A stretch of 64,000 bases of DNA from Mycteria americana (taxonomy: Eukaryota > Chordata > Aves > Ciconiiformes > Ciconiidae). Position numbers and translations under genes: made by a program. Positions 1 through 64,000 of the stretch are shown piece after piece. The notes under the pieces were generated by a model that did no database searches, was not told the origin of the DNA, and saw nothing but the letters and a program-made list of their open reading frames with translations. The stretch's first letter is position 1. Every line of letters starts with the position of its first letter. Location of the stretch: the NCBI RefSeq assembly GCF_035582795.1, contig NC_134368.1, positions 8,223,501 through 8,287,500 of the forward strand, read 5' to 3'.

Positions 1-1239
1 GAGTACATCTCCTTTCAGCTCTCTTAGAGTTAGCTAACTGAACATCCAGACATCCATCTCACAACCTTATGGTAGCCTTTGTCCTTTAATTTATTAAACA
101 TTGGTTTGGAGCAGTTCAGATCACCACCACTGCATCTGGTTCTTACAGAAGACCACATAAAGATTTAACTTACCTAAAGAATGTTTTGCCTTTTGTGATC
201 TTTATTCTTGCAGATATAAAGAGCAATATTTTCCTTTTTTACTTCTGTGTTCTTAGGCTAAACAAACCACCCTATTTCATATTTGTGCCATTAACGTTGC
301 CCTTCCCTGCACCTGTTCACTACTTTTAATAGGATGACCATAACTGTACATGGTGCATTCATCATGTAAAATTATATTAATACATCTCCACCTATACCAG
401 ATAAAAATCTCCTGGTGTATCCTCAGAATCACATTCATGGTGTGTAGTTAACTATGACCAACCATGCTTTATCCCCCTTACCCTCTCTAGTTGATGAGCT
501 CCACAAATTTTTTTATTATTAGAACCTAAGTGCTTTTACAATTCGTATGATTAAATTTCCCCTCATTTCCATAAATCGATCCATAAGAACACCTACTTAT
601 TCCAGTGTAATAGTACCACTTCAGTATTGTTAACTCTTCTTGGTTCTGTGTCATCTACATGTTCCCAAAGCATAGATCTAGAATGAAATTTGGCCTATCT
701 CACTTAACACATTTACGAGATGTTTATATCTGGCTGGTTATCTAACTCTTTTGCAGTCAGCTGGAAAAAAAAAAAAGCACCTCTAGAGAGTAATTCTCAC
801 CTGTTCAACTATCTTTTGAGAAGAGGCATATAGATAAAATTTTCAAAACACTGTTTATGAAGTTGTTTGCTGAAATAGATTAGAGCCATGATATCACCTC
901 TGATGGCTTCTTTTTTTTCTCAAAATCTGTATTAAGACTAACTTTGTTGGTAGTAGACAATATAGAGTATGCTAATATATTTTTAATTTGAATATCTTTC
1001 AAAAATCAAAATGCTAAATTTTCTTTAGGAATTCAATCTAAGTTAGTGAAGACATGGAATATCTTTATGACAAGTGTTTGTGTCAGTCAATCTTACATAT
1101 TTATCTTTTTGAACCCAATAGTTGTTCTGATTGATCAGAATCTTTCACATTCAAAGCACTGTACAAACATTAAGTCACTCTATAGTTATTAGTCTTGCCT
1201 CTTTCATCTTGACTTCTTAAATAGCAGAACAGAGTCTTT
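1..1239. other. AT-rich non-coding sequence, presumed TMED11 intron or 3' flank
   Basis: I looked on the minus strand for the p24 coiled coil (IQKEQNYQR-like) and the terminal membrane helix and found neither. There are short homopolymer runs and no clear repeat. Confidence 0.4.
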
Positions 1240-1343
1240 TTATCTCTTCATCTTCATAATTCTAGGTTTGTCTTCTTTAATCACTAGGAAATGTTGAATT
1301 ATCTGCTAGAAGTTAGACCAACTTCTAGTCGAGTTTGTAATCT
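1240..1343 (-). pseudogene. Possible decayed TMED exon 4-like segment
   Basis: Just 60 bases beyond the exon 3 donor, a good acceptor (AAACTGCAG) is followed in the expected phase by RLQTRLEVG. This can be lined up with the p24 segment RVHLDIQVG. Further on, K, LxL and R positions fall near where the family has its coiled coil, but the frame has several stops. Exons 1 to 3 are intact, so this is either a chance match, a replaced exon or evidence of gene decay. Confidence 0.25.
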
Positions 1344-1402
1344 CTGCAGTTTGTAAACAATTGATACTATTACAACAAAGAATATTTAAGAAATACACCT
1401 AC

Positions 1403-1528
1403 CAGTTTGCTTCCTGCAAATGCCACAAATCTTGTGGAGTTAGACTGTAAACAGATAACATGCTCCCCAGATAGATAGGATGTAAAAGAAAATGTTCCTT
1501 GTGGCCCATACAGTTTTGACAATAGTAC
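1403..1528 (-). CDS. TMED11: TMED11 coding exon 3 (end of GOLD domain)
   Basis: The acceptor is AATTGCAG|GTACTA and the donor is CTG|GTAGGT. The 126 bases give 42 uninterrupted codons, beginning [11 protein letters not shown] and including [15 protein letters not shown] and FAGSKL. The cysteine pairs with the one in exon 1 in the GOLD beta-sandwich. The frame runs on from exon 2 without a shift. It is too short to stand out as an isolated open frame. Confidence 0.88.
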
Positions 1529-3391
1529 CTGCAATTTAGATGTTATGTATGTTGGGTATGTACATTATGAATATCAATAAAACAATCAAAAACCAGTACT
1601 GTGAATTGGATATAAAAATCAATTAACCTCCTGACATCATTACATTTATCTGAATTTCAGAATAGATTTAGAGAAAAATAAACAATTTTATCTCACAGTG
1701 AACATTGAAATGCTATAGATTTCTGCAATGTACAAAAGCCAATGCTCTCTAAAGCATTTAAAGTTTGAAAATTAAGACCTTGTCTAGGCACAGAAATAAA
1801 TTGTCCATTGCTGAAAAAGCTCAGGACCTCATGGCAACGCAGGCAGTTGCTATGCTTGATGGCTATATGCAGCCTCATGGTAATCTTGACTTTTGCAGTT
1901 TAGTTTATCATCAGCCTTCTTTTCTGCTGCTCAAGTACATTCTGTACCATTTTACTTCACTACTGAATTTTCAATTTTTTTAAATCTAACCTGTATTCTC
2001 AGTTGTCACTTACTGTTCTTAATGACACAGTTTCCCAAATCCGGTAGTAATGCAAAAATTGTCCACACACGTCATTATCAAACATTGTCTTTTCTATTTA
2101 CTTTGATAGAAATCACAAGCTGGTTATACCTTTCAGCATCAAAATACTGAACTAGCTGGTAGACTGTAGATTTTCTTTTTCCCCAAAAGCGCCCACTACT
2201 TTTAGTGCTGCCTGTCAGTGCTGAAAGTCAACTCATAAATCCTACAGAAACATTCGTAAAGCCTATTTACCTCAGCAGAAGGAGTTGTGACAGTCACAAA
2301 CATTCCCAAACCAGGAGCAGATTCAAGAAATTCTTGTTTATGTATATCCCAGCGTTGTACTTTGTAATTCCCTGAATAAAAACATAGATTAAAATATGTT
2401 AAATAAAACATAGCTTAATATTAAATATCTTTATTGCTTTTTCAGCAAAAATATAAAGATAAATGATTAACAATAAAACAATATATGTATTTCATGTGCT
2501 TATGATTAAAATTGCTCAGGGGGCACTATAACAGTGTGAAATGCAATAAATTTTTACTACACTAGAAAATGTTCTAGAATACTACAAAAATGGTTGATTA
2601 ACATGTAATACTTTCTGATTACTCCTAATGCCCTGGCAAGATTAGCATACAGAAGGCATGCTGAGACCTCCAAAAGCATAAGTGTGCTGTATTCAAATTA
2701 CATTTTTAGGATTGTCTTTCATATTTATCACATTATTTATAAAAAAAGATGATTCTATATTATTTATTACTCTTCCCTTTCAATCTTACATTTACAGTCT
2801 TGCAGACAAATTTAATGTGCTTGTGATATCCCAGGTGAAATGGAACTTTAGTACATCTTGAATTGCTTCTTTCCAGACGAGTGTTAATCAAAAAAGTAAC
2901 TCTCCCATTCATATGGGGAGAACCATGTTACAGAAATTCTGGTATGAATGAGTAAATCAGCCAGAATGTATAGAAGCACACATTGAAGCAGCAATTCCAC
3001 TGCAGTAGAATTAGAAGACAGTCTTTTTCTCTGTCTAGGCAGTTAAGCACTCTGGGAACTGCATTTCTGTATGTGATGGATACACACAGTGTGTGAGGAC
3101 ATTATGACTAGCCCCTGCTGCAGGGAGTTATTTTCAGCGTGCCCTCTTTCTTATCACCATGGTTTTACCCTATTTATCAATCATAGATTTTCCTGTTACA
3201 TTACAAGCTATCTTTATTATTGCATAGGTTAGATCATCATATAGCATTGACAGGTACCTACCAATTACCAACGTGTCACTGGGAACATCTTCAATTATAC
3301 ATTTCTCTTCTCTTTCTCCACTGTGAAAATATAAAGCAAGTGAAAAAGAAATCCAAAAGTTCATAAGAAATCCTGTTAATTGGCTTTTCAT
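1403..3391 (-). CDS. TMED11: TMED11-like p24 family cargo receptor, exons 1-3 of a partial gene
   Basis: p24/TMED proteins are type I membrane proteins that cycle between ER and Golgi and select cargo for COPI and COPII vesicles. Three minus-strand exons (3262-3391, 2271-2371, 1403-1528) join in frame with GT-AG borders, phases 1 then 0. They encode a signal peptide and most of the GOLD domain: the [13 protein letters not shown] start, then RWDIHKQEF and APGLGMFV, then [12 protein letters not shown]. These blocks and the two GOLD cysteines are typical of the TMED4/TMED9/TMED11 branch. The name TMED11 rests mainly on position, next to SPON2 as in human, where TMED11P is a pseudogene. The membrane-proximal coiled coil, transmembrane helix and cytosolic FF/KK tail are not found in the window, so the 3' exons are probably past the left edge. 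Family assignment is strong; the exact paralogue is inferred. Confidence 0.85.
2271..2371 (-). CDS. TMED11: TMED11 coding exon 2 (GOLD domain)
   Basis: The acceptor TTATTCAG|GG and donor GAG|GTAAAT frame a 101-base exon. With the single base carried from exon 1 it reads [19 protein letters not shown] and then PGLGMFVTV. The PGLGMFV block is a hallmark of p24 GOLD domains. The exon ends in phase 0. Confidence 0.88.
3262..3391 (-). CDS. TMED11: TMED11 coding exon 1 (signal peptide, start of GOLD domain)
   Basis: The reading frame opens with ATG at 3391 and gives a hydrophobic leader ([15 protein letters not shown]). The family-typical [19 protein letters not shown] stretch follows. The donor is G|GTAGGT at 3262/3261, leaving one base to the next exon. 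A second in-frame ATG nine codons later (MNFW) would still leave a usable leader, so the start is likely but not certain. Confidence 0.88.
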
Positions 3392-3649
3392 GGTTTTTAT
3401 GTATCCCAGTTGTACTGCTTTTGAATATAACTATTTACAAATGTGTGTAGTCCTGTGGTTGTTCCTTGTTTGCTGCTTATCAGTGTATTTTTGAGGGAGA
3501 AAAAAAACTGTGAGAAAAGGCAGCTGGTGGTTACACATTTATAAATAACTACAGTATGTTCTGCAGAATGAGATAACATGAAAAAGACAACTTGTAAAAT
3601 CTTTCTTCTTTCCCAGCATCTAGATTAAAATTTTATTCTATATACATAG

Positions 3650-3870
3650 AAGAACATGAAAGTGGAAAGGACCTCTCAGGTACTTGAGATCAGTTCCCTA
3701 GATTACTGTAAGCAACCACATTGGCTATCTTTTTCCATAAACTGCTCAATTTTCAACTTAAATAAACTTGTTAATTTATATTTCACATTTATTCTGGGTG
3801 ATTATTCCAGTGCTTCACTCCTGTTTTATTAAGAAATCTGTAATTTCCAACCTAAATCATTGGACATATG
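3650..3870 (-). repeat. Old CR1 LINE 3' fragment
   Basis: Read on the plus strand, 'ggaaaggacctctcaggt' and later 'ttattccagtgcttc' and 'tttccaacctaaatc' follow the order of the antisense CR1 3' region. Many substitutions and gaps separate it from young copies. It lies upstream of TMED11 exon 1. Confidence 0.6.
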
Positions 3871-4970
3871 TATACACCTGTACAAAACCCATAAGGACTA
3901 CATAAAAGGGCTGAAAGAAATATGAAGAAGAAAGTCAAAAGAATTTGAAAAATAAAAGACTCTGAAACACTAATGAATATGATACAGCAGCAAAAAAATA
4001 ATAAAATTAACACTTTCTGAATAAGATTTTTTTACATAAGAATGTCTTTCTTTTAGATACTGCCTAATAAATTCTCTAAAGAAAGTTATAGTGTAAATTA
4101 AATAATGATAGAGGTTTTTATTATTACCCTTTGTACTAATATAGACCAAACAATCTATATGCCTGATGATGAACTCAGTTACCACTCAAGTGTTCCTTGT
4201 CCTATGAACTATCACTGCTCTGAAAGGCTGGCCCCAATGTGAGAGGATACATGGTCATTTTCCAGCCAGGAGGACCCACCTATGGGATCATTTCCAGTAG
4301 GGAGGTGCCACCTTTGAGCTCATTTTCCCCTTCAGAAGCTCCCTACACTCCTGTTGATTCTAGTTTGATCACTGACTCTTTCCAACCCTGCCATGTTCCT
4401 CAGCAGCACCTGGCATTTGCAGATGAAATTGTTCAGTCATGTCCTTGAACGTGTCTTTGATGAACCTCTTAGTTCACTTCAGAATTCTGTCATCTTGACT
4501 GCAGGGTATGGGATATAAACTACCTCTACTGCACACACACATGCCATATAGGTGGGACACAGTGCCATAGACAGGGAAACCACCATCTCCTTGCTGGAAT
4601 TTTACCAGCATTTATTTTGCTTAAAAAGGTGGTAGTTGGATTTTATTTTATGTTTTGTTTTTATATATCTGTCAAATGCTCAGCTGCATAAGTTGTATCC
4701 TCAACACTATGCACACACCGAAGGATCATGACTAGCCCTTTTCCCTTATTGTTTAACACCTCCTCTGAATTCTTCTTTCCATTTCCTCATACAATGTCCC
4801 ATTTGCACTTACTGTTATTTGGTGACACCTATTTATTAGCAAATAAGACTATGTTGGTCTTCCTATCCATTTCTGAGCAGCCCTTCTGAGAATCTGCTTT
4901 AGCAGGAGATGCATTCTGCTAGTGCCGGTAGCCGTAGAATTGGCTCTATCATAACACAAGAACATGTATT

Positions 4971-5241
4971 TTCCTAGTACCAAGGAAGAAGGATGGACAG
5001 CAACTTATCCTCAATATCTGTAATCTAAATTCCTAAAATTTCAGGATGGTAACTCTTACTGGATTATTTCACGTCTGGTGGTTTATTGCCTTTCACTGCA
5101 CCTGTTATCTATAAAGTCGTCTCACTAAAAAATGTCTTTGCCTAACACTGACACAGGCTCACAACCATCATAAGTTCACTCCATTCCACAGCATTAATTA
5201 TCTTCACAGAAGTTCTAGCACAAGTATTAGTTCACCTCCAG
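4971..5241 (+). pseudogene. DIRS-like reverse transcriptase fragment, broken
   Basis: 4971-5057 is in one frame with a single stop: FLVPRKKDG, LILNICNLN, then FRMVTLTGLF and WFIAF. The next recognisable block (5185-5241) is in another frame, so at least one indel separates them. The following VYPYLDDW active-site region is decayed: the two aspartate positions near 5260 fall on stop codons. The enzyme cannot be functional. Confidence 0.6.
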
Positions 5242-6542
5242 CAAAATACAACATCCCTATACTGATAAAAGAGATTGTCAAAGATGAGGAGCATTGATTC
5301 CTTAAACATTGCTTCTTTTTCTTTGACTCTATATGGTTAAGGATAGAGGGATACAAATTACATCTCATGGCCATTGAATCCTTAGGAGTCTCAAGGGTGA
5401 TATTAGGACTCCGTTACTGCTTTAACATTTACCCATCAGAAATAATTTTAGCTTGTACAGAATCTCATCATATAATTGGACTCTTACCCCTCCAGCACAG
5501 GGAGATCTTGACTGACATGCACCTGCATAAGTTCTCATGCCATACTATACCTGTAAGAAGTATAGGTTTGTCTGCAGATTGTGAGCTGCTTAAGCAATCA
5601 TCCTTTTAGCTTTTCATTGACTACTTGAGGTGTCCAAATTTCTATGTTCCAATGGTAGAACACAAGATGTACAAGGGGATGCCACTTTATCCTTCACTCT
5701 GCCCAGACCAGTTGGGACAGACATGTTACTTCTGTACTTTTGGCTAGCAGATGCTAACATAGTAGGGCTGCTGGAGTTCAAACAAACAAAAATAAGTCAG
5801 CCTCCAGGTGATCAGGTTGTCATGCAGCATATTGAGAGCTTTTTTGTCTCAGGCATTCGCAGTACCTGTAAATTACTATGGATGCAACTTCTGCATACTA
5901 CATCCCATTAAACAGGATTTGGCTGACTTCAGAATTGCTGTATCAAGTGTTAGATTTATTTTCTGAGCACATTAAATATTGTCATGGAATAGTCTGAGTT
6001 ACTTTATTATGTTGCATCATTCATAACAGATCAGATATTCCCAACGTATTTCAATCACCTGGGACTAGGAATATCATGGAATGGACTTTTTTGCCTTCAA
6101 TACCATCAAGTACTCTCAGACCTTTTGCTCACACTCTAGTTATGTCTTGATGGGGACAGTGCTCATTCAGTGATCAGAAAGGCTGGCAAATGCTTTCCTT
6201 CCCATTCTAGAAGTTAGGCACACGTTAGTTTCTGTGACCATGCTTAACTTAGGCAGTGTGGCTAGGATATTAGAGCTATTTTTCAATGAATCCAAGACTG
6301 TCCCTCCCCAAAATGATCTTTAACAGCAGACCCTGTGCCATTTTGACAATTGCCTGCAACATTTCATAGCAGGCTCAGTGGACAAAATTTGGTCAGTTAG
6401 AGTTGGCCTATTTATACAGTACACGTATATAGTATAGAGTTGGCCCTCTGATACAGCTTCTCCTCAGTTGTGGGAAGACATATTTACTTAGCAAAATGGA
6501 ACAGGGCCTCAAACTCCAGTTAGTGAGTTTGTTTCACACACA

Positions 6543-7640
6543 CCCTGGGCATTCATCCCAGTCATTTTGGAGTGTTTGATAGAATGAAATATCTGTCCTC
6601 TCCTTTAGTCCACCTAAGGCTCACACAACCAACATGTATGCTATGGTACCAGGGAGAGCTTTTCAGTTCAGTTCAGTTCATAGATCACATCAGTCCTCCC
6701 TGTATCCTGCCTTACCTACAAAAGTACCCTGTTTTTTTCCTAGTCATTAACAACCAAGGTGCTGTATTGGGTGTCTGCAGAGAAACCACGGCCCATAGAA
6801 AAGCATAAATGCACACACAGCTTCAGCTGGCGTTCCTACCTACTAGGAGATAATAGGAAGAGCTTTCATGTGTTCACAGATAACTGTTCTTAAATTCCTT
6901 AAGGTATTGGACAAGTTGTTCTCAGTAATAAGGTACCCTGTTCCACTATAGGAAATGAATTTGGTGTTTGTGGTTTTTGTAGGACCACAGTTCACGTCTA
7001 TGGTGACTTTTTTTGCTGCTACACTTACCTTTAACCATGTCTTCCATTCTGCAAGAATATCTGCCAAGGCATCAAAGCTGATTCTTCCTACAAAACATTC
7101 TTGCTAAAAAATTTTCTTTACAAATCCATTTCCAGTTTCCTCCCAAAGTGTTTTCTGAGATTAGTTTAACCCAGAAATTAATTTACCTATTTCCTTCCCT
7201 AAATCTCATATATTTAGGACCACAGCATCTTGGCTGCCAGCCATCTGTAACACTGTATGTAGGGAAAAAGGAAGGAAGAGCTTTTCTGTGTTTCTTCACC
7301 CCAACGGGACGCAGGGGGCCCCTCCCCTACCCCTTTTATATTTTTCTTCCTTCTGTCCTAAAATTTTTAAGACAAATCCAAGACTGTGTTGAAAGTAAAA
7401 GCTACAAAGACCTAGCCATATATGCACACAGGGATCATGTACCTCACTAATCAGTTTAATAAAGATATGTTGCGAGAAATGTGCTCCATCATTAGAATGT
7501 GCTTCACTAGAACTCACTGTATCCACAGTCTTGCCAAGAAATGTCTCCATCCCTGGTGTTTGCAAAGTGAATACCTGGAACTATATGGCCAAACATTATA
7601 CTGCCACAAGGGCATCCTTAAAGAATGCCATATTTACCAA
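6543..7640 (+). pseudogene. DIRS-like tyrosine recombinase fragment, broken
   Basis: Recombinase-like pieces appear in frames that shift at least twice: ILE at 6562 and SSPLVHLRL near 6600, PPKVFSEISLTQKL from 7139, then GRAFLCF from 7279. The last is VCKVNTWNYMAKHY at 7558-7599, ending in the HY that would hold the nucleophilic tyrosine. The arginine-histidine-x-x-arginine part is not clearly preserved. Confidence 0.5.
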
Positions 7641-7699
7641 GGTCTCCTGAAATCACTGCTTACAAAAAAACCCATATCCAGATAATGGACTGGATAGGA

Positions 7700-9930
7700 A
7701 TCTTCTGCTTGAAGGAACCTGCAGTGAGTATTCACGTATGTAAACACTCTAAAATAGAAAAATTATTTATCAATAACTGGAGTTTCCTGAAATGTGTTGG
7801 CCTTTTACATATTCACTTCCCTTTCTACTCCACCTCCTCCTCTCATCCCTTCTCCTTCAGTGTCCTTTGGGAAACTTTTGGCTTCAGGAGTTTGAGTAAA
7901 CACTGGGACTGCTCTGCTATCAAATCACATATTGTAGGACTGAAATCCTAGATTCGAGTCATGTATACAATTACAGATGCAGATATTCTTCTACTGGACC
8001 TAGCCCTTTAGTTGTTCTGGACACATGAAGAAGCAAAACTCTAGTGTTTAGAGAACTTCCAGGAAGCTTCCTCCAAGAATACCTTGTGGTTTGTGGGTTT
8101 GTTTTCCCTAAGTCATAATTTTGACTTGCATCTGATTTCTGCCCAAGACCTTTATTGAGTTTAGTCTATCACCAGTTGATCAATCAATTTGAAATTAGTT
8201 CCTGTCCTCAAAGAATATTTAAATATATACTTCCATATACTTCAGTTTTCTAAGATGGTGATAACTGTGTAATTATATAGTAAATAAGTTTAACAGAAAA
8301 CAAAACATAGAATGAGTAAAAATTAATATAAAAAGAAGAAAGAAAAAAATTGAAAAGGTGGAGAAATTAACTAAACACAAAATATGAAAATGATAGTCTA
8401 ATAAGACTATTTCCATTACAGAATGGAAACAGTGGAACCTGAGAAAAAATAGGTATAATAGAAAGAGTAAGTGAAACAATTTTGAAAATGAGGCAACAGT
8501 GGGAATCTAAACAATGCAAGATGTAGAAATTCCTATACTTAGCTCTAACAACTGTGCATTTATCAGCATTTGCAGGACCAACTTAGTCTAGCCTGATAAA
8601 GTTTCAAATTTCTTTGGGTCTTTGCAGGATTTGTCTCCTGGAAAAAAAATATAGAGAACATTTTAAGTGTTTCAACCCTACAGAGAATACAGTGTGCTCC
8701 TTTAAGTACATAATATATTTTCTGGTATTTGGCATATTCCAAGAAGAACCTACTCAAATCAGCATCTCCTTTTTAATATCTGTGCTGTATATTTGTAAAA
8801 TTGCAGTGCGCTGTAAAAGTTTTGTGGGCTGACTGTAAACATATTCTATTGAACAGTGTTATTCCAAAATCCTTTTCCTAGCTGGTAGCCACAAGCCTTT
8901 ATAAACCGTATGTTACACTCATTTTATCAGTTATTTGAGCATTAAAACTTGCATTCAGGAACAGTTTCTGACATATTGTGTTTTGTTATATCCTGTGTAT
9001 ACCTCAGTTTTAGATAATATTAAAACATTGCTAAGTTTTCTCTGTAAAAAGATTACAATGACACAAACAGCAGCAAACACATTTAAAGAAACAGGGACAC
9101 ATTTACTGCATATATAAAGACAAAGATATAATTTATGTTATGGTCAGCAGTGTTAACTTTGAGATAGTTGTCTCATGAGGGACACACACCAACAATCAGT
9201 CAGTTTTTAAATGTCAGCTAACACTTTTAATTAAGTTCAGAGGTTTTCTACTAGTATTCACACTTCTGATTTTTTTTCTAGTAATTTTGTTGGCCGAGTG
9301 TGCTCATGACAGATATTCTTCTCACTTTTGAGAAAAAAAGAAAAATAAAGGAATTTTCATGTATTCATAAGTCTCAAGACAAGTTCACTTAGTTATATTA
9401 TTGCCTTAACCACACTGCAAACATCTGGTCACTCTGATTTATATAAGTAGTTTCTGAAGAAATGCATGTTAAACATGTTTAGAAAGACGACAAAAATGCC
9501 AATAAATTATAATAATATAATTTAGAGAAAAAATTAATTTCTAGGTATAAATAGCTGTAGATCAACAAATTACAGTATTTAAGTACGTCATTAGTTTAGA
9601 TTTTGTGATTGAAAGATTTTTACATGTGTGAAGTATAACGCTTCCAAATGTCTTCTTTTCTGCCACTAGAGGGTACTCCAAGAACTTACAGTATATTTAT
9701 AGCAGGGATTTATTTGGGGGGTTTTGGTCTGTGAATGACCACGTACTGTTGCCATACTAAACTTTAGGAATTTAACCCCCCAAAATCTTGATATTAAACA
9801 ACAACTTTCAAAACCAATCTAATACACCTTTTCAGCAAAATAGTGCAGCATACCTGAATTACAAGGAACATTGACTGACATGTAGTTTAGATTTAGTTAA
9901 ACTTATCCTACTTTTAAATTATCTAAATTA
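7700..9930. other. Non-coding region between the DIRS-like relic and SPON2
   Basis: AT-rich, without recognisable coding exons or a repeat I can name. It is 3' of SPON2 and will include its 3' UTR, whose extent cannot be set. A further AATAAA on the minus strand lies near 9710. Confidence 0.5.
9660..9675 (+). promoter_or_regulatory. CTCF-like motif downstream of SPON2
   Basis: CTGCCACTAGAGGGTA fits the central GCCAC(T/C)AG(A/G)GGG core of the CTCF site. A single motif match in 64 kb is weak evidence. Its place between TMED11 and SPON2 would suit an insulator or loop anchor. Confidence 0.3.
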
Positions 9931-9940
9931 TTATCTTTTC

Positions 9941-9946
9941 TTTATT
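9941..9946 (-). terminator. SPON2: AATAAA directly after the SPON2 stop codon
   Basis: The minus strand reads TGA then AATAAA with no gap. It is a canonical polyadenylation hexamer, but using it would give a 3' UTR of only 20-30 bases. The functional site is more likely further downstream. Confidence 0.35.
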
Positions 9947-10125
9947 TCAGACACAATTCTCTGGTTCACATGATGTTTCTTCATCCAGATTTGGACAAGG
10001 CATTCCATTATTGGCAGGCTGAAGAAGTACAAAACGAGTTCTGATCTTGGTTCCTGTTTTTCTGCAAAGACCTTTACAGAGACCCCAGGAAGACCATTGT
10101 GAAACCTCACAGTCCAGTGGTGTTT
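9947..10125 (-). CDS. SPON2: SPON2 last coding exon (thrombospondin type 1 repeat)
   Basis: Acceptor ATATTGCAG|AAACACC. It encodes [17 protein letters not shown], then the [17 protein letters not shown] strand and [17 protein letters not shown], with the six cysteines of a TSR. Stop TGA is at 9949-9947. The next base on the minus strand opens an AATAAA. Confidence 0.97.
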
Positions 10126-10315
10126 CTGCAATATACACCAAAAAAAAGGTAACTTTACATAAATTTGTACTTAAGGCAAATACATAGTTGGCAAAGCATT
10201 AAGGAATGATGATCAAATAGTGTCATTATACAAAATACATGTGATATTAATAAAATCCATATGTTGTCTCATAAATAAAAATGTCTGTTTTCAGCTCCTA
10301 AGCTCATCGACACTG

Positions 10316-10368
<53 letters not shown>

Positions 10369-13300
10369 GCAGTCTAGAGACTGTCTGAGGTGCTGTATCA
10401 GTAGTGCAGCATATTATTTATTGAATTGAAAATATAGAATTCCTATCAAAGAAAACTATGCCTAAAATAATTACATTCAAAAGATTGCATTAAAAAACAT
10501 TTACTGTCAATTTTATAACTCATTTGCCTTTGCATGGTTTACTAAAAACACCAGGATTAAAGCTTTTCTCTGGTTTATTTAGGTACACTTATATTTCTTT
10601 GCAGATAGATATTGTTCCTATAGTTGTTCATATCAAATTCCATTTAACTTTTGTTCCAATTTGCTTCAAAAATAAAGAAAAGTCCCATTTTTTCAATCAT
10701 TAAATCATTTTGCTATTGTTTGGTATGTACACTACAGTTCCCTTTGCCAATAAAGATATTCTGTCACTAGAAGCTTTTTAATACTAAAAGGGTTTTCAAT
10801 ATAGTTTTAATTTACTGCAAGAAAAGATGTCAGAAACTCTAAAGTACTTTTCATAATGTATACTTCCATTGAAAATATCTCTCATAAAAATATAGGTGAT
10901 TATTCCTCAGCAGGTTAAATGAAAATATTGCTTGTCACAGGAAATTGCATCAAAACTGTGTATTTGCATTTGTGGGTGAAAAAGGTGTGCACAAAACCAG
11001 CTTTAAATGCTGTACTAAACCTGTGGCCTCTGGTATAAATTTCTGGTATTACAGTGGAATTCACCACTTCTGTTGTGATCATTTATTCCCCTGTTTCTAG
11101 TGGGAATGAGGGACACAGTTTGGTAATTAAATCTGTCCTTTTGATTCTGGAATACGTTTTGAACAGGCTGATTTACTGGTTAATACACAATAAAGTGGGG
11201 ATATACGATTAAAAATTATTTTTTAAATACCATCCTTTAAATGCATTGTTTTGAACTTATATCCTGAAGAGGGCCAAATCTTCCTTTCAAATGTTGTGGG
11301 AAAGCTATATGACTGAAAATGAGATATGTAGCACTCACTTTGCATATGTCTTGTTTACTAATAGAAATACATTAAACCACTATAAATTGATAGAGAAATG
11401 CATTTATGAAAGTATAAATCATGCATTATTAGCTGTGAAGGGAATGAGCTTTATTTTAGTGACTGTGAGGTGACTTTAGCACAGAGCTGGAGGCATACAA
11501 TCCTCAGACTTATTCTGGAGAATGTCTCCTTGGAACATGGCAGCTATTCTAGGAATACATTGGGTATTTAGCCTACTGCTGTCTCTGAAATAGTATTTAG
11601 GATGTCAGTCTTCTTATTCTTAACCCTTCCTCTTATACTTTGTAAAAATCCACTGGAAAAGTATAAAGAGAAAATCTCGGTGGACACTGTCCAGCTGCTA
11701 TCTTTCCCTTAGAGCAAATATAGTATTCGTTAATTTGGAGATTTGACAATTACCCTTAAGACTGACTTGACTCCGTAGTTTGTATGTCTTCCTACCTAAA
11801 CAAGGTTATTAGCTAATATTTTTAAGAAAAGAAAAATGAGAGATAACATTATTTTTTTATCAGGATGTATGTTTCTATCACAAATATGTCCAAATCAATT
11901 GAATTATATAAATTCTTATTGCACATAACTATCAAGCTCTCTGGCCCAGAAAGAGACAACAATAATAGTTCTTTTGCTCCATTGTCATGTAAAAACTTAA
12001 GGATGAGTATTTACTTCAAAGCTGCAAAGAATTTGGGAACTCTGATTCTGGTCAAATGTTTACTTCTCATAAAATTCAGTGATCTATGCTGATGCTAAGG
12101 CTTGAGTAACCCTCACTGTGTATATAACCCAAACCTTTGAACCATAGCTCAAATATGAAATCTCTTCCTTGTTCTTTCAGGGATTCTCTTTTATGTCAAC
12201 TGCCTTGTTTTATTTCCCATGTGTGAGTCTGAAAACTATTCTTATGCAGATAGAGAATATTCTGCCTAATCACCTATTTCATTGACATCACCTGCCAGAT
12301 TACCACATATTTTCTGAATGAATGGAAATAACAGAATTGAGCATATCAATGTACTAATCGCTTACCTGAGACAGAGTCTATTATTTCATTGCTTTTAGCT
12401 GGAAGATTAAGATAAGGTAGAGGAAGACCCAGCTGGTTTTTCTTTAATTTCACCATTGTTACTTGAGCGATAGGTGGCAAAATTTTCAGCTTGGGATAAT
12501 AAAATGAGTTTGCTGGGTGACTTGGAGAGGAACAAGTGATCTGTGAAATGAAAAGGGGAACCTTAAAGAAACTATATCGTATTAATAAGAAGATAGCTGT
12601 AAAATCATGTTTACACATCATGCTAATACTTTTTGGCAAGTAAAATGCATATAACAAGTTTCTATGAACCTCAATTCACACAACTACTGCTGTTAATCCC
12701 AGAATTTTTATGCATAATGCTTTGAGACTGAGCACAATGAATTGTGCCAACCTTTGGATAGAGGACTGCGGTGGGAGATGCTGAAAACAGAGTAATGTAT
12801 GGAATGGTTTGATGGGAAGAAGTGGATGTTACTAGAAGGGAGAATACAAGAGTATTAAATAATAATATTAGGTATGCTGTAGCAGCTGTCATACAGATAT
12901 AGGAGGCCAAATGTGTTGTTTTCCACTGTTTCTTTTCTCATTACTCATTAGCACAGCATTTGGCCCTAGAAAAACTGACCTTAAAGAAAGGACTGACTGA
13001 ATGCTTATAGTATTCAAAACATTTGAATCAAAATGCTCTGTTCCCCAGCACCCTTAAATGACAAAAGCAAAGTATGAGGCATATAGAGTATCGAGCGAGC
13101 AAAAGAGATTGAAAGTGGGGTCCCCACAGTACCAATGGAGTTCTCTGCTTTCCCTTAGCTGCTTTCCCTCAAATGTAACAGTTTCAGGTTTCAGCAGTGC
13201 TTTTAACTGAAAACTCCTCCCCACTTCAGTATTCACTACTAAGAATTTTCCTGTTTAGATACATATTTAGTAATGCCAGGACTTTTTTGAATGTTTTTAT

Positions 13301-14876
13301 TTTCCTGGTGTTTTAAGAATTGTTAAAAATAATCTAAAAATAGTCAGCTTTTACAGAAAATTCTGTAAATATAGAGCCAAATTTTCATGAACCATCTGCA
13401 TTTACCTAATAAACTTGAAAGATACAGAAAATAAACAAAAGCAGTAGGGTTATCAGCTATGTAATAAATCCATATATAGAGAGCATCAGCAGTCTCAAAT
13501 ACTGAAATCAGTTTCACAAGAGTTTATTGTGTAGTCATAGGATAGTTATCTTTTAAAGGGAGGACTCAAAACATATAGGTATGAAGTTCTAAACTATGTA
13601 TATACACCTACCTCTGTAACTGTGTCCTGTGGAATAGTGGCAAAGTTTGGGGAGGAAAATGTGAAACCACTATCAGTTCCAGCATCGTATGGAAATAGAT
13701 CTACTGATACTTCTTCCATCCAGTGGTCTCCTTCACAGAGATTTAGGCTGTCAATACCCACAAACCAGTCAGGGCTTGGAACAATTCGTACAACAAATGA
13801 AACCTAATGAAACAAAATGATCCATCAGGATTGCATTAATTATTTTGAAATGCTTCAGTCCTGCTCATAGTAATTTTAACTTAGAATTTTTAAAAGAAAT
13901 GTCATTAAGCTCTTCTACTTTATATAACCTGTACAATGCTCCCTGCAGTGTGACATGCTTTTTAGTAATGATTTGCATTATGTTGTTCTTACAAGTGAGA
14001 ACTCAAATATTTAATTTTGTGTGCTAGTGACATACAATGAACTTTTAAAATTAATATGTTCATTTACTTACTAAGGGATGTCTTGAATGCACTTCTAATT
14101 CCGTGGAGGTTTGTCCTATACCACTGGAAATGGCAGGAGCAGAGAAGATTCCATGTACACTCTGAATTTTCTCTCCAGCTTCTTCTATTTCTTTCATTAA
14201 TACCCATGCTTCACCCTTTTCAGCAAAATCACGTACACCATTGCTGGCATATTCATTTTTTTTCCACATGCTGTAGTCAGAACTATGAGTAACACCTATT
14301 TGAGTGAATACATGGCATGACTTAAAAGTCTGGTTTAGATTGTCCCTATTTCCTCAATTTCTCCGTTTTATTTCTGAGGTTAAAAAAATTGTGCATAAAA
14401 ATGAGTGAACACTAAAACATTTGGCTTATCACTGTTTATTTCAGCTGCAGCCAATGAAAACAGAAGTCAATTGAAAACAGTTGCAGATTTTTGAAAGCAT
14501 TGTGGATACTTCAATTTCTGCGTTTCATTCTTAATAACTTTGGCCATTTTTTTCCTTTTTCATTAATTATCTTGAAATTGACTACTAAGAAGAAAAAAGA
14601 TTACAGCGGTCAAGAGATTTATCTGTTCTTAAAACTGCACATACTTCACTTACCTAGCATTGATGACCACTGTGCTGGGGGCCTGTAAAGTGGATATTGC
14701 TTAGGGAAAGCTGTCTGACTCCATTTCCCTGTGAAGATTATGGTGTACTTAGCAAGTTCCTCTGCTGTGCAAATAGAATCATCACCCACAGGCAAGCTGC
14801 TGGCATAACCTAGTATAGTTACAAGTAATGTCCAGATAACTTTACAGGAGCGGTAGGCAAACATCAGGTTTTCCAT
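9947..14876 (-). CDS. SPON2: Spondin-2 (mindin), complete five-exon coding region
   Basis: SPON2 is a secreted extracellular-matrix protein that binds bacterial surface polysaccharide and integrins and assists innate recognition. Five minus-strand exons (14654-14876, 14072-14295, 13612-13803, 12366-12540, 9947-10125) total 993 bases, 330 residues plus stop; human SPON2 has 331. Every junction is GT-AG and keeps frame. Residues 1-26 form a leader ([15 protein letters not shown]). The spondin domain follows from about residue 35 ([57 protein letters not shown]). A C-terminal thrombospondin type 1 repeat runs from Cys277 to the end, with the W-S-S-W C-mannosylation motif at 282-285 and final residues CEPENCV. 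All domains look intact. The neighbouring p24 gene agrees with human 4p16.3 order. Identification is very secure. Confidence 0.97.
10318..10368 (+). repeat. (ATT)17 microsatellite in SPON2 intron 4
   Basis: Seventeen uninterrupted ATT units follow 'cactggt'. A leucine-rich open frame across it is an artefact of the repeat. Pure repeats of this length are usually polymorphic. Confidence 0.95.
12366..12540 (-). CDS. SPON2: SPON2 exon 4 of the coding region (end of spondin domain and linker)
   Basis: Acceptor TTTCACAG|ATCACT, donor TCAG|GTAAGC. It reads [19 protein letters not shown], then [13 protein letters not shown] and a less conserved linker ending NEIIDSVS. One base carries over to the last exon. 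Human has two more residues at this junction. Confidence 0.95.
13612..13803 (-). CDS. SPON2: SPON2 exon 3 of the coding region (spondin core)
   Basis: 192 bases, phase 0 at both ends, acceptor ATTAG|GTTTCA and donor GAG|GTAGGT. It encodes [20 protein letters not shown], then LCEGDHW and [20 protein letters not shown]. This is the most conserved part of the spondin domain and includes the acidic metal-binding region described for mindin. Confidence 0.96.
14072..14295 (-). CDS. SPON2: SPON2 exon 2 of the coding region (spondin domain)
   Basis: It follows acceptor AAATAG|GTGTTAC and completes the Gly codon begun in the previous exon. It reads [19 protein letters not shown], then [30 protein letters not shown] and HPL. 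It ends in phase 0 at TTA|GTAAGT. Length is 224 bases. Confidence 0.95.
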
Positions 14877-14879
14877 TCC
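14654..14879 (-). CDS. SPON2: SPON2 exon with start codon, signal peptide and first spondin block
   Basis: Coding starts at ATG 14876, giving MENLMF, which lines up with the MEN start of human SPON2. An upstream in-frame ATG at 14888 lies beyond the probable acceptor (T-rich tract, then GGAAG|GGAATGG), so it is likely intronic. The exon holds 74 codons plus one base and ends at donor GCTAG|GTAAGT. The acceptor implies at least one upstream untranslated exon. Confidence 0.93.
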
Positions 14880-15678
14880 CTTCCACACAAAAAGAAAAAA
14901 ATATGTTAGCCATATTAGTCACTCTAAACTAAAAATTGAATAACAGTTACCTAATAAAATGTAATGTACCATAAGTTATAATGAAAAAGAAAACATATAT
15001 CTGAAACACTAAAAATTGTTATGCTTCTAAAAACATTATTATAATGCTTTCAGATTTGATATTTCCATGCTATATACTACAAATCTGTAACTCTACCTGG
15101 GACAAGTGTTTCTAATGAAAATAAAAATATCTTAACCTTGTCCATAGTACTACCTCTGAGAAAAATCTGTTTCTGATTTTCTTTTGAAATCTTATTAGAG
15201 TCACATCTTGAATTAATTAGAGTAGCAACTGTTTCTGTGGAAAACATTAGTGGTATATTTATTCTTCTAAAGATTAAATTGCAGGTTACTTTGCCAAAAG
15301 AAATGATTTATTTTAAATTTGTGTTCTACAAAGGCTTTTTTATGGCATAACATTTAAAGTCAAATAAATGTCATATTTATATAAATTACTTTGCTGACAT
15401 AGCTTGTGCATTAAAAAATACATTGTAATTGCTTCAGATTGTTTAAGCTACACAGTTGTTAAAAAAAAATATTTTTAAAAAGTTGCTGTCATAGGTTGTG
15501 AAAATTTTGGTTTTAAATTAATATGGTAATTGAATCAGACTGTTGAACTCCAGCAATTGTTTAAAATAACAGCCTTAAAAACTTATTTTTAAATGATTTT
15601 GTCCTTTGAGAAAACTATACAAATACAACTAAAATGCTAATAATATATTAATTTGTAAAAAGAGCTGTGAATACTCAC

Positions 15679-15742
15679 TAAATATTTCCTCTGGAGCACT
15701 GGTAGGGGGAGAGCACCTGCTTTTGCTGGCAGCTGAGTTGGT
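15679..15742 (-). promoter_or_regulatory. SPON2: Candidate SPON2 promoter and untranslated first exon
   Basis: On the minus strand an ATAAATA box (15777-15771) sits about 30 bases before a CT-rich stretch ending CTTGCAG|ACC. A 64-base segment richer in GC than its surroundings follows and ends at a strong donor TTTA|GTGAGT (15678-15673). It could be a TATA-driven first exon, or an internal untranslated exon using the CTTGCAG acceptor. It lies about 0.8 kb upstream of the exon with the start codon, which itself needs an upstream exon. No transcript evidence is available here. Confidence 0.35.
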
Positions 15743-15849
15743 CTGCAAGAGAAGACAGTAGGAGTCTTGCTATTTATGCCTGAAGAGGGTCCCTTTGGTC
15801 CAACAATTATTGTAATCTTTAGACTTTCCAGGTTTGCAAAAAGCATGCC

Positions 15850-18800
15850 ATCTTCTTGTTTGCAATCTTTTTGGATGGACTATCAGAGGTTTCCTGTCTG
15901 TCAACTGATTCAGTTTCCTATCAGAAGACTGTGATGCCGAATAGACGAAATGCTTTAAAAAAATACCTTGGATTCTTCGTAACAGTTCGAGTTTTCTGGT
16001 GCCTTTACAGTTCTCTGCTCTTATTAATGCCTCCAAGCTATACAAATGAACTGATTCCAACGCTGAAATAGTTCTAGTGAATACACTTTAAATGAGAAGC
16101 ATGTTTTCTTGTGAGTTTTATTGTCTGACAGATGCTCCTTCCAAACATTTACAGAGAGCTTGCTCACTCTCACACACCATATGTATGTGTTCAAATAAAA
16201 GGGGTGAGGCAGCTAAAAAAGTCAAGAGGAAAAAAAAGTTACATTTCATAATTGCACATACTCACACAGACTGTGTCTCCTGCAAATATGAATTAATTTA
16301 AAGTAGTACAGTGTATATTTTTGTGTTCTACAGTACCGTATGCTGGATGATGAAAGGGCTCTGTAACATTGTGGTTTCTTTGGAAAGAGTGGTTTTGGGA
16401 AGCTCTGAGATTTTTCTTAGCTGTCTTCAGAGTAAAAACCCCAAATAAAAATCTTATTATTACAGTTAAATCATACATCCTCTGTAGCACAGTACATATA
16501 TTTACATCAGTAAAATTATTTAAATTGTCTATGAAAAATTATGCATAATACAGTGACCCAATTAAGAAATAATGTTTAATATTTATTTTAAATTATTTTC
16601 CCCACCACCTTTCATATAAGGGAAAACAAGGTCTTTATGCATGCCTATAAGGTTAACAAAGGCTGATCAGCAAAGGAAGTTAAGTTCAAAAGTTTACAGT
16701 GAACCATGAAGCAAGTCTTTCTTAGAGTCTTCTTTTGAAATTGTGAGGAATGTCACTTAAGTACTTCCACAGATCTCTAATATGATGGTACCGCATATGG
16801 AAAAAAAACCCAGTTATTTTTCAGATGAAACTCCCAGGCCATCATAGGTATATAGCTTAAGTGACACGCTATTGTCTGCCAGGAGAGGGTTACCAAACAA
16901 CCAGTTTGTGGAAACTTATCCTTCCCTTCTGCCCCCCACCCCATAGTAAATCAACAAGAAAAGCCAAGAGATGAATAAACTGGGATGTCTGAATGGAATT
17001 TCCATTGATTATTCCCCTGGCAAAATGGAATCAATTGCAAGTTTCAACATAGATGGATTCAGCACCCATAACCACAATTCCTGTATATCTGGATAGATTA
17101 TGGGAATTCTAAAGCAGGTTAAGCCATCTAGACATGGACATGCCCTTTGCTTCCAAGGCCCCTTCCTCCATCCTATGTTAATGCAATGTTTTCTGTAATT
17201 TATTTCTGTTCCAGGAGCCAGACTCCACTAAGAAAAAGAGCAAAGAGACTTCATGAATACTTTTATACCAGTTCTTCGAGTGATTGTTGAAGGATGATAT
17301 TTGAATTACATCCAGCTCACTCCCTCCTATGCACAGAATTCCAGATCCACAGGTTCCTTAGAGAGTTGAGTCTACTTACATCAGAAGTGGGTGATCTTTC
17401 CAGCCCATGCAGCCCTCTAGAAGAACTATACAAAAGTCCCACAAGTTTTAAAGTATATTGCTCAGAGCACTGTTAAAATTACTTAAGGCTTACTTATTTA
17501 TTACTAAGTAGCTTTAAACTTCAGTCGGTTTTGTTGTTTATTGTCACAATTACTGAACCAGCTAACTTCACACGTTGAAACATACTGTGACACTTCCAGG
17601 ACAACACTGAAAATGAGAACAAAGCAATTAGCTGTGGATCCAGCACAGAATTATTTAATATATCAGACTAGCCTTTTCCTCTCGAAGAAAAATTACTGCC
17701 AAAAGGCACATCACCAGACTAGATCATTCTGGTTGCATGACTACATGTTATGAATGTGTCCAGGAACAGGACAATACATGCAGGCTGCATAATTTGGCAC
17801 AGCTATTATAAGAAAAACTTACTAAATTATAAAAGAAACTGAATCTTTGGAAGTCATTAACTTGGGAAGTCATTTGAGGTTTCTAAGTACAGAGTAGACA
17901 AACAAATACCAAAAATCGCAGAAGTTATAGTTGATTCTCCCTTGGAATAATAGGAGTGCGTGACGCTTTGTACTGAGCATCCAAGAGGCTTTCCAGTTCT
18001 ACAATTCTGTGTAATCAGTTTATGCTTCTTCTAGAGCTCCATTACTGCAATTTCTTGAGGTTATCATACTCTTCATCAGATATGCAGTTAATGGAATACA
18101 CCTGTGTTTAGATCTTTTACTTTCCTACCTTACCAGTGTGGGAATGAGAGACTTTGAAGCATTTTAGTTTGAAAAAACGAAGAGGGATTCTTTCCTCAAA
18201 GGCTGCAGATATGTACAGGAAAACTGGATTATAGTCCTTATTCTTGTTCTCTGATCCTTGTCCAGAATGGAGGTTTTCTTCCTTATGATTCCTACACAGG
18301 ACCTTTTCCTGTTTACAACGAGGGCTCTACCAGTACAGATTTCTCAGGAAGGATTAAAATCTTCAGGACCTACAGCCTTGTTCTTATGTTTGTTGGATTC
18401 ATAATTAAATTGTTGGCAAAATACAGCGACTGTAAATTTTATTTAACTATCTTCTCTCCTCTCCCTGCCTCCTCACCCCCATGGCTGAAGAAGGGGGAAA
18501 ACAGACAAAAACGTACCTAGCAATGTTGTCAGAAAATACTAACTTGAGGACATCCAGTCTTATTTCTTCAAATAGAAAATGTGCTAAGCATAATCAGTCT
18601 CTGACATTGTGAAGGATATCAAAACACCAAATTTAGTATCTCATAGATGGGAAGAAAAAAAAAACACAGAAAGAAAAACAGATTTCCACTCAATGGATTA
18701 CTTTCATGGCTGGGAAGCCACAGTTGCCAAATTTCTGTGGGCCAGCAGTTGGAGAAAAAATTTGCTGTGGGATCAGAACCTATGCTTGCATTCCTTCTTC

Positions 18801-21800
18801 AGTTTGTATGTCCCATTAGAAAGCAGCTGGAAACTCATGGAAGACTGGAAAAAAATTCTTCCATTTAGAAACCATTTTACCTGTATATAAAATTGGACAT
18901 TTTTCTTTCTCTTTTACAACAAAATAGCTTTTGTTTTTCAAGTTTGTGTCTCTTCAGGTACACCTATTTTCTATCCGTATGCATACCTCTATAGACCCCT
19001 AATGCTTGAGGGAGTAGGCATACAAAGCTTTTTTTACTTAAGCATCAGTGCCAAAGTGTGCCTTGTGTTTAATTTTACTTGCAGAAGTGTGCAACTTCTG
19101 CTGTTTCATGTCAATAAAACTGTCTTACAGTTCCTGCAGGCTTTACCAAGATTCACAGGATGAAAGCTGAAAAGTTTAAAACAAAAATGGTGTCCAGATA
19201 TTTTTGGGTTTTAAATAACAGTCATAACTGTCTAAAATATTCTGCATTTTTGCTAACCAAAAATAATTAATAAAACAAAAAAAGAAGGAAAAAAGCCCTA
19301 CTTAAAAATATAGCAGTACAATCAATATCATGTTGATTCTTGAATCATTTACACCATGCGAAAACAGTTACATGAACATGTTTAGGCTATCACACAGGAA
19401 TACAGCACATTAAAAGAGTGTAAATTCCATTTTCATTAGTCAGAGAATAATTTAGCTCTTTCTCTGGTAAACAACAAGATTGGCACGATTAGTTATGACC
19501 CTTCTATTAAACTGTAAGATTAAGAGAAAGGAGATTTAACTAAAACGATTGATTTGAAGTTAGTTTGCCCACCTTTATTCAAAACAGAAGCTCCAGAAAT
19601 TTTATATCTATATTCCTGAACTATTACCACACATCAAAATTTTACTAAAACGATTTCCATTTTGCTGGTAAGGAGTATATATGCAACTTTGATATTCACA
19701 AGCTGTTTAATATGCTTATGACTAGCTAGTATCTCTTTGTCTACCAAGGAAAACATAACATTCTATTACTTAAGAAGGATTATACACCCATACTTTCTCT
19801 CCTGTAGTTACCATGGATACACATACGATTATGGACACTCAGCAATGCCAAAAGGTTTACATTCAGTCAAAAGCCTCTGAGCTCTAAGTTGTAAAATCTC
19901 AGTAGCAGAGTGGCAAGCAGCAGAATATTTTATCATGGAGAAATTGAGGTGTTGGTTTGGAAGCATTTATAAAATAAAGCATTTACATAGGAGAATAAAG
20001 CATTCCCAATATTGGATGGTACAACAGTAGTGAAGGTAGCTTTAATCTCTATTTACCTTTTGGGATAAAAATTTAGTTTGCAGATTAAGGTACCTAAAAT
20101 GAGTCTATATATATGAACTAGATATGTAAACTGGCACTATATATATATAATAGAGGTCTAGTCATTATAATTGGTAGAATCTAGAGAACTGTTCAGCTCA
20201 CCCTTTAATCCATACGTATATTTGACCAAATGAATAACTGAGGAGTAGCTCTCTGTTCTCCACTAACTATATTGATAAGCTCTCCATTGACCAGACACCT
20301 AGCTCTCATGTAAGCACCTACACATAAGTAACTGATTCAGGCATCTCTATCTTTTGCTGAATCTGAAGCCAAGTGGACTTCATCAGAGGTTCCCACTGAT
20401 GACTATAATCAAGGTTCAACCTGCTAGTAGGGAATTGCAAATTCACTCTGTATTTTGAGTTTAGAAATTCCTTTGTAAGGGTCTTGGGTTTGGGGTTGGC
20501 GGGGGGGGAGGGGGGTGATTTGTTGTTGTTTTTTTTTATTTTAATTCAAGGCTCACTGAGAATTCAAGCCAAGATAAGGAAAAGGATAAGGAAAAATCCC
20601 AGTTTTATTGACCACAATGACACTGATTAGCAACAAAAAGCTCTTCTGTCATGTTCTGTATTCTTCTGTCATCTGTATTTAAGTCACTTCTAGTACTGAA
20701 AAACCTAATATGTAGGCCAGCACTAGATAATCAAATCAAGGTCCCCTATGACAGTGACCAGAGACTATGCTTCTCTTTGGGCTGCTTCCCCTGCCCACAG
20801 CTTAGGTTCACCCAAACTGTGCAACAATAGCAACTATATCATCTTTTCTGTTTTCCAAAAGAATTTGCAAGAAGATCCTAGAATCCCGCCCTTTTCTGCA
20901 TCCCAGCTTCTTATTTTCATCTCCTTTACACCAGTAAAAGGTGGCTAGGCAGTGAGACAAACTGAAGAACGACCCAGCTAATAGTGAATCTTTCTAAGTT
21001 AGCTTTCAGTCAAATTAGTTCCTTCATTTGACTAACTTTGACACAAGAAACACACCAAAAACAGCAGCTCCCAACAGAGCAGAAGATGGGAACACCCATG
21101 TCAGTGGCAATACAGGGTTCAATTTACATGAAAGTGGCAATGTAACCATAGATTACACATAGGTTAGTGAGACTAGGGATTGTATCTGTCAGTGCACCCG
21201 TTGCCTGGGAGTTCTTTGGCTATTCCAGTTTGCTGAGCTCTCTAGTACCTAAGGCGTTTGACTTTTCTACATAGCCACCTTCACCAGCACTTTTGGTTTC
21301 CTAATCTATCATTTATCATATTAACACAGAAGCTGTCTTCCACTCTATAAGCATCCTTCAGAAATCCACTACTGTTAGTAAGGTCAAAGCCATTTTCTCC
21401 TGTTCCACCACAGTCCTTCAGGCATAATATGCACAGCTGGTTGTTCTTGGCTCTCACAAGTGCTCAGCAGTTGGAACATCCCAATGACCTAACCATCAAG
21501 GTTATCTATCCAATTCATCTGTAGCAGAAAGCATGAAATCTTGTAATATCCTTTATGAGTAAAGAAGAATTATCTTGGCAACAAGGAACTCAACTGGAAA
21601 CAAAGCATTTAAATACTCTCCACCGACTCAGCAGCTAAATCACAAATCAGGGGCCTCCTTCCCGTACTATGGCTAATGCTTATGATAAGTATGAAGCAGA
21701 CTCACAAGGCCTATGCACTCAGGCAGCTCCTTTATCCTGGACTTCAGTCATTCAGACCACTGCATACCTGCAACAGCCAGCTGTTACTGCCACTGCCTCT

Positions 21801-23410
21801 TTTTATTTCCAAAAGGTCTTGCGATAGGATGTTGGAACAGGCATTCATGCTATCTTTCTATGCACCAAAACCCCACAGAGCTGAGGAAAAAACCTAGCTT
21901 CTTTGACCTGTTCATCAGTCTTATGTTCTGAGCTGTGGGTTGAGGGTCAGCTTTCAGAGCACTGTGCTTATCTGTGGAGTGCCTGCACCAGCAGTATTAG
22001 CTCACTGGACTGTATAGCATGCAGGACTTAGCAGAACTCTGAAACAAGCTGAGTATTTAGAAGATGCTGAAGGCAAATCTTGCAGACCCAAGTTGGTCAC
22101 TTGCAGGAATCCCTGCTTTTAAATTCACTTTGGATATTTGCAGGAAAACCTCTAACTGAAACAAAAATTGCTCTGAAGAGAATCTAACGTGTATTGTACT
22201 ACAGCTTCATTACAGTACAAGACAGGATATTTTTGTGGTATTGTGCACACACACAATGTAAGAAAAAAGTGTTTTAATTACCATATTACTTCATTCTGTC
22301 ATTCTTTAGTAGGATTGAGTATACAGCCTGTGTAGAAATTCCTATGGTCATTCCAATATGGTAGTTTTCAAGTTTACTGTACTTGTTTAACATATCAGTT
22401 TTAGGGTTTTTTTCCACTGTTTCCAATGTGAAGAGATTTGGGGGTTTTTTTGTTGGACTTTATCCTTCTCACATCCTTTTGTTTCTAATGGAATTGTCTT
22501 TATTTCTAACCCTCACTTGTTAATAAATTCAATAGTTTTCTATTACATCATAGGGAATATTTAAGATAGCTGTCTATACAAAAGTTGAGGAAGAAGAGAA
22601 CTGAAAACTGCCTAAGGAAAGTGCCTTTGTCCCCTAAGGGGACAAAACTACAGCAGGATAATTAAAAGAAAAAAAATTAGTTCTCATTTTGTGGAAAATA
22701 TGGATTGCGTCTTCCAACAAATCCAATCTTCCTGTTATATCTTTCACTTCTTTTGTACAGTGGAATGAACCTGTACCATTAACATTTGTACTTCTTGTTT
22801 GCCATTGAATTTCCACTGGAGAAAGATTTAAACACTAAATAATTCTACTCATACCACTACAAAGGCTACTTTTCAAAGTGTTGACTTTTTGAGACCAATT
22901 TGATGCTTTCTTTTCCCTGGAGAAAAGTCAGCCCTTTATCTCTCTGGCAACACTGTAGAAGACCACCAAATTATATTTCTAAAGTAGTCACTATCAAGGC
23001 CACTCTTTGCTTATATTATTTCCTGCTTCACAGTCATTTTTGTTGATTTCTCTTGTATTTTTTTCAAAGGTTTTAAATATATTACATGATAGCTGTGGAG
23101 TTACATCTTTAATTCATGTGAATAATGAGCTACTGTAAAAAATGGATTGATCTTTTCTGGGAAGTTCATCCATATATCACAGTCTGCACATAGCTCTAAT
23201 TCAGTAAAAGATCCATTATTTGCCACCATAGCACAGTATCTTCTTCCCACCCCAGTATGGGCGAGGAGCCAATGCAGACTTAAGGGTAGCATTGGAATGA
23301 GGAGTTGTGGTCCGCTGTCAGAGTGGAACCACGTTTTTGGGACCAGGATGTATTTTTTACCTTCCCCCATGGAAATTATATAGGAAAATCAGTACAACTT
23401 TCCTCTTTAC
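15850..23410. other. Intergenic or upstream SPON2 region without recognisable genes
   Basis: Both strands give only short open frames with no family resemblance that I recognise. It contains a G-rich run near 20499-20517 (GGGGGGGGAGGGGGG) followed by a T-run. More untranslated SPON2 exons could be hidden here. The 20.7-22.1 kb part is slightly richer in GC and may be an old, unrecognised repeat. Confidence 0.4.
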
Positions 23411-23414
23411 ATAT

Positions 23415-25035
23415 GTATGACCTAGTATCAACAGACGAGGAGAAGGCTGAGGTACTCAACAACTTTTTTGCTTCAGTCTTCTCTGGCAACTGCTCTCCTC
23501 ACCCCTCCCGAGTCAATGGACGACATGTTGGGGACCAGAGGGGTAAAGCCCCTCCCAATGTAAGGGAAGATCAGGTTTGTGACCACCTGTGGAACCTGAA
23601 CATATATAAGTCTATGGGACCTGATGAGATGCATCCCAGAGTCCTGAGGGAATTGGCTGATGTAGCTGCCAAGCCACTCTCCATGATATATGAAAAGTCA
23701 TGGCAGTCAGATGAGGTCCCTGGTGACTGGAAGAAGGGAAACATTGTGCCCATCTTTAAAAAGGGTAGAAAGGATGACCCTGGGAACTACTGACCTGTCA
23801 GCCTCACCTCTGTGCCTGGGAAGATCATGGAACAGATCCTCCTAGAAGCTATGCTAGAGCACATGGAGGACAGGGAGGTGATTCGGGACAGCCAACATGG
23901 CTTCACCAAGGGCAAGTCCTGCCTGACCAACCTAGTGGCTTTCTACGAGGGAGTTACCACATCAGTGGACAAGAGAAAAGCAATGGATGTCATCTATCTG
24001 GACTTCTGTAAAGCCTTTGACGTGGTCCCCCACAACATCCTCCTCTCTAAATTGGTGAGATACGGATTTGATGGGTGGATTGTTCAGTGGATAAGGAATT
24101 GGTTGGATGGTCACATCCAGAGAGTGGGAGTCAATGGCTCAATATCCAGATGGAGATCAGTGACAAGTGGTGTCCCTCAGGGGTCTGTACTGGGACCAGT
24201 GCTGTTCAATGTTTTCATCAATGACATTGACAGCAAGATCGAGTGCACCCTCACCAAGTTTGCAGATGACACCAAGCTGAGTGGTGCAGTTGACACACCA
24301 GAAGGACAGGATGTCATCCAGAGGGACCTGGACAAGCTGGAGAAGTGGGCCTGTGAGAACCTTATGAGGTTCAACAAGGCCAAGTGCAGGGTGCTACACC
24401 TGGGTGGAGGCAATCCTCAGTTTCAATACAGGCTGGGGGATGATGTGATTGAGAGCAGCCCTGCGGAAAAGGACTTGGGGGTACTGATGGACGAAAAGCT
24501 GGACATGAGCCAGCAATGTGCACTCGCAGGCCAGAAGACCAACCGTATCCTGGGCTGCATCAAAAGCAGCGTGGCCAGCAGGTCGAGGGAGGTGATTCTG
24601 CCCCTCTACTCTGCCCTGGTGAGACCTCACCTGGAGTACTGCGTCCAGCTCTGGAGCCCTCAGCACAAGAAGGACATGGAGCTGTTGGAGCGAGTCCAGA
24701 GGAGGGCCATGAAAATGATCTGAGGGCTGGAGCACTTCTCCTATGAGGACAGGCTGAGAGAGAGAGTTGGGGTTGTTCAGCCTGGAGAAGAGAAGGCTCT
24801 GGGGAGATCTTATAGCAGCCTTCCTGTACTTAAAGGGGGCCTATAGGAAAGATGGGGACAGACATTTTAGCAAGGCCTTTTGTGACAGGACAAGGAGTAA
24901 TGGTTTTAAACTAAGGGAGGGCAGATTTAGACTGGATTTAAGACAGAAATGTTTTACAATAAGGGTGGTGAGCCACTGGCACAGGTTGCCCAGAGAGGTA
25001 GTGGAGGCCCCATCCTTGCAAACATTCAAGGTAAT
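23415..25035 (+). mobile_element. CR1 LINE, ORF2 reverse transcriptase region, truncated at both ends
   Basis: CR1 is the main non-LTR retrotransposon of birds. The copy starts inside ORF2 ([20 protein letters not shown]) and runs through the RT domain: [42 protein letters not shown] and the FADD active site at 24259-24270. It continues to [20 protein letters not shown]. Two in-frame TGA codons, at 23791 after GNY and at 24721 after KMI, replace arginine codons of the family, consistent with CGA to TGA decay. After 24760 frameshifts accumulate. The copy stops near 25035 at 'acattcaaggt', before the normal 3' UTR and octamer tail. It is relatively young but dead. Confidence 0.93.
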
Positions 25036-25135
25036 TCTGTCATCATTCCTTAGCTTCGTTATAAATTGAATCTAATCACACTAAGAAAAACTAGGAATTT
25101 CCAATTTAATGTCAGCTGATTAAAAAAAAGGTAAT

Positions 25136-25725
25136 ATCATTCGAGAGCATAAGAAGACCTTCGATATAGTAAAGACCTCAGGCACTTGCAGTATTGCATT
25201 TCAGCGTTCATTAGACCTCATCTAGAATTTTGTATCCAGTATTGTGCCCCCCCTTAACCTCCATACAGGAAAGACATTGATAAGCTCGAGTTAGTTCAGC
25301 GGATAACCACCAAGTTTTGTTCAGCCTGGAGAAGGGAAGGCTTTCAAGGGAACCCAATAGCAGCCTTCCAGTGCCTATAAGGAGGTCATCAAGAAGATGG
25401 AGCTAGACTCTTCACTGCGCTGAATGTTGGGAGGATGAGTGACAATGGGCATAAATTGAAGCAAAAGACGTTCAAATGGAAATAAGGATATAAGGAAAAA
25501 CATTTTCACTATCGTAAGAGTCAAGTGGTGGAGCAGTTGGCCCAAAGATGCAGTGCAGTCTCCTTCCTTGGAGGCTTTAAGATGAGACTACATAAAGCCC
25601 GGAGCAACCTGATCTGATCTCAAAGCTGACCCTGCTTTGAGTAGGAGATTGGACTAGAGACATCCTGAGGTCCCTTATAACTGGAACTATCCTATGATCT
25701 TATGATCTTATGATTTTATGAAGAA
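25136..25725 (+). mobile_element. Older CR1 3' fragment with octamer tail
   Basis: Starting near 'gagagcataagaagacc', the sequence follows the CR1 3' region: 'cattagacctcatctagaa', 'caggaaagacattgataag', 'ttcagcctggagaaggga'. It ends in 'gatcttatgatcttatgat', a decayed CR1 terminal octamer repeat. It is much more diverged than the copy that ends 100 bases upstream in the same direction. Confidence 0.8.
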
Positions 25726-25739
25726 AATTTGTTTCTGAT

Positions 25740-28025
25740 CTTATTCCAATGCTTCAGGTAACAGCAAAAACTTTCACCTGTCTAATAATCTTATAGGCTC
25801 TCTCCACATCTGGGATTTCTCTTTCATAAGTAATACTGGGAATGTAATTGCAAAATTAAGGTTTGTAAAGGAGGGTGATGTAGGGCTGATTTCTATGGAT
25901 GACATGAACACATGTCTATGCCATACAACAGAATTCAGTGCAGAACTCCCTGAGTTAGCACCAACCAATCTCTCTCTGAAAACAGAGATACTAAAGTTAA
26001 ATGAACATGGTGAACATGGAGCTAATTAATTGACTGAGGGATGGGATCTATTAATTCAGAAACAGGGTCATGCAAACACAGTTATGTTGCTTGTGAGTTC
26101 TGAGAAAAGCTCCATGCAGCTATCTCTGCACGTTGATCAATGACAGCAGCTTCCACAGAGGTGTTCATGTGCCTGTGGAGGATCTCTGGATGAAACACAA
26201 ATAATACTGTAGAGAACTAAATGCATGCCCACAGAGTTTATTATGGGAAACTTCAAGTCTTTTGTGGCTCCTCTCCTCCTCACAATAAGTAATATTACAA
26301 GGCTTTTTTTTACAGCATTTTATAAATGTTGTGAAGTCAATCCCTATGAAATGGATATTCCTAATTAACAATACTCCTATCATTATGCTGAAGGAATCAA
26401 ATAGTCAGCCATCCTCATTTAAGACATTTGGAATTGGGAGGTTATCACAGAGACGTTGTGCTGCACATATAAATAATTGTTTTATAACTTGGCTATATAT
26501 ATGACTCAATGCACAGAAAGAAACTGTTGACAGAATTACCAACTCTGACAGCAGAAAAAAAAATAGCTTTCATGACATACATACCCAAGAGCACAAAATG
26601 TCTTAAAAGCAGTACAGAGCAGAAGAAACAAGACTATTATATATAGGACATTATTGTTTCTGACCACAGGCCAGTATCTCTTGTCTACAACAAAAAACTT
26701 GCTCTTCTCCAGAAATAACGAATGAAATAGAATGTTCTATTCACCCTTTGGTTCTCAACAAAACTCGGGAATGTGAAAGGAAAGAACAAATTTTTTCTAA
26801 ATCAGTGTTTTTGCCAGTATTGCAGAAAGTGAAATTATATAAAAAAAAGTTTACTATTTTGAAATTGAAGAAAGTTGCTGTTTAAATAATGGGTTGTATA
26901 ATTTCTTGTAATTGTTACTGCTGTTTCAGATCCCTGCATCATTAATAATCGTAAGTGCCTGAGTGTGAATTTTATTTATCAGTTATTACAGTGAAAAAGT
27001 GAACTCAACAAAGAGATGACAAATTTAAGTTTTCTCCATTATATTCTTGCATTAACTACAAATTAAGGATAAATTGATATCCATTTATATTTCAGGAAGC
27101 TGTACTGTTCGTTTACTTCTTTTACCTCTAAAACTAAATCAATGTCAAGTATCATGCTAGGAGGCACTGTATTGCTAGAAATGCTTGAATGGATTTTTAA
27201 TTCTGAAACACTGGTATAAATATGAATTAGCATCAACAGAAACACTCTATGATTATGCCAACATGAACATAATCAGAATCTGACCTGTCCTATTTAAAAG
27301 ATGTAAAGCTCATACTGTAATTTCTTTTGTCAATAGAAAAGCCATTGCCCAGACCACATTTTAATTAACGACCCTGAATTCTGTTTGCAGATTCAATTAA
27401 GAAAAGATGTCCTAACCTGTTCTTCAAAGGACAGGTTCTTGTCCTAACAACAGGTTCTTGTCCTAACCTGTTCTTCAAAGTTACAATGCAGTTTACTGAA
27501 TACATTATCAGTTATGGGTTCTGAGAAACTGTTCTAGCGGTTGTTGGGACAACATTTTACAATTACAAATAAAATGCATTATTAGAAAAAAAAATTGCAT
27601 TAAAGTATTACAGTTTCCCTTAAAACTGAGTGTGAATAAGCACAGAACTGAGGAAAGACTTCAGTGACCATTTACATTCTTCTCTTTCTCAGTCCCCACA
27701 TTTAGTTTGCTATATGAACAGTAATAGCCCTATATGATCATTATAATATGACACATTTCTAACAGTCTCTAGGATCGCTGTAATAGAAAAAGCCAGGACA
27801 GTCAAAATCAGAAATTTAAAAGCATTGATTTACTCATCTAAATAACAGGCCTAATATTCTGTAATGAAATGCTCAAAAAAAAAGCAATGGAAACTAAACA
27901 CTAATCTTGGATGTATATAGAATGTAAAATCATGTTCTCTAGTGATAATTTTGACTCAGTAAATCTATGTGGTAAGCACAAACATTTATTCCTAAATGTT
28001 TTGCGAATAATTTTTAATCAATTTA
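25740..28025. other. Non-coding stretch without recognised genes
   Basis: AT-rich; nothing coding recognised on either strand. A local duplication at 27408-27480 is listed separately. Confidence 0.4.
27408..27480 (+). repeat. Short nested duplication (A-B-B'-A order)
   Basis: The 20-mer 'tcctaacctgttcttcaaag' occurs twice. Between the copies 'acaggttcttgtcctaac' occurs twice, the second running into the second 20-mer. 'aacctgt' and 'acaggtt' also make the block partly self-complementary. Confidence 0.85.
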
Positions 28026-28032
28026 TTTTATA

Positions 28033-28925
28033 GCATCATAGAAACAGCAGTTGGGAGGGCCCTCTGGAGATCTCTTGTCCAACTTCTTATTCAAAGCACG
28101 GCTGTCACCTAACTAGGTCAGGCCAGCTTTGCCTTTGTCTGGCTGAGTTGTGAAAAGCACCAAAGGTGGAGATTGCCACCACCTCTGTGGGTAACCAGTT
28201 CCAGTGCCACACCACACTCCTTGTGGAAAAGTTTTTCCTCCTCCAGCTGGACCTCCCAAGGTGCAATCTGGGGCTGTTGTCCCTTACTACATCATCTGCC
28301 ATTACCAAGCAGGGTTTTGGCTTTGCTGTCTTTGACAGGAAGCATGCTTCAAGTGATTGCAGGCTGCTATTAGATTGCCCTTGGCCTCCTCTTCACTAGA
28401 CTAAACAAGCTTAGATGCCTCAGTTTCTCCTCATGTGTCATGTGCTTTAGTCTAGCTTGTCTCGATAGCCTTCCACTGGACCCTGTCTCCAGTCTCTCAA
28501 CATCCCTCTTGATTTGGGAATCTCAGAACTGAATACAGTATTCAGTGTGGCCTCACCAATGGTGAGTACAGGGCATAACAACTTCCCTCAGTCTGCTGTC
28601 CTTGCAACTCCTGACGTAGCCCTGTATGCATTTTGCTTTCTTCATGATGAGAGCACACTGCTTGCTCTCATTCAGCTTGGCATCCATAGTAATCCCCAGG
28701 TTCTTTTCAGTGTTGCTGCTATTGAGCCAGTCAGTTCCCATCCTGAGTTGACGTGTGGGGTTATTTTGCCCCAGGGGCAGAACTATGGACTCCTTGTTGA
28801 AGTTTGTGATGTTGCCTGCCTCCTCAAGATTATGAAGGTCTGCCTGGAGAGCAGATTCATTGTTTGTCTTGTTGGCCACGCTGCTGATTTAGTTTTGTCA
28901 TCATATTTGCCAAGGGTACCCTGTT
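28033..28925 (-). mobile_element. CR1 LINE fragment, reverse orientation, decayed
   Basis: The 3' end is at the left ('atagcatcatagaaacag', then 'ctggagatctcttgtccaac'). Moving right it goes back through the end of ORF2. On the minus strand QALIMKKAKCIQGYVRS and EKNLGITMDAKLNESKQCAL correspond to the CR1 EKDLGVL and CALAxKKAN blocks. Stops and shifts are frequent; it is 5'-truncated near 28925. Confidence 0.88.
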
Positions 28926-28929
28926 TCAT

Positions 28930-31900
28930 CAAGTGCTATGTTTATAGCACACTGTAGTATGATATAAAGAAAAAGTCTTTTACCTTTTTTCAAGTGTGGA
29001 TCCTCTACCTTTTCTGGAAGTCCTGAAGTGTTTCTCTGGGACTTCTCCTTTTAACATACCTTTGATAGTTACCAATACTCTGCTTATTTCTTTCCTGTTG
29101 CATCTCCTACTTTTCATGTTCACTATTTTGAAAACTACATCAGCATTTGCTTTCCCTGCTGTTCTAATGCAGAAGCAGATGTCTTTATCTTAAAAAGATT
29201 TTGACACTTCTCTTGGCTAAGTAACTTTTGGCAAATTAGATTGTGTAAGCAGCTTACTACTTGTGAGTAAAATAGTCAGAGATACTATGATGCCGACAGT
29301 GAAAGAATTCTCAGAAGCATCAATCTGCCAAACTTTGGATCATCCCCAGCAACAATATCAATATTTTTCCTTTAATAATTATCCCTGCATTATAAAAACT
29401 GATACAAATACAGTCATGTCCTTGCATTTGCAGGTAAGTAGATCTTTCCCGATTCTTAGCATGAGAAGCTACCTTTACAGATGTTTACAATGGTGTCAGT
29501 AGTGCCTGACCCACCTTTTCCCACCATAATAAAATAAAATGACATATTTCTGAAAACAACAGTTTGTAAAATCTACTGTGAACTGCATAGTAATTTTTGA
29601 AGGCAAGTCTGGACATGTTATGTCACAAGCCCCAAATCATTATCACAGGAATCTCATAATTTCACAGTATCAAATTATTTACACACATTCTTTGTCGGAC
29701 ACCTCAACAAAGTCCCATCAAATCTGGCAAATCAGAGAATCAAAATTATGCTTATTGCCAACCATTTATCTCTTACACCAATCCACTGGCATCTCAGCTT
29801 GCTGCTGTAATATAACAGATACTAACAAAGCAAAGCATGGTGCAGCTTTGCTCGATAGAGGCCATGCAGGTAGGATGTAAGTTACAATGCTTCTACAAAG
29901 CATGTGGCATCTGGATTGTAGTTCATGTTCAGTAACACTGTCAATTATCCCAAAACTGGAAGGAAAAAGGGTTAAAAAATGCATAATGCTTTATGTTCAG
30001 TTTACAGAGTTTACGTGTCTTTTGTTGACAGTTTAGTCCTATAGCTTATGCATTTATTTTCCTGGATTGTACTAGGATTGCTTGAGGATATAGGACAGCA
30101 GAGAACTTGACTCACTGTATGGGGGCCCACATGTCTATGAATTTGTAATGTTGAACCACATATTTTATACATAAATGATGTCTTAAATATACTTTGCTTG
30201 CAGTGTGTATTATATGATAGGTGCTTTCTCAGAAAACTGAAATGTTTGATTTTAGCATCTAGAGATAGAAAAGCAGGAAAAAATTGAATGAAACAGAACA
30301 CAGTATTAGAGTATGCTCTTAAATCTTTTGTACTAGCTACAGACTAGTTGTCATCACTAATTAGATCAACTTCAAGAGTTTAAACAGCAAGCTTATTTTT
30401 CCATGGTTTCTAGTCCATTATAGTAGCTATTTGTCTCCTTCTACCAGCAGGACTGGCCAAACAAATTACACCAGGGATAATTTACTAATATTTCCGTAGT
30501 CATTTCCAAATAAGGAAGAGATGCCCTCCATCCTAGAAAGCTTATATATAAACATTTGCCTTTATGAGCTTTTGATGTGACTCTGAGGAGGTCTGAGCCT
30601 TGAGATAGTACTAACCAATTTTATCTGTAGAATGAGCATACCCCAAAACAAAACACTAAAGTAATTCTAATCTCTATGTTTTCTTAGACAACCCCTTAAA
30701 ACAGAGCAAATGCAGATCTTCTGGATGATGCAGATAAATAAAAGTTTTGAAAACAAATCTTCCCCCTATTTTCTATTTCCTTTCAGAATGAGCCCCTCCT
30801 TCCAGATGCTCTGGAGTCCAGCAATTTGCACTGCCTTCCTGGGTTGCAGCAACCTTCACAAAGTCTCCCTCCGGGTCTCTAGGAATGTATCCTCTCCTTG
30901 ACCTCTGAGGCTTGGCTGTGGATCTGCTCCTTTGCAACAAGCAAGCCATGTGCTTTGTCAGGAGTCTTTCAGTCTGCATGCAGACATTGTAATCTCCTCC
31001 TTTCCCTCCCCCCGTCCACCTGACACAGACTGACACAGCCAGGAAAAGCAGAGGCAGCCTTTCTCACTGCTGTTCTGTCACACCCTTTTAAAACAAACGA
31101 GAAGGGGAAAAAAAATCCAACCATAAAATAGAGACTAAACCATGAACAAGAAAATTACTTTTGTCATCTGTCAGAAGGCAAAAAGCAGCAGAAATTGGAG
31201 GCACTCTGAGTGCCTCCATCTAAACTGCAAAGGCTTTCCTAGCTTCCAGGCTCAGGTGTGCACCCTGTTCATTTTCCTGCCTCCGGTAAGATCTGAGGTG
31301 AGACCTGGACTCATCAACTCTCCTTAGGCCCTGGTTTCTGGGGAGAGAAGATACAGGTATATGAACCAGAATGGTTCAGGCTTATGCTCATCTTCCAGAG
31401 TCTGGATTACACTAGCATAGTCCAGAATGAGGATGATATGAATACCTTGTATTAGGCAACACAGAAAAGAGCAGATGGACAGATCTTACAAAATAATTAA
31501 AATGTGTCCACCTCTTTGACCCCTCTAGTTACCTCTCAAAGATGTTGTCGAATAATTTTCTGTCCAGCTTCTAACACTGCTAACTGTTGTCATGGCATCT
31601 GACTGCTTCCTAAAATAATAAAATACAATATTAATTGCAATCTGTGTAGATGAAAAACATAGCATAACATTAGAAAGTTTCTACTTTAGGAAAACACAGG
31701 GAAAGAGGTGACCATTACTGAATGTAGGTTTTTGTAGGAAGGTGACATTATTACGAGTTGAAGTTCTCACCTGAAGCAGGGACAGCCTCTAGAATGTGCC
31801 ACTGTTGGATCCTAGTGGAGAAAATAAACAAGAAATAGGAAGTGAACCCCGTTGGTAATACAACTGTCTCTCCCATAACCATACCTCACCTTTTTTGTAA

Positions 31901-34800
31901 GCTCTTTTTTTCAGCTGCATTCGTTGATTGACTCTGTCAGATTTCAAAAACTCTGTCAGGTAGGATAATCTAGACAAAACTGAGGAATTCCAAACCCTCT
32001 TTTCTGCAGTTTACCAGCTTCATTTTTGCTTACTCATGAAAGACAATGCCACTGCTGGGATTCACCGTGGCCTGTGTATGTCAGTCCATACCCTACTGCT
32101 CACTGCTTCATTTTGCCATGTGTTTCTTGTCTATAAACTCAATATGTAAATTAGAGTCATTATGTCTTCCCTGCATTTTCTCATAGAAAAGCTTTTTCCT
32201 TGCTGATATTTCCTTCAGATACATTGTAAATTCCTTCTGAAGCTACTTTGATAATCCATTCCACTCTACTATTTTTTATCCATGGTACAAATATCTTGGC
32301 AGACACCGAGTCGTTCATGTTCATCCCCAAAATGTCAAAGATTACTATTTTTCTACAGAGACTTTCCATATGCCATTGATAGTGATTTTTCACTAAAACC
32401 CACTATGGTACTGCCATTATGAAGCCATTGATAGCATTCAGGATATATGTCAGGTTGTATCAGCCTTTAATGGAACAGATTTCCAACTCCAACTTTTGCA
32501 TTATAACAGCCATTTATAAGCTCCATACATTTCTGTAGAGGTAAAGACTATTTATTAAAAAGTAAAAAAAATCCCCATAAATTTGTAAGATCTGTAGACA
32601 TCTTCATTTCACTTCCCAGTCTTCCCATTTCTCAAGGGAAATCCAAGACAGAGGTTTCAGAGAAGAACACAAAAATTATATGTGCTCTTTTACATTTTAA
32701 ATTGCATCCAAGATAACAGGTATATAGATAAGCAGTCTAGGAAGCCTTGCTGTTGATAAGTAGCCGTCTGTTTCCCAGGTGTTTAGAGACCCACATTTCT
32801 GCATACCAGAAGAGTCAATATGGCTAACAAATAGAAAGACTGTGATTAAAAAAAAAAATTAATCTTGCTCCCAAATCTGGAAGCCTTCACAAATGTAAAA
32901 CTGGATGGGAAGAGACACCATGAGAATAATTTCTAGGAAATGTTGTAAAATTAATAAAGTGAGTATTCTCACTAATTATAAAGGAAAACTATATACATTT
33001 TAGTTAAAAATATTTTCTTAGACAGGGTAATGTGGAGCATTAGGTTCGGACCTTGTAAATTTCCTGCCAAGCTATACTAATAATGTAAATGGAAGTGTGT
33101 TATAAGCATGGTAGTACTTATACTAAAAGGACAGCTGAGGTGTTCTGCATATACAGTACTGGGAGAAGAGTAATATACTTTTATAAGCCCACCTCCTTCA
33201 ATTTATCCATCAGACCAGCAGACTCTGAAGGGATGTATTAGGATATCACAAATCCTTTTGGCAGTAACATCTAGAAAATCTCTAGAAGTATCTTAATTTT
33301 CTAGAGTTAAAAAGACTCTCAAGTCATCCACAGTATTTGGTACAAGTCATCAAGGCTCTAAGTTTTCAGTCAGAGACAAAGATAGGGAAAGGATGTGGAT
33401 TAAGATGTCTTTTCACTTGCAAACGTGGCAAGAAAATACTAGAAACTTACTATAGTTATCTCATAACTAGGGTCCTAAAAATAAATAAATAAATAAAAAC
33501 CAGATACAAAGAGGTAATTTTTTTATCTAAAATCCATATAGATATTTCGTGTTGCATTACTAACTTCTGACCCTGTTCAATTCATTTGGGTGTTTTCAAT
33601 ATCTGTTGTTTATATCCTGTATTTCTAAATCTGATGTAATATTTCAGGGCATGAAAAGGCTATTAGGGTAACAATGAACCTTCTTTTTTTTCCAGAATTC
33701 TTTTGCTGACCTCTCTTGAGTAATGGTCATGTGTATTTATTACTTAAGGATGTCAGCATTACCAAAGCACAAGAAAAAAAAGGAGGAAATCTAGATAGCT
33801 TAGAAAATCTTGTACATCTGCAGTTGTTGCATGGACTATTTTGCTTTGGGATTTTTTTCATACGTAAAGTGATGAAAGTTCATTTCATATTTTGGAAAAA
33901 TTAAAATATTTAGGTTAGAAATATCAGTTCACAGAGCACCTCTCATTTGTCCATGATATTTCTCTGGAAAATGTAAGAGTGACAAAATGAATTCATTCAA
34001 AAGAATGACACAGAAGTTAGTGGCTTTAGTAATTCCAGGAGATGTTTGAAATATTTACCCGGCTGAAACTCTCAATCATATTTGTTCTTTGAAATTTTAA
34101 TCTCTCTTTCACCTTATTGCATGGAAGTGTATTTAATTTCATAAATGTTTTTCATTACTCTTATACTTAGTAACATTGAAATGAGACATTTCTTCTTTCA
34201 TTTTCATCATATGGAAAATTCATGAAAATGTGAGAGCAATGCAGTGGATGGAAAATTATTGCTTTGTCTCATGAACTTGGCCAAGAGAGATTCGGAATAT
34301 TTACCAAAATAATCCCAGAATAAAGCAATATTTTCAAAGTTGGACAGGTGCTAAGTATTTTGTTTTGTTAAGTTGGCTAACCTTCCACAAATCAAGTATA
34401 TCCCTTCTCAAGTTAGTTTTAACTGTTTCCATCCAGCTTTTCAGTGAGCTACTACAAAATAATCTTACCATACTTTTCAGATGACCAAATCTGTTTGCTA
34501 AGACTAACTTTTCATGCAAGGACATCAATATTCTCCACCTTTGCAGAGAGGAATCCAATTACTTATACACTTACTGGTTTTGTTCTAAGATTCACAGAGT
34601 AAGTCTACATCAACTTTTTAGCTCAGGTGTGGCCTTTTTAAGAAAATTTCCTGATCATTTCCATTTATGATGCTTTCATTCATATTATGAACCGGTCTTG
34701 GAGCCCCACACAAACTGGATTTTGGAATGAAAGTGAATAGAAGGTGAGCTTTGACAAGCATTCAGTCCACAGCTTGTCTAGAACTAGCCCAGCATTAAAG
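28930..34800. other. Non-coding stretch without recognised genes
   Basis: No exon, RNA gene or named repeat could be supported. An AATA-type tetranucleotide run lies at about 33477-33497. The open frames here are short and lack family features. Confidence 0.4.
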
Positions 34801-34805
34801 CCCCC

Positions 34806-35413
34806 TGAAATCACAGAATCATAGAATCATATAGGTTGGAAAAGACCTTTAAGATCATCAAGTCCAACCATAAACCTAACACTGCCAAAAACCACCACTA
34901 CACCATGTCTCTAAGTACCTCATCCAAACGTCCTTTAAATACCTCCAGGGATGGCGACTCAACCACTTCCCTGGGCAGTCTGTTCCAATGCTTGATAACC
35001 CTCTCGGTGAAGAAAAATTTCCTAATATCCAGTCTAAACCTCCCCTGGCGCAACTTGAGGCCATTTCCTCTTGTCCTATCACTTGTTACCTGGGAGAAGA
35101 GACCGACCCCCACCTCTCTACAACCTCCTTTCAGGTAGTTGTAGAGAGCGATGAGGTCTCCCCTCAGCCTCCTTTTCTCCAGGCTAAACAGTCCCAGCTC
35201 CCTCAGCCGCTCCTCATAAGACTTCTGCTCCAGACCCTTCACCAGCTTCGTTGCCCTTCTCTGTACACGCTCCAGTACCTCAATATCCCTCTTGTAGTGG
35301 GGGGCCCAAAACTGAACACAGTATTCGAGGTGCGGCCTCACCAGTGCTGAGTACAGGGGCACAATCACTTCCCTAGTCCTGCTGGCCACGCTATTTTTGA
35401 TACAAGCCAGGAT
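34806..35413 (-). mobile_element. Young CR1 LINE 3' copy
   Basis: On the minus strand it reads from 'atcctggcttgtatc' into [19 protein letters not shown] and on to [19 protein letters not shown], then the stop. The open frame of 163 codons (35389-34898) covers the C-terminal end of ORF2. The 3' UTR follows and ends in 'atatgattctatgattctg' octamers at the left edge. It is 5'-truncated as usual. The open frame and clean tail make it the youngest CR1 in the window. Confidence 0.95.
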
Positions 35414-35419
35414 AAATTT

Positions 35420-36095
35420 TATTAATCTGCTTATATTGGTATGTGCTACTTACTAATGTGGACAGAGTTTCCAATTGGACTTAGACTTCATAGACCCTCA
35501 CAAGACGCAGAACCAAATTCTAAAGTGATTTAGGCACTTAAAATGTCATTAAAATGTATATAGGACTTAGGGATGTGATCTTCTTTGGGACTTATGAAAA
35601 TTTCATTAATTGGTTATCTGCATCTTTAAATGCCTAAGTATCTTTGGAATCAGAACCTTATATTTCTGTGCTGCAGTTCCACTTTCTTAAAATGGGGATA
35701 AATAATAATACCCAGTTTGACAGAATCTGATGAGGATAAATACATTAAAAATCGCGAGCAGCTCAAATCATGGAATAAGAGGGTTCTATCAGTCCATAAC
35801 ACAGATTGCTTTCATATCACAGATCAAGGTTAAACAAAGGCTAAAGCTCTGCATGCATGATTTGCAAATGCAGTTATGCTAATAGCATGATGATCTTAAT
35901 TAGATGATCAGCTGCATATCTGACTTTTGATAATAAGTCCTAATGTGACTTGCTAATCAATGTCAGATATGGGAATAGAATGTAGAATTTCTGACTAGTG
36001 AATCCATGCACTAATTGCTAAAACAGACTGCCTCCCTAATGTCATCCTTCATTTCAAAATGTTTTATCTCTTGCTCGTACTCATATAATGTATTA
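35420..36095. other. Non-coding sequence with a cluster of homeobox- and octamer-like motifs
   Basis: Around 35800-35960 there are several close motifs: 'gatttgcaaatgcag', 'ttatgctaat', 'cttaattagatgatc', 'ttgctaatcaatg'. Such clusters are common in developmental enhancers but also arise by chance in AT-rich DNA. Confidence 0.2.
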
Positions 36096-36099
36096 TTTG

Positions 36100-36535
36100 A
36101 ACAGCTTTTTGTAGATCCACAGGCTGTTAAGACCAGAAGAATCCACTATAATCTTATCCAACTGCTAAATAACATGGACCAAAGAATTTCTTGCTATTTC
36201 ATATTGGGAAATTATTATTTTTTCTTTTTACCATATATTAACATTATCAGTCTTAATTTTTGATTGGGCTACAGAACATTTTTTTTCAAAGGCATCTAAT
36301 TTTGATTTCAAGATTCCAAATGACGATGAATTTGTCACTTTCCATGAGAAGGAATGTCAATTATTAATTGCCCTCAATGTAGTAAGATGCTCGAAAATAA
36401 GGTCAGATTCATCCTGGTTTTAAAAGTTACATTTAATTGCCAGTTAAATGTTTCTGACTTCTGCTTTTAGCCATAGTTATATCTTGTTATGCCTTTAACT
36501 GCTAGATTAAAGATTCCTGCATCTCAGATCATAGA
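36100..36535 (-). repeat. Ancient CR1 3' region, highly diverged
   Basis: Collinear with the antisense 3' end of the old CR1 type common in reptiles: 'aagaccagaagaatcca', 'atgacgatgaatttgtca', 'gttatgcctttaactgc'. A 20-30% level of change looks likely by eye. There is no young-type octamer tail. Confidence 0.72.
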
Positions 36536-38520
36536 TTGCTGTATAAAGGAGACTATGAAAGAAAATTAATCACTTTAATCACATTGCTTAATTCACTGTG
36601 GGAAGTAACTCAGCTAAGAAAATAATAGAATTATTTTAGCTTCAACTGTTTGTTTGTGGGGTTTTTTTCATTTAGCAATATTATAGACAAATCTTAAAAA
36701 GGAACTATTACAAAAATGGATTTTTAAGTGAAACTGAAAGATTTACCTGGATTCTTTCTTCTTTCCAATGGACAATCCCTGTATTTTATACCTGAAAAGC
36801 AGGGGAAAAAAAGGAAAGAAACCATTTTTTCTTCCTGAAACCAAAGTGTGTAGTTGTCAGCTGTTTCTTTGGGTTTTGTCGACACATCAGAAAATCATCT
36901 TAACAACTGGGATTCCCATTAATTAACTCACTGGAATAAATACAGCTGTCAAAGCAAAATAGGGTATTGTGGAATTTCCACACACAATAAATCATTACCC
37001 CTTCAACGGACGAATATTAGAATTACTAAAACTGAAGAAGTATATGAAGCTGACATGACAGCACACCAAATGTAAGCTTTGTTTATATAAAAGTATTACA
37101 TGAAATAGTGCCAAAATTTTATATTAGGAAGATGCTTGTGTATAAAATTGCTATCAATTGAAAAGATTCATATAAAACTGAAGAATAAGAACTTAACTTA
37201 CAGAAAAGACAGAAGAAGGTATTTTTCCTTCTGAATGCATGCAATGGTACATGCAACGGTACATGTGCCATAATATGTGCAAAGAACAAAATCTATGAAA
37301 AAATCTGTTATACCTGTGTTTAATTTTATCACCACAAAATTAAATATTAATAGATTGTGGCCTAATTGTAACATGCTGTGTTATTTTTCATCTTATGCAA
37401 AATTTTACTGTGGGGAAAGGGAAAACAGCAAGATGTTTCTCATTAAAAAAGTGCATGTTTGCTGCTGCAGCTGCAGCTTTGGCTTCATTTCATAGTTTGA
37501 GCTCTCAAAGGGCACAGAAAGGAACAGTAATAGCCACTGTGGCCCCAAACTTATCACCTCCTAAATACAAATGGAAAATTTAGACAGGAAGAAAATTAGA
37601 CTTGGTTTCTCTTGGTTTCTCTCATATTAACTTATACAGTTAAACCATTGCTAGTGAACCAAATTCTAGAAAATAAAATAATAACTTTTCAGTAATTTTG
37701 AAAATGTCCGATTTCCTTTTTCTTCCTTTGTAATGCGCTTTTCCAATCAGTCTCCTTTTCACCAGGAAAGCCTGTATGATAAAGAACTGTATAAGCAGAA
37801 GTTTAGCTCCCACAGAGGAAAAAATCCGCCATATAATTCTTTTGAATATGTACATATGTATACCAAAAGATTCCATCTAGATAGCAGTAATATTCACAGT
37901 ATAAATTATGGAATAATATAAGAAGATTCATTTATCATGAACTTTCAACTCCTCACCTCTGCTTTGCTTATGAATCCATTCCTCCTGGGATGAGTGGAAC
38001 AGTACCAGACAGTCAGAAATCAGCCAAAAGTGGGAGTTCTATGACACTGAACAAAAAGTTGATTTGCAAAGTGAAAATAACTGGCAAAACAAAAATCTAT
38101 GGGGAAGTTCTGAAAAGTAAGGGGAGGGAAGGTTTCTGCCTTTCTTTTCCCAAATGCAAAATTCATTTCTTAGCATTTTTTCCTAATTAAAACACATGAA
38201 ATAAAATAAATTTTAAAAGCCTGGCAAAACAAAATGCTACAAACACTGGGGTGGAAAATGGAAAAGAATGAACCACAGACAAACAGCCTTAATCACAGCT
38301 CTTAACTGTATACTGGAAAGTGCTCAGTGTTACAGGGTTAGTTTATAAATTTCAATGGAATGGAATGAAATCATATATTAAATAATAAATGAGCAACTGG
38401 AAAATAATAAATTCCAAAGACTCTGGAAACAAAAATTTTAATAGTTTAAATAAAGAAAGGTCAAGAAGTTTTCTTTAGATAGAGTAAAATCACTTTTTGT
38501 GATTATTAATATTAACATGA

Positions 38521-38546
38521 TTACAAGATATTAATATATCTTGTAA
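38521..38546. repeat. Perfect inverted repeat, 11-bp arms
   Basis: The arms TTACAAGATAT and ATATCTTGTAA are exact reverse complements around a TAAT spacer. It could form a small hairpin or bind a dimeric protein. AT-rich sequence makes such palindromes less surprising. Confidence 0.9.
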
Positions 38547-40264
38547 GTCCATTGATTAATATTCTAGAGAAGGAGCATCTTTGTTAAAGTTTCATTATGC
38601 TACAGTGTGAAAACTAGACACATACATCCTATTATTATCCTTCCAGTACACCCTCAGCCAACCCAGAGAAGATCTGAATTATGTTCCCAATATTTACAAG
38701 ATTAAAAATAAAACATACTTTAAATTTAGATTGGCTGACAAATGAAAAAAGATGGCCAATTTGAAAATGCTACCTTCTAGAAAATCCCCCAAAGGCAGAC
38801 ACATTTCTGCAGGAATTAAATAGAATTATTTTGTCTATAATTAAAATTCTGAAACCATTGCTTACTTACCAAATTTGACCTCAGTGCTTAGTGATAACAA
38901 AAGATGTAATATCTCCTTTGTCCATCCATTATAAACACACATCAAATATTGCAGAGGGAGCATCTGGTTTTAAGAGGCACTTACTTTGGAATGACAGACA
39001 TGTAACGTACTAAAGTGATACATTTTGATTTCTATTACTGGCCTTCACAATTATCATCAGTATCTCTATAGTGTGTTTTTTCTATTCTGCCAAACAAACC
39101 ATATTTCTGTTAATTATATGACTAAATTAGTCATTCCAAACTTAATACCTCCTAAAGCCATCAGCAGATGTTCCCTTTATAATCATTGATGTCATTCTAT
39201 AAATGATTGAAAAGGAGATGTTAAATGGAGTGCTATGAGTAAATGCTAACTTTGGCGTTCTTCTTGTCTAACTTTAGCTGTCTAACAGCATAGCATCTGG
39301 CCTGCCTCAGTCAAACGGGCTGTCTCCATAGACAGTGACACTTCCAAAAGGAAATTTATCCTGTTTAAAAACACACAGAAGAAACAACCCCGTCACACTC
39401 TTCACCGTCTCTAGAGGCAGCCTGATTATTTAGCCCAGGCAAAATGGCTACCTCGTAATCTGCAAACCGGTGAGACTGATGCCATCTTTTAGCTGAATAT
39501 GGTGACAAACTGCAGGTCAGATTCAGTTCTTAGTTTCAGCTGATCTTGTTTTATGTTTCAGTAAGATCAGAAACCTGACGAATCTTGCAGGAGAAAAGGT
39601 GTCTCTGCATGGTAATACTTGTCTCAGCCACTTCCACAGGTGGCCTCCCAATCAAATGCCAGTCACATGAAGTCAGAGATAAATATTCTTAGACTGCTGA
39701 TGCTTATTGACTGCTGAAGCCAAAATCAACAGTAATAAAGTTATCTCACTTATGAGAACAGTATAAGTATTTAATGCAATATTTTTAGAACATGGAGGAT
39801 ACAGATGGAGCAGAGAGGCAATGGGAGGAAAAGGGATTTACTTGGACTTTCAGCTGCATCCTTTAAGAATACCATGTCTTTTCTATTCTCTTCATTGCTG
39901 CTCTATCAATCTGTACCACAATTTACTACTGAATGAGTCTGCAGGAAAAAAAAAATTAGTTTTCCCTCTAAATAGCTATCAGCATGTTCTTTCTCTATAA
40001 ATCCTAGTGAGATCCCTGGTGGTGGCATAACTGTTAACAAATACAGAAAGTGATATGGAATAGCTCCATTTCCCCAGCATATTAAAACTACAGTTGTCAG
40101 CATTTAATGTCTCTGATATCCTTAACCCCCTACAAGTTCTAGAATTAGCTAAAGCTTTGCCTCCAGGTATCCCATCAGGATGCTCCAATACAGAGATTTA
40201 CATTCAGTGTAACTCTCTAGGAGTAAAATATCTTTTTTGACATACTTAATGCGTCATAATAACT

Positions 40265-40330
40265 GCAAATTTATTGTATCAAGCATTAACCACTTTCTCC
40301 TTCATACATGCCTGGAGCAAGGAAGAAACA
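40265..40330 (+). repeat. Dispersed 66-bp repeat, copy 1
   Basis: Starts 'gcaaatttattgtatcaagc' and ends 'gcctggagcaaggaagaaac'. It is nearly identical to 41888-41953 in the same direction, with about eight differences mainly in the middle. Flanks do not match. Confidence 0.85.
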
Positions 40331-41887
40331 TCACTATTACCATAAGTATGCTACGCTGAATGAACAAATATGCAGAAGCCTTACTGCAGACTTCAATCAT
40401 TTACATTATTTTTAAATGATATAATTTTAAAATATGTTCTTTTTAGAGTCATAAATGAGAATGGAACAGATGGTTAGAGCTTAATTTAGAGTAATTTGTC
40501 TATTAAAATACACTGCATTGCCAGTGAGTCTTCATTATAACACTAACTCATTACAAGGGAGTTGTAATTTATGGGGTAGACAGAAAGGTATTGGACCTTT
40601 AGGAAAAGTTTACAATCTTAGAGGATTCACTAGGAGAAGTGAACACAGATGAGCATTTCAAGATAAGATTTTTGAGAAAAAAAAAGGAAAAGCAAGAAAG
40701 ACTTGAATTAAGATTCATGGTCCTTTCAGACTTCCCAGTGTTCCTAGACAGAAAGGATATTCACATACACAAACAAAAGGACCTTCTTTACATAATTTTA
40801 TCCACGGATTTCTTAGTGTGCACTGACTTTTAACTGTTGATCAATGTAAAAGATTACTGTTTCACATTACAACAATAAAGACATTTTTATAAGTAATGTC
40901 TTAGAAGTATTTTGAATAAGCAAATGAGGCATATTGGAATTCATTATTGTATTGTTCTCTGGGTTAAAAACTTATTTTAAAGCTTTTTCTTTTTAATGCA
41001 AAAGCCCAGTAAGGCTGTTAATGTTTTCAGTCTGTATTAGAATTAATTTTATGTTAATTATCTATCTTTAGGGAAAAGGAATGAGCGACACGGAGGCAAA
41101 AAGCACACATGGGATGTAACAATTTGGGTTAATCAAAGCTAAAGGTATTGTGAAGGACTTTAGAGGGACATATAGAAAGCATAAGTTTCTTTCAGAGAAA
41201 ATTAACTGCTGATATAGTCAAACTGACATGAAGTGAAATAAATCTCTTGGGTTTTCATATACTTTTCCCATATCTAAGTTATTTGTTATTCCAGGAAGAA
41301 GATCCTTGTGTTATTGTGATCAGAGTACCAAAAATTTTTAATACTTCGCAGTTGTTCAAAAAATGGTGAGTAAACACATAGTTACAAACACAATGATGTA
41401 GATAATAATACAAAATCTATTGTGACACTCGTATTGTGTAACTCTACACACATATATACATATTCATATAAATATATATGTGCGTGTATGTATATAACTT
41501 CTTATATGGAAATGCAGTGTTCATGTCTGGTTGTGTACTAACAGCAATAAGAGAACACTGCCAATGATTAAAAATATTAAAAACCGCAGTATCATGTAAA
41601 TCCTATGAATATTTAATTGTGATAAAATGTTACAATAATTGATTAGGGATGGTGCTCGGGCCACAAGTTCACATTCCCCTGCAAGCCTGAGGAAATGCAA
41701 AACATAACTCCCACCTCCTAAATGAGGGCCATAATCACAGACTCCTGGCTACTTTAGTATTCTCCATCTTTCTTGTTGAAAGATACTCACTCAAACAATG
41801 CAAGATTCACTGGGACTAAGACAAGTATGGTTCTCTGTCTAGTGGTTGGAGAATTATTTTAATTGTCATTTAAATTTAATGTGTTGT

Positions 41888-41953
41888 GCAAATTTATTGT
41901 ATCAAGCATTGACTGTTTTCTCTGTCATACATGCCTGGAGCAAGGAGGAAACA
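41888..41953 (+). repeat. Dispersed 66-bp repeat, copy 2
   Basis: Second copy, 1.6 kb downstream of the first. 'catacatgcctggagcaagg' is shared exactly. It may be a local duplication or part of an unnamed family. Confidence 0.85.
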
Positions 41954-44900
41954 GAAGTTTAGTACAGAAGAGTCCTAAACTCTGGTCTGCTCCCAGCACC
42001 AGTTAAGTATTTTTTCCATGACTGTATAATACCAGAGAAATATCCACATAAACAAAGGCAATTTGTGATTGAGATATTTTAGAACTAGGTTACTGATGAA
42101 GACCTGCTGTGCAATGCCTAATTTTCTAGTCTTACTTGAATGTGTTTTATTTGATGTAAACAAGGTATTCTGCTTTCCAAAATGACTGTATAAATTAAAG
42201 CTATGCTCAGTTTAGAAGCTCACACACAAATATTTCTAGCATGAAATGGAAAAAAATGAAATATAAACCCATCCTACAAGGCTACAAGTTTGTTTTAAAA
42301 CAAAACACTAACTAAATTTCCAATAATTGTAGTTTCAATTGGTAAAAAGAGTCTCATCTCCTGGATTGTACAAAACTAGAAAAGGGAAGGAACAAGATAA
42401 CATTGTATGATTTCCTCTTCTCAAATTACTCTGAAGCTTGCCAAATAAGTATTTTCTCAAGCCTGCTCCAAAAACATGAATAAGTGTCTAATATTCCCCA
42501 TAGCTTCTATCTAGTTTATAAAGTATATTTTATAAATATTAGTAGATAGGTTTTATCTTTTTGTCAAATATCCAGCCAATTACTGAAGTGTAAGACATGG
42601 GTGGTGACATTTGGTAAGAGAAACCATTTGCGAAATTTTATGTGTAATATGGACTTTTAGTTTTTACGTAGAAATGAGCAAATAAACACAAACAAACCTC
42701 AAACACCAGAACTTGATGAACTAAGAAAAAAGGCAGTTTAAGATTGTTATGAATAAAATTTCAAGTCACTTCTTGGGATGCATAAACTATTTTAATAAGA
42801 TAATGATAAGAACTAATTTTTGAAAGTGTACGAAAAGCAAAAGAGTCAGAAATCTAGTCATATATCCTAATGTAAACATTTGAGAGTTAGCATCATAAGT
42901 CCTAGCTGGTCACCAAAAGCACCCCTTCCACCCTGATTTTTTAGAGAAGCAGAAGTTGTTTCATTTTATTCTAAGTTGGGCATATAAAAGCCAGTCTCTC
43001 TTACAGTCCAGTTCTGTTTCTCCCTATTGACTACAAAGGGAGCTTAAAGTAACTAGCTGAAACTTAAACATCTAACTGTTGGGTTCTGAAGTTCTGTGAA
43101 AGTAATTCCACCCTAACTATTTTTAAAATAGTTGGGTTATATGTCTTCCTTGCAGTATATCTAAATACTAGCTTTAAATGAGCCATTTTATTATGGCATG
43201 AAGTCTATTCCATTCTACCAGGAAACTGTTGTGCTCAGCTAGTCCTGTCAACTGCACACACAGGGCTCCGACTTTCTGCACGGTGATGCCTATGGGTTCC
43301 ATGCTCCCCTGGAAAACAATATCTTCCACCCTAAATTTGAACTTCACTGACCCTGGCTACCATCTGTTGGATACTGTTATGTAGTCCTCCTTTAGATGAA
43401 ATATATATGTACATATATATACTCTGGTATCACATATGCTTCTGCAGGTACTTAAAGACTAAATTCAACTAACATTTTCAAGCAGTAATCATGCAATAAA
43501 CTGAACAGTTCAAGCTGCATGGCAGACAATAAGCTGTAGTTGTAGCTATTCTAATATTCTCCAAGATTTTAACACCTGTAAAAAGCCCTGTATGCTATCA
43601 ATACCAAAATGAGACATAGTGTTCCTTTAATAGTCTCATCAAATATCATTTCTTCCTTCTTAAGAAAATCCTTCTAGATCAAAGATCATGTTAGATGTTT
43701 GTCAAATATCACTTGCTCAGTTTCAGTTGAGCATATTCATTGATCTTTTTGGAGCCTGTGCTTTCCCACATTAGAGTTCATTTCCTAGGAGGTAGTTCTA
43801 TATATAAGGAGAAATAATTAGCATGAAGGGTATTAGACTGCTTCCAGAAAGAATGAAAATATTATCAATACGCTTCATGAAAAATATATTCTGTGAAACA
43901 AACTTGATATCTTTTTACAACAAGACTAAGTCTAGTCAAAAATTTAACTGTGTTAAGTTTAAATGCATTTAGGCTTATTTCAGATATATACCTATCTTCA
44001 ATTAATGTCTTCAAGGCACACTGAGATCCTCAGATGAGAAAGACTCTATTCCATAAGTGGAAAAATACTTTGACACTATCTCAAACTTTGCAGAATTCCC
44101 AAAAGGAAACTGTAATCCTCTGGCAGCTGACAATATTTTATGGGATTTATTACATTGCCTGCAATAAAAGTCTTGGCAATGTGGCTTCAGGGAGGGTTAC
44201 AAGGATGGCCTTAGTCGTCCTGATACCGAACCCAACAACTGAAAGTCTACAGGGCTGTACAGATACAGGCTGAATGCCAGGATCCACACTCTTCAAGGAT
44301 CCCCCTCTGGACAGGGTGGACTTAGAATCAAAAAATAGCTTCAGGATGAACAATGAAAGGATTAGTACCAGTTCTTAATGCTAAAAATAGTGATGCTGTG
44401 AATGGACATAAAACCAAAGCTATTAGTTTACCTTTTAAATATTCCTCCCCTAAAAACATAGCATCCTATGTATTCCTGCTTTCCGAAGATATCTAGAAAT
44501 AAATCCAAATACAGACAGGTTCTGACGGATAGAAATGGAAATTCCCTCCTCTTATGTTTGGCCTCCCTGGAAGATTCAGTGTGCCAGGGCTATTAATTGT
44601 GGAGTGCTCAGCACCCTTTCAATAGGTCTTGAAAAAGCAGGGCTTCGTTTAGTTTCAGGCTTGCAAGCAACTGTAAATAAAATGCTCTGCTGTTTTCTCT
44701 AAAGAGTCACAACACTCTAAAGAGTGACAATAATACAGAACTGTACCACAAATGGTTTCTGAAAGCAATAATAGATTTTTATAAGTTCAGTAGGAATTCA
44801 CTTTTCTGTATCTTACTGGTAAAAATGATGGCTGGGGATGATTAAATGAAACGTGTAAATATTCAGAAAGGTTTTATAAACTGGAAGCTTTTCACCTAGC

Positions 44901-45244
44901 CAAAACAGAGATTGTTTTGTTTGAATAGCAAATACACAATTAGATTTACTTTCAAAATCTCTTAGAATATGGTCAGACTAATGTCTCATAGAAATCATTT
45001 GAATGTAAGACCAGTAAAGCACTTTACTCAAATATTACTTTCCAACTGCTAAGCAATTTCAAAGCTACATTTTTCTTATCAATCTACTCCATAGTTTATA
45101 ACTTAAAACATTCAGCTTACAAAAGCCTTCCTTTACAGAGACAGACATTAAGATTCATAGCAGCATGTAACTGTATAATGGATGGGTGAATATTTGTTTG
45201 GTCTACAGCTAAAATTAACATCTCCGCCTCAGATTTTAGTTATG

Positions 45245-45672
45245 AAATAATGGATGCCAGGGTACAGTGGGGCCCGCAGCTCCCTCAGGCTGAGCACTGA
45301 GAGCAGCGGAGGGTCCCCACGGAGTCCCACAGGGCAGGGGTTATCCCACTGCCAGGGAGCAGGGCAAGCTGGGGGGCAGCTGGGGGCATCCCCAAGGTCA
45401 GGCATCTGCCTGGGTACAGGGACAGGCTGAGACCAGGCTGGGACTTCAGCCCACAGGTCCAGCCCAGCTCGGTAGGACCCAGAGTGGTGAGGGCAGGGCT
45501 TTGGCAGAGCTTGGAACCGGCATCTTACAGCATCACTGGGGCAGGGACTGATGGCCCTGGGTTGAGCTGAAATGAGGTCCTGGGCCCATGGATGGGGCAT
45601 GGTTGGGGCTTTCAGGTGAGGCTGCTCAGGGCCATCAACACCTACTGGTGTCCTCAGGGTCCTGACAATGTA
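45245..45672. other. GC-rich block of unknown origin in AT-rich DNA
   Basis: About 430 bases of GC-rich sequence begin after 'atgaaataatgga' and stop abruptly after 'gtcctgacaatg'; flanks are AT-rich on both sides. On the minus strand it forms most of a 168-codon proline-rich frame without recognised domains. It has few CpG dinucleotides for its GC content, so it is not a typical CpG island. An imperfect 10/11-base repeat (ATGAAATAATG / ATGAATAATG) flanks it, which would fit an insertion. No poly(A) tail is seen in the expected place. Confidence 0.5.
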
Positions 45673-45699
45673 GATCAATTTTTTTAAGATGAATAATGT

Positions 45700-48600
45700 A
45701 GTAGAAGAATGGAAAAAGCAAAATGTTGTTAGCAAAAGGAAGGCTTTAAGTGTTGGAAGTCACCTGAATAGAAACTTTTCTTTGTCCTTGAAAACACTTC
45801 CTGTTCTTTTTCCTAACCAGAGTTAAAAATTTAAGTTCTAAATACAAGACTACGAGCCAAAACTTTGAGCTGAGGACTAAAAATCTCATTAGCTTCACAA
45901 GTCTCTCCAAATAAAGCCTTCTATTCTCTGTGTACTCAAAAATCGGTATAGTCCATTAACGAACTTATTTACGTTGAACAGATTAATAGCTTCTGCTCCA
46001 GGATTTATAAGTAATATCTCCGTCACTTGAAATGAGACTCAGTGCCATTGACTACATCCAGTGACCTGAAAATACATTTTCCCCACAGCTTTTGCTAAAG
46101 CCTTCAAGCATCAACATACACACTTTTTAGGACAATTGATGTTTCTCTGTAATGTACATCACTCTAAAACATTTTACAGTGCCCTGTATGAACCCTGAAG
46201 AACAAAGATAATTGCAAAAGCCAATATAAAATGTACATAAATTCTCCAAATACTTCCATCTTCAATGACTGCACCCAATACACAAGTCATACATATTACT
46301 GTGAGGGATGATAGTAATGTTAAAGTTTTATGTTACAAGCAACATCAAATACATCAGAAAACTTTGATTTATATACTTAATATTGGACATATAATTTTAG
46401 AAGATTAATGTTTTTACTGATATTTGGAGGAAATTTGTTTGAATGACAACATAATTTGAAAGTCTTAATTCATTCCCCAGGAGAAGAGCTACAGTCACAC
46501 TTCACTCACCTTAATACAGAGTTTGTGCATAGGTAATTAACTCTTAAATGCTTCTAGAGAAAAAAAGAAATGACAATGGAGTTTCCTCTTCTCCATAGGC
46601 TATAAGAAAATCACTGAGATCCTGGCAACACAACAGTATACAAATTTCAGGTTTGTTCAAGTGTCAGAAAATTAATTGAAACACTTCTTAGCAGCTTTTG
46701 TGCATGCAATTTAGTCCTTTCATAACTGTGCTAGCTGGCCAAGTCATAACAGGAAGGAAGAACCTAGTAAAGGGAATAATTTACATTAAGAAACTTGCAA
46801 ATCCCATCACTGTAAGATAGGTGGTCTGACTCATGTACCTTTTTCAGGCTATATGAGAATATACACAAGGTCAATGGGGGCACCTAGCAGCTTCTTTTTT
46901 TTGTTTAGGTCTTTTTTTTTCCCCTAGGAGCAGTGACATTCCCTAGGCATCTCTGGTTTTTAATAGAATTCCAGCTGCCAGGCTTGTGCTGAAGTGCTCA
47001 AAATTTGAGAGAGCTGAGATGTCTCTGCACCTGCCTTATTTCTGTAGTGTGGTGGGACTGATGACCTAAACATTTTCTGATTCATCTTGCCTGTCAGGCA
47101 GCCCTGACAACATACAAAACACAGACTAAATATGGTAAACCTCTGGAGGGTAGAGTATTTCTTTGAGGTGTACTTCATCCAGAATCAGATCGATCAGCTA
47201 GAGTATCTACCTCCTTGCTACCAGTGCTGTCTAAGCCAAATTTATTGCTTGGATGAGAAATAACCCACCAACTCCTGAGTCACCAAAATATCATGTTAAA
47301 GACACGTCCTTTATTGGCGTCTGAGTGAGAAATGCTGCTGATTGGTTTCTTTGACCATAGTTAGCTGTGTGTACAGTATATTGTACACAGTAGTAAAGAG
47401 GATGTGGCTGAGCAGGAAGGGAGACCACCTGTTTGTCTTATCCTGCCTATGGACACTGGATCAGAAAGAGCTCCCAGGAAGGAGAAGCAGATTTCTACTT
47501 CCCTGAAGACGAATGACCACATTGAGCCTGGAGAATATTTTAGAATGAAGATAGCGAGAGATGCAGGAAACTCAGAGACTGTAGCCTTGAAGACTGAGGG
47601 GAAGAGGAGGATCTTCCTGCAACTGCCAGCAGACCCAAACTGCTCAGAGGTAATGGAAAGAAGATTTTCCTAGGAACACAAATCTGTCTGGAGTATATGG
47701 TATTTAACCCAAAATATTCTAACTTTTGAACACCCTGTGTTCTCCCAAAATAGATATTTATCAATTCCCTTAAAGAGGGTGGGCAGGATAAGTAGTGCCC
47801 ACTACTAGAAACCTCATGAATCATCTGGTACATAACTGAATTCATCCTTAGCATTGCAAAAAGAGTGGAAACATTCCAGGTCTCATTCTGCTTCAGATTC
47901 TTTTTCAGAAACATCAATGCACAAGAGAGAAAAATAGTACAGCCTGCTTAAACTCATATCAAAAGAAAAAGGATCCAAAACCTCTGAATATCTTGAGCTG
48001 TAAGGTATGTTATTCTGCACAGTACCATGTAAGAGTGACTGAATGCCCAACACTCCTCAAGATACTGTTTTTCAGATGGGGAAAAAATTTCTTAATACAT
48101 AAACAGAGTTGGAAGAGAGGCACTTCGGCACTGGGAATAGAGGAAAGCTCTGCTTGCAAAAAGTAATAAGGGTATGAGCAAAGTACTCCATTTAGCAAAA
48201 AAAAGTATTCTGTGCAAATGTAAGAGGGAGAATAACTGGTTAGGTAGCAGCTCTTCAGAAATAAAGCTTAGGAGTTATTACAGACTACAAATCTTACTGA
48301 AGTCAATAATATACAATTGTAAAATAATAGTAAACATCATGTTAGAACACATAGACAAAAAATATTATTTAACCTATGTCTCACCACTCTCTGAAAAGGC
48401 CTCAGTTGGTGTACTACATCCCATTTTAGACATATTTGTTCAAGAAAGCTATAGGTTGGGCAAGACTGCATGGTTAGGTGCATCCTGATGCCACACTACT
48501 AATTCCTGACATAGCTGTTTGGCCTTAGTTTGACTGGACACAGAGCTACACTGATATACTTCTAGGGACTCAGTGCCCAAAACCAAAGAAAGAGTAGCTA

Positions 48601-49690
48601 ATATATTACATGTGTGAATTGTCTTCTGACCACAGTTATCTATAATGGACTACATGGAACAGAAATTCAACATAATGTTTTCCTTAATAGCCTTCTGCAG
48701 TTCTTGACTTGCAAGATATCTGACCGTGCAGCTCATCAAAATATTTGTCCTGCAGATAACAACCTACCCTTGACAGCACATTGCCATTTGCTCTTCTCAC
48801 AGAATCAGTGATTTTTCCTCTGTACCTTGCAACACTAACAGTTCATGAATAGCATCCAGATTTACATTAACCTCGCCAAAAAATTATTCATGAAAAGATC
48901 ATCATAACAACAGATCCAATTCAAGTATTTCTAAACCTCTTTGCTTTGCTAGGGCTCAAGCTCAAGAAACAAACATTCAAGTGCACTAAAAGTCTGGGCA
49001 GAAGAGCACTAAGGGACTGAAGGTCAGCAAGTGCTTATCTCCTGTGAGGCATAATCCAAAGAGCCACAAGTCTCTCTATTCAATTCCATCTTTCTTGAAT
49101 TCTTATAATCAAGCTCAAGCCTATCTTTTTTACATCCCCAGATACAGTATTCTTGCCCACTGGCAAATTTCAGACATTATCTCAGCTTTTCAGATGACAT
49201 TTCCACAGATTATTATGCTGCAAAGCCTTCAACTTCTAGTGTTCATGGTCTCTCATGTGAATATCGTCCAACAGTTAATCCCTTCTTACAACCTCTGAGG
49301 AATTGGAAATATCAATAGAATAGCCTGGAGCGGGTTCTGGAAAATTTCTCAAGTCTCTGAAAATATGGCTCACAAAAAAACCAAAAAAACAAACAAACCT
49401 CCCTGCCCCCATTAGCTGTTCATCTTGTTGGAATAATGATAGATATTTATTTCTACAAAGGGAAATGAAAAAAAAAGTCCAGCTTCATTTATGGACCACA
49501 GGATGATGAATATCACATAAAGACTAATGACAGAAAACCTAAACAAATGCTTTATTTACAACAGGGTTCCCACTTTAGCTATTAATCCAGTCCCATAAAG
49601 ATTGACTTCCAGCTGCCTCCTGCAGACTAAGGCTTCTTGATGTATATCCAGGCTCCTTACGGTTTCTTTTATTGCCTTTTAAATACTGCT
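45700..49690. other. Non-coding stretch without recognised genes
   Basis: An 89-codon open frame at 47404-47673 ends close to a donor-like GAG|GTAATG and might mark a transcript exon, but it has no family resemblance. Nothing else is supported. Confidence 0.35.
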
Positions 49691-50514
49691 TTTTCTGTGC
49701 CTTTTTTCAAGTGTTTGATAAGTTGTTGGGACTACAGGTTGCTGGAATGTAGATGATGTGAACAATATTGACACTGCATATACTTAACCATCACAATCCT
49801 CCCAACTTGATAGTCTTCAAAGCGTTTCATGTCTGTGCTGTTATTAGTGGGAGTCACACAGTTATTTATGTCTTCAAAGTGTTTGGTGGTATCCTAGTAG
49901 TTCTTAATATACATTACCTTTTATATTTCTCCTGCACAAAGCCAAGTGATATCCAAAACTCTTCCTGGTCCTTTTTTGAGGCCCTGGCTGCCACTATTCT
50001 GCTGTGGTTTTCAGTCTTGCAGAGATGTTATAGAGTATTGATAACATTATCTCGTGTTCCATTGCACTCTCCATATCCTGACAAGTTTGCCCTACACTGT
50101 ATTTCCACCATAAGTGGCTTTTCTAAGCAACTTTTATTCTAACCTCACAGCACAGAAGTTTCAAAAGCATGTATTGTAACCATTCAGGTACACCTGGCAG
50201 TGCTTTTTTATAGTCATTTTCTAATGACTCTGAGATAAGACTCTAACTCAAATCATACAGTTATTCCAAATGCATTTTCTGAGCATACTAGTTATCTACT
50301 AGCAACAGCTTTGGCCTGCTAGTTTTAGATGAATATTTTTCCTAATTTGCTGTTGAAAATTACACTTTAACTCTAATCACTCTGCATGATAGTAGCATTT
50401 GAGGGTTGAGGTCATGAAAATGATTTATTTTTTCTTTAAACTATCTGGGTTTTGAGCGCTTGACAATTTACTTGCAGGATTTTTCACCAGTTCTAGACAG
50501 CTTCGCTGAAAATG

Positions 50515-51000
50515 TCAAGGGTAGAAATGATACCTTTTTTGTAGGCAACTCCATCCATCTTTATTAGCTACAACAACATGAAAGACATTCTGTGTTCTTG
50601 TAGTTTTACAGACTATGTGAGGAACTATTTCTAGCTTCATCTCGCCTCTAGTGTACCATTTCCTTGGTTTCCTTGTCTGTTGGTTCCATGGGCTTCTTAC
50701 CAAGATTCTGTATTTGTCCACTGGCTCCTGAATGAGTTTATTGTAAATGATCAACACTTGGCCTTAATTCTCCAGTTTAATGTTGCTGTTTACTGGTGTT
50801 CTTGGCATTAAATTGCACCTGGCTCCATAAACCAGTGGCAATTGAGTTTAGTCATTGGTCTAACAGCATAGTTGCAAACATAGAAACAGAATCATTGGCA
50901 TTCTTCTGGAAAACTTCATCCTCAGCGTCTCTTAGTCTTCTAAAGTTAAACTGAAGTTATCCTTCCCTTTACTAGAAATCTTTACAGCCTTGGTGATTGT
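50515..51000 (-). pseudogene. Possible Ty3/gypsy-type protease relic
   Basis: A minus-strand stretch reads GARCNLMP (50828-50804), then IIYNKLIQEPVDKYRILV and, after a gap, NVFHVVVANKDGWSCLQ. The order resembles the retropepsin of vertebrate gypsy elements: DTGAxxNLI, a YNG-like flap, then the FVVV...LLG strand. The catalytic Asp-Thr positions are replaced (VYGA). Reverse transcriptase was not recognisable further along, so the call is weak. Confidence 0.33.
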
Positions 51001-52380
51001 TACTTATTTTTTCTTTCTTGAGGTAGTATGACTTTAGAGGATAAAGTGATTCTCTTTCCCACACATTGTGCTTTATTGCCTAAAGTTAGGGCATTTTTCT
51101 TTCTGCATTTCTGCACATTGTTTTCCACATAATGTGCACCAAGACAAATATGCCTGTATTTCAGGTCACCTGTTTCCCTTCTTGATTCTCATAGTTTGAA
51201 TCCTTGTATTTTGAATTTATTATCCATGTAATTATGTTGATACTTATTTTGTATTAATTTATTGTCTTGAACCTTTTACTGGGGTTTACATTTAATGTCA
51301 TGTAGTCTGGAAACACATCTCTTGTGTACAATCCTATCCCTACTTAAGGATTTTTAATATATTCAAAGTTATGTGTGGATATTAGATTTCTCATCGCTGA
51401 GAAATCCTTTTTAGCTTCTTGGTTGTGGGTGTGAAGCCAGCATTCCTCTATATTCTTATTAGGATTGTGTTAGGATTAGTGTTGTTAAAATGGTGTCATC
51501 CTAGATCTACTTCCAATAAAAATGAGGGACCTTACCACCACTTGGGAGCATTCCTTGCAGAGATACTAATTACCTGATACCATACCAATGGGCTATTAGA
51601 TGATTGGGCCTGCAGGCTCCCCTGTGCTGCATCTACACTGGGGGATCACATTTGAAAATTCACTGATTTGGACATGGAGCCTAGACTTGAGAGCAGCTTT
51701 GGAGAATCCCTTTAACTGCAGTATAGATATATATAGATATAGATGCATCTATAGGTATAGATGCCTGAAATTAAAGTCCTATTTAAACATTTTTCCCAGC
51801 ATTTTAGGTGTTTTTCCAGGCAATGAGAAGTTGCTGACTTATCCTTTTCATATTTTCCTTCATTTTCCTGTCTTTATCCCTCACTGTGTACAGACACCAG
51901 TCCTGCTTCCCCATTGCTTTCATGCATGTAGAAGTAGGATTTTATCTAGAACGTCATCATTCCCTGTGATCTGAGACCTTCCACGATACCTCTTAGCTTT
52001 GTTTCCAGTGCTGATTTGTTTCCGTTTACTACATTTTCCTGTTTACTGATGCTTTTGCTAGACTGAGCACTGTCACAGTGCTTAATTTACTGTTTGCTAG
52101 CTAATAACATGAACATATTTAAATCCTTGTAAAACTAAAAATAAGCCTGACATATGCAGGTGGCTAAAGATGAGTGAGATTAATTGCATCTAACCTATCA
52201 ACTCAACTGTAAGCTACAACAAATGTTATCAGGACCACTTTTGCATAGGCTCTTGAATATTTTTCTGGTTCTTTTAATATATTACTCCCAGAGATTTGTT
52301 TTTCCTATTCCTATTGTAACTGGAAGCACTGAAATCTTATAAAATCCCTGTTTACCATAACCTTCTACATCAAAGCTTTT
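51000..52380. other. Non-coding stretch with a short TATAGA-type simple repeat
   Basis: A TATAGATA-like simple repeat lies at about 51722-51765. No gene is recognised. Confidence 0.4.
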
Positions 52381-52383
52381 TGT

Positions 52384-52997
52384 AGCCTGGGCTGCATAAA
52401 AAGAAGTGTGGCCAGCAGGTCACGGGAGGGAGGTGATTCTCCCCTTCTACTCTGGTCTCGTGAGAGCCCAGCTGGAGTACTGTCTCCAGTTCTGGAGTCC
52501 CCAGTATAAGAAAGACATGGATCTTTTAGAATGGGTCCAGAGGAGGGACACAAAAATGGTCAGAGGGCTGGAACACCTCTCCTATGAAGAAGGGCTGAGA
52601 GAACTAGGGTTTTTTAGTCTGGAGAAGAGAAGACTCCAGGAAGACCTTATTCCAGCCTTTCAATATATAAAGGGTCTTATAAGACAGAAGGAGAAAAACT
52701 TTTTACCAGGGCTTGTAGTGACAGGACAAGGGGCAATTATTTTAAACTGAAAGAGGGTGGATTTACATTGGATATAAGGAAGAATTTTTTACAGCGAGGG
52801 TGGTGGGACACTGGAACAGGTGGACGTTGTGAATACTCCATCATTGGAAATGTTCCAAGTCAGATTGGATGGGGCTTTGAGCAGCTGATCTAGTGATATA
52901 TATCCCTGCCCAAGACAGGAGGTGGACTAGATGATCTTTGAAGGTCCCTTCCAACACAAACCATTATATGATTCTATGATTCTGTGATTCTCTGTCA
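52384..52997 (+). mobile_element. CR1 LINE 3' copy with octamer tail
   Basis: It starts at 'cctgggctgcataaaaaga' and reads [40 protein letters not shown] and [20 protein letters not shown], then decays. The 3' end shows 'ggtcccttccaacacaaacc' and 'atgattctatgattctgtg' octamers. It is 5'-truncated at nearly the same place in ORF2 as the 34.8 kb copy. Confidence 0.93.
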
Positions 52998-53809
52998 TTG
53001 TTTGAGGAGGTTAACAATTTGTCTGACCCTCTGAATGTTTACCATTCTCTTTTACACCTCCATTCAATCCAAAGAGTTCATCAGGAATACTTTTGTCATT
53101 GTTTTGGGTTTCTTTACTATAAAGTGTAGAATTGTTGAAAACGAAACTTTGTTGGTAATGTATAAGTTTAATTAATTAACTTTTTATTAGAAGCCATTTC
53201 TGGGGTCCAGAATGAAATTCATAATAGGCAGGAGAGTTGTTGTCAAATGACTCATTTCACCTGTGGTACATCCAATCAAAGCACACCTGATTTCAGTTAG
53301 GGACTTGAATCAGGAGCTATTTGAAGTGGACATTCTACCACCAGGACCGTGGTTACTGTAAAGTGGGATTCTCATTTCCCCTGACTGCAGCTCTTCCACA
53401 TTACATAAGTGTTTATTGGAGCAGCAAACTGGACAAGTGCTTGACATACTCAAGTTTCTTAACCATAGCTCTTTTAAATAAAGTGAGGAGAATGTATCTT
53501 TCTTGGACTGAGAACTTTCTGAATTACATTTCTGTATTTCCAAAACGATTTCAGTAAATTGTTTCCAATTTACCGCTACCTCTTTTTTAGGGTATTACAC
53601 TCTCATTTCAAATTCAAAACAGAATAAAGTTGGAGACTCTGCAAAAATTCAGGAGCAGCTGAGACAACTGTAGAGGAAACAAGTATTAAGCCTAGTAGAA
53701 GCATCGAAGTTACACACATGATAAATGTTTCATACAGCATTGGTTCTTCGTGGATATATCAGCAGTTTATTCCTCTGTACCCTAGTCTTAAGGAAACAGA
53801 GTAACACTT

Positions 53810-53915
53810 CACTGTTTTCAGTTTTGGCTGTCACAGATCAAGAAGGCTGAAGCTGAGCTAGAGATTATCCAGAGGACAGTAACAATAATAATCAGAAATC
53901 TGGTGGATCTGTTAG
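53810..53915 (+). repeat. Old CR1 fragment
   Basis: The frame reads QFWLSQIKKAEAELEIIQR and TVTIIIRNL, which lines up with the CR1 ORF2 block [20 protein letters not shown]. Only about 100 bases are recognisable. Confidence 0.5.
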
Positions 53916-53919
53916 TCTT

Positions 53920-55720
53920 ATTCTTGTTTTGTTTTACATTTAACCACTCAAAAAGTAGAAGCAATAACTAAAATATTTCAAAATACCTAAACATTAATTG
54001 TAGACATTACTAAAATTCTTATGCAAATCTTGCACAGTATTTGTAACAGGGCTACAAAACAAGCTGTGTCACAGTCTTTCTCTTTTCTCATCTTCCCAAC
54101 CAAAGTAAAAATACATATCTTTTTCATCTTTTTATATGCCAAAGAGGCAACATCTTGTATTATTTAAGCTTGACCTCTCTTATTATAGACTATTAGTATT
54201 AGTGGGCATAAGAAAAAGTTCTTGCCAGAATTATCTTGACTACAGTTTTTTATCTAAAATATGAGGCTATAAATGTAGGAAATACAGAGACCTTCTTGAG
54301 GGCTCATATAATAACACACTGGGAGGAAACATAAAGGCAAAGGAAATTCCTATTAGGCAGCACTATTAGGAAATGTATTAAAATGGCATTTTTATTTATA
54401 CATACTTGATATTAATGCCTTATCTTTAATGCCAGAAAAAAAACTTCTTAATATTTTTGGTAAGAGCCTACAAGTTTAGATGGGTATTAGAAGATAATAG
54501 GAATTTAACAGAGTGACAGGGTTCCTTAAATCTAACACAATCTCAGAAAGGGGTACCTTATGTAGTCTTGGCAACTTCATACTTAGGTCACTTTTATTTA
54601 AACATATATAGTCCAAAATGCATATTACAAATCTTTAAAGATGTGTACCTTTCACATTTCTCATGATATATATTTTGTAATGTTATACCACAGTGTTTTA
54701 TAGAGGATGTAATCACAACAAAGGCAACTTAAAGCTAAATATATAATCTAATCAGGATATATAGTAGAAATATTTCCTGTGAAAGACTTGAGGAAGAGGA
54801 AGAAAAGGCAAGGACATGAAATATTACGTGATGTACAACAGCCAAGCACAAGAATTGAAAAAAGAGCAATAGTTTGAATTGTTCCATTTTGCAATCATTC
54901 CATTTTGGACGTCAGAAGTGCCTAAAGCAGTTACCATCAGTGACTCTGGTAAGGAAAATGTAGCACCAGCAGTCTCCAACACATGTCAAATTTAACATCA
55001 ATTGCAAAAGGCAGCCAATTTCACAAACTAGCTGAGATGCTGGAATATCTAAGTCATACCATTATCATTAATGGGTTAAGATTACTTAAAATCTGTTTGC
55101 AGTTTCATTTTTAACTCTGTTCTATTTTTTATAGTAAGCAATTTTTAAATGTTTAAACATTTGCCTGTTGGTAAAGCTGGCTCTCACTGATCTGGCATGT
55201 ATTAGGCCTTTACATTTCTTTAAGTGTGGCACTCCCTAAAGCTAAGTTACCACAGCACTTTTGTACAGTTCCGTATTTGGTACAATATTCAGGAGATAAA
55301 GGAAGTTCCTTTTATCTCTTTATCTGTGGACTTCTCTGCACAGAAACTTCTGGGTTTGGTCATGGTCATTAACAGTTTAGAACAGACATCTTCCTGTGAG
55401 TAACAGTAGTCTCCTAAGTGAGTAGGCTCCTTAGCAGACAGTAACATACAAGACCTTGTAACAATCTAGCATTTATATGTTGTCCAAAGAAAAGACACAT
55501 TTGTATGGAAAAGGAGGAAAAGTTATTATAAAATAGTTCTCTCATTTCCCTTACAGGGAAAATCTTTACTGAGGTCTGAGTTTTCTTTGATTTTGTCTAT
55601 TTCATCCCTTCCTCCACTCAAAAAATATTTGAACAAGATCATTAGGCTTAAGGATGTTTTTTTCAGCATTACTGACTGTATAATAATGGAAAAAGGTTTC
55701 AGGCTGTGCTATGAATAGAA
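53920..55720. other. AT-rich non-coding stretch
   Basis: No exon or named repeat is supported on either strand. Confidence 0.4.
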
Positions 55721-55724
55721 TGAA

Positions 55725-55800
55725 TCACAGAATCCTAGTATTTCAAGATGGAAACGACTTCTTAATTCATGTGCTCCATCCTTTTGATCAAGAGACAACT
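55725..55800 (-). repeat. Short old CR1 3' end
   Basis: 'gaatcacagaatcctagta' followed by 'aagatggaaacgacttct' matches the antisense CR1 tail and the first bases of its 3' UTR. The rest is lost. Confidence 0.6.
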
Positions 55801-56667
55801 CTTTGTAAAGCAAGGTCAGATTCTTGGATATTATATTGAAATGTTTAAACTGTAGTACCTTCAGAAGTTTTTCTCATGTCTGAAATTAAAGAACAAAAGA
55901 TCTTTTTTTTTAACATTTTCTCCTAAAGGCTTTATTTAGTCAAAAGTAAATGGGAGTCTTACTATCAAAGATGACATTTTGCTATGTCAATAAATAAGAA
56001 CCAGAATACTTCTGCTACTAAGAGAAATGAGACATTTGTTTATCTACACACTCCTTTTGCTATGTAAGTGTTAAAATACAATGCAAATGGTTTATGAGTA
56101 AAACATTAAAACAAAGCACATCTTTCTTTTTAATTTTGTTTGGTAGAACAGAAGGGAAAGGTCTCAAACCCTTGTGCTTTCAGTTCTGTTAAGCAGATGT
56201 GTTCACTCATGATCTCCCACTTCAAAGATTTTTCCTACAACATTTATTTATATAAATTGCTGAGAGTTTTCTAGCTGCCTTGTACTTAGAGCTACTGCAA
56301 AATACATTTTTAAACATCATAGGAAAGATGAGATGAATCATTTTCATTTTTGCTGGTTCCAAAATATGTCATAATGATTTTAACAGTGCAAGAATCTCTG
56401 GATTACCTCTGGCAGGGGAATGGGATGGAGGAGGGAAGATGCTGAGGTTTTTTCTCTGTATTAGCATCAGTGGAATCATCTGGAGTTCATCAAGTATAGG
56501 TCTGTTTCTAGTATCAGTATTTTGAAACATGCTTTATATATGGTATGAGGCTACTCAGTTGGACCATTTTTTTTCTCAGCTTGACCTCATTAACTAAATA
56601 AAATAGACTGCTAAGACCTTCATAATTTTTTCCCTATAGCTGCCATGTCCATATGACTTGTCCATCC

Positions 56668-57269
56668 TGTCGTGGTTTAGCTTCAGTCAGCAACTAAGCA
56701 CCACACAGCCGCTCGCTCACTCTCCCCGCCTCCCAGTGGGATGGGGAGAGAATCAGAAGAGCAAAAATAAGAAAACTCACGGGCTGAGAAAAGAACAGTT
56801 TAATAACTGAAATATAATAAAAATCATCATCATCTTCATTGTAATGAAAAGGAAAACAATGACAGAGAGAGAGAGAAAAACAAAACCCAAAACCAAAAAA
56901 AGACCAAGTGATGCAACCACTCACCACCCACTGACTGATCCCAGCCAGTCCCACCTGCTGACCGATGCCCAGCCCATCCCCGAGCAGCAATCGCTGCCCC
57001 CCCAGCCAACTCCTCCCAGTTTCTATACTGAGCATGACGTTATATGGTATGGAATAGCCCTTTGGCCAGTTTGGCTGTGCTCCCTCCCGTCTCCTTGTGC
57101 ACCTGGCAGAGCATGGGAAGCTGAAAAGTCCTTGACTAGTGTAAACATTACTCAGCAACAACTGAAACATCAGTGTGCTATCAACATTATTCTCATACTA
57201 AATCTAAACCACAGCACTATACCAGCTACTAGGAAGAAAATTAACTCTGTCCCAGCTGAAACCAGGACA
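56668..57269 (-). mobile_element. Solo LTR of an avian endogenous retrovirus
   Basis: On the minus strand it begins TGTCCTGGTTTCAGCTGGGA and ends TAAACCACGACA, so it has TG...CA-type ends. The order is that of a widespread bird LTR type, probably ERVL. The promoter region contains a decayed TATA box (AGTATAGAAACT where the family has a TATATAA-type box) and the 3' part has the polyadenylation region. The 5-bp direct repeat CATCC flanks it at 56663-56667 and 57270-57274, a target-site duplication. No internal retroviral genes are attached, so it is the product of LTR-LTR recombination. Open frames of 155-158 codons within it are not genes. Confidence 0.9.
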
Positions 57270-57274
57270 CATCC

Positions 57275-58098
57275 ACAGATTCTGTCGTATTGCATCTGTA
57301 AGTATCAGTAGGCAACAGCATTTCAGATTTCATGAGACACGGCAAAGGAATGGGACAATATTGTCCCTTCAAAATTGACAAAATATGTTTGCCTCATAAA
57401 GCTACTCTGTTGTTCATATACATCAGCTCATCCACGAGAAATGTTGGTATAAAATATTTTCAGCCAAACTGTAGCCCATTGTGTACAAAATAAAAATAAG
57501 CTTGTGGTGGGACATAGCTAGTACCATAGTACTGGGAATCGGGATTATTAAATATTCCTGTTAAAATGGTTGTGTTGAAAAAATATCGCAACTAAATGGA
57601 GGGTTTTCAAGGCTTTCTTGAAATCCTGCATATTTCACAGTACTGGAAGAAAGCAGATACTTTCTGGTGGTAGCCAGGGCCTCTCCACACTACTGACACA
57701 GTAACGTGGATCATTCTGAAGCTATGCTGCTGTCCGCATTGCACACATCTGGCCTGAATTCTGATTTAGAGAAAACATTAAAAACAAAGCAGAATCCTTA
57801 CTCTCCACCACCCCATGGGGCTCAGAAGCCTTTTTTTCCCCTCCCTTTCCCATCCATCAATATCCAATTTTCCCATCAGTTTCTTTCAGCACAATGGCCA
57901 TGTGTATTGAGGAAGTGCTTTATCACCTTCTCCAATTAAAAACATGAAGAATCTGCCCCAGAAAACTCTTCTTTGCACACGTATGTCCTGAAGAACTTCC
58001 ATTAGCTGACTATAAACTATGGTACATTTTCCTGCCTCGAACACTAAGAAAGGAACAAATCTTTGGCTGCTGTCATCAATGTCATTTTCAAGGGCTGG
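57275..58098. other. Non-coding stretch
   Basis: No supported gene; 58019-58216 is an open frame that runs into CR1 antisense sequence and is not a gene. Confidence 0.4.
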
Positions 58099-58102
58099 GA
58101 CT

Positions 58103-59570
58103 CACAGAACAGGTGGGGTGGGAAGGCACCTTTGGAGATCATCTAGTCCAACCTCCCTGCTCAGAGCAGGATCAGCTACAGCATATTGCTTGAGGCCATG
58201 TCCAGTTTGGTCCTGATTTTCTCCAAGATGGAGACTCCACAACCTCTCTGGGCAACCTTTTCCAGTGTTCAACCACTCTCACAATAATAAAAAAAAATTC
58301 TTACATTTAAACAGAATTTCCTGTATTTCCATTTGTGCCCATTGCCTCTTTTTCTTTTGCTGTGCAGCACTGAAAAGAGTCTGGCTCCACCTTCTTTACA
58401 TCATCCCATCAGGTATTTATACACATTGATAAGATCCCCCAGTGACCCTTCTTTTCTCCGGGATGATCAAAAATGTCTCACTCAGCCTCCCCTCGAGTGT
58501 CCAATGCTCCAAGCCCTAAGAATTTTTGTTCACTTTTGCTGGACTTGCTCCAGTATGTCCATGTCTCTCTTTACTGGGAAGCATAGTACTGGACTCTGGA
58601 CTCCAGGTGTGTCTCACCAGTGCTGAGCAGAGAGGAAGGATCACCTTTCTCAGCCTGCTGGCAATGATCTTCCTAATGCAGCTCTTACTGAGGTCCCTTT
58701 CTGCAAATCTGCTTTTCAGATGGTTAATCATGCAGTCACACTTGAAACAGTTAGGATGTCCCCTGGCAGTATCATTGGTGCCCATGTGGAAGAGCAGCAG
58801 GAGATAATAATCCAAGAGCCATTCAAGCCTAGGCAGCCTCTCTGCAATGTCCCCGATCTGAATTCCCAGCAACCAGCAAACCTCCCTAGACAGCAGGTCT
58901 GGTCATCAGATGGGGCCTCCATTCCCTAAAGTGGGGAGCTGCCTACAGCTATCACCTGCTGCTTCCTCCTGGTGCTCCTGCATGACTCGGGCTCATGAGA
59001 CTTGGTTGTTTTGTTGCAGCGAGCTCCTAGTCCCTCACCTGAAGCCAGGGGACTGAACATATTCCGTAGTTGCAGATCTGTGAGTGCAGCATAAGCTATC
59101 CTCCTGATGCCAGAAGTCATCAGCTTCTAGCCTTCGCTATCATGGGAGTCTCCATTTCCCAACCTGATGAACACAGATTCTGCCTGTCCCTCCTTCAGTG
59201 TACCTGGGGGTTCAGGCTATTGTCTCTGCAGGGTCTCTGAGAAGATCTGATCAATCAGTTTCTCATCATCTCTGATGCTGTGCAGTCTGCTGACCTCCTC
59301 CCATGGTTCTTTTACCTGGGGACACAGGTCCTCTACCAGTTCACGTGTCCTGCAGGCAAGGAGACCATCTCCTCCTGCCTCAGGAAGACTGGAGCTTGTG
59401 ACTTCTGCCTCTTACATCTCACTTGAGGTAAAGAGGGTGTATAACATGTCAACTTCAAGACACATATGTCCTGCAGAATACAAATCTGCTGATGATGCTG
59501 CACATCAGTTAATGGTAACAGGATCTCCATGGTGTAGCAATTTCAATTCATGTGTTCACTCAGAAGAGCA
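58103..59570 (-). mobile_element. CR1 LINE with ORF1 joined to the 3' end of ORF2 (internal deletion)
   Basis: The right part (about 59530 down to 58725) reads on the minus strand as CR1 ORF1. It shows SRLHSIRDDEKLIDQIFSET, then RKQQVIAVG (the VVGDSLLRG position), then LLLFHMGTNDTARGHPN, the GTNDTAR block of the ORF1 esterase-like domain. Within about 60 bases the frame passes to IIASRLRKVILPLCSALVR, which belongs near the C-terminus of ORF2. It then reaches the CR1 3' UTR at 58103 ('ggagatcatctagtccaacc'). About 2.5 kb of ORF2, with endonuclease and most of RT, is missing. Stops and shifts show it is inactive. Confidence 0.82.
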
Positions 59571-59574
59571 AAAT

Positions 59575-62500
59575 GGTTATTAAACTCAGCTTACCTAACA
59601 AACATCACTGTCTGAACACATGACCCCCAGTCACAAGCAGGCATCCCATGATCTAGTAACAATTGCCAATCACGTTTTTTTATTTTCCATTTTTTTAAAC
59701 CAGCTGCCTTGATTGCCTGCAGCTTTCCTCACAGATATAATTGTCGCCTTCTCTGACCTCTGCTCTGTGGTCTTTCTCTGTTTATAGAGTCTAGGCACTG
59801 TGAATGTGAGCATCTTCTTAGATGTTGTTTCATATAACTATATTACATCCATATTCTCTTTATTTTTATGTCTCATTGATCCCTGATCACATTTCTAACC
59901 TTAGATGAAATCACATGTCTCTTCTTCTTAATTTCTGTTTCCCCAGGCTACCAGTTAAATAGGGCTGGGGTGAGACTTTCTTCTGTGTTTTTAATTCTGT
60001 GTAGCATTTTAAGATATGGTTTGTGAGAAGGAAAAAACAGTATGTGAAATACATGTGTTCTCTATCTTTTGCACTCAGACTTGTAGTTTGAATGTAATCT
60101 TATATTTTCCTGATTATAAAAACCCATGATTTTATTAGTCATTGTAGTGCTACTAACCTCAAGCACTCAAACACTGTGAGTAAAACCCCAAAAGTCCTAC
60201 GGTGAAGCTTAAAACCGTGACATCTAAAAATATATACATGAGGACATTTCATTTCCTGGGTTAAAGCTTTTAGGGCATATTGAGGTCAAATTTTCAAACT
60301 TTTTGTGCAAACAGGAAGACTATAAATAAATCTCTTTTAACCAAAGTTTATCTGTCTCCTTCCTTTCAGGAGCATGGACAGTGAGAGTCATACTAGTCAC
60401 AGTATCATAATAAAAGCTGGCAATATTGCTAGTAGGGTGAACAGTTTGCTATTTTTGCTTGCATGCTGATTTTTTTTGCCAAGCCAGGATTTGCAGATAA
60501 TGCTGAACCAGGCTTTATTTATTTCAAGTGTGATGGACATTAGGTCATGTTCCAAAGGTGGGGAATAAACCCACAGACAAAAATTGCTTCAGACAGAGGA
60601 GAAAAGAGAAGAAATACTCTCTGTGGTGGTAGAGATTTTTATCTATGGAGATGAGGCTCAACAGTACAGCCATTCAATGGCACAAAAGCTGAGACTGATA
60701 AGGCTTCTGGAGACCTAAGAGAGGGAAAAAAAAGGACAGGGAGGGGAAAAGCTAACATGAAGTAGTGGAGTGTCATTTTAGAACGTATTACTAGTAGAAA
60801 ATTGGGTCTACATTTCATTTTCCACCATCTCAAGCTCTAGTCATCATCATTTGTTAATATAATTGGATAGTCACTTGGATGTTCTTGGCAGTTTTGCTGT
60901 CTCAAATACAGCTTTCACAAGCTACATGGTCTCCCTGCACTTGAATGACAACTAACCAAATGGCTGCCATCCAATCAAGGAATGGAAATGATTATGAATA
61001 GTTTTGGGATGTATACACACACATCATGATAGCTATGTGGCTTCTGTAAGGTCAGTCTCTCTTGAGATACAGCAAGATCATTACTTTTATAAAGGGGGCA
61101 TAGAGTTATAGGTATACTTCAGCTATTGTTATTCTGAACATGCAGTGATTGTTATACTCTATCCATACCTAAGCAGAGAAAGTGGGTGACAAAAAATGTA
61201 GGGTCTTCAGCACAAAGGCTCAAACATTTGATGAAGATTCAGACCTGCAGAAAGCAGCCAGAAGATACGCCATCCTTCTGGATACCTTGGGACTAATCTG
61301 AGCAAACACATATCTTAATTACAAGATATAAAACACTCCTGGATATCTCCATTCCTCTCAAATGCTACTTCAATTGAATCTGTTTCTTAGGGGGTATCCT
61401 GCCCATGCTGCTTCTCTTAAATAATATCCAGCTCAGAGAATCACCAGGTATAAAGGAAAAAAGTAGTCTATTTGAGCTAGAGCCACAAAATGATTTACAA
61501 GCTGCAATAATGATGCATCATAAATCTAATTTTTTTGGCCAAGCCACATTCACAACCCTGTATTAGGTGACCAGACTCTCAAAGTGATGCCAGGGAAGTA
61601 TTAGACATCTCAAAATGAAATTCAAAACAGTGAAGTCTCTGGGGAGGGAACCATCTAGAACTGAGCAAAAAGGAATAACTAAGAACACGTTCTAAATCTT
61701 CCCTCATTTTTTAAACCTGCAGAAAAGTACCCCCTGAGTTAGGGGTCATTTCCTGAACATAGGTATCTACCACCTTTCTTTCAAAAAGATGAGCAGAATT
61801 ATTCTTTTCTTTTTATGTCCAACAGGAGCAAATTACCCCACCATTACTCCTCCCTCCACCTCACACTATAACCCCCTGTACAAATCTGATTAGTCTCTTC
61901 AACCAGGATATGGAAGAGACAGGCTCAAATTTCTCTCCTCTGTCTGAGGACATTTCAAACCACATCCTCCAACTTCTCTGGAGGGCATCTTCAGCACAAG
62001 GCACTTATAAACCAGTTACATTCTCCATTCCTCTGGTCGAAAATGCTCTATTGCACAAGAATATACAAACAAATCAAGATGCATTGGAATAGCAAAAGCG
62101 AAAAATAAGAGTGATTCTTCATCCTGGTGTTCAGGACCATCACAGGAAGGGAACATTGTCAGGTTCCAGTTTCGGTCCCAGTGTCAAATCCTGCTTCTGC
62201 ATTTTATCCAGTGCCTGCTTCAGGTAAAATGTATTTACCATTATGAATTCACATTACAGTTGCCAATTAAACAAAAGATCCATTTAGTTTTCATTCTTTA
62301 CTCATTTTCCATATAAGGAAACAGGCGTAAGTACAGCAACATGTCACTTCCTTGCAGAAACAGCATGGAAATAACCATAGAATTCATCTACATCTAACTC
62401 ACTCAGTCTTGCTATCAGTGAGCCAATATATGAAAATAAGCAATAACAATATCCATTAACAACTGACAGAATACGGCTCAGTTCCTACAATGAAGAACCC

Positions 62501-64000
62501 ACTCTGGCCACACATGGTTTTAAGAGATTGCTCCCTTCTTTTTTAACCATCTCTTTGTAATACAAACCAACCTACCATACAGCATAAAATTAGGCTTAAA
62601 TACTAAGAAGAATAAGGATTTTGCAAAACACTAAAATTGAAGCACACATTTTACCAAAGTAAGCAGTTTTATCTTTTTTCTTTTAATGTACTCAAGGATA
62701 TTTTAATAAATGTAACCTAGCATCTTAAAAATCTAGGGATATATTGTGTTTTATTTCTAATTCATATTTGGAATATAAAAAATAACTCAAAGAACAAAAA
62801 ACTTATTAGTTTTTTTCAGACTAAATAAAATCTTGAATTAGCTGATTAAAGCTGGAAACAGACATTCTGACCTCAGCATAATTAAAACACCCTGCAAGTT
62901 ATATAGTGAAAGACTGCTGGCTCTAGGTAGTGCTTGTTAAATGTGTTCTGTTCTTTCCATAAAAACATAACATAATTTTCTGTATATGGTTTCAATTTGT
63001 TCAACTGTCTGTATAAATTACCAGTATTACATTTCGTTTTTCCTGGGGAAAATATAGTTGAATTTCACGTCAAGAAAAGTTGACTTTTTTTATTCTTTTC
63101 AATTCTTTACCCCACCCTGCTCAGTGGAGCTGCAGTTTTTCCTTTTGTATTTCCAAGTCAATGCCATCCAAATACAGGCTTCTCTTTGTTGCCATTTTTA
63201 TGTGTAGCAGTGTCTCCTAGGAGCAGTAATAATCCTTGTTAGCCCTTGCACAACCCCTAATCAAAAGGAGCAAATTATTTAGGCTTATACTTCTTGGCTC
63301 TCACTCTCTTCCTCATAAAATGTCAGAATATTTCAAGATCACAAGATGAGCCGGTCTTTGCTCATTAGTCTACTCTTAGTTTCTCACATCCTAATCTCCT
63401 CCTTCAGCAGGATGCTGAGAATTCTGGGCCAAAACCCCAAAATTCTTGAGTAAACTCATTGATATGAATGAAACTCCTGAGGTGCTGAAAGCTAAATATA
63501 TGTTTAAGTGCTTTGCTGGATAATGGCTGGAACATTCAGCACTATATGGGACTAAGATCTGGGGAATTTCCTATACTTTTTATACCTAGAGAAAATGGCC
63601 TAATTAATTCCTTCATGTAACAACACAAGGATCAGCAGAAGTTTAGGAGGAAATGCATGAAGAAGAAAATATGATCAGCATTTTTCAAAAGTTAATAATT
63701 TAAAAAGAATTTTTAAAAAAAGCATGTTGCTATATTATGTCTAGTTAGTAACAGGTCCAAATCAGAAACTTCTCATAATTTTAGGGCAGGTTGGTTTAAA
63801 CTGTATATGAAAATTAATGCTAACTCCAAAGGTTTGGATGGAAATACTCATGAAGTGAGAGGTTTAGTTTGGAAATATTCCCATGTTACACTCTTTCATT
63901 AAATAAATAAACACCTTTGATTTAAAAAATTTGCCTTAGTCAGTCCTCCAACTGTTCATTTTCACAGAATTGGATGTGATGTGTCAGCCTGTGGTCACAG
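59575..64000. other. AT-rich right flank without recognised genes
   Basis: CTBP1, the next gene beyond SPON2 in human, would be expected further right, but none of its strongly conserved dehydrogenase exons is seen here. No RNA gene or named repeat is supported. Confidence 0.4.

What the first reader, a model, noticed from the sequence alone, without database searches (positions are those of the whole stretch)
4210..7690. Ancient DIRS-like tyrosine-recombinase retroelement in a bird genome
Several short translated blocks, in the right order and on one strand, match the DIRS layout from reverse transcriptase to recombinase. The STAP-RVFTK-like block and the KHY recombinase end are not expected of gypsy, ERV or LINE elements. 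DIRS elements are well known in turtles, amphibians and fish, but to my knowledge seldom reported in birds. The heavy decay suggests insertion long before modern birds split.
Basis: partly seen in the sequence, partly recalled or inferred. Interest (0 to 1): 0.75.

Follow-up and report, generated by a model that had tools for sequence, protein, structure and literature searches.

The report
Ancient DIRS retrotransposon fossil in bird
A badly decayed but recognisable copy of a DIRS retrotransposon, a jumping gene that inserts itself with a tyrosine recombinase, lies in what looks like a bird genome together with dozens of similar relics, although birds have been described in print as lacking this kind of element.

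Summary
On the + strand, window 4870-6482 aligns with the RT-RNase H frame of DIRS retrotransposons and 6802-7661 with their tyrosine recombinase (YR). Each scores 181 against a profile of DIRS proteins; the best of 400 shuffles scored 112 and 117, and the best of 160 overlapping 4-kb tiles of flanking genome 114 and 95. The YR carries the case: a six-frame search of the window's genome with a tortoise DIRS YR lists this copy at E 5.9e-5. Turtle DIRS fit best. At the RT, Ty3 and CR1 are not separable from shuffles. The frames are broken, so the copy is dead. MT, gag and terminal repeats could not be shown. It is one of many: the YR query gave 100 matches at E<=1, 52 rows below 1e-3; the reversed protein gave none. 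Genome size, chromosome ladder and CR1 tails indicate a bird. Papers whose passages I read call DIRS absent or undetected in birds; tetrapod-age DIRS fossils were already reported in human, most of those listed being found via alligator or turtle. So: a new member of a known kind, in a host group thought to lack it. Age was not dated.

The parts
4201..8200 (+). probable extent of the decayed insertion (200-base G+C values 0.35-0.50, flanks 0.23-0.35); ends approximate, inferred
   Evidence: G+C profile; no terminal repeats found
4870..5266 (+). reverse transcriptase, lead-in, fingers and palm (FLVPRKKDG, RMVTLTG, STALIIFTEVLAQVLVHLQ); frameshifted
   Evidence: profile alignment; RT palm block 0 of 300 shuffles; the lead-in before 4967 is in the joint alignment only
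5322..5655 (+). RT thumb/connection, weak
   Evidence: in the joint alignment; alone 71 of 300 shuffles as high
5673..5915 (+). RNase H-like segment
   Evidence: alone 7 of 300 shuffles as high
5946..6482 (+). stretch where the end of the RT ORF (methyltransferase-like part) would lie; not shown
   Evidence: covered by the joint alignment only; alone 146 of 300 shuffles as high, best hit elsewhere
6802..7209 (+). tyrosine recombinase, end of the core-binding part and start of the catalytic domain (best-preserved block 6901-7209)
   Evidence: block 6901-7209 0 of 300 shuffles; six-frame match 6829-7212, E 5.9e-5
7344..7661 (+). tyrosine recombinase, catalytic C-terminus, with NVSIPGVCKVNTWNYMAKHYT; KHY at 7591-7599
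   Evidence: 0 of 300 shuffles

Best explanation
A dead DIRS1-like retrotransposon, most like those now seen in turtles, inserted in an ancestor of this bird and since decayed by substitutions and indels. When alive (inferred from the family, not shown) it copied its RNA with its own RT/RNase H and integrated the DNA with a tyrosine recombinase instead of an integrase. No long reading frame survives. It is one of dozens of DIRS recombinase fossils in the same genome.
For: RT-RH and YR profiles each 181, collinear and on one strand, above all shuffles, permuted profiles and 160 flanking tiles. Best single match a tortoise YR, 156, 77 of 239 residues identical. Of 120 YR references 76 beat all 20 of their own shuffles on the + strand, 0 on the reverse; of 26 RT references 17 beat all 10 of theirs. 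Mean YR score by named group: turtle 113.5 (18), coelacanth 105.7 (3), amphibian 76.5 (15), squamate 75.7 (21), ray-finned fish 51.4 (8). Ty3 RT 204 of 300 and CR1 RT 42 of 300 shuffles as high, two turtle DIRS RTs 0 and 6 of 300. The reference YRs match Cre-type recombinases of known structure (best E 5.5e-6). Whole-genome search: this copy at E 5.9e-5, row 37 of 100; reversed query 0 matches. Breaks: 10 stops and 54 frameshifts in the RT alignment, 2 and 21 in the YR; longest stop-to-stop frame in 3600-8400 is 122 aa.
Against: Six-frame searches with the RT ORF or an RH-MT piece did not list the window copy. Pfam finds nothing in 10 single ORF pieces or in the two readings with X at breaks. 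No inverted terminal repeats. MT and N-terminal parts not independently supported. A fish DIRS RT does not beat shuffles here (95 of 300). High raw scores can arise on antisense CR1: RT profile 145 at 23618-24830 minus, and one of three YR references tried over the whole window (P0262) scored 104 there against 100 here. The window copy has no DNA match at E<=1e-3 among the 20 other YR loci fetched, and 4900-5700 matches only itself in the genome.
Confidence: 0.95

Rival explanations
1. A Ty3/gypsy or endogenous-retrovirus relic whose RT resembles DIRS by shared ancestry.
For: DIRS RT is related to Ty3 RT (4ol8, E 3.8e-14 with a turtle DIRS). Genome-wide, the DIRS RT query mostly lists RT frames with few or no stops that look like other retroelements.
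Against: Ty3 RT scores like shuffles at this site, 204 of 300 as high. The downstream match is a tyrosine recombinase, which these elements lack (family knowledge).
Confidence: 0.02
2. Another tyrosine-recombinase element (Ngaro, PAT, or a Crypton next to an unrelated RT).
For: All carry a YR; terminal repeats that would separate DIRS from Ngaro or PAT are not preserved.
Against: The fossil matches both the RT-RH and the YR reference sets in order. The reference P0122 carries RVT_1, with sub-cutoff RT_RNaseH and Dam matches as expected of DIRS1-like elements. No Ngaro, PAT or Crypton references were held, so no direct contest was run.
Confidence: 0.03
3. A chance run of similarity in G+C-richer DNA.
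For: Antisense CR1 reaches 145 with the RT profile; several sub-blocks alone are at chance level.
Against: 0 of 400 shuffles, 0 of 300 permuted profiles and 0 of 160 flanking tiles reach either score; separate six-frame match E 5.9e-5; the reversed query gives nothing in 1.35 Gb.
Confidence: 0.005

Closest known systems
DIRS1-like elements of turtles (proteins from Gopherus, Chelydra, Pelodiscus and others: P0122, P0123, P0231, P0233)
   Same: RT-RNase H and YR in this order and orientation; highest scores; weak grouping in the tree
   Different: the turtle proteins are long open frames; here about 32% identity, stops and many frameshifts; terminal repeats not found
DIRS protein fossils of tetrapod age in the human genome (Frith 2022, PMC9004415; passages read)
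   Same: ancient, frame-broken DIRS relics; four of the five listed were found via alligator or turtle; one aligned to a protein named DIRS-1a_Amnio_pol
   Different: those five are 144-235 bp pieces; this one spans 2.8 kb from RT to YR and lies in a bird
Xenopus DIRS-like families (PMC9210276; passages read)
   Same: gag, RT/RH/MT, YR plan
   Different: ITRs and ICR described there; none detected here
Ty3/gypsy elements and CR1 LINEs
   Same: encode an RT
   Different: one RT of each does not fit this site better than shuffles; no YR

Membership tests
DIRS1-like retrotransposon | RT and RNase H of DIRS type | tested here: met
   joint profile 181, 0 of 400; RT palm 0 of 300, RNase H 7 of 300; fits better than Ty3 and CR1
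DIRS1-like retrotransposon | tyrosine recombinase of DIRS type instead of an integrase | tested here: met
   YR profile 181, 0 of 400; E 5.9e-5 by six-frame search
DIRS1-like retrotransposon | order RT, RNase H, YR on one strand | tested here: met
   4870-6482 then 6802-7661, + strand; reverse-strand scores 61 and 59
DIRS1-like retrotransposon | methyltransferase-like domain after RNase H | tested here: inconclusive
   joint alignment runs through it but alone 146 of 300 shuffles as high, best hit elsewhere
DIRS1-like retrotransposon | inverted terminal repeats and internal complementary region | tested here: inconclusive
   no pair joining the two G+C steps was listed in 3400-9000; at this decay a repeat of about 120 bp could be lost
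DIRS1-like retrotransposon | gag-like ORF upstream | not tested
   no DIRS gag references held; 4224-4445 has no Pfam match
Ngaro / PAT | split direct repeats, own YR lineage | not tested
   no references held; the direct repeats listed are short
Ty3/gypsy | gypsy-type RT | tested here: not met
   one Ty3 RT stretch (4ol8): 204 of 300 shuffles score as high

The most novel reading that the evidence does not exclude
Birds are not free of DIRS: this genome keeps some fifty or more recombinase fossils of at least three DIRS lineages (two turtle-like, one frog-like), so a diverse DIRS fauna survived into the bird stem and then died out. The unevenly decayed copies, such as the one on C32 with a single stop in 166 aligned codons, mean either that lineages died at different times or that a few relics were kept for a function.
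Probability: 0.5. Interest if true: 0.62.

Novelty: new member of a known kind. Interest (0 to 1): 0.5.

Why it matters
[quoted passage not shown] A fossil spanning several domains and dozens of further recombinase fossils show that the gap is at least partly one of detection. They make the time of DIRS extinction on the bird line testable by orthology, and offer long relics in which to look for exapted sequence.

Tried and rejected
Fish DIRS proteins as single references (20 of 120 tried) gave weak hits, some collinear, with shuffles often as high. Pfam on 10 ORF pieces: nothing. Terminal repeats: none. Rfam at gathering threshold: 0 matches. Host clues from CR1 relatives: 4 distant loci in genome contigs, none in viral contigs, uninformative. 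Exact CR1 octamer-tail motifs: none in the window, six matches with one mismatch allowed in the flanking 200 kb. Placing the window copy by tree: branch too long to be trusted. Genome search with the RT ORF P0122: 58 matches at E<=0.01, mostly RT frames with few or no stops, many on C33, so RT alone was rejected as a marker. Clustering of the 51 YR loci along contigs: not convincing; gaps under 200 kb, 500 kb and 1 Mb numbered 2, 4 and 4 against 0.49, 1.13 and 2.19 expected, with 162, 53 and 341 of 2000 random placements as high (the sizes of C7 and C11 were my guesses). RT upstream of four other YR fossils: above the shuffle maximum in 1 of 4 (L048, 111 against 104 of 100 shuffles), below it in L049 (101 against 106, mean 71), nothing in L046 and L047. 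Flanking 200 kb: among the 25 longest open frames several were CR1, and I recognised no gene (by eye). A DNA-level paralogue search with 6800-7700 did not complete.

Full report
What is there. On the + strand a tattered protein-coding relic runs from about 4870 to 7661. I compared it, allowing frameshifts, with database proteins: one search returned fish-type DIRS RT proteins, RT-RNase H proteins including turtles and newts, YR proteins including turtles, lizards, amphibians and coelacanth (the best 120 listed each time, many without an organism name). Against the turtle Pelodiscus P0123 the RT region scores 95 (shuffles mean 53, max 64 of 10), aligned 4971-5916; 17 of the 26 RT references tried, of 227 proteins then held, beat all 10 of their shuffles. 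Against the tortoise P0233 the recombinase region scores 156 (shuffles mean 46, max 56 of 20), aligned 6802-7526, 77 of 239 residues identical, 1 stop and 11 frameshifts; 76 of 120 YR references beat all 20 of their shuffles, none on the reverse strand. Taking the best of the reference set in each shuffle, the YR exceeds all 120 shuffles (156 against max 102; 120 references) and the RT all 150 (95 against max 84; 20 references).

Profiles. A profile of 27 DIRS RT-RH proteins aligns columns 44-634 with 4870-6482 (10 stops, 54 frameshifts), and one of 43 YR proteins aligns columns 65-338 with 6802-7661 (2 stops, 21 frameshifts), each scoring 181. Shuffles reach 112 and 117 (400 each), permuted profiles 109 and 99 (300 each), and 160 overlapping 4-kb tiles from 100 kb on either side of the window 114 and 95. 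Results against: the RT profile scores 145 on the antisense of a CR1 at 23618-24830; one of three YR references tried over the whole window (P0262) scores 104 there and 100 here; and 4 of 8 sub-blocks taken alone do not stand up, three with best hits elsewhere. The case rests on the YR (6901-7209 and 7344-7661, 0 of 300 each) and the RT palm (4967-5266, 0 of 300), with RNase H in support (7 of 300).

Which family. At the RT, two turtle DIRS proteins beat shuffles (0 and 6 of 300 as high), whereas a fish DIRS (95 of 300), Ty3 (204 of 300) and the window's own CR1 (42 of 300) do not. By named group the mean YR scores rank turtle, coelacanth, amphibian, squamate, ray-finned fish (65 named of 120). 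The reference YRs match Cre-type recombinases of known structure (best E 5.5e-6). A tree with eight of 20 fossil readings puts the window copy, L028 and L041 beside one turtle clade (77/56, weak), L027 beside the other (94/84) and L026 beside frogs (95/92), but most fossil branches are very long. MT, gag and terminal repeats remain unshown.

The genome. The window is G000:C4:8223501-8287500 of a 1.348-Gb assembly in 279 contigs. Contig lengths seen include C1 223, C2 175, C3 133, C4 92.9, C5 75.2, C8 51.3, C13 19.2, C17 14.5 and C32 80.0 Mb. CR1 tails of the type I recall from birds occur (in the window three matches with 1, 2 and 3 mismatches; four with up to 2 mismatches plus six octamer-tail matches in the flanking 200 kb) and none of the turtle type I recall; exact octamer tails were not found in the window. 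Together this indicates a bird. Reading C32 and C33 as Z and W is my guess. No species name was available.

Not alone. The six-frame search with P0233 gave 100 matches at E<=1, 52 rows at E<1e-3 (51 loci, one listed in two frames), best 1.6e-29. The window copy is row 37, 6829-7212, E 5.9e-5. The reversed protein gave 0. The 19 distinct loci fetched from the top 20 rows all score 205-547 with the YR profile on the expected strand; the window copy at 181 is more decayed than these. An RH-MT query gave 12 matches at E<=1, the window not among them; one, C3:89029619-89029876 (E 0.018), lies 78 bases upstream of a weak YR match at 89029955 (E 0.11) on the same strand. An RT-RH signal immediately upstream was above the shuffle maximum in 1 of 4 other copies examined. 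DNA identity between copies, where alignable (4 pairs besides two overlapping cuts of one locus, 106-234 bases), is 62-69%; the window copy aligned with none of them at DNA level, and a DNA search with 4900-5700 found only itself in the genome.

Age. Simulated neutral decay of four turtle YR proteins, eight runs each, gives mean best scores of 139-160 at a nominal 0.5 substitutions per site and 201-311 at 0.4, against 156 observed. With avian neutral rates near 2e-9 per site per year (recalled) that is on the order of 200 My, but it depends on the assumed indel rate, the starting protein and the rate. It says 'old', not how old.

Mechanism. From the established biology of the family (recalled; domain plan in PMC9210276, passages), the live element made DNA with its RT/RNase H and inserted it by its tyrosine recombinase. 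That is inference. What is shown is a relic without a long reading frame (longest 122 aa in 3600-8400).

Literature. Passages of ten papers were read, none whole. PMC9210276: DIRS widely distributed except in birds and mammals. PMC5753468: DIRS found in anolis, not detected in bird genomes. PMC5006616: no DIRS elements identified in chicken. PMC3266345: DIRS1-like elements detected in Anolis, undetected in mammals; the terms 'birds', 'chicken', 'Gallus' and 'turtle' had no occurrence. PMC9004415: five DIRS fossils of tetrapod age in human listed (144-235 bp), four found via alligator or turtle, and 37 further pre-amniote DIRS fossils in human; 'chicken' 0 and 'bird' 2 occurrences. PMC5486457: its one DIRS passage names fish and reptile genomes. 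RepeatMasker tables of two birds pool Gypsy/DIRS1 (111 copies in an owl, PMC5629816; 137 in the sand martin, PMC13365828), so they do not settle it. PMC7211425 and PMC7561263 added nothing used here. In the search listings I saw no report of DIRS fossils in a bird; most subscription papers are not in that library.

Noticed in passing
L026 (G000:C32:78196086-78199550): Best six-frame YR match in the genome (E 1.6e-29): 84 of 166 residues identical to the profile consensus, 1 stop, 4 frameshifts; groups with frog DIRS (95/92). Much less decayed than the others; no RT detected upstream.
   Followed up: partly
L027 (G000:C1:48495484-48498756): Highest-scoring YR fossil with the profile (547, columns 3-339), with ...ICREATWSSVHTFTKHYAL...; groups with a second turtle DIRS clade (94/84); no RT detected upstream.
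   Followed up: partly
G000:C3:89029619-89030185: RH-MT match (E 0.018) followed 78 bases on, same strand, by a weak YR match (E 0.11): possible second collinear DIRS copy.
   Followed up: no
G000:C33: Contig with many long open RT frames of other retroelements matched by the DIRS RT query (15 rows of 941 aa on C33); by recall this would suit a W chromosome. Not examined further.
   Followed up: no
window 23290-24830: CR1 LINE with a 309-aa open RT frame (RVT_1 E 2.7e-29); its antisense strand gives misleadingly high scores with DIRS profiles and one YR reference (145 and 104).
   Followed up: yes
window 25640-25720: CR1-like 3' end with an ATCTTATG octamer tail; further CR1-like open frames by eye near 28.5, 35, 52.5 and 58.5 kb.
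   Followed up: partly
window 4259-4325: 32-bp imperfect tandem repeat (2.1 copies, 77% matches) just inside the G+C step at 4201; could belong to the element's 5' end or be unrelated.
   Followed up: no
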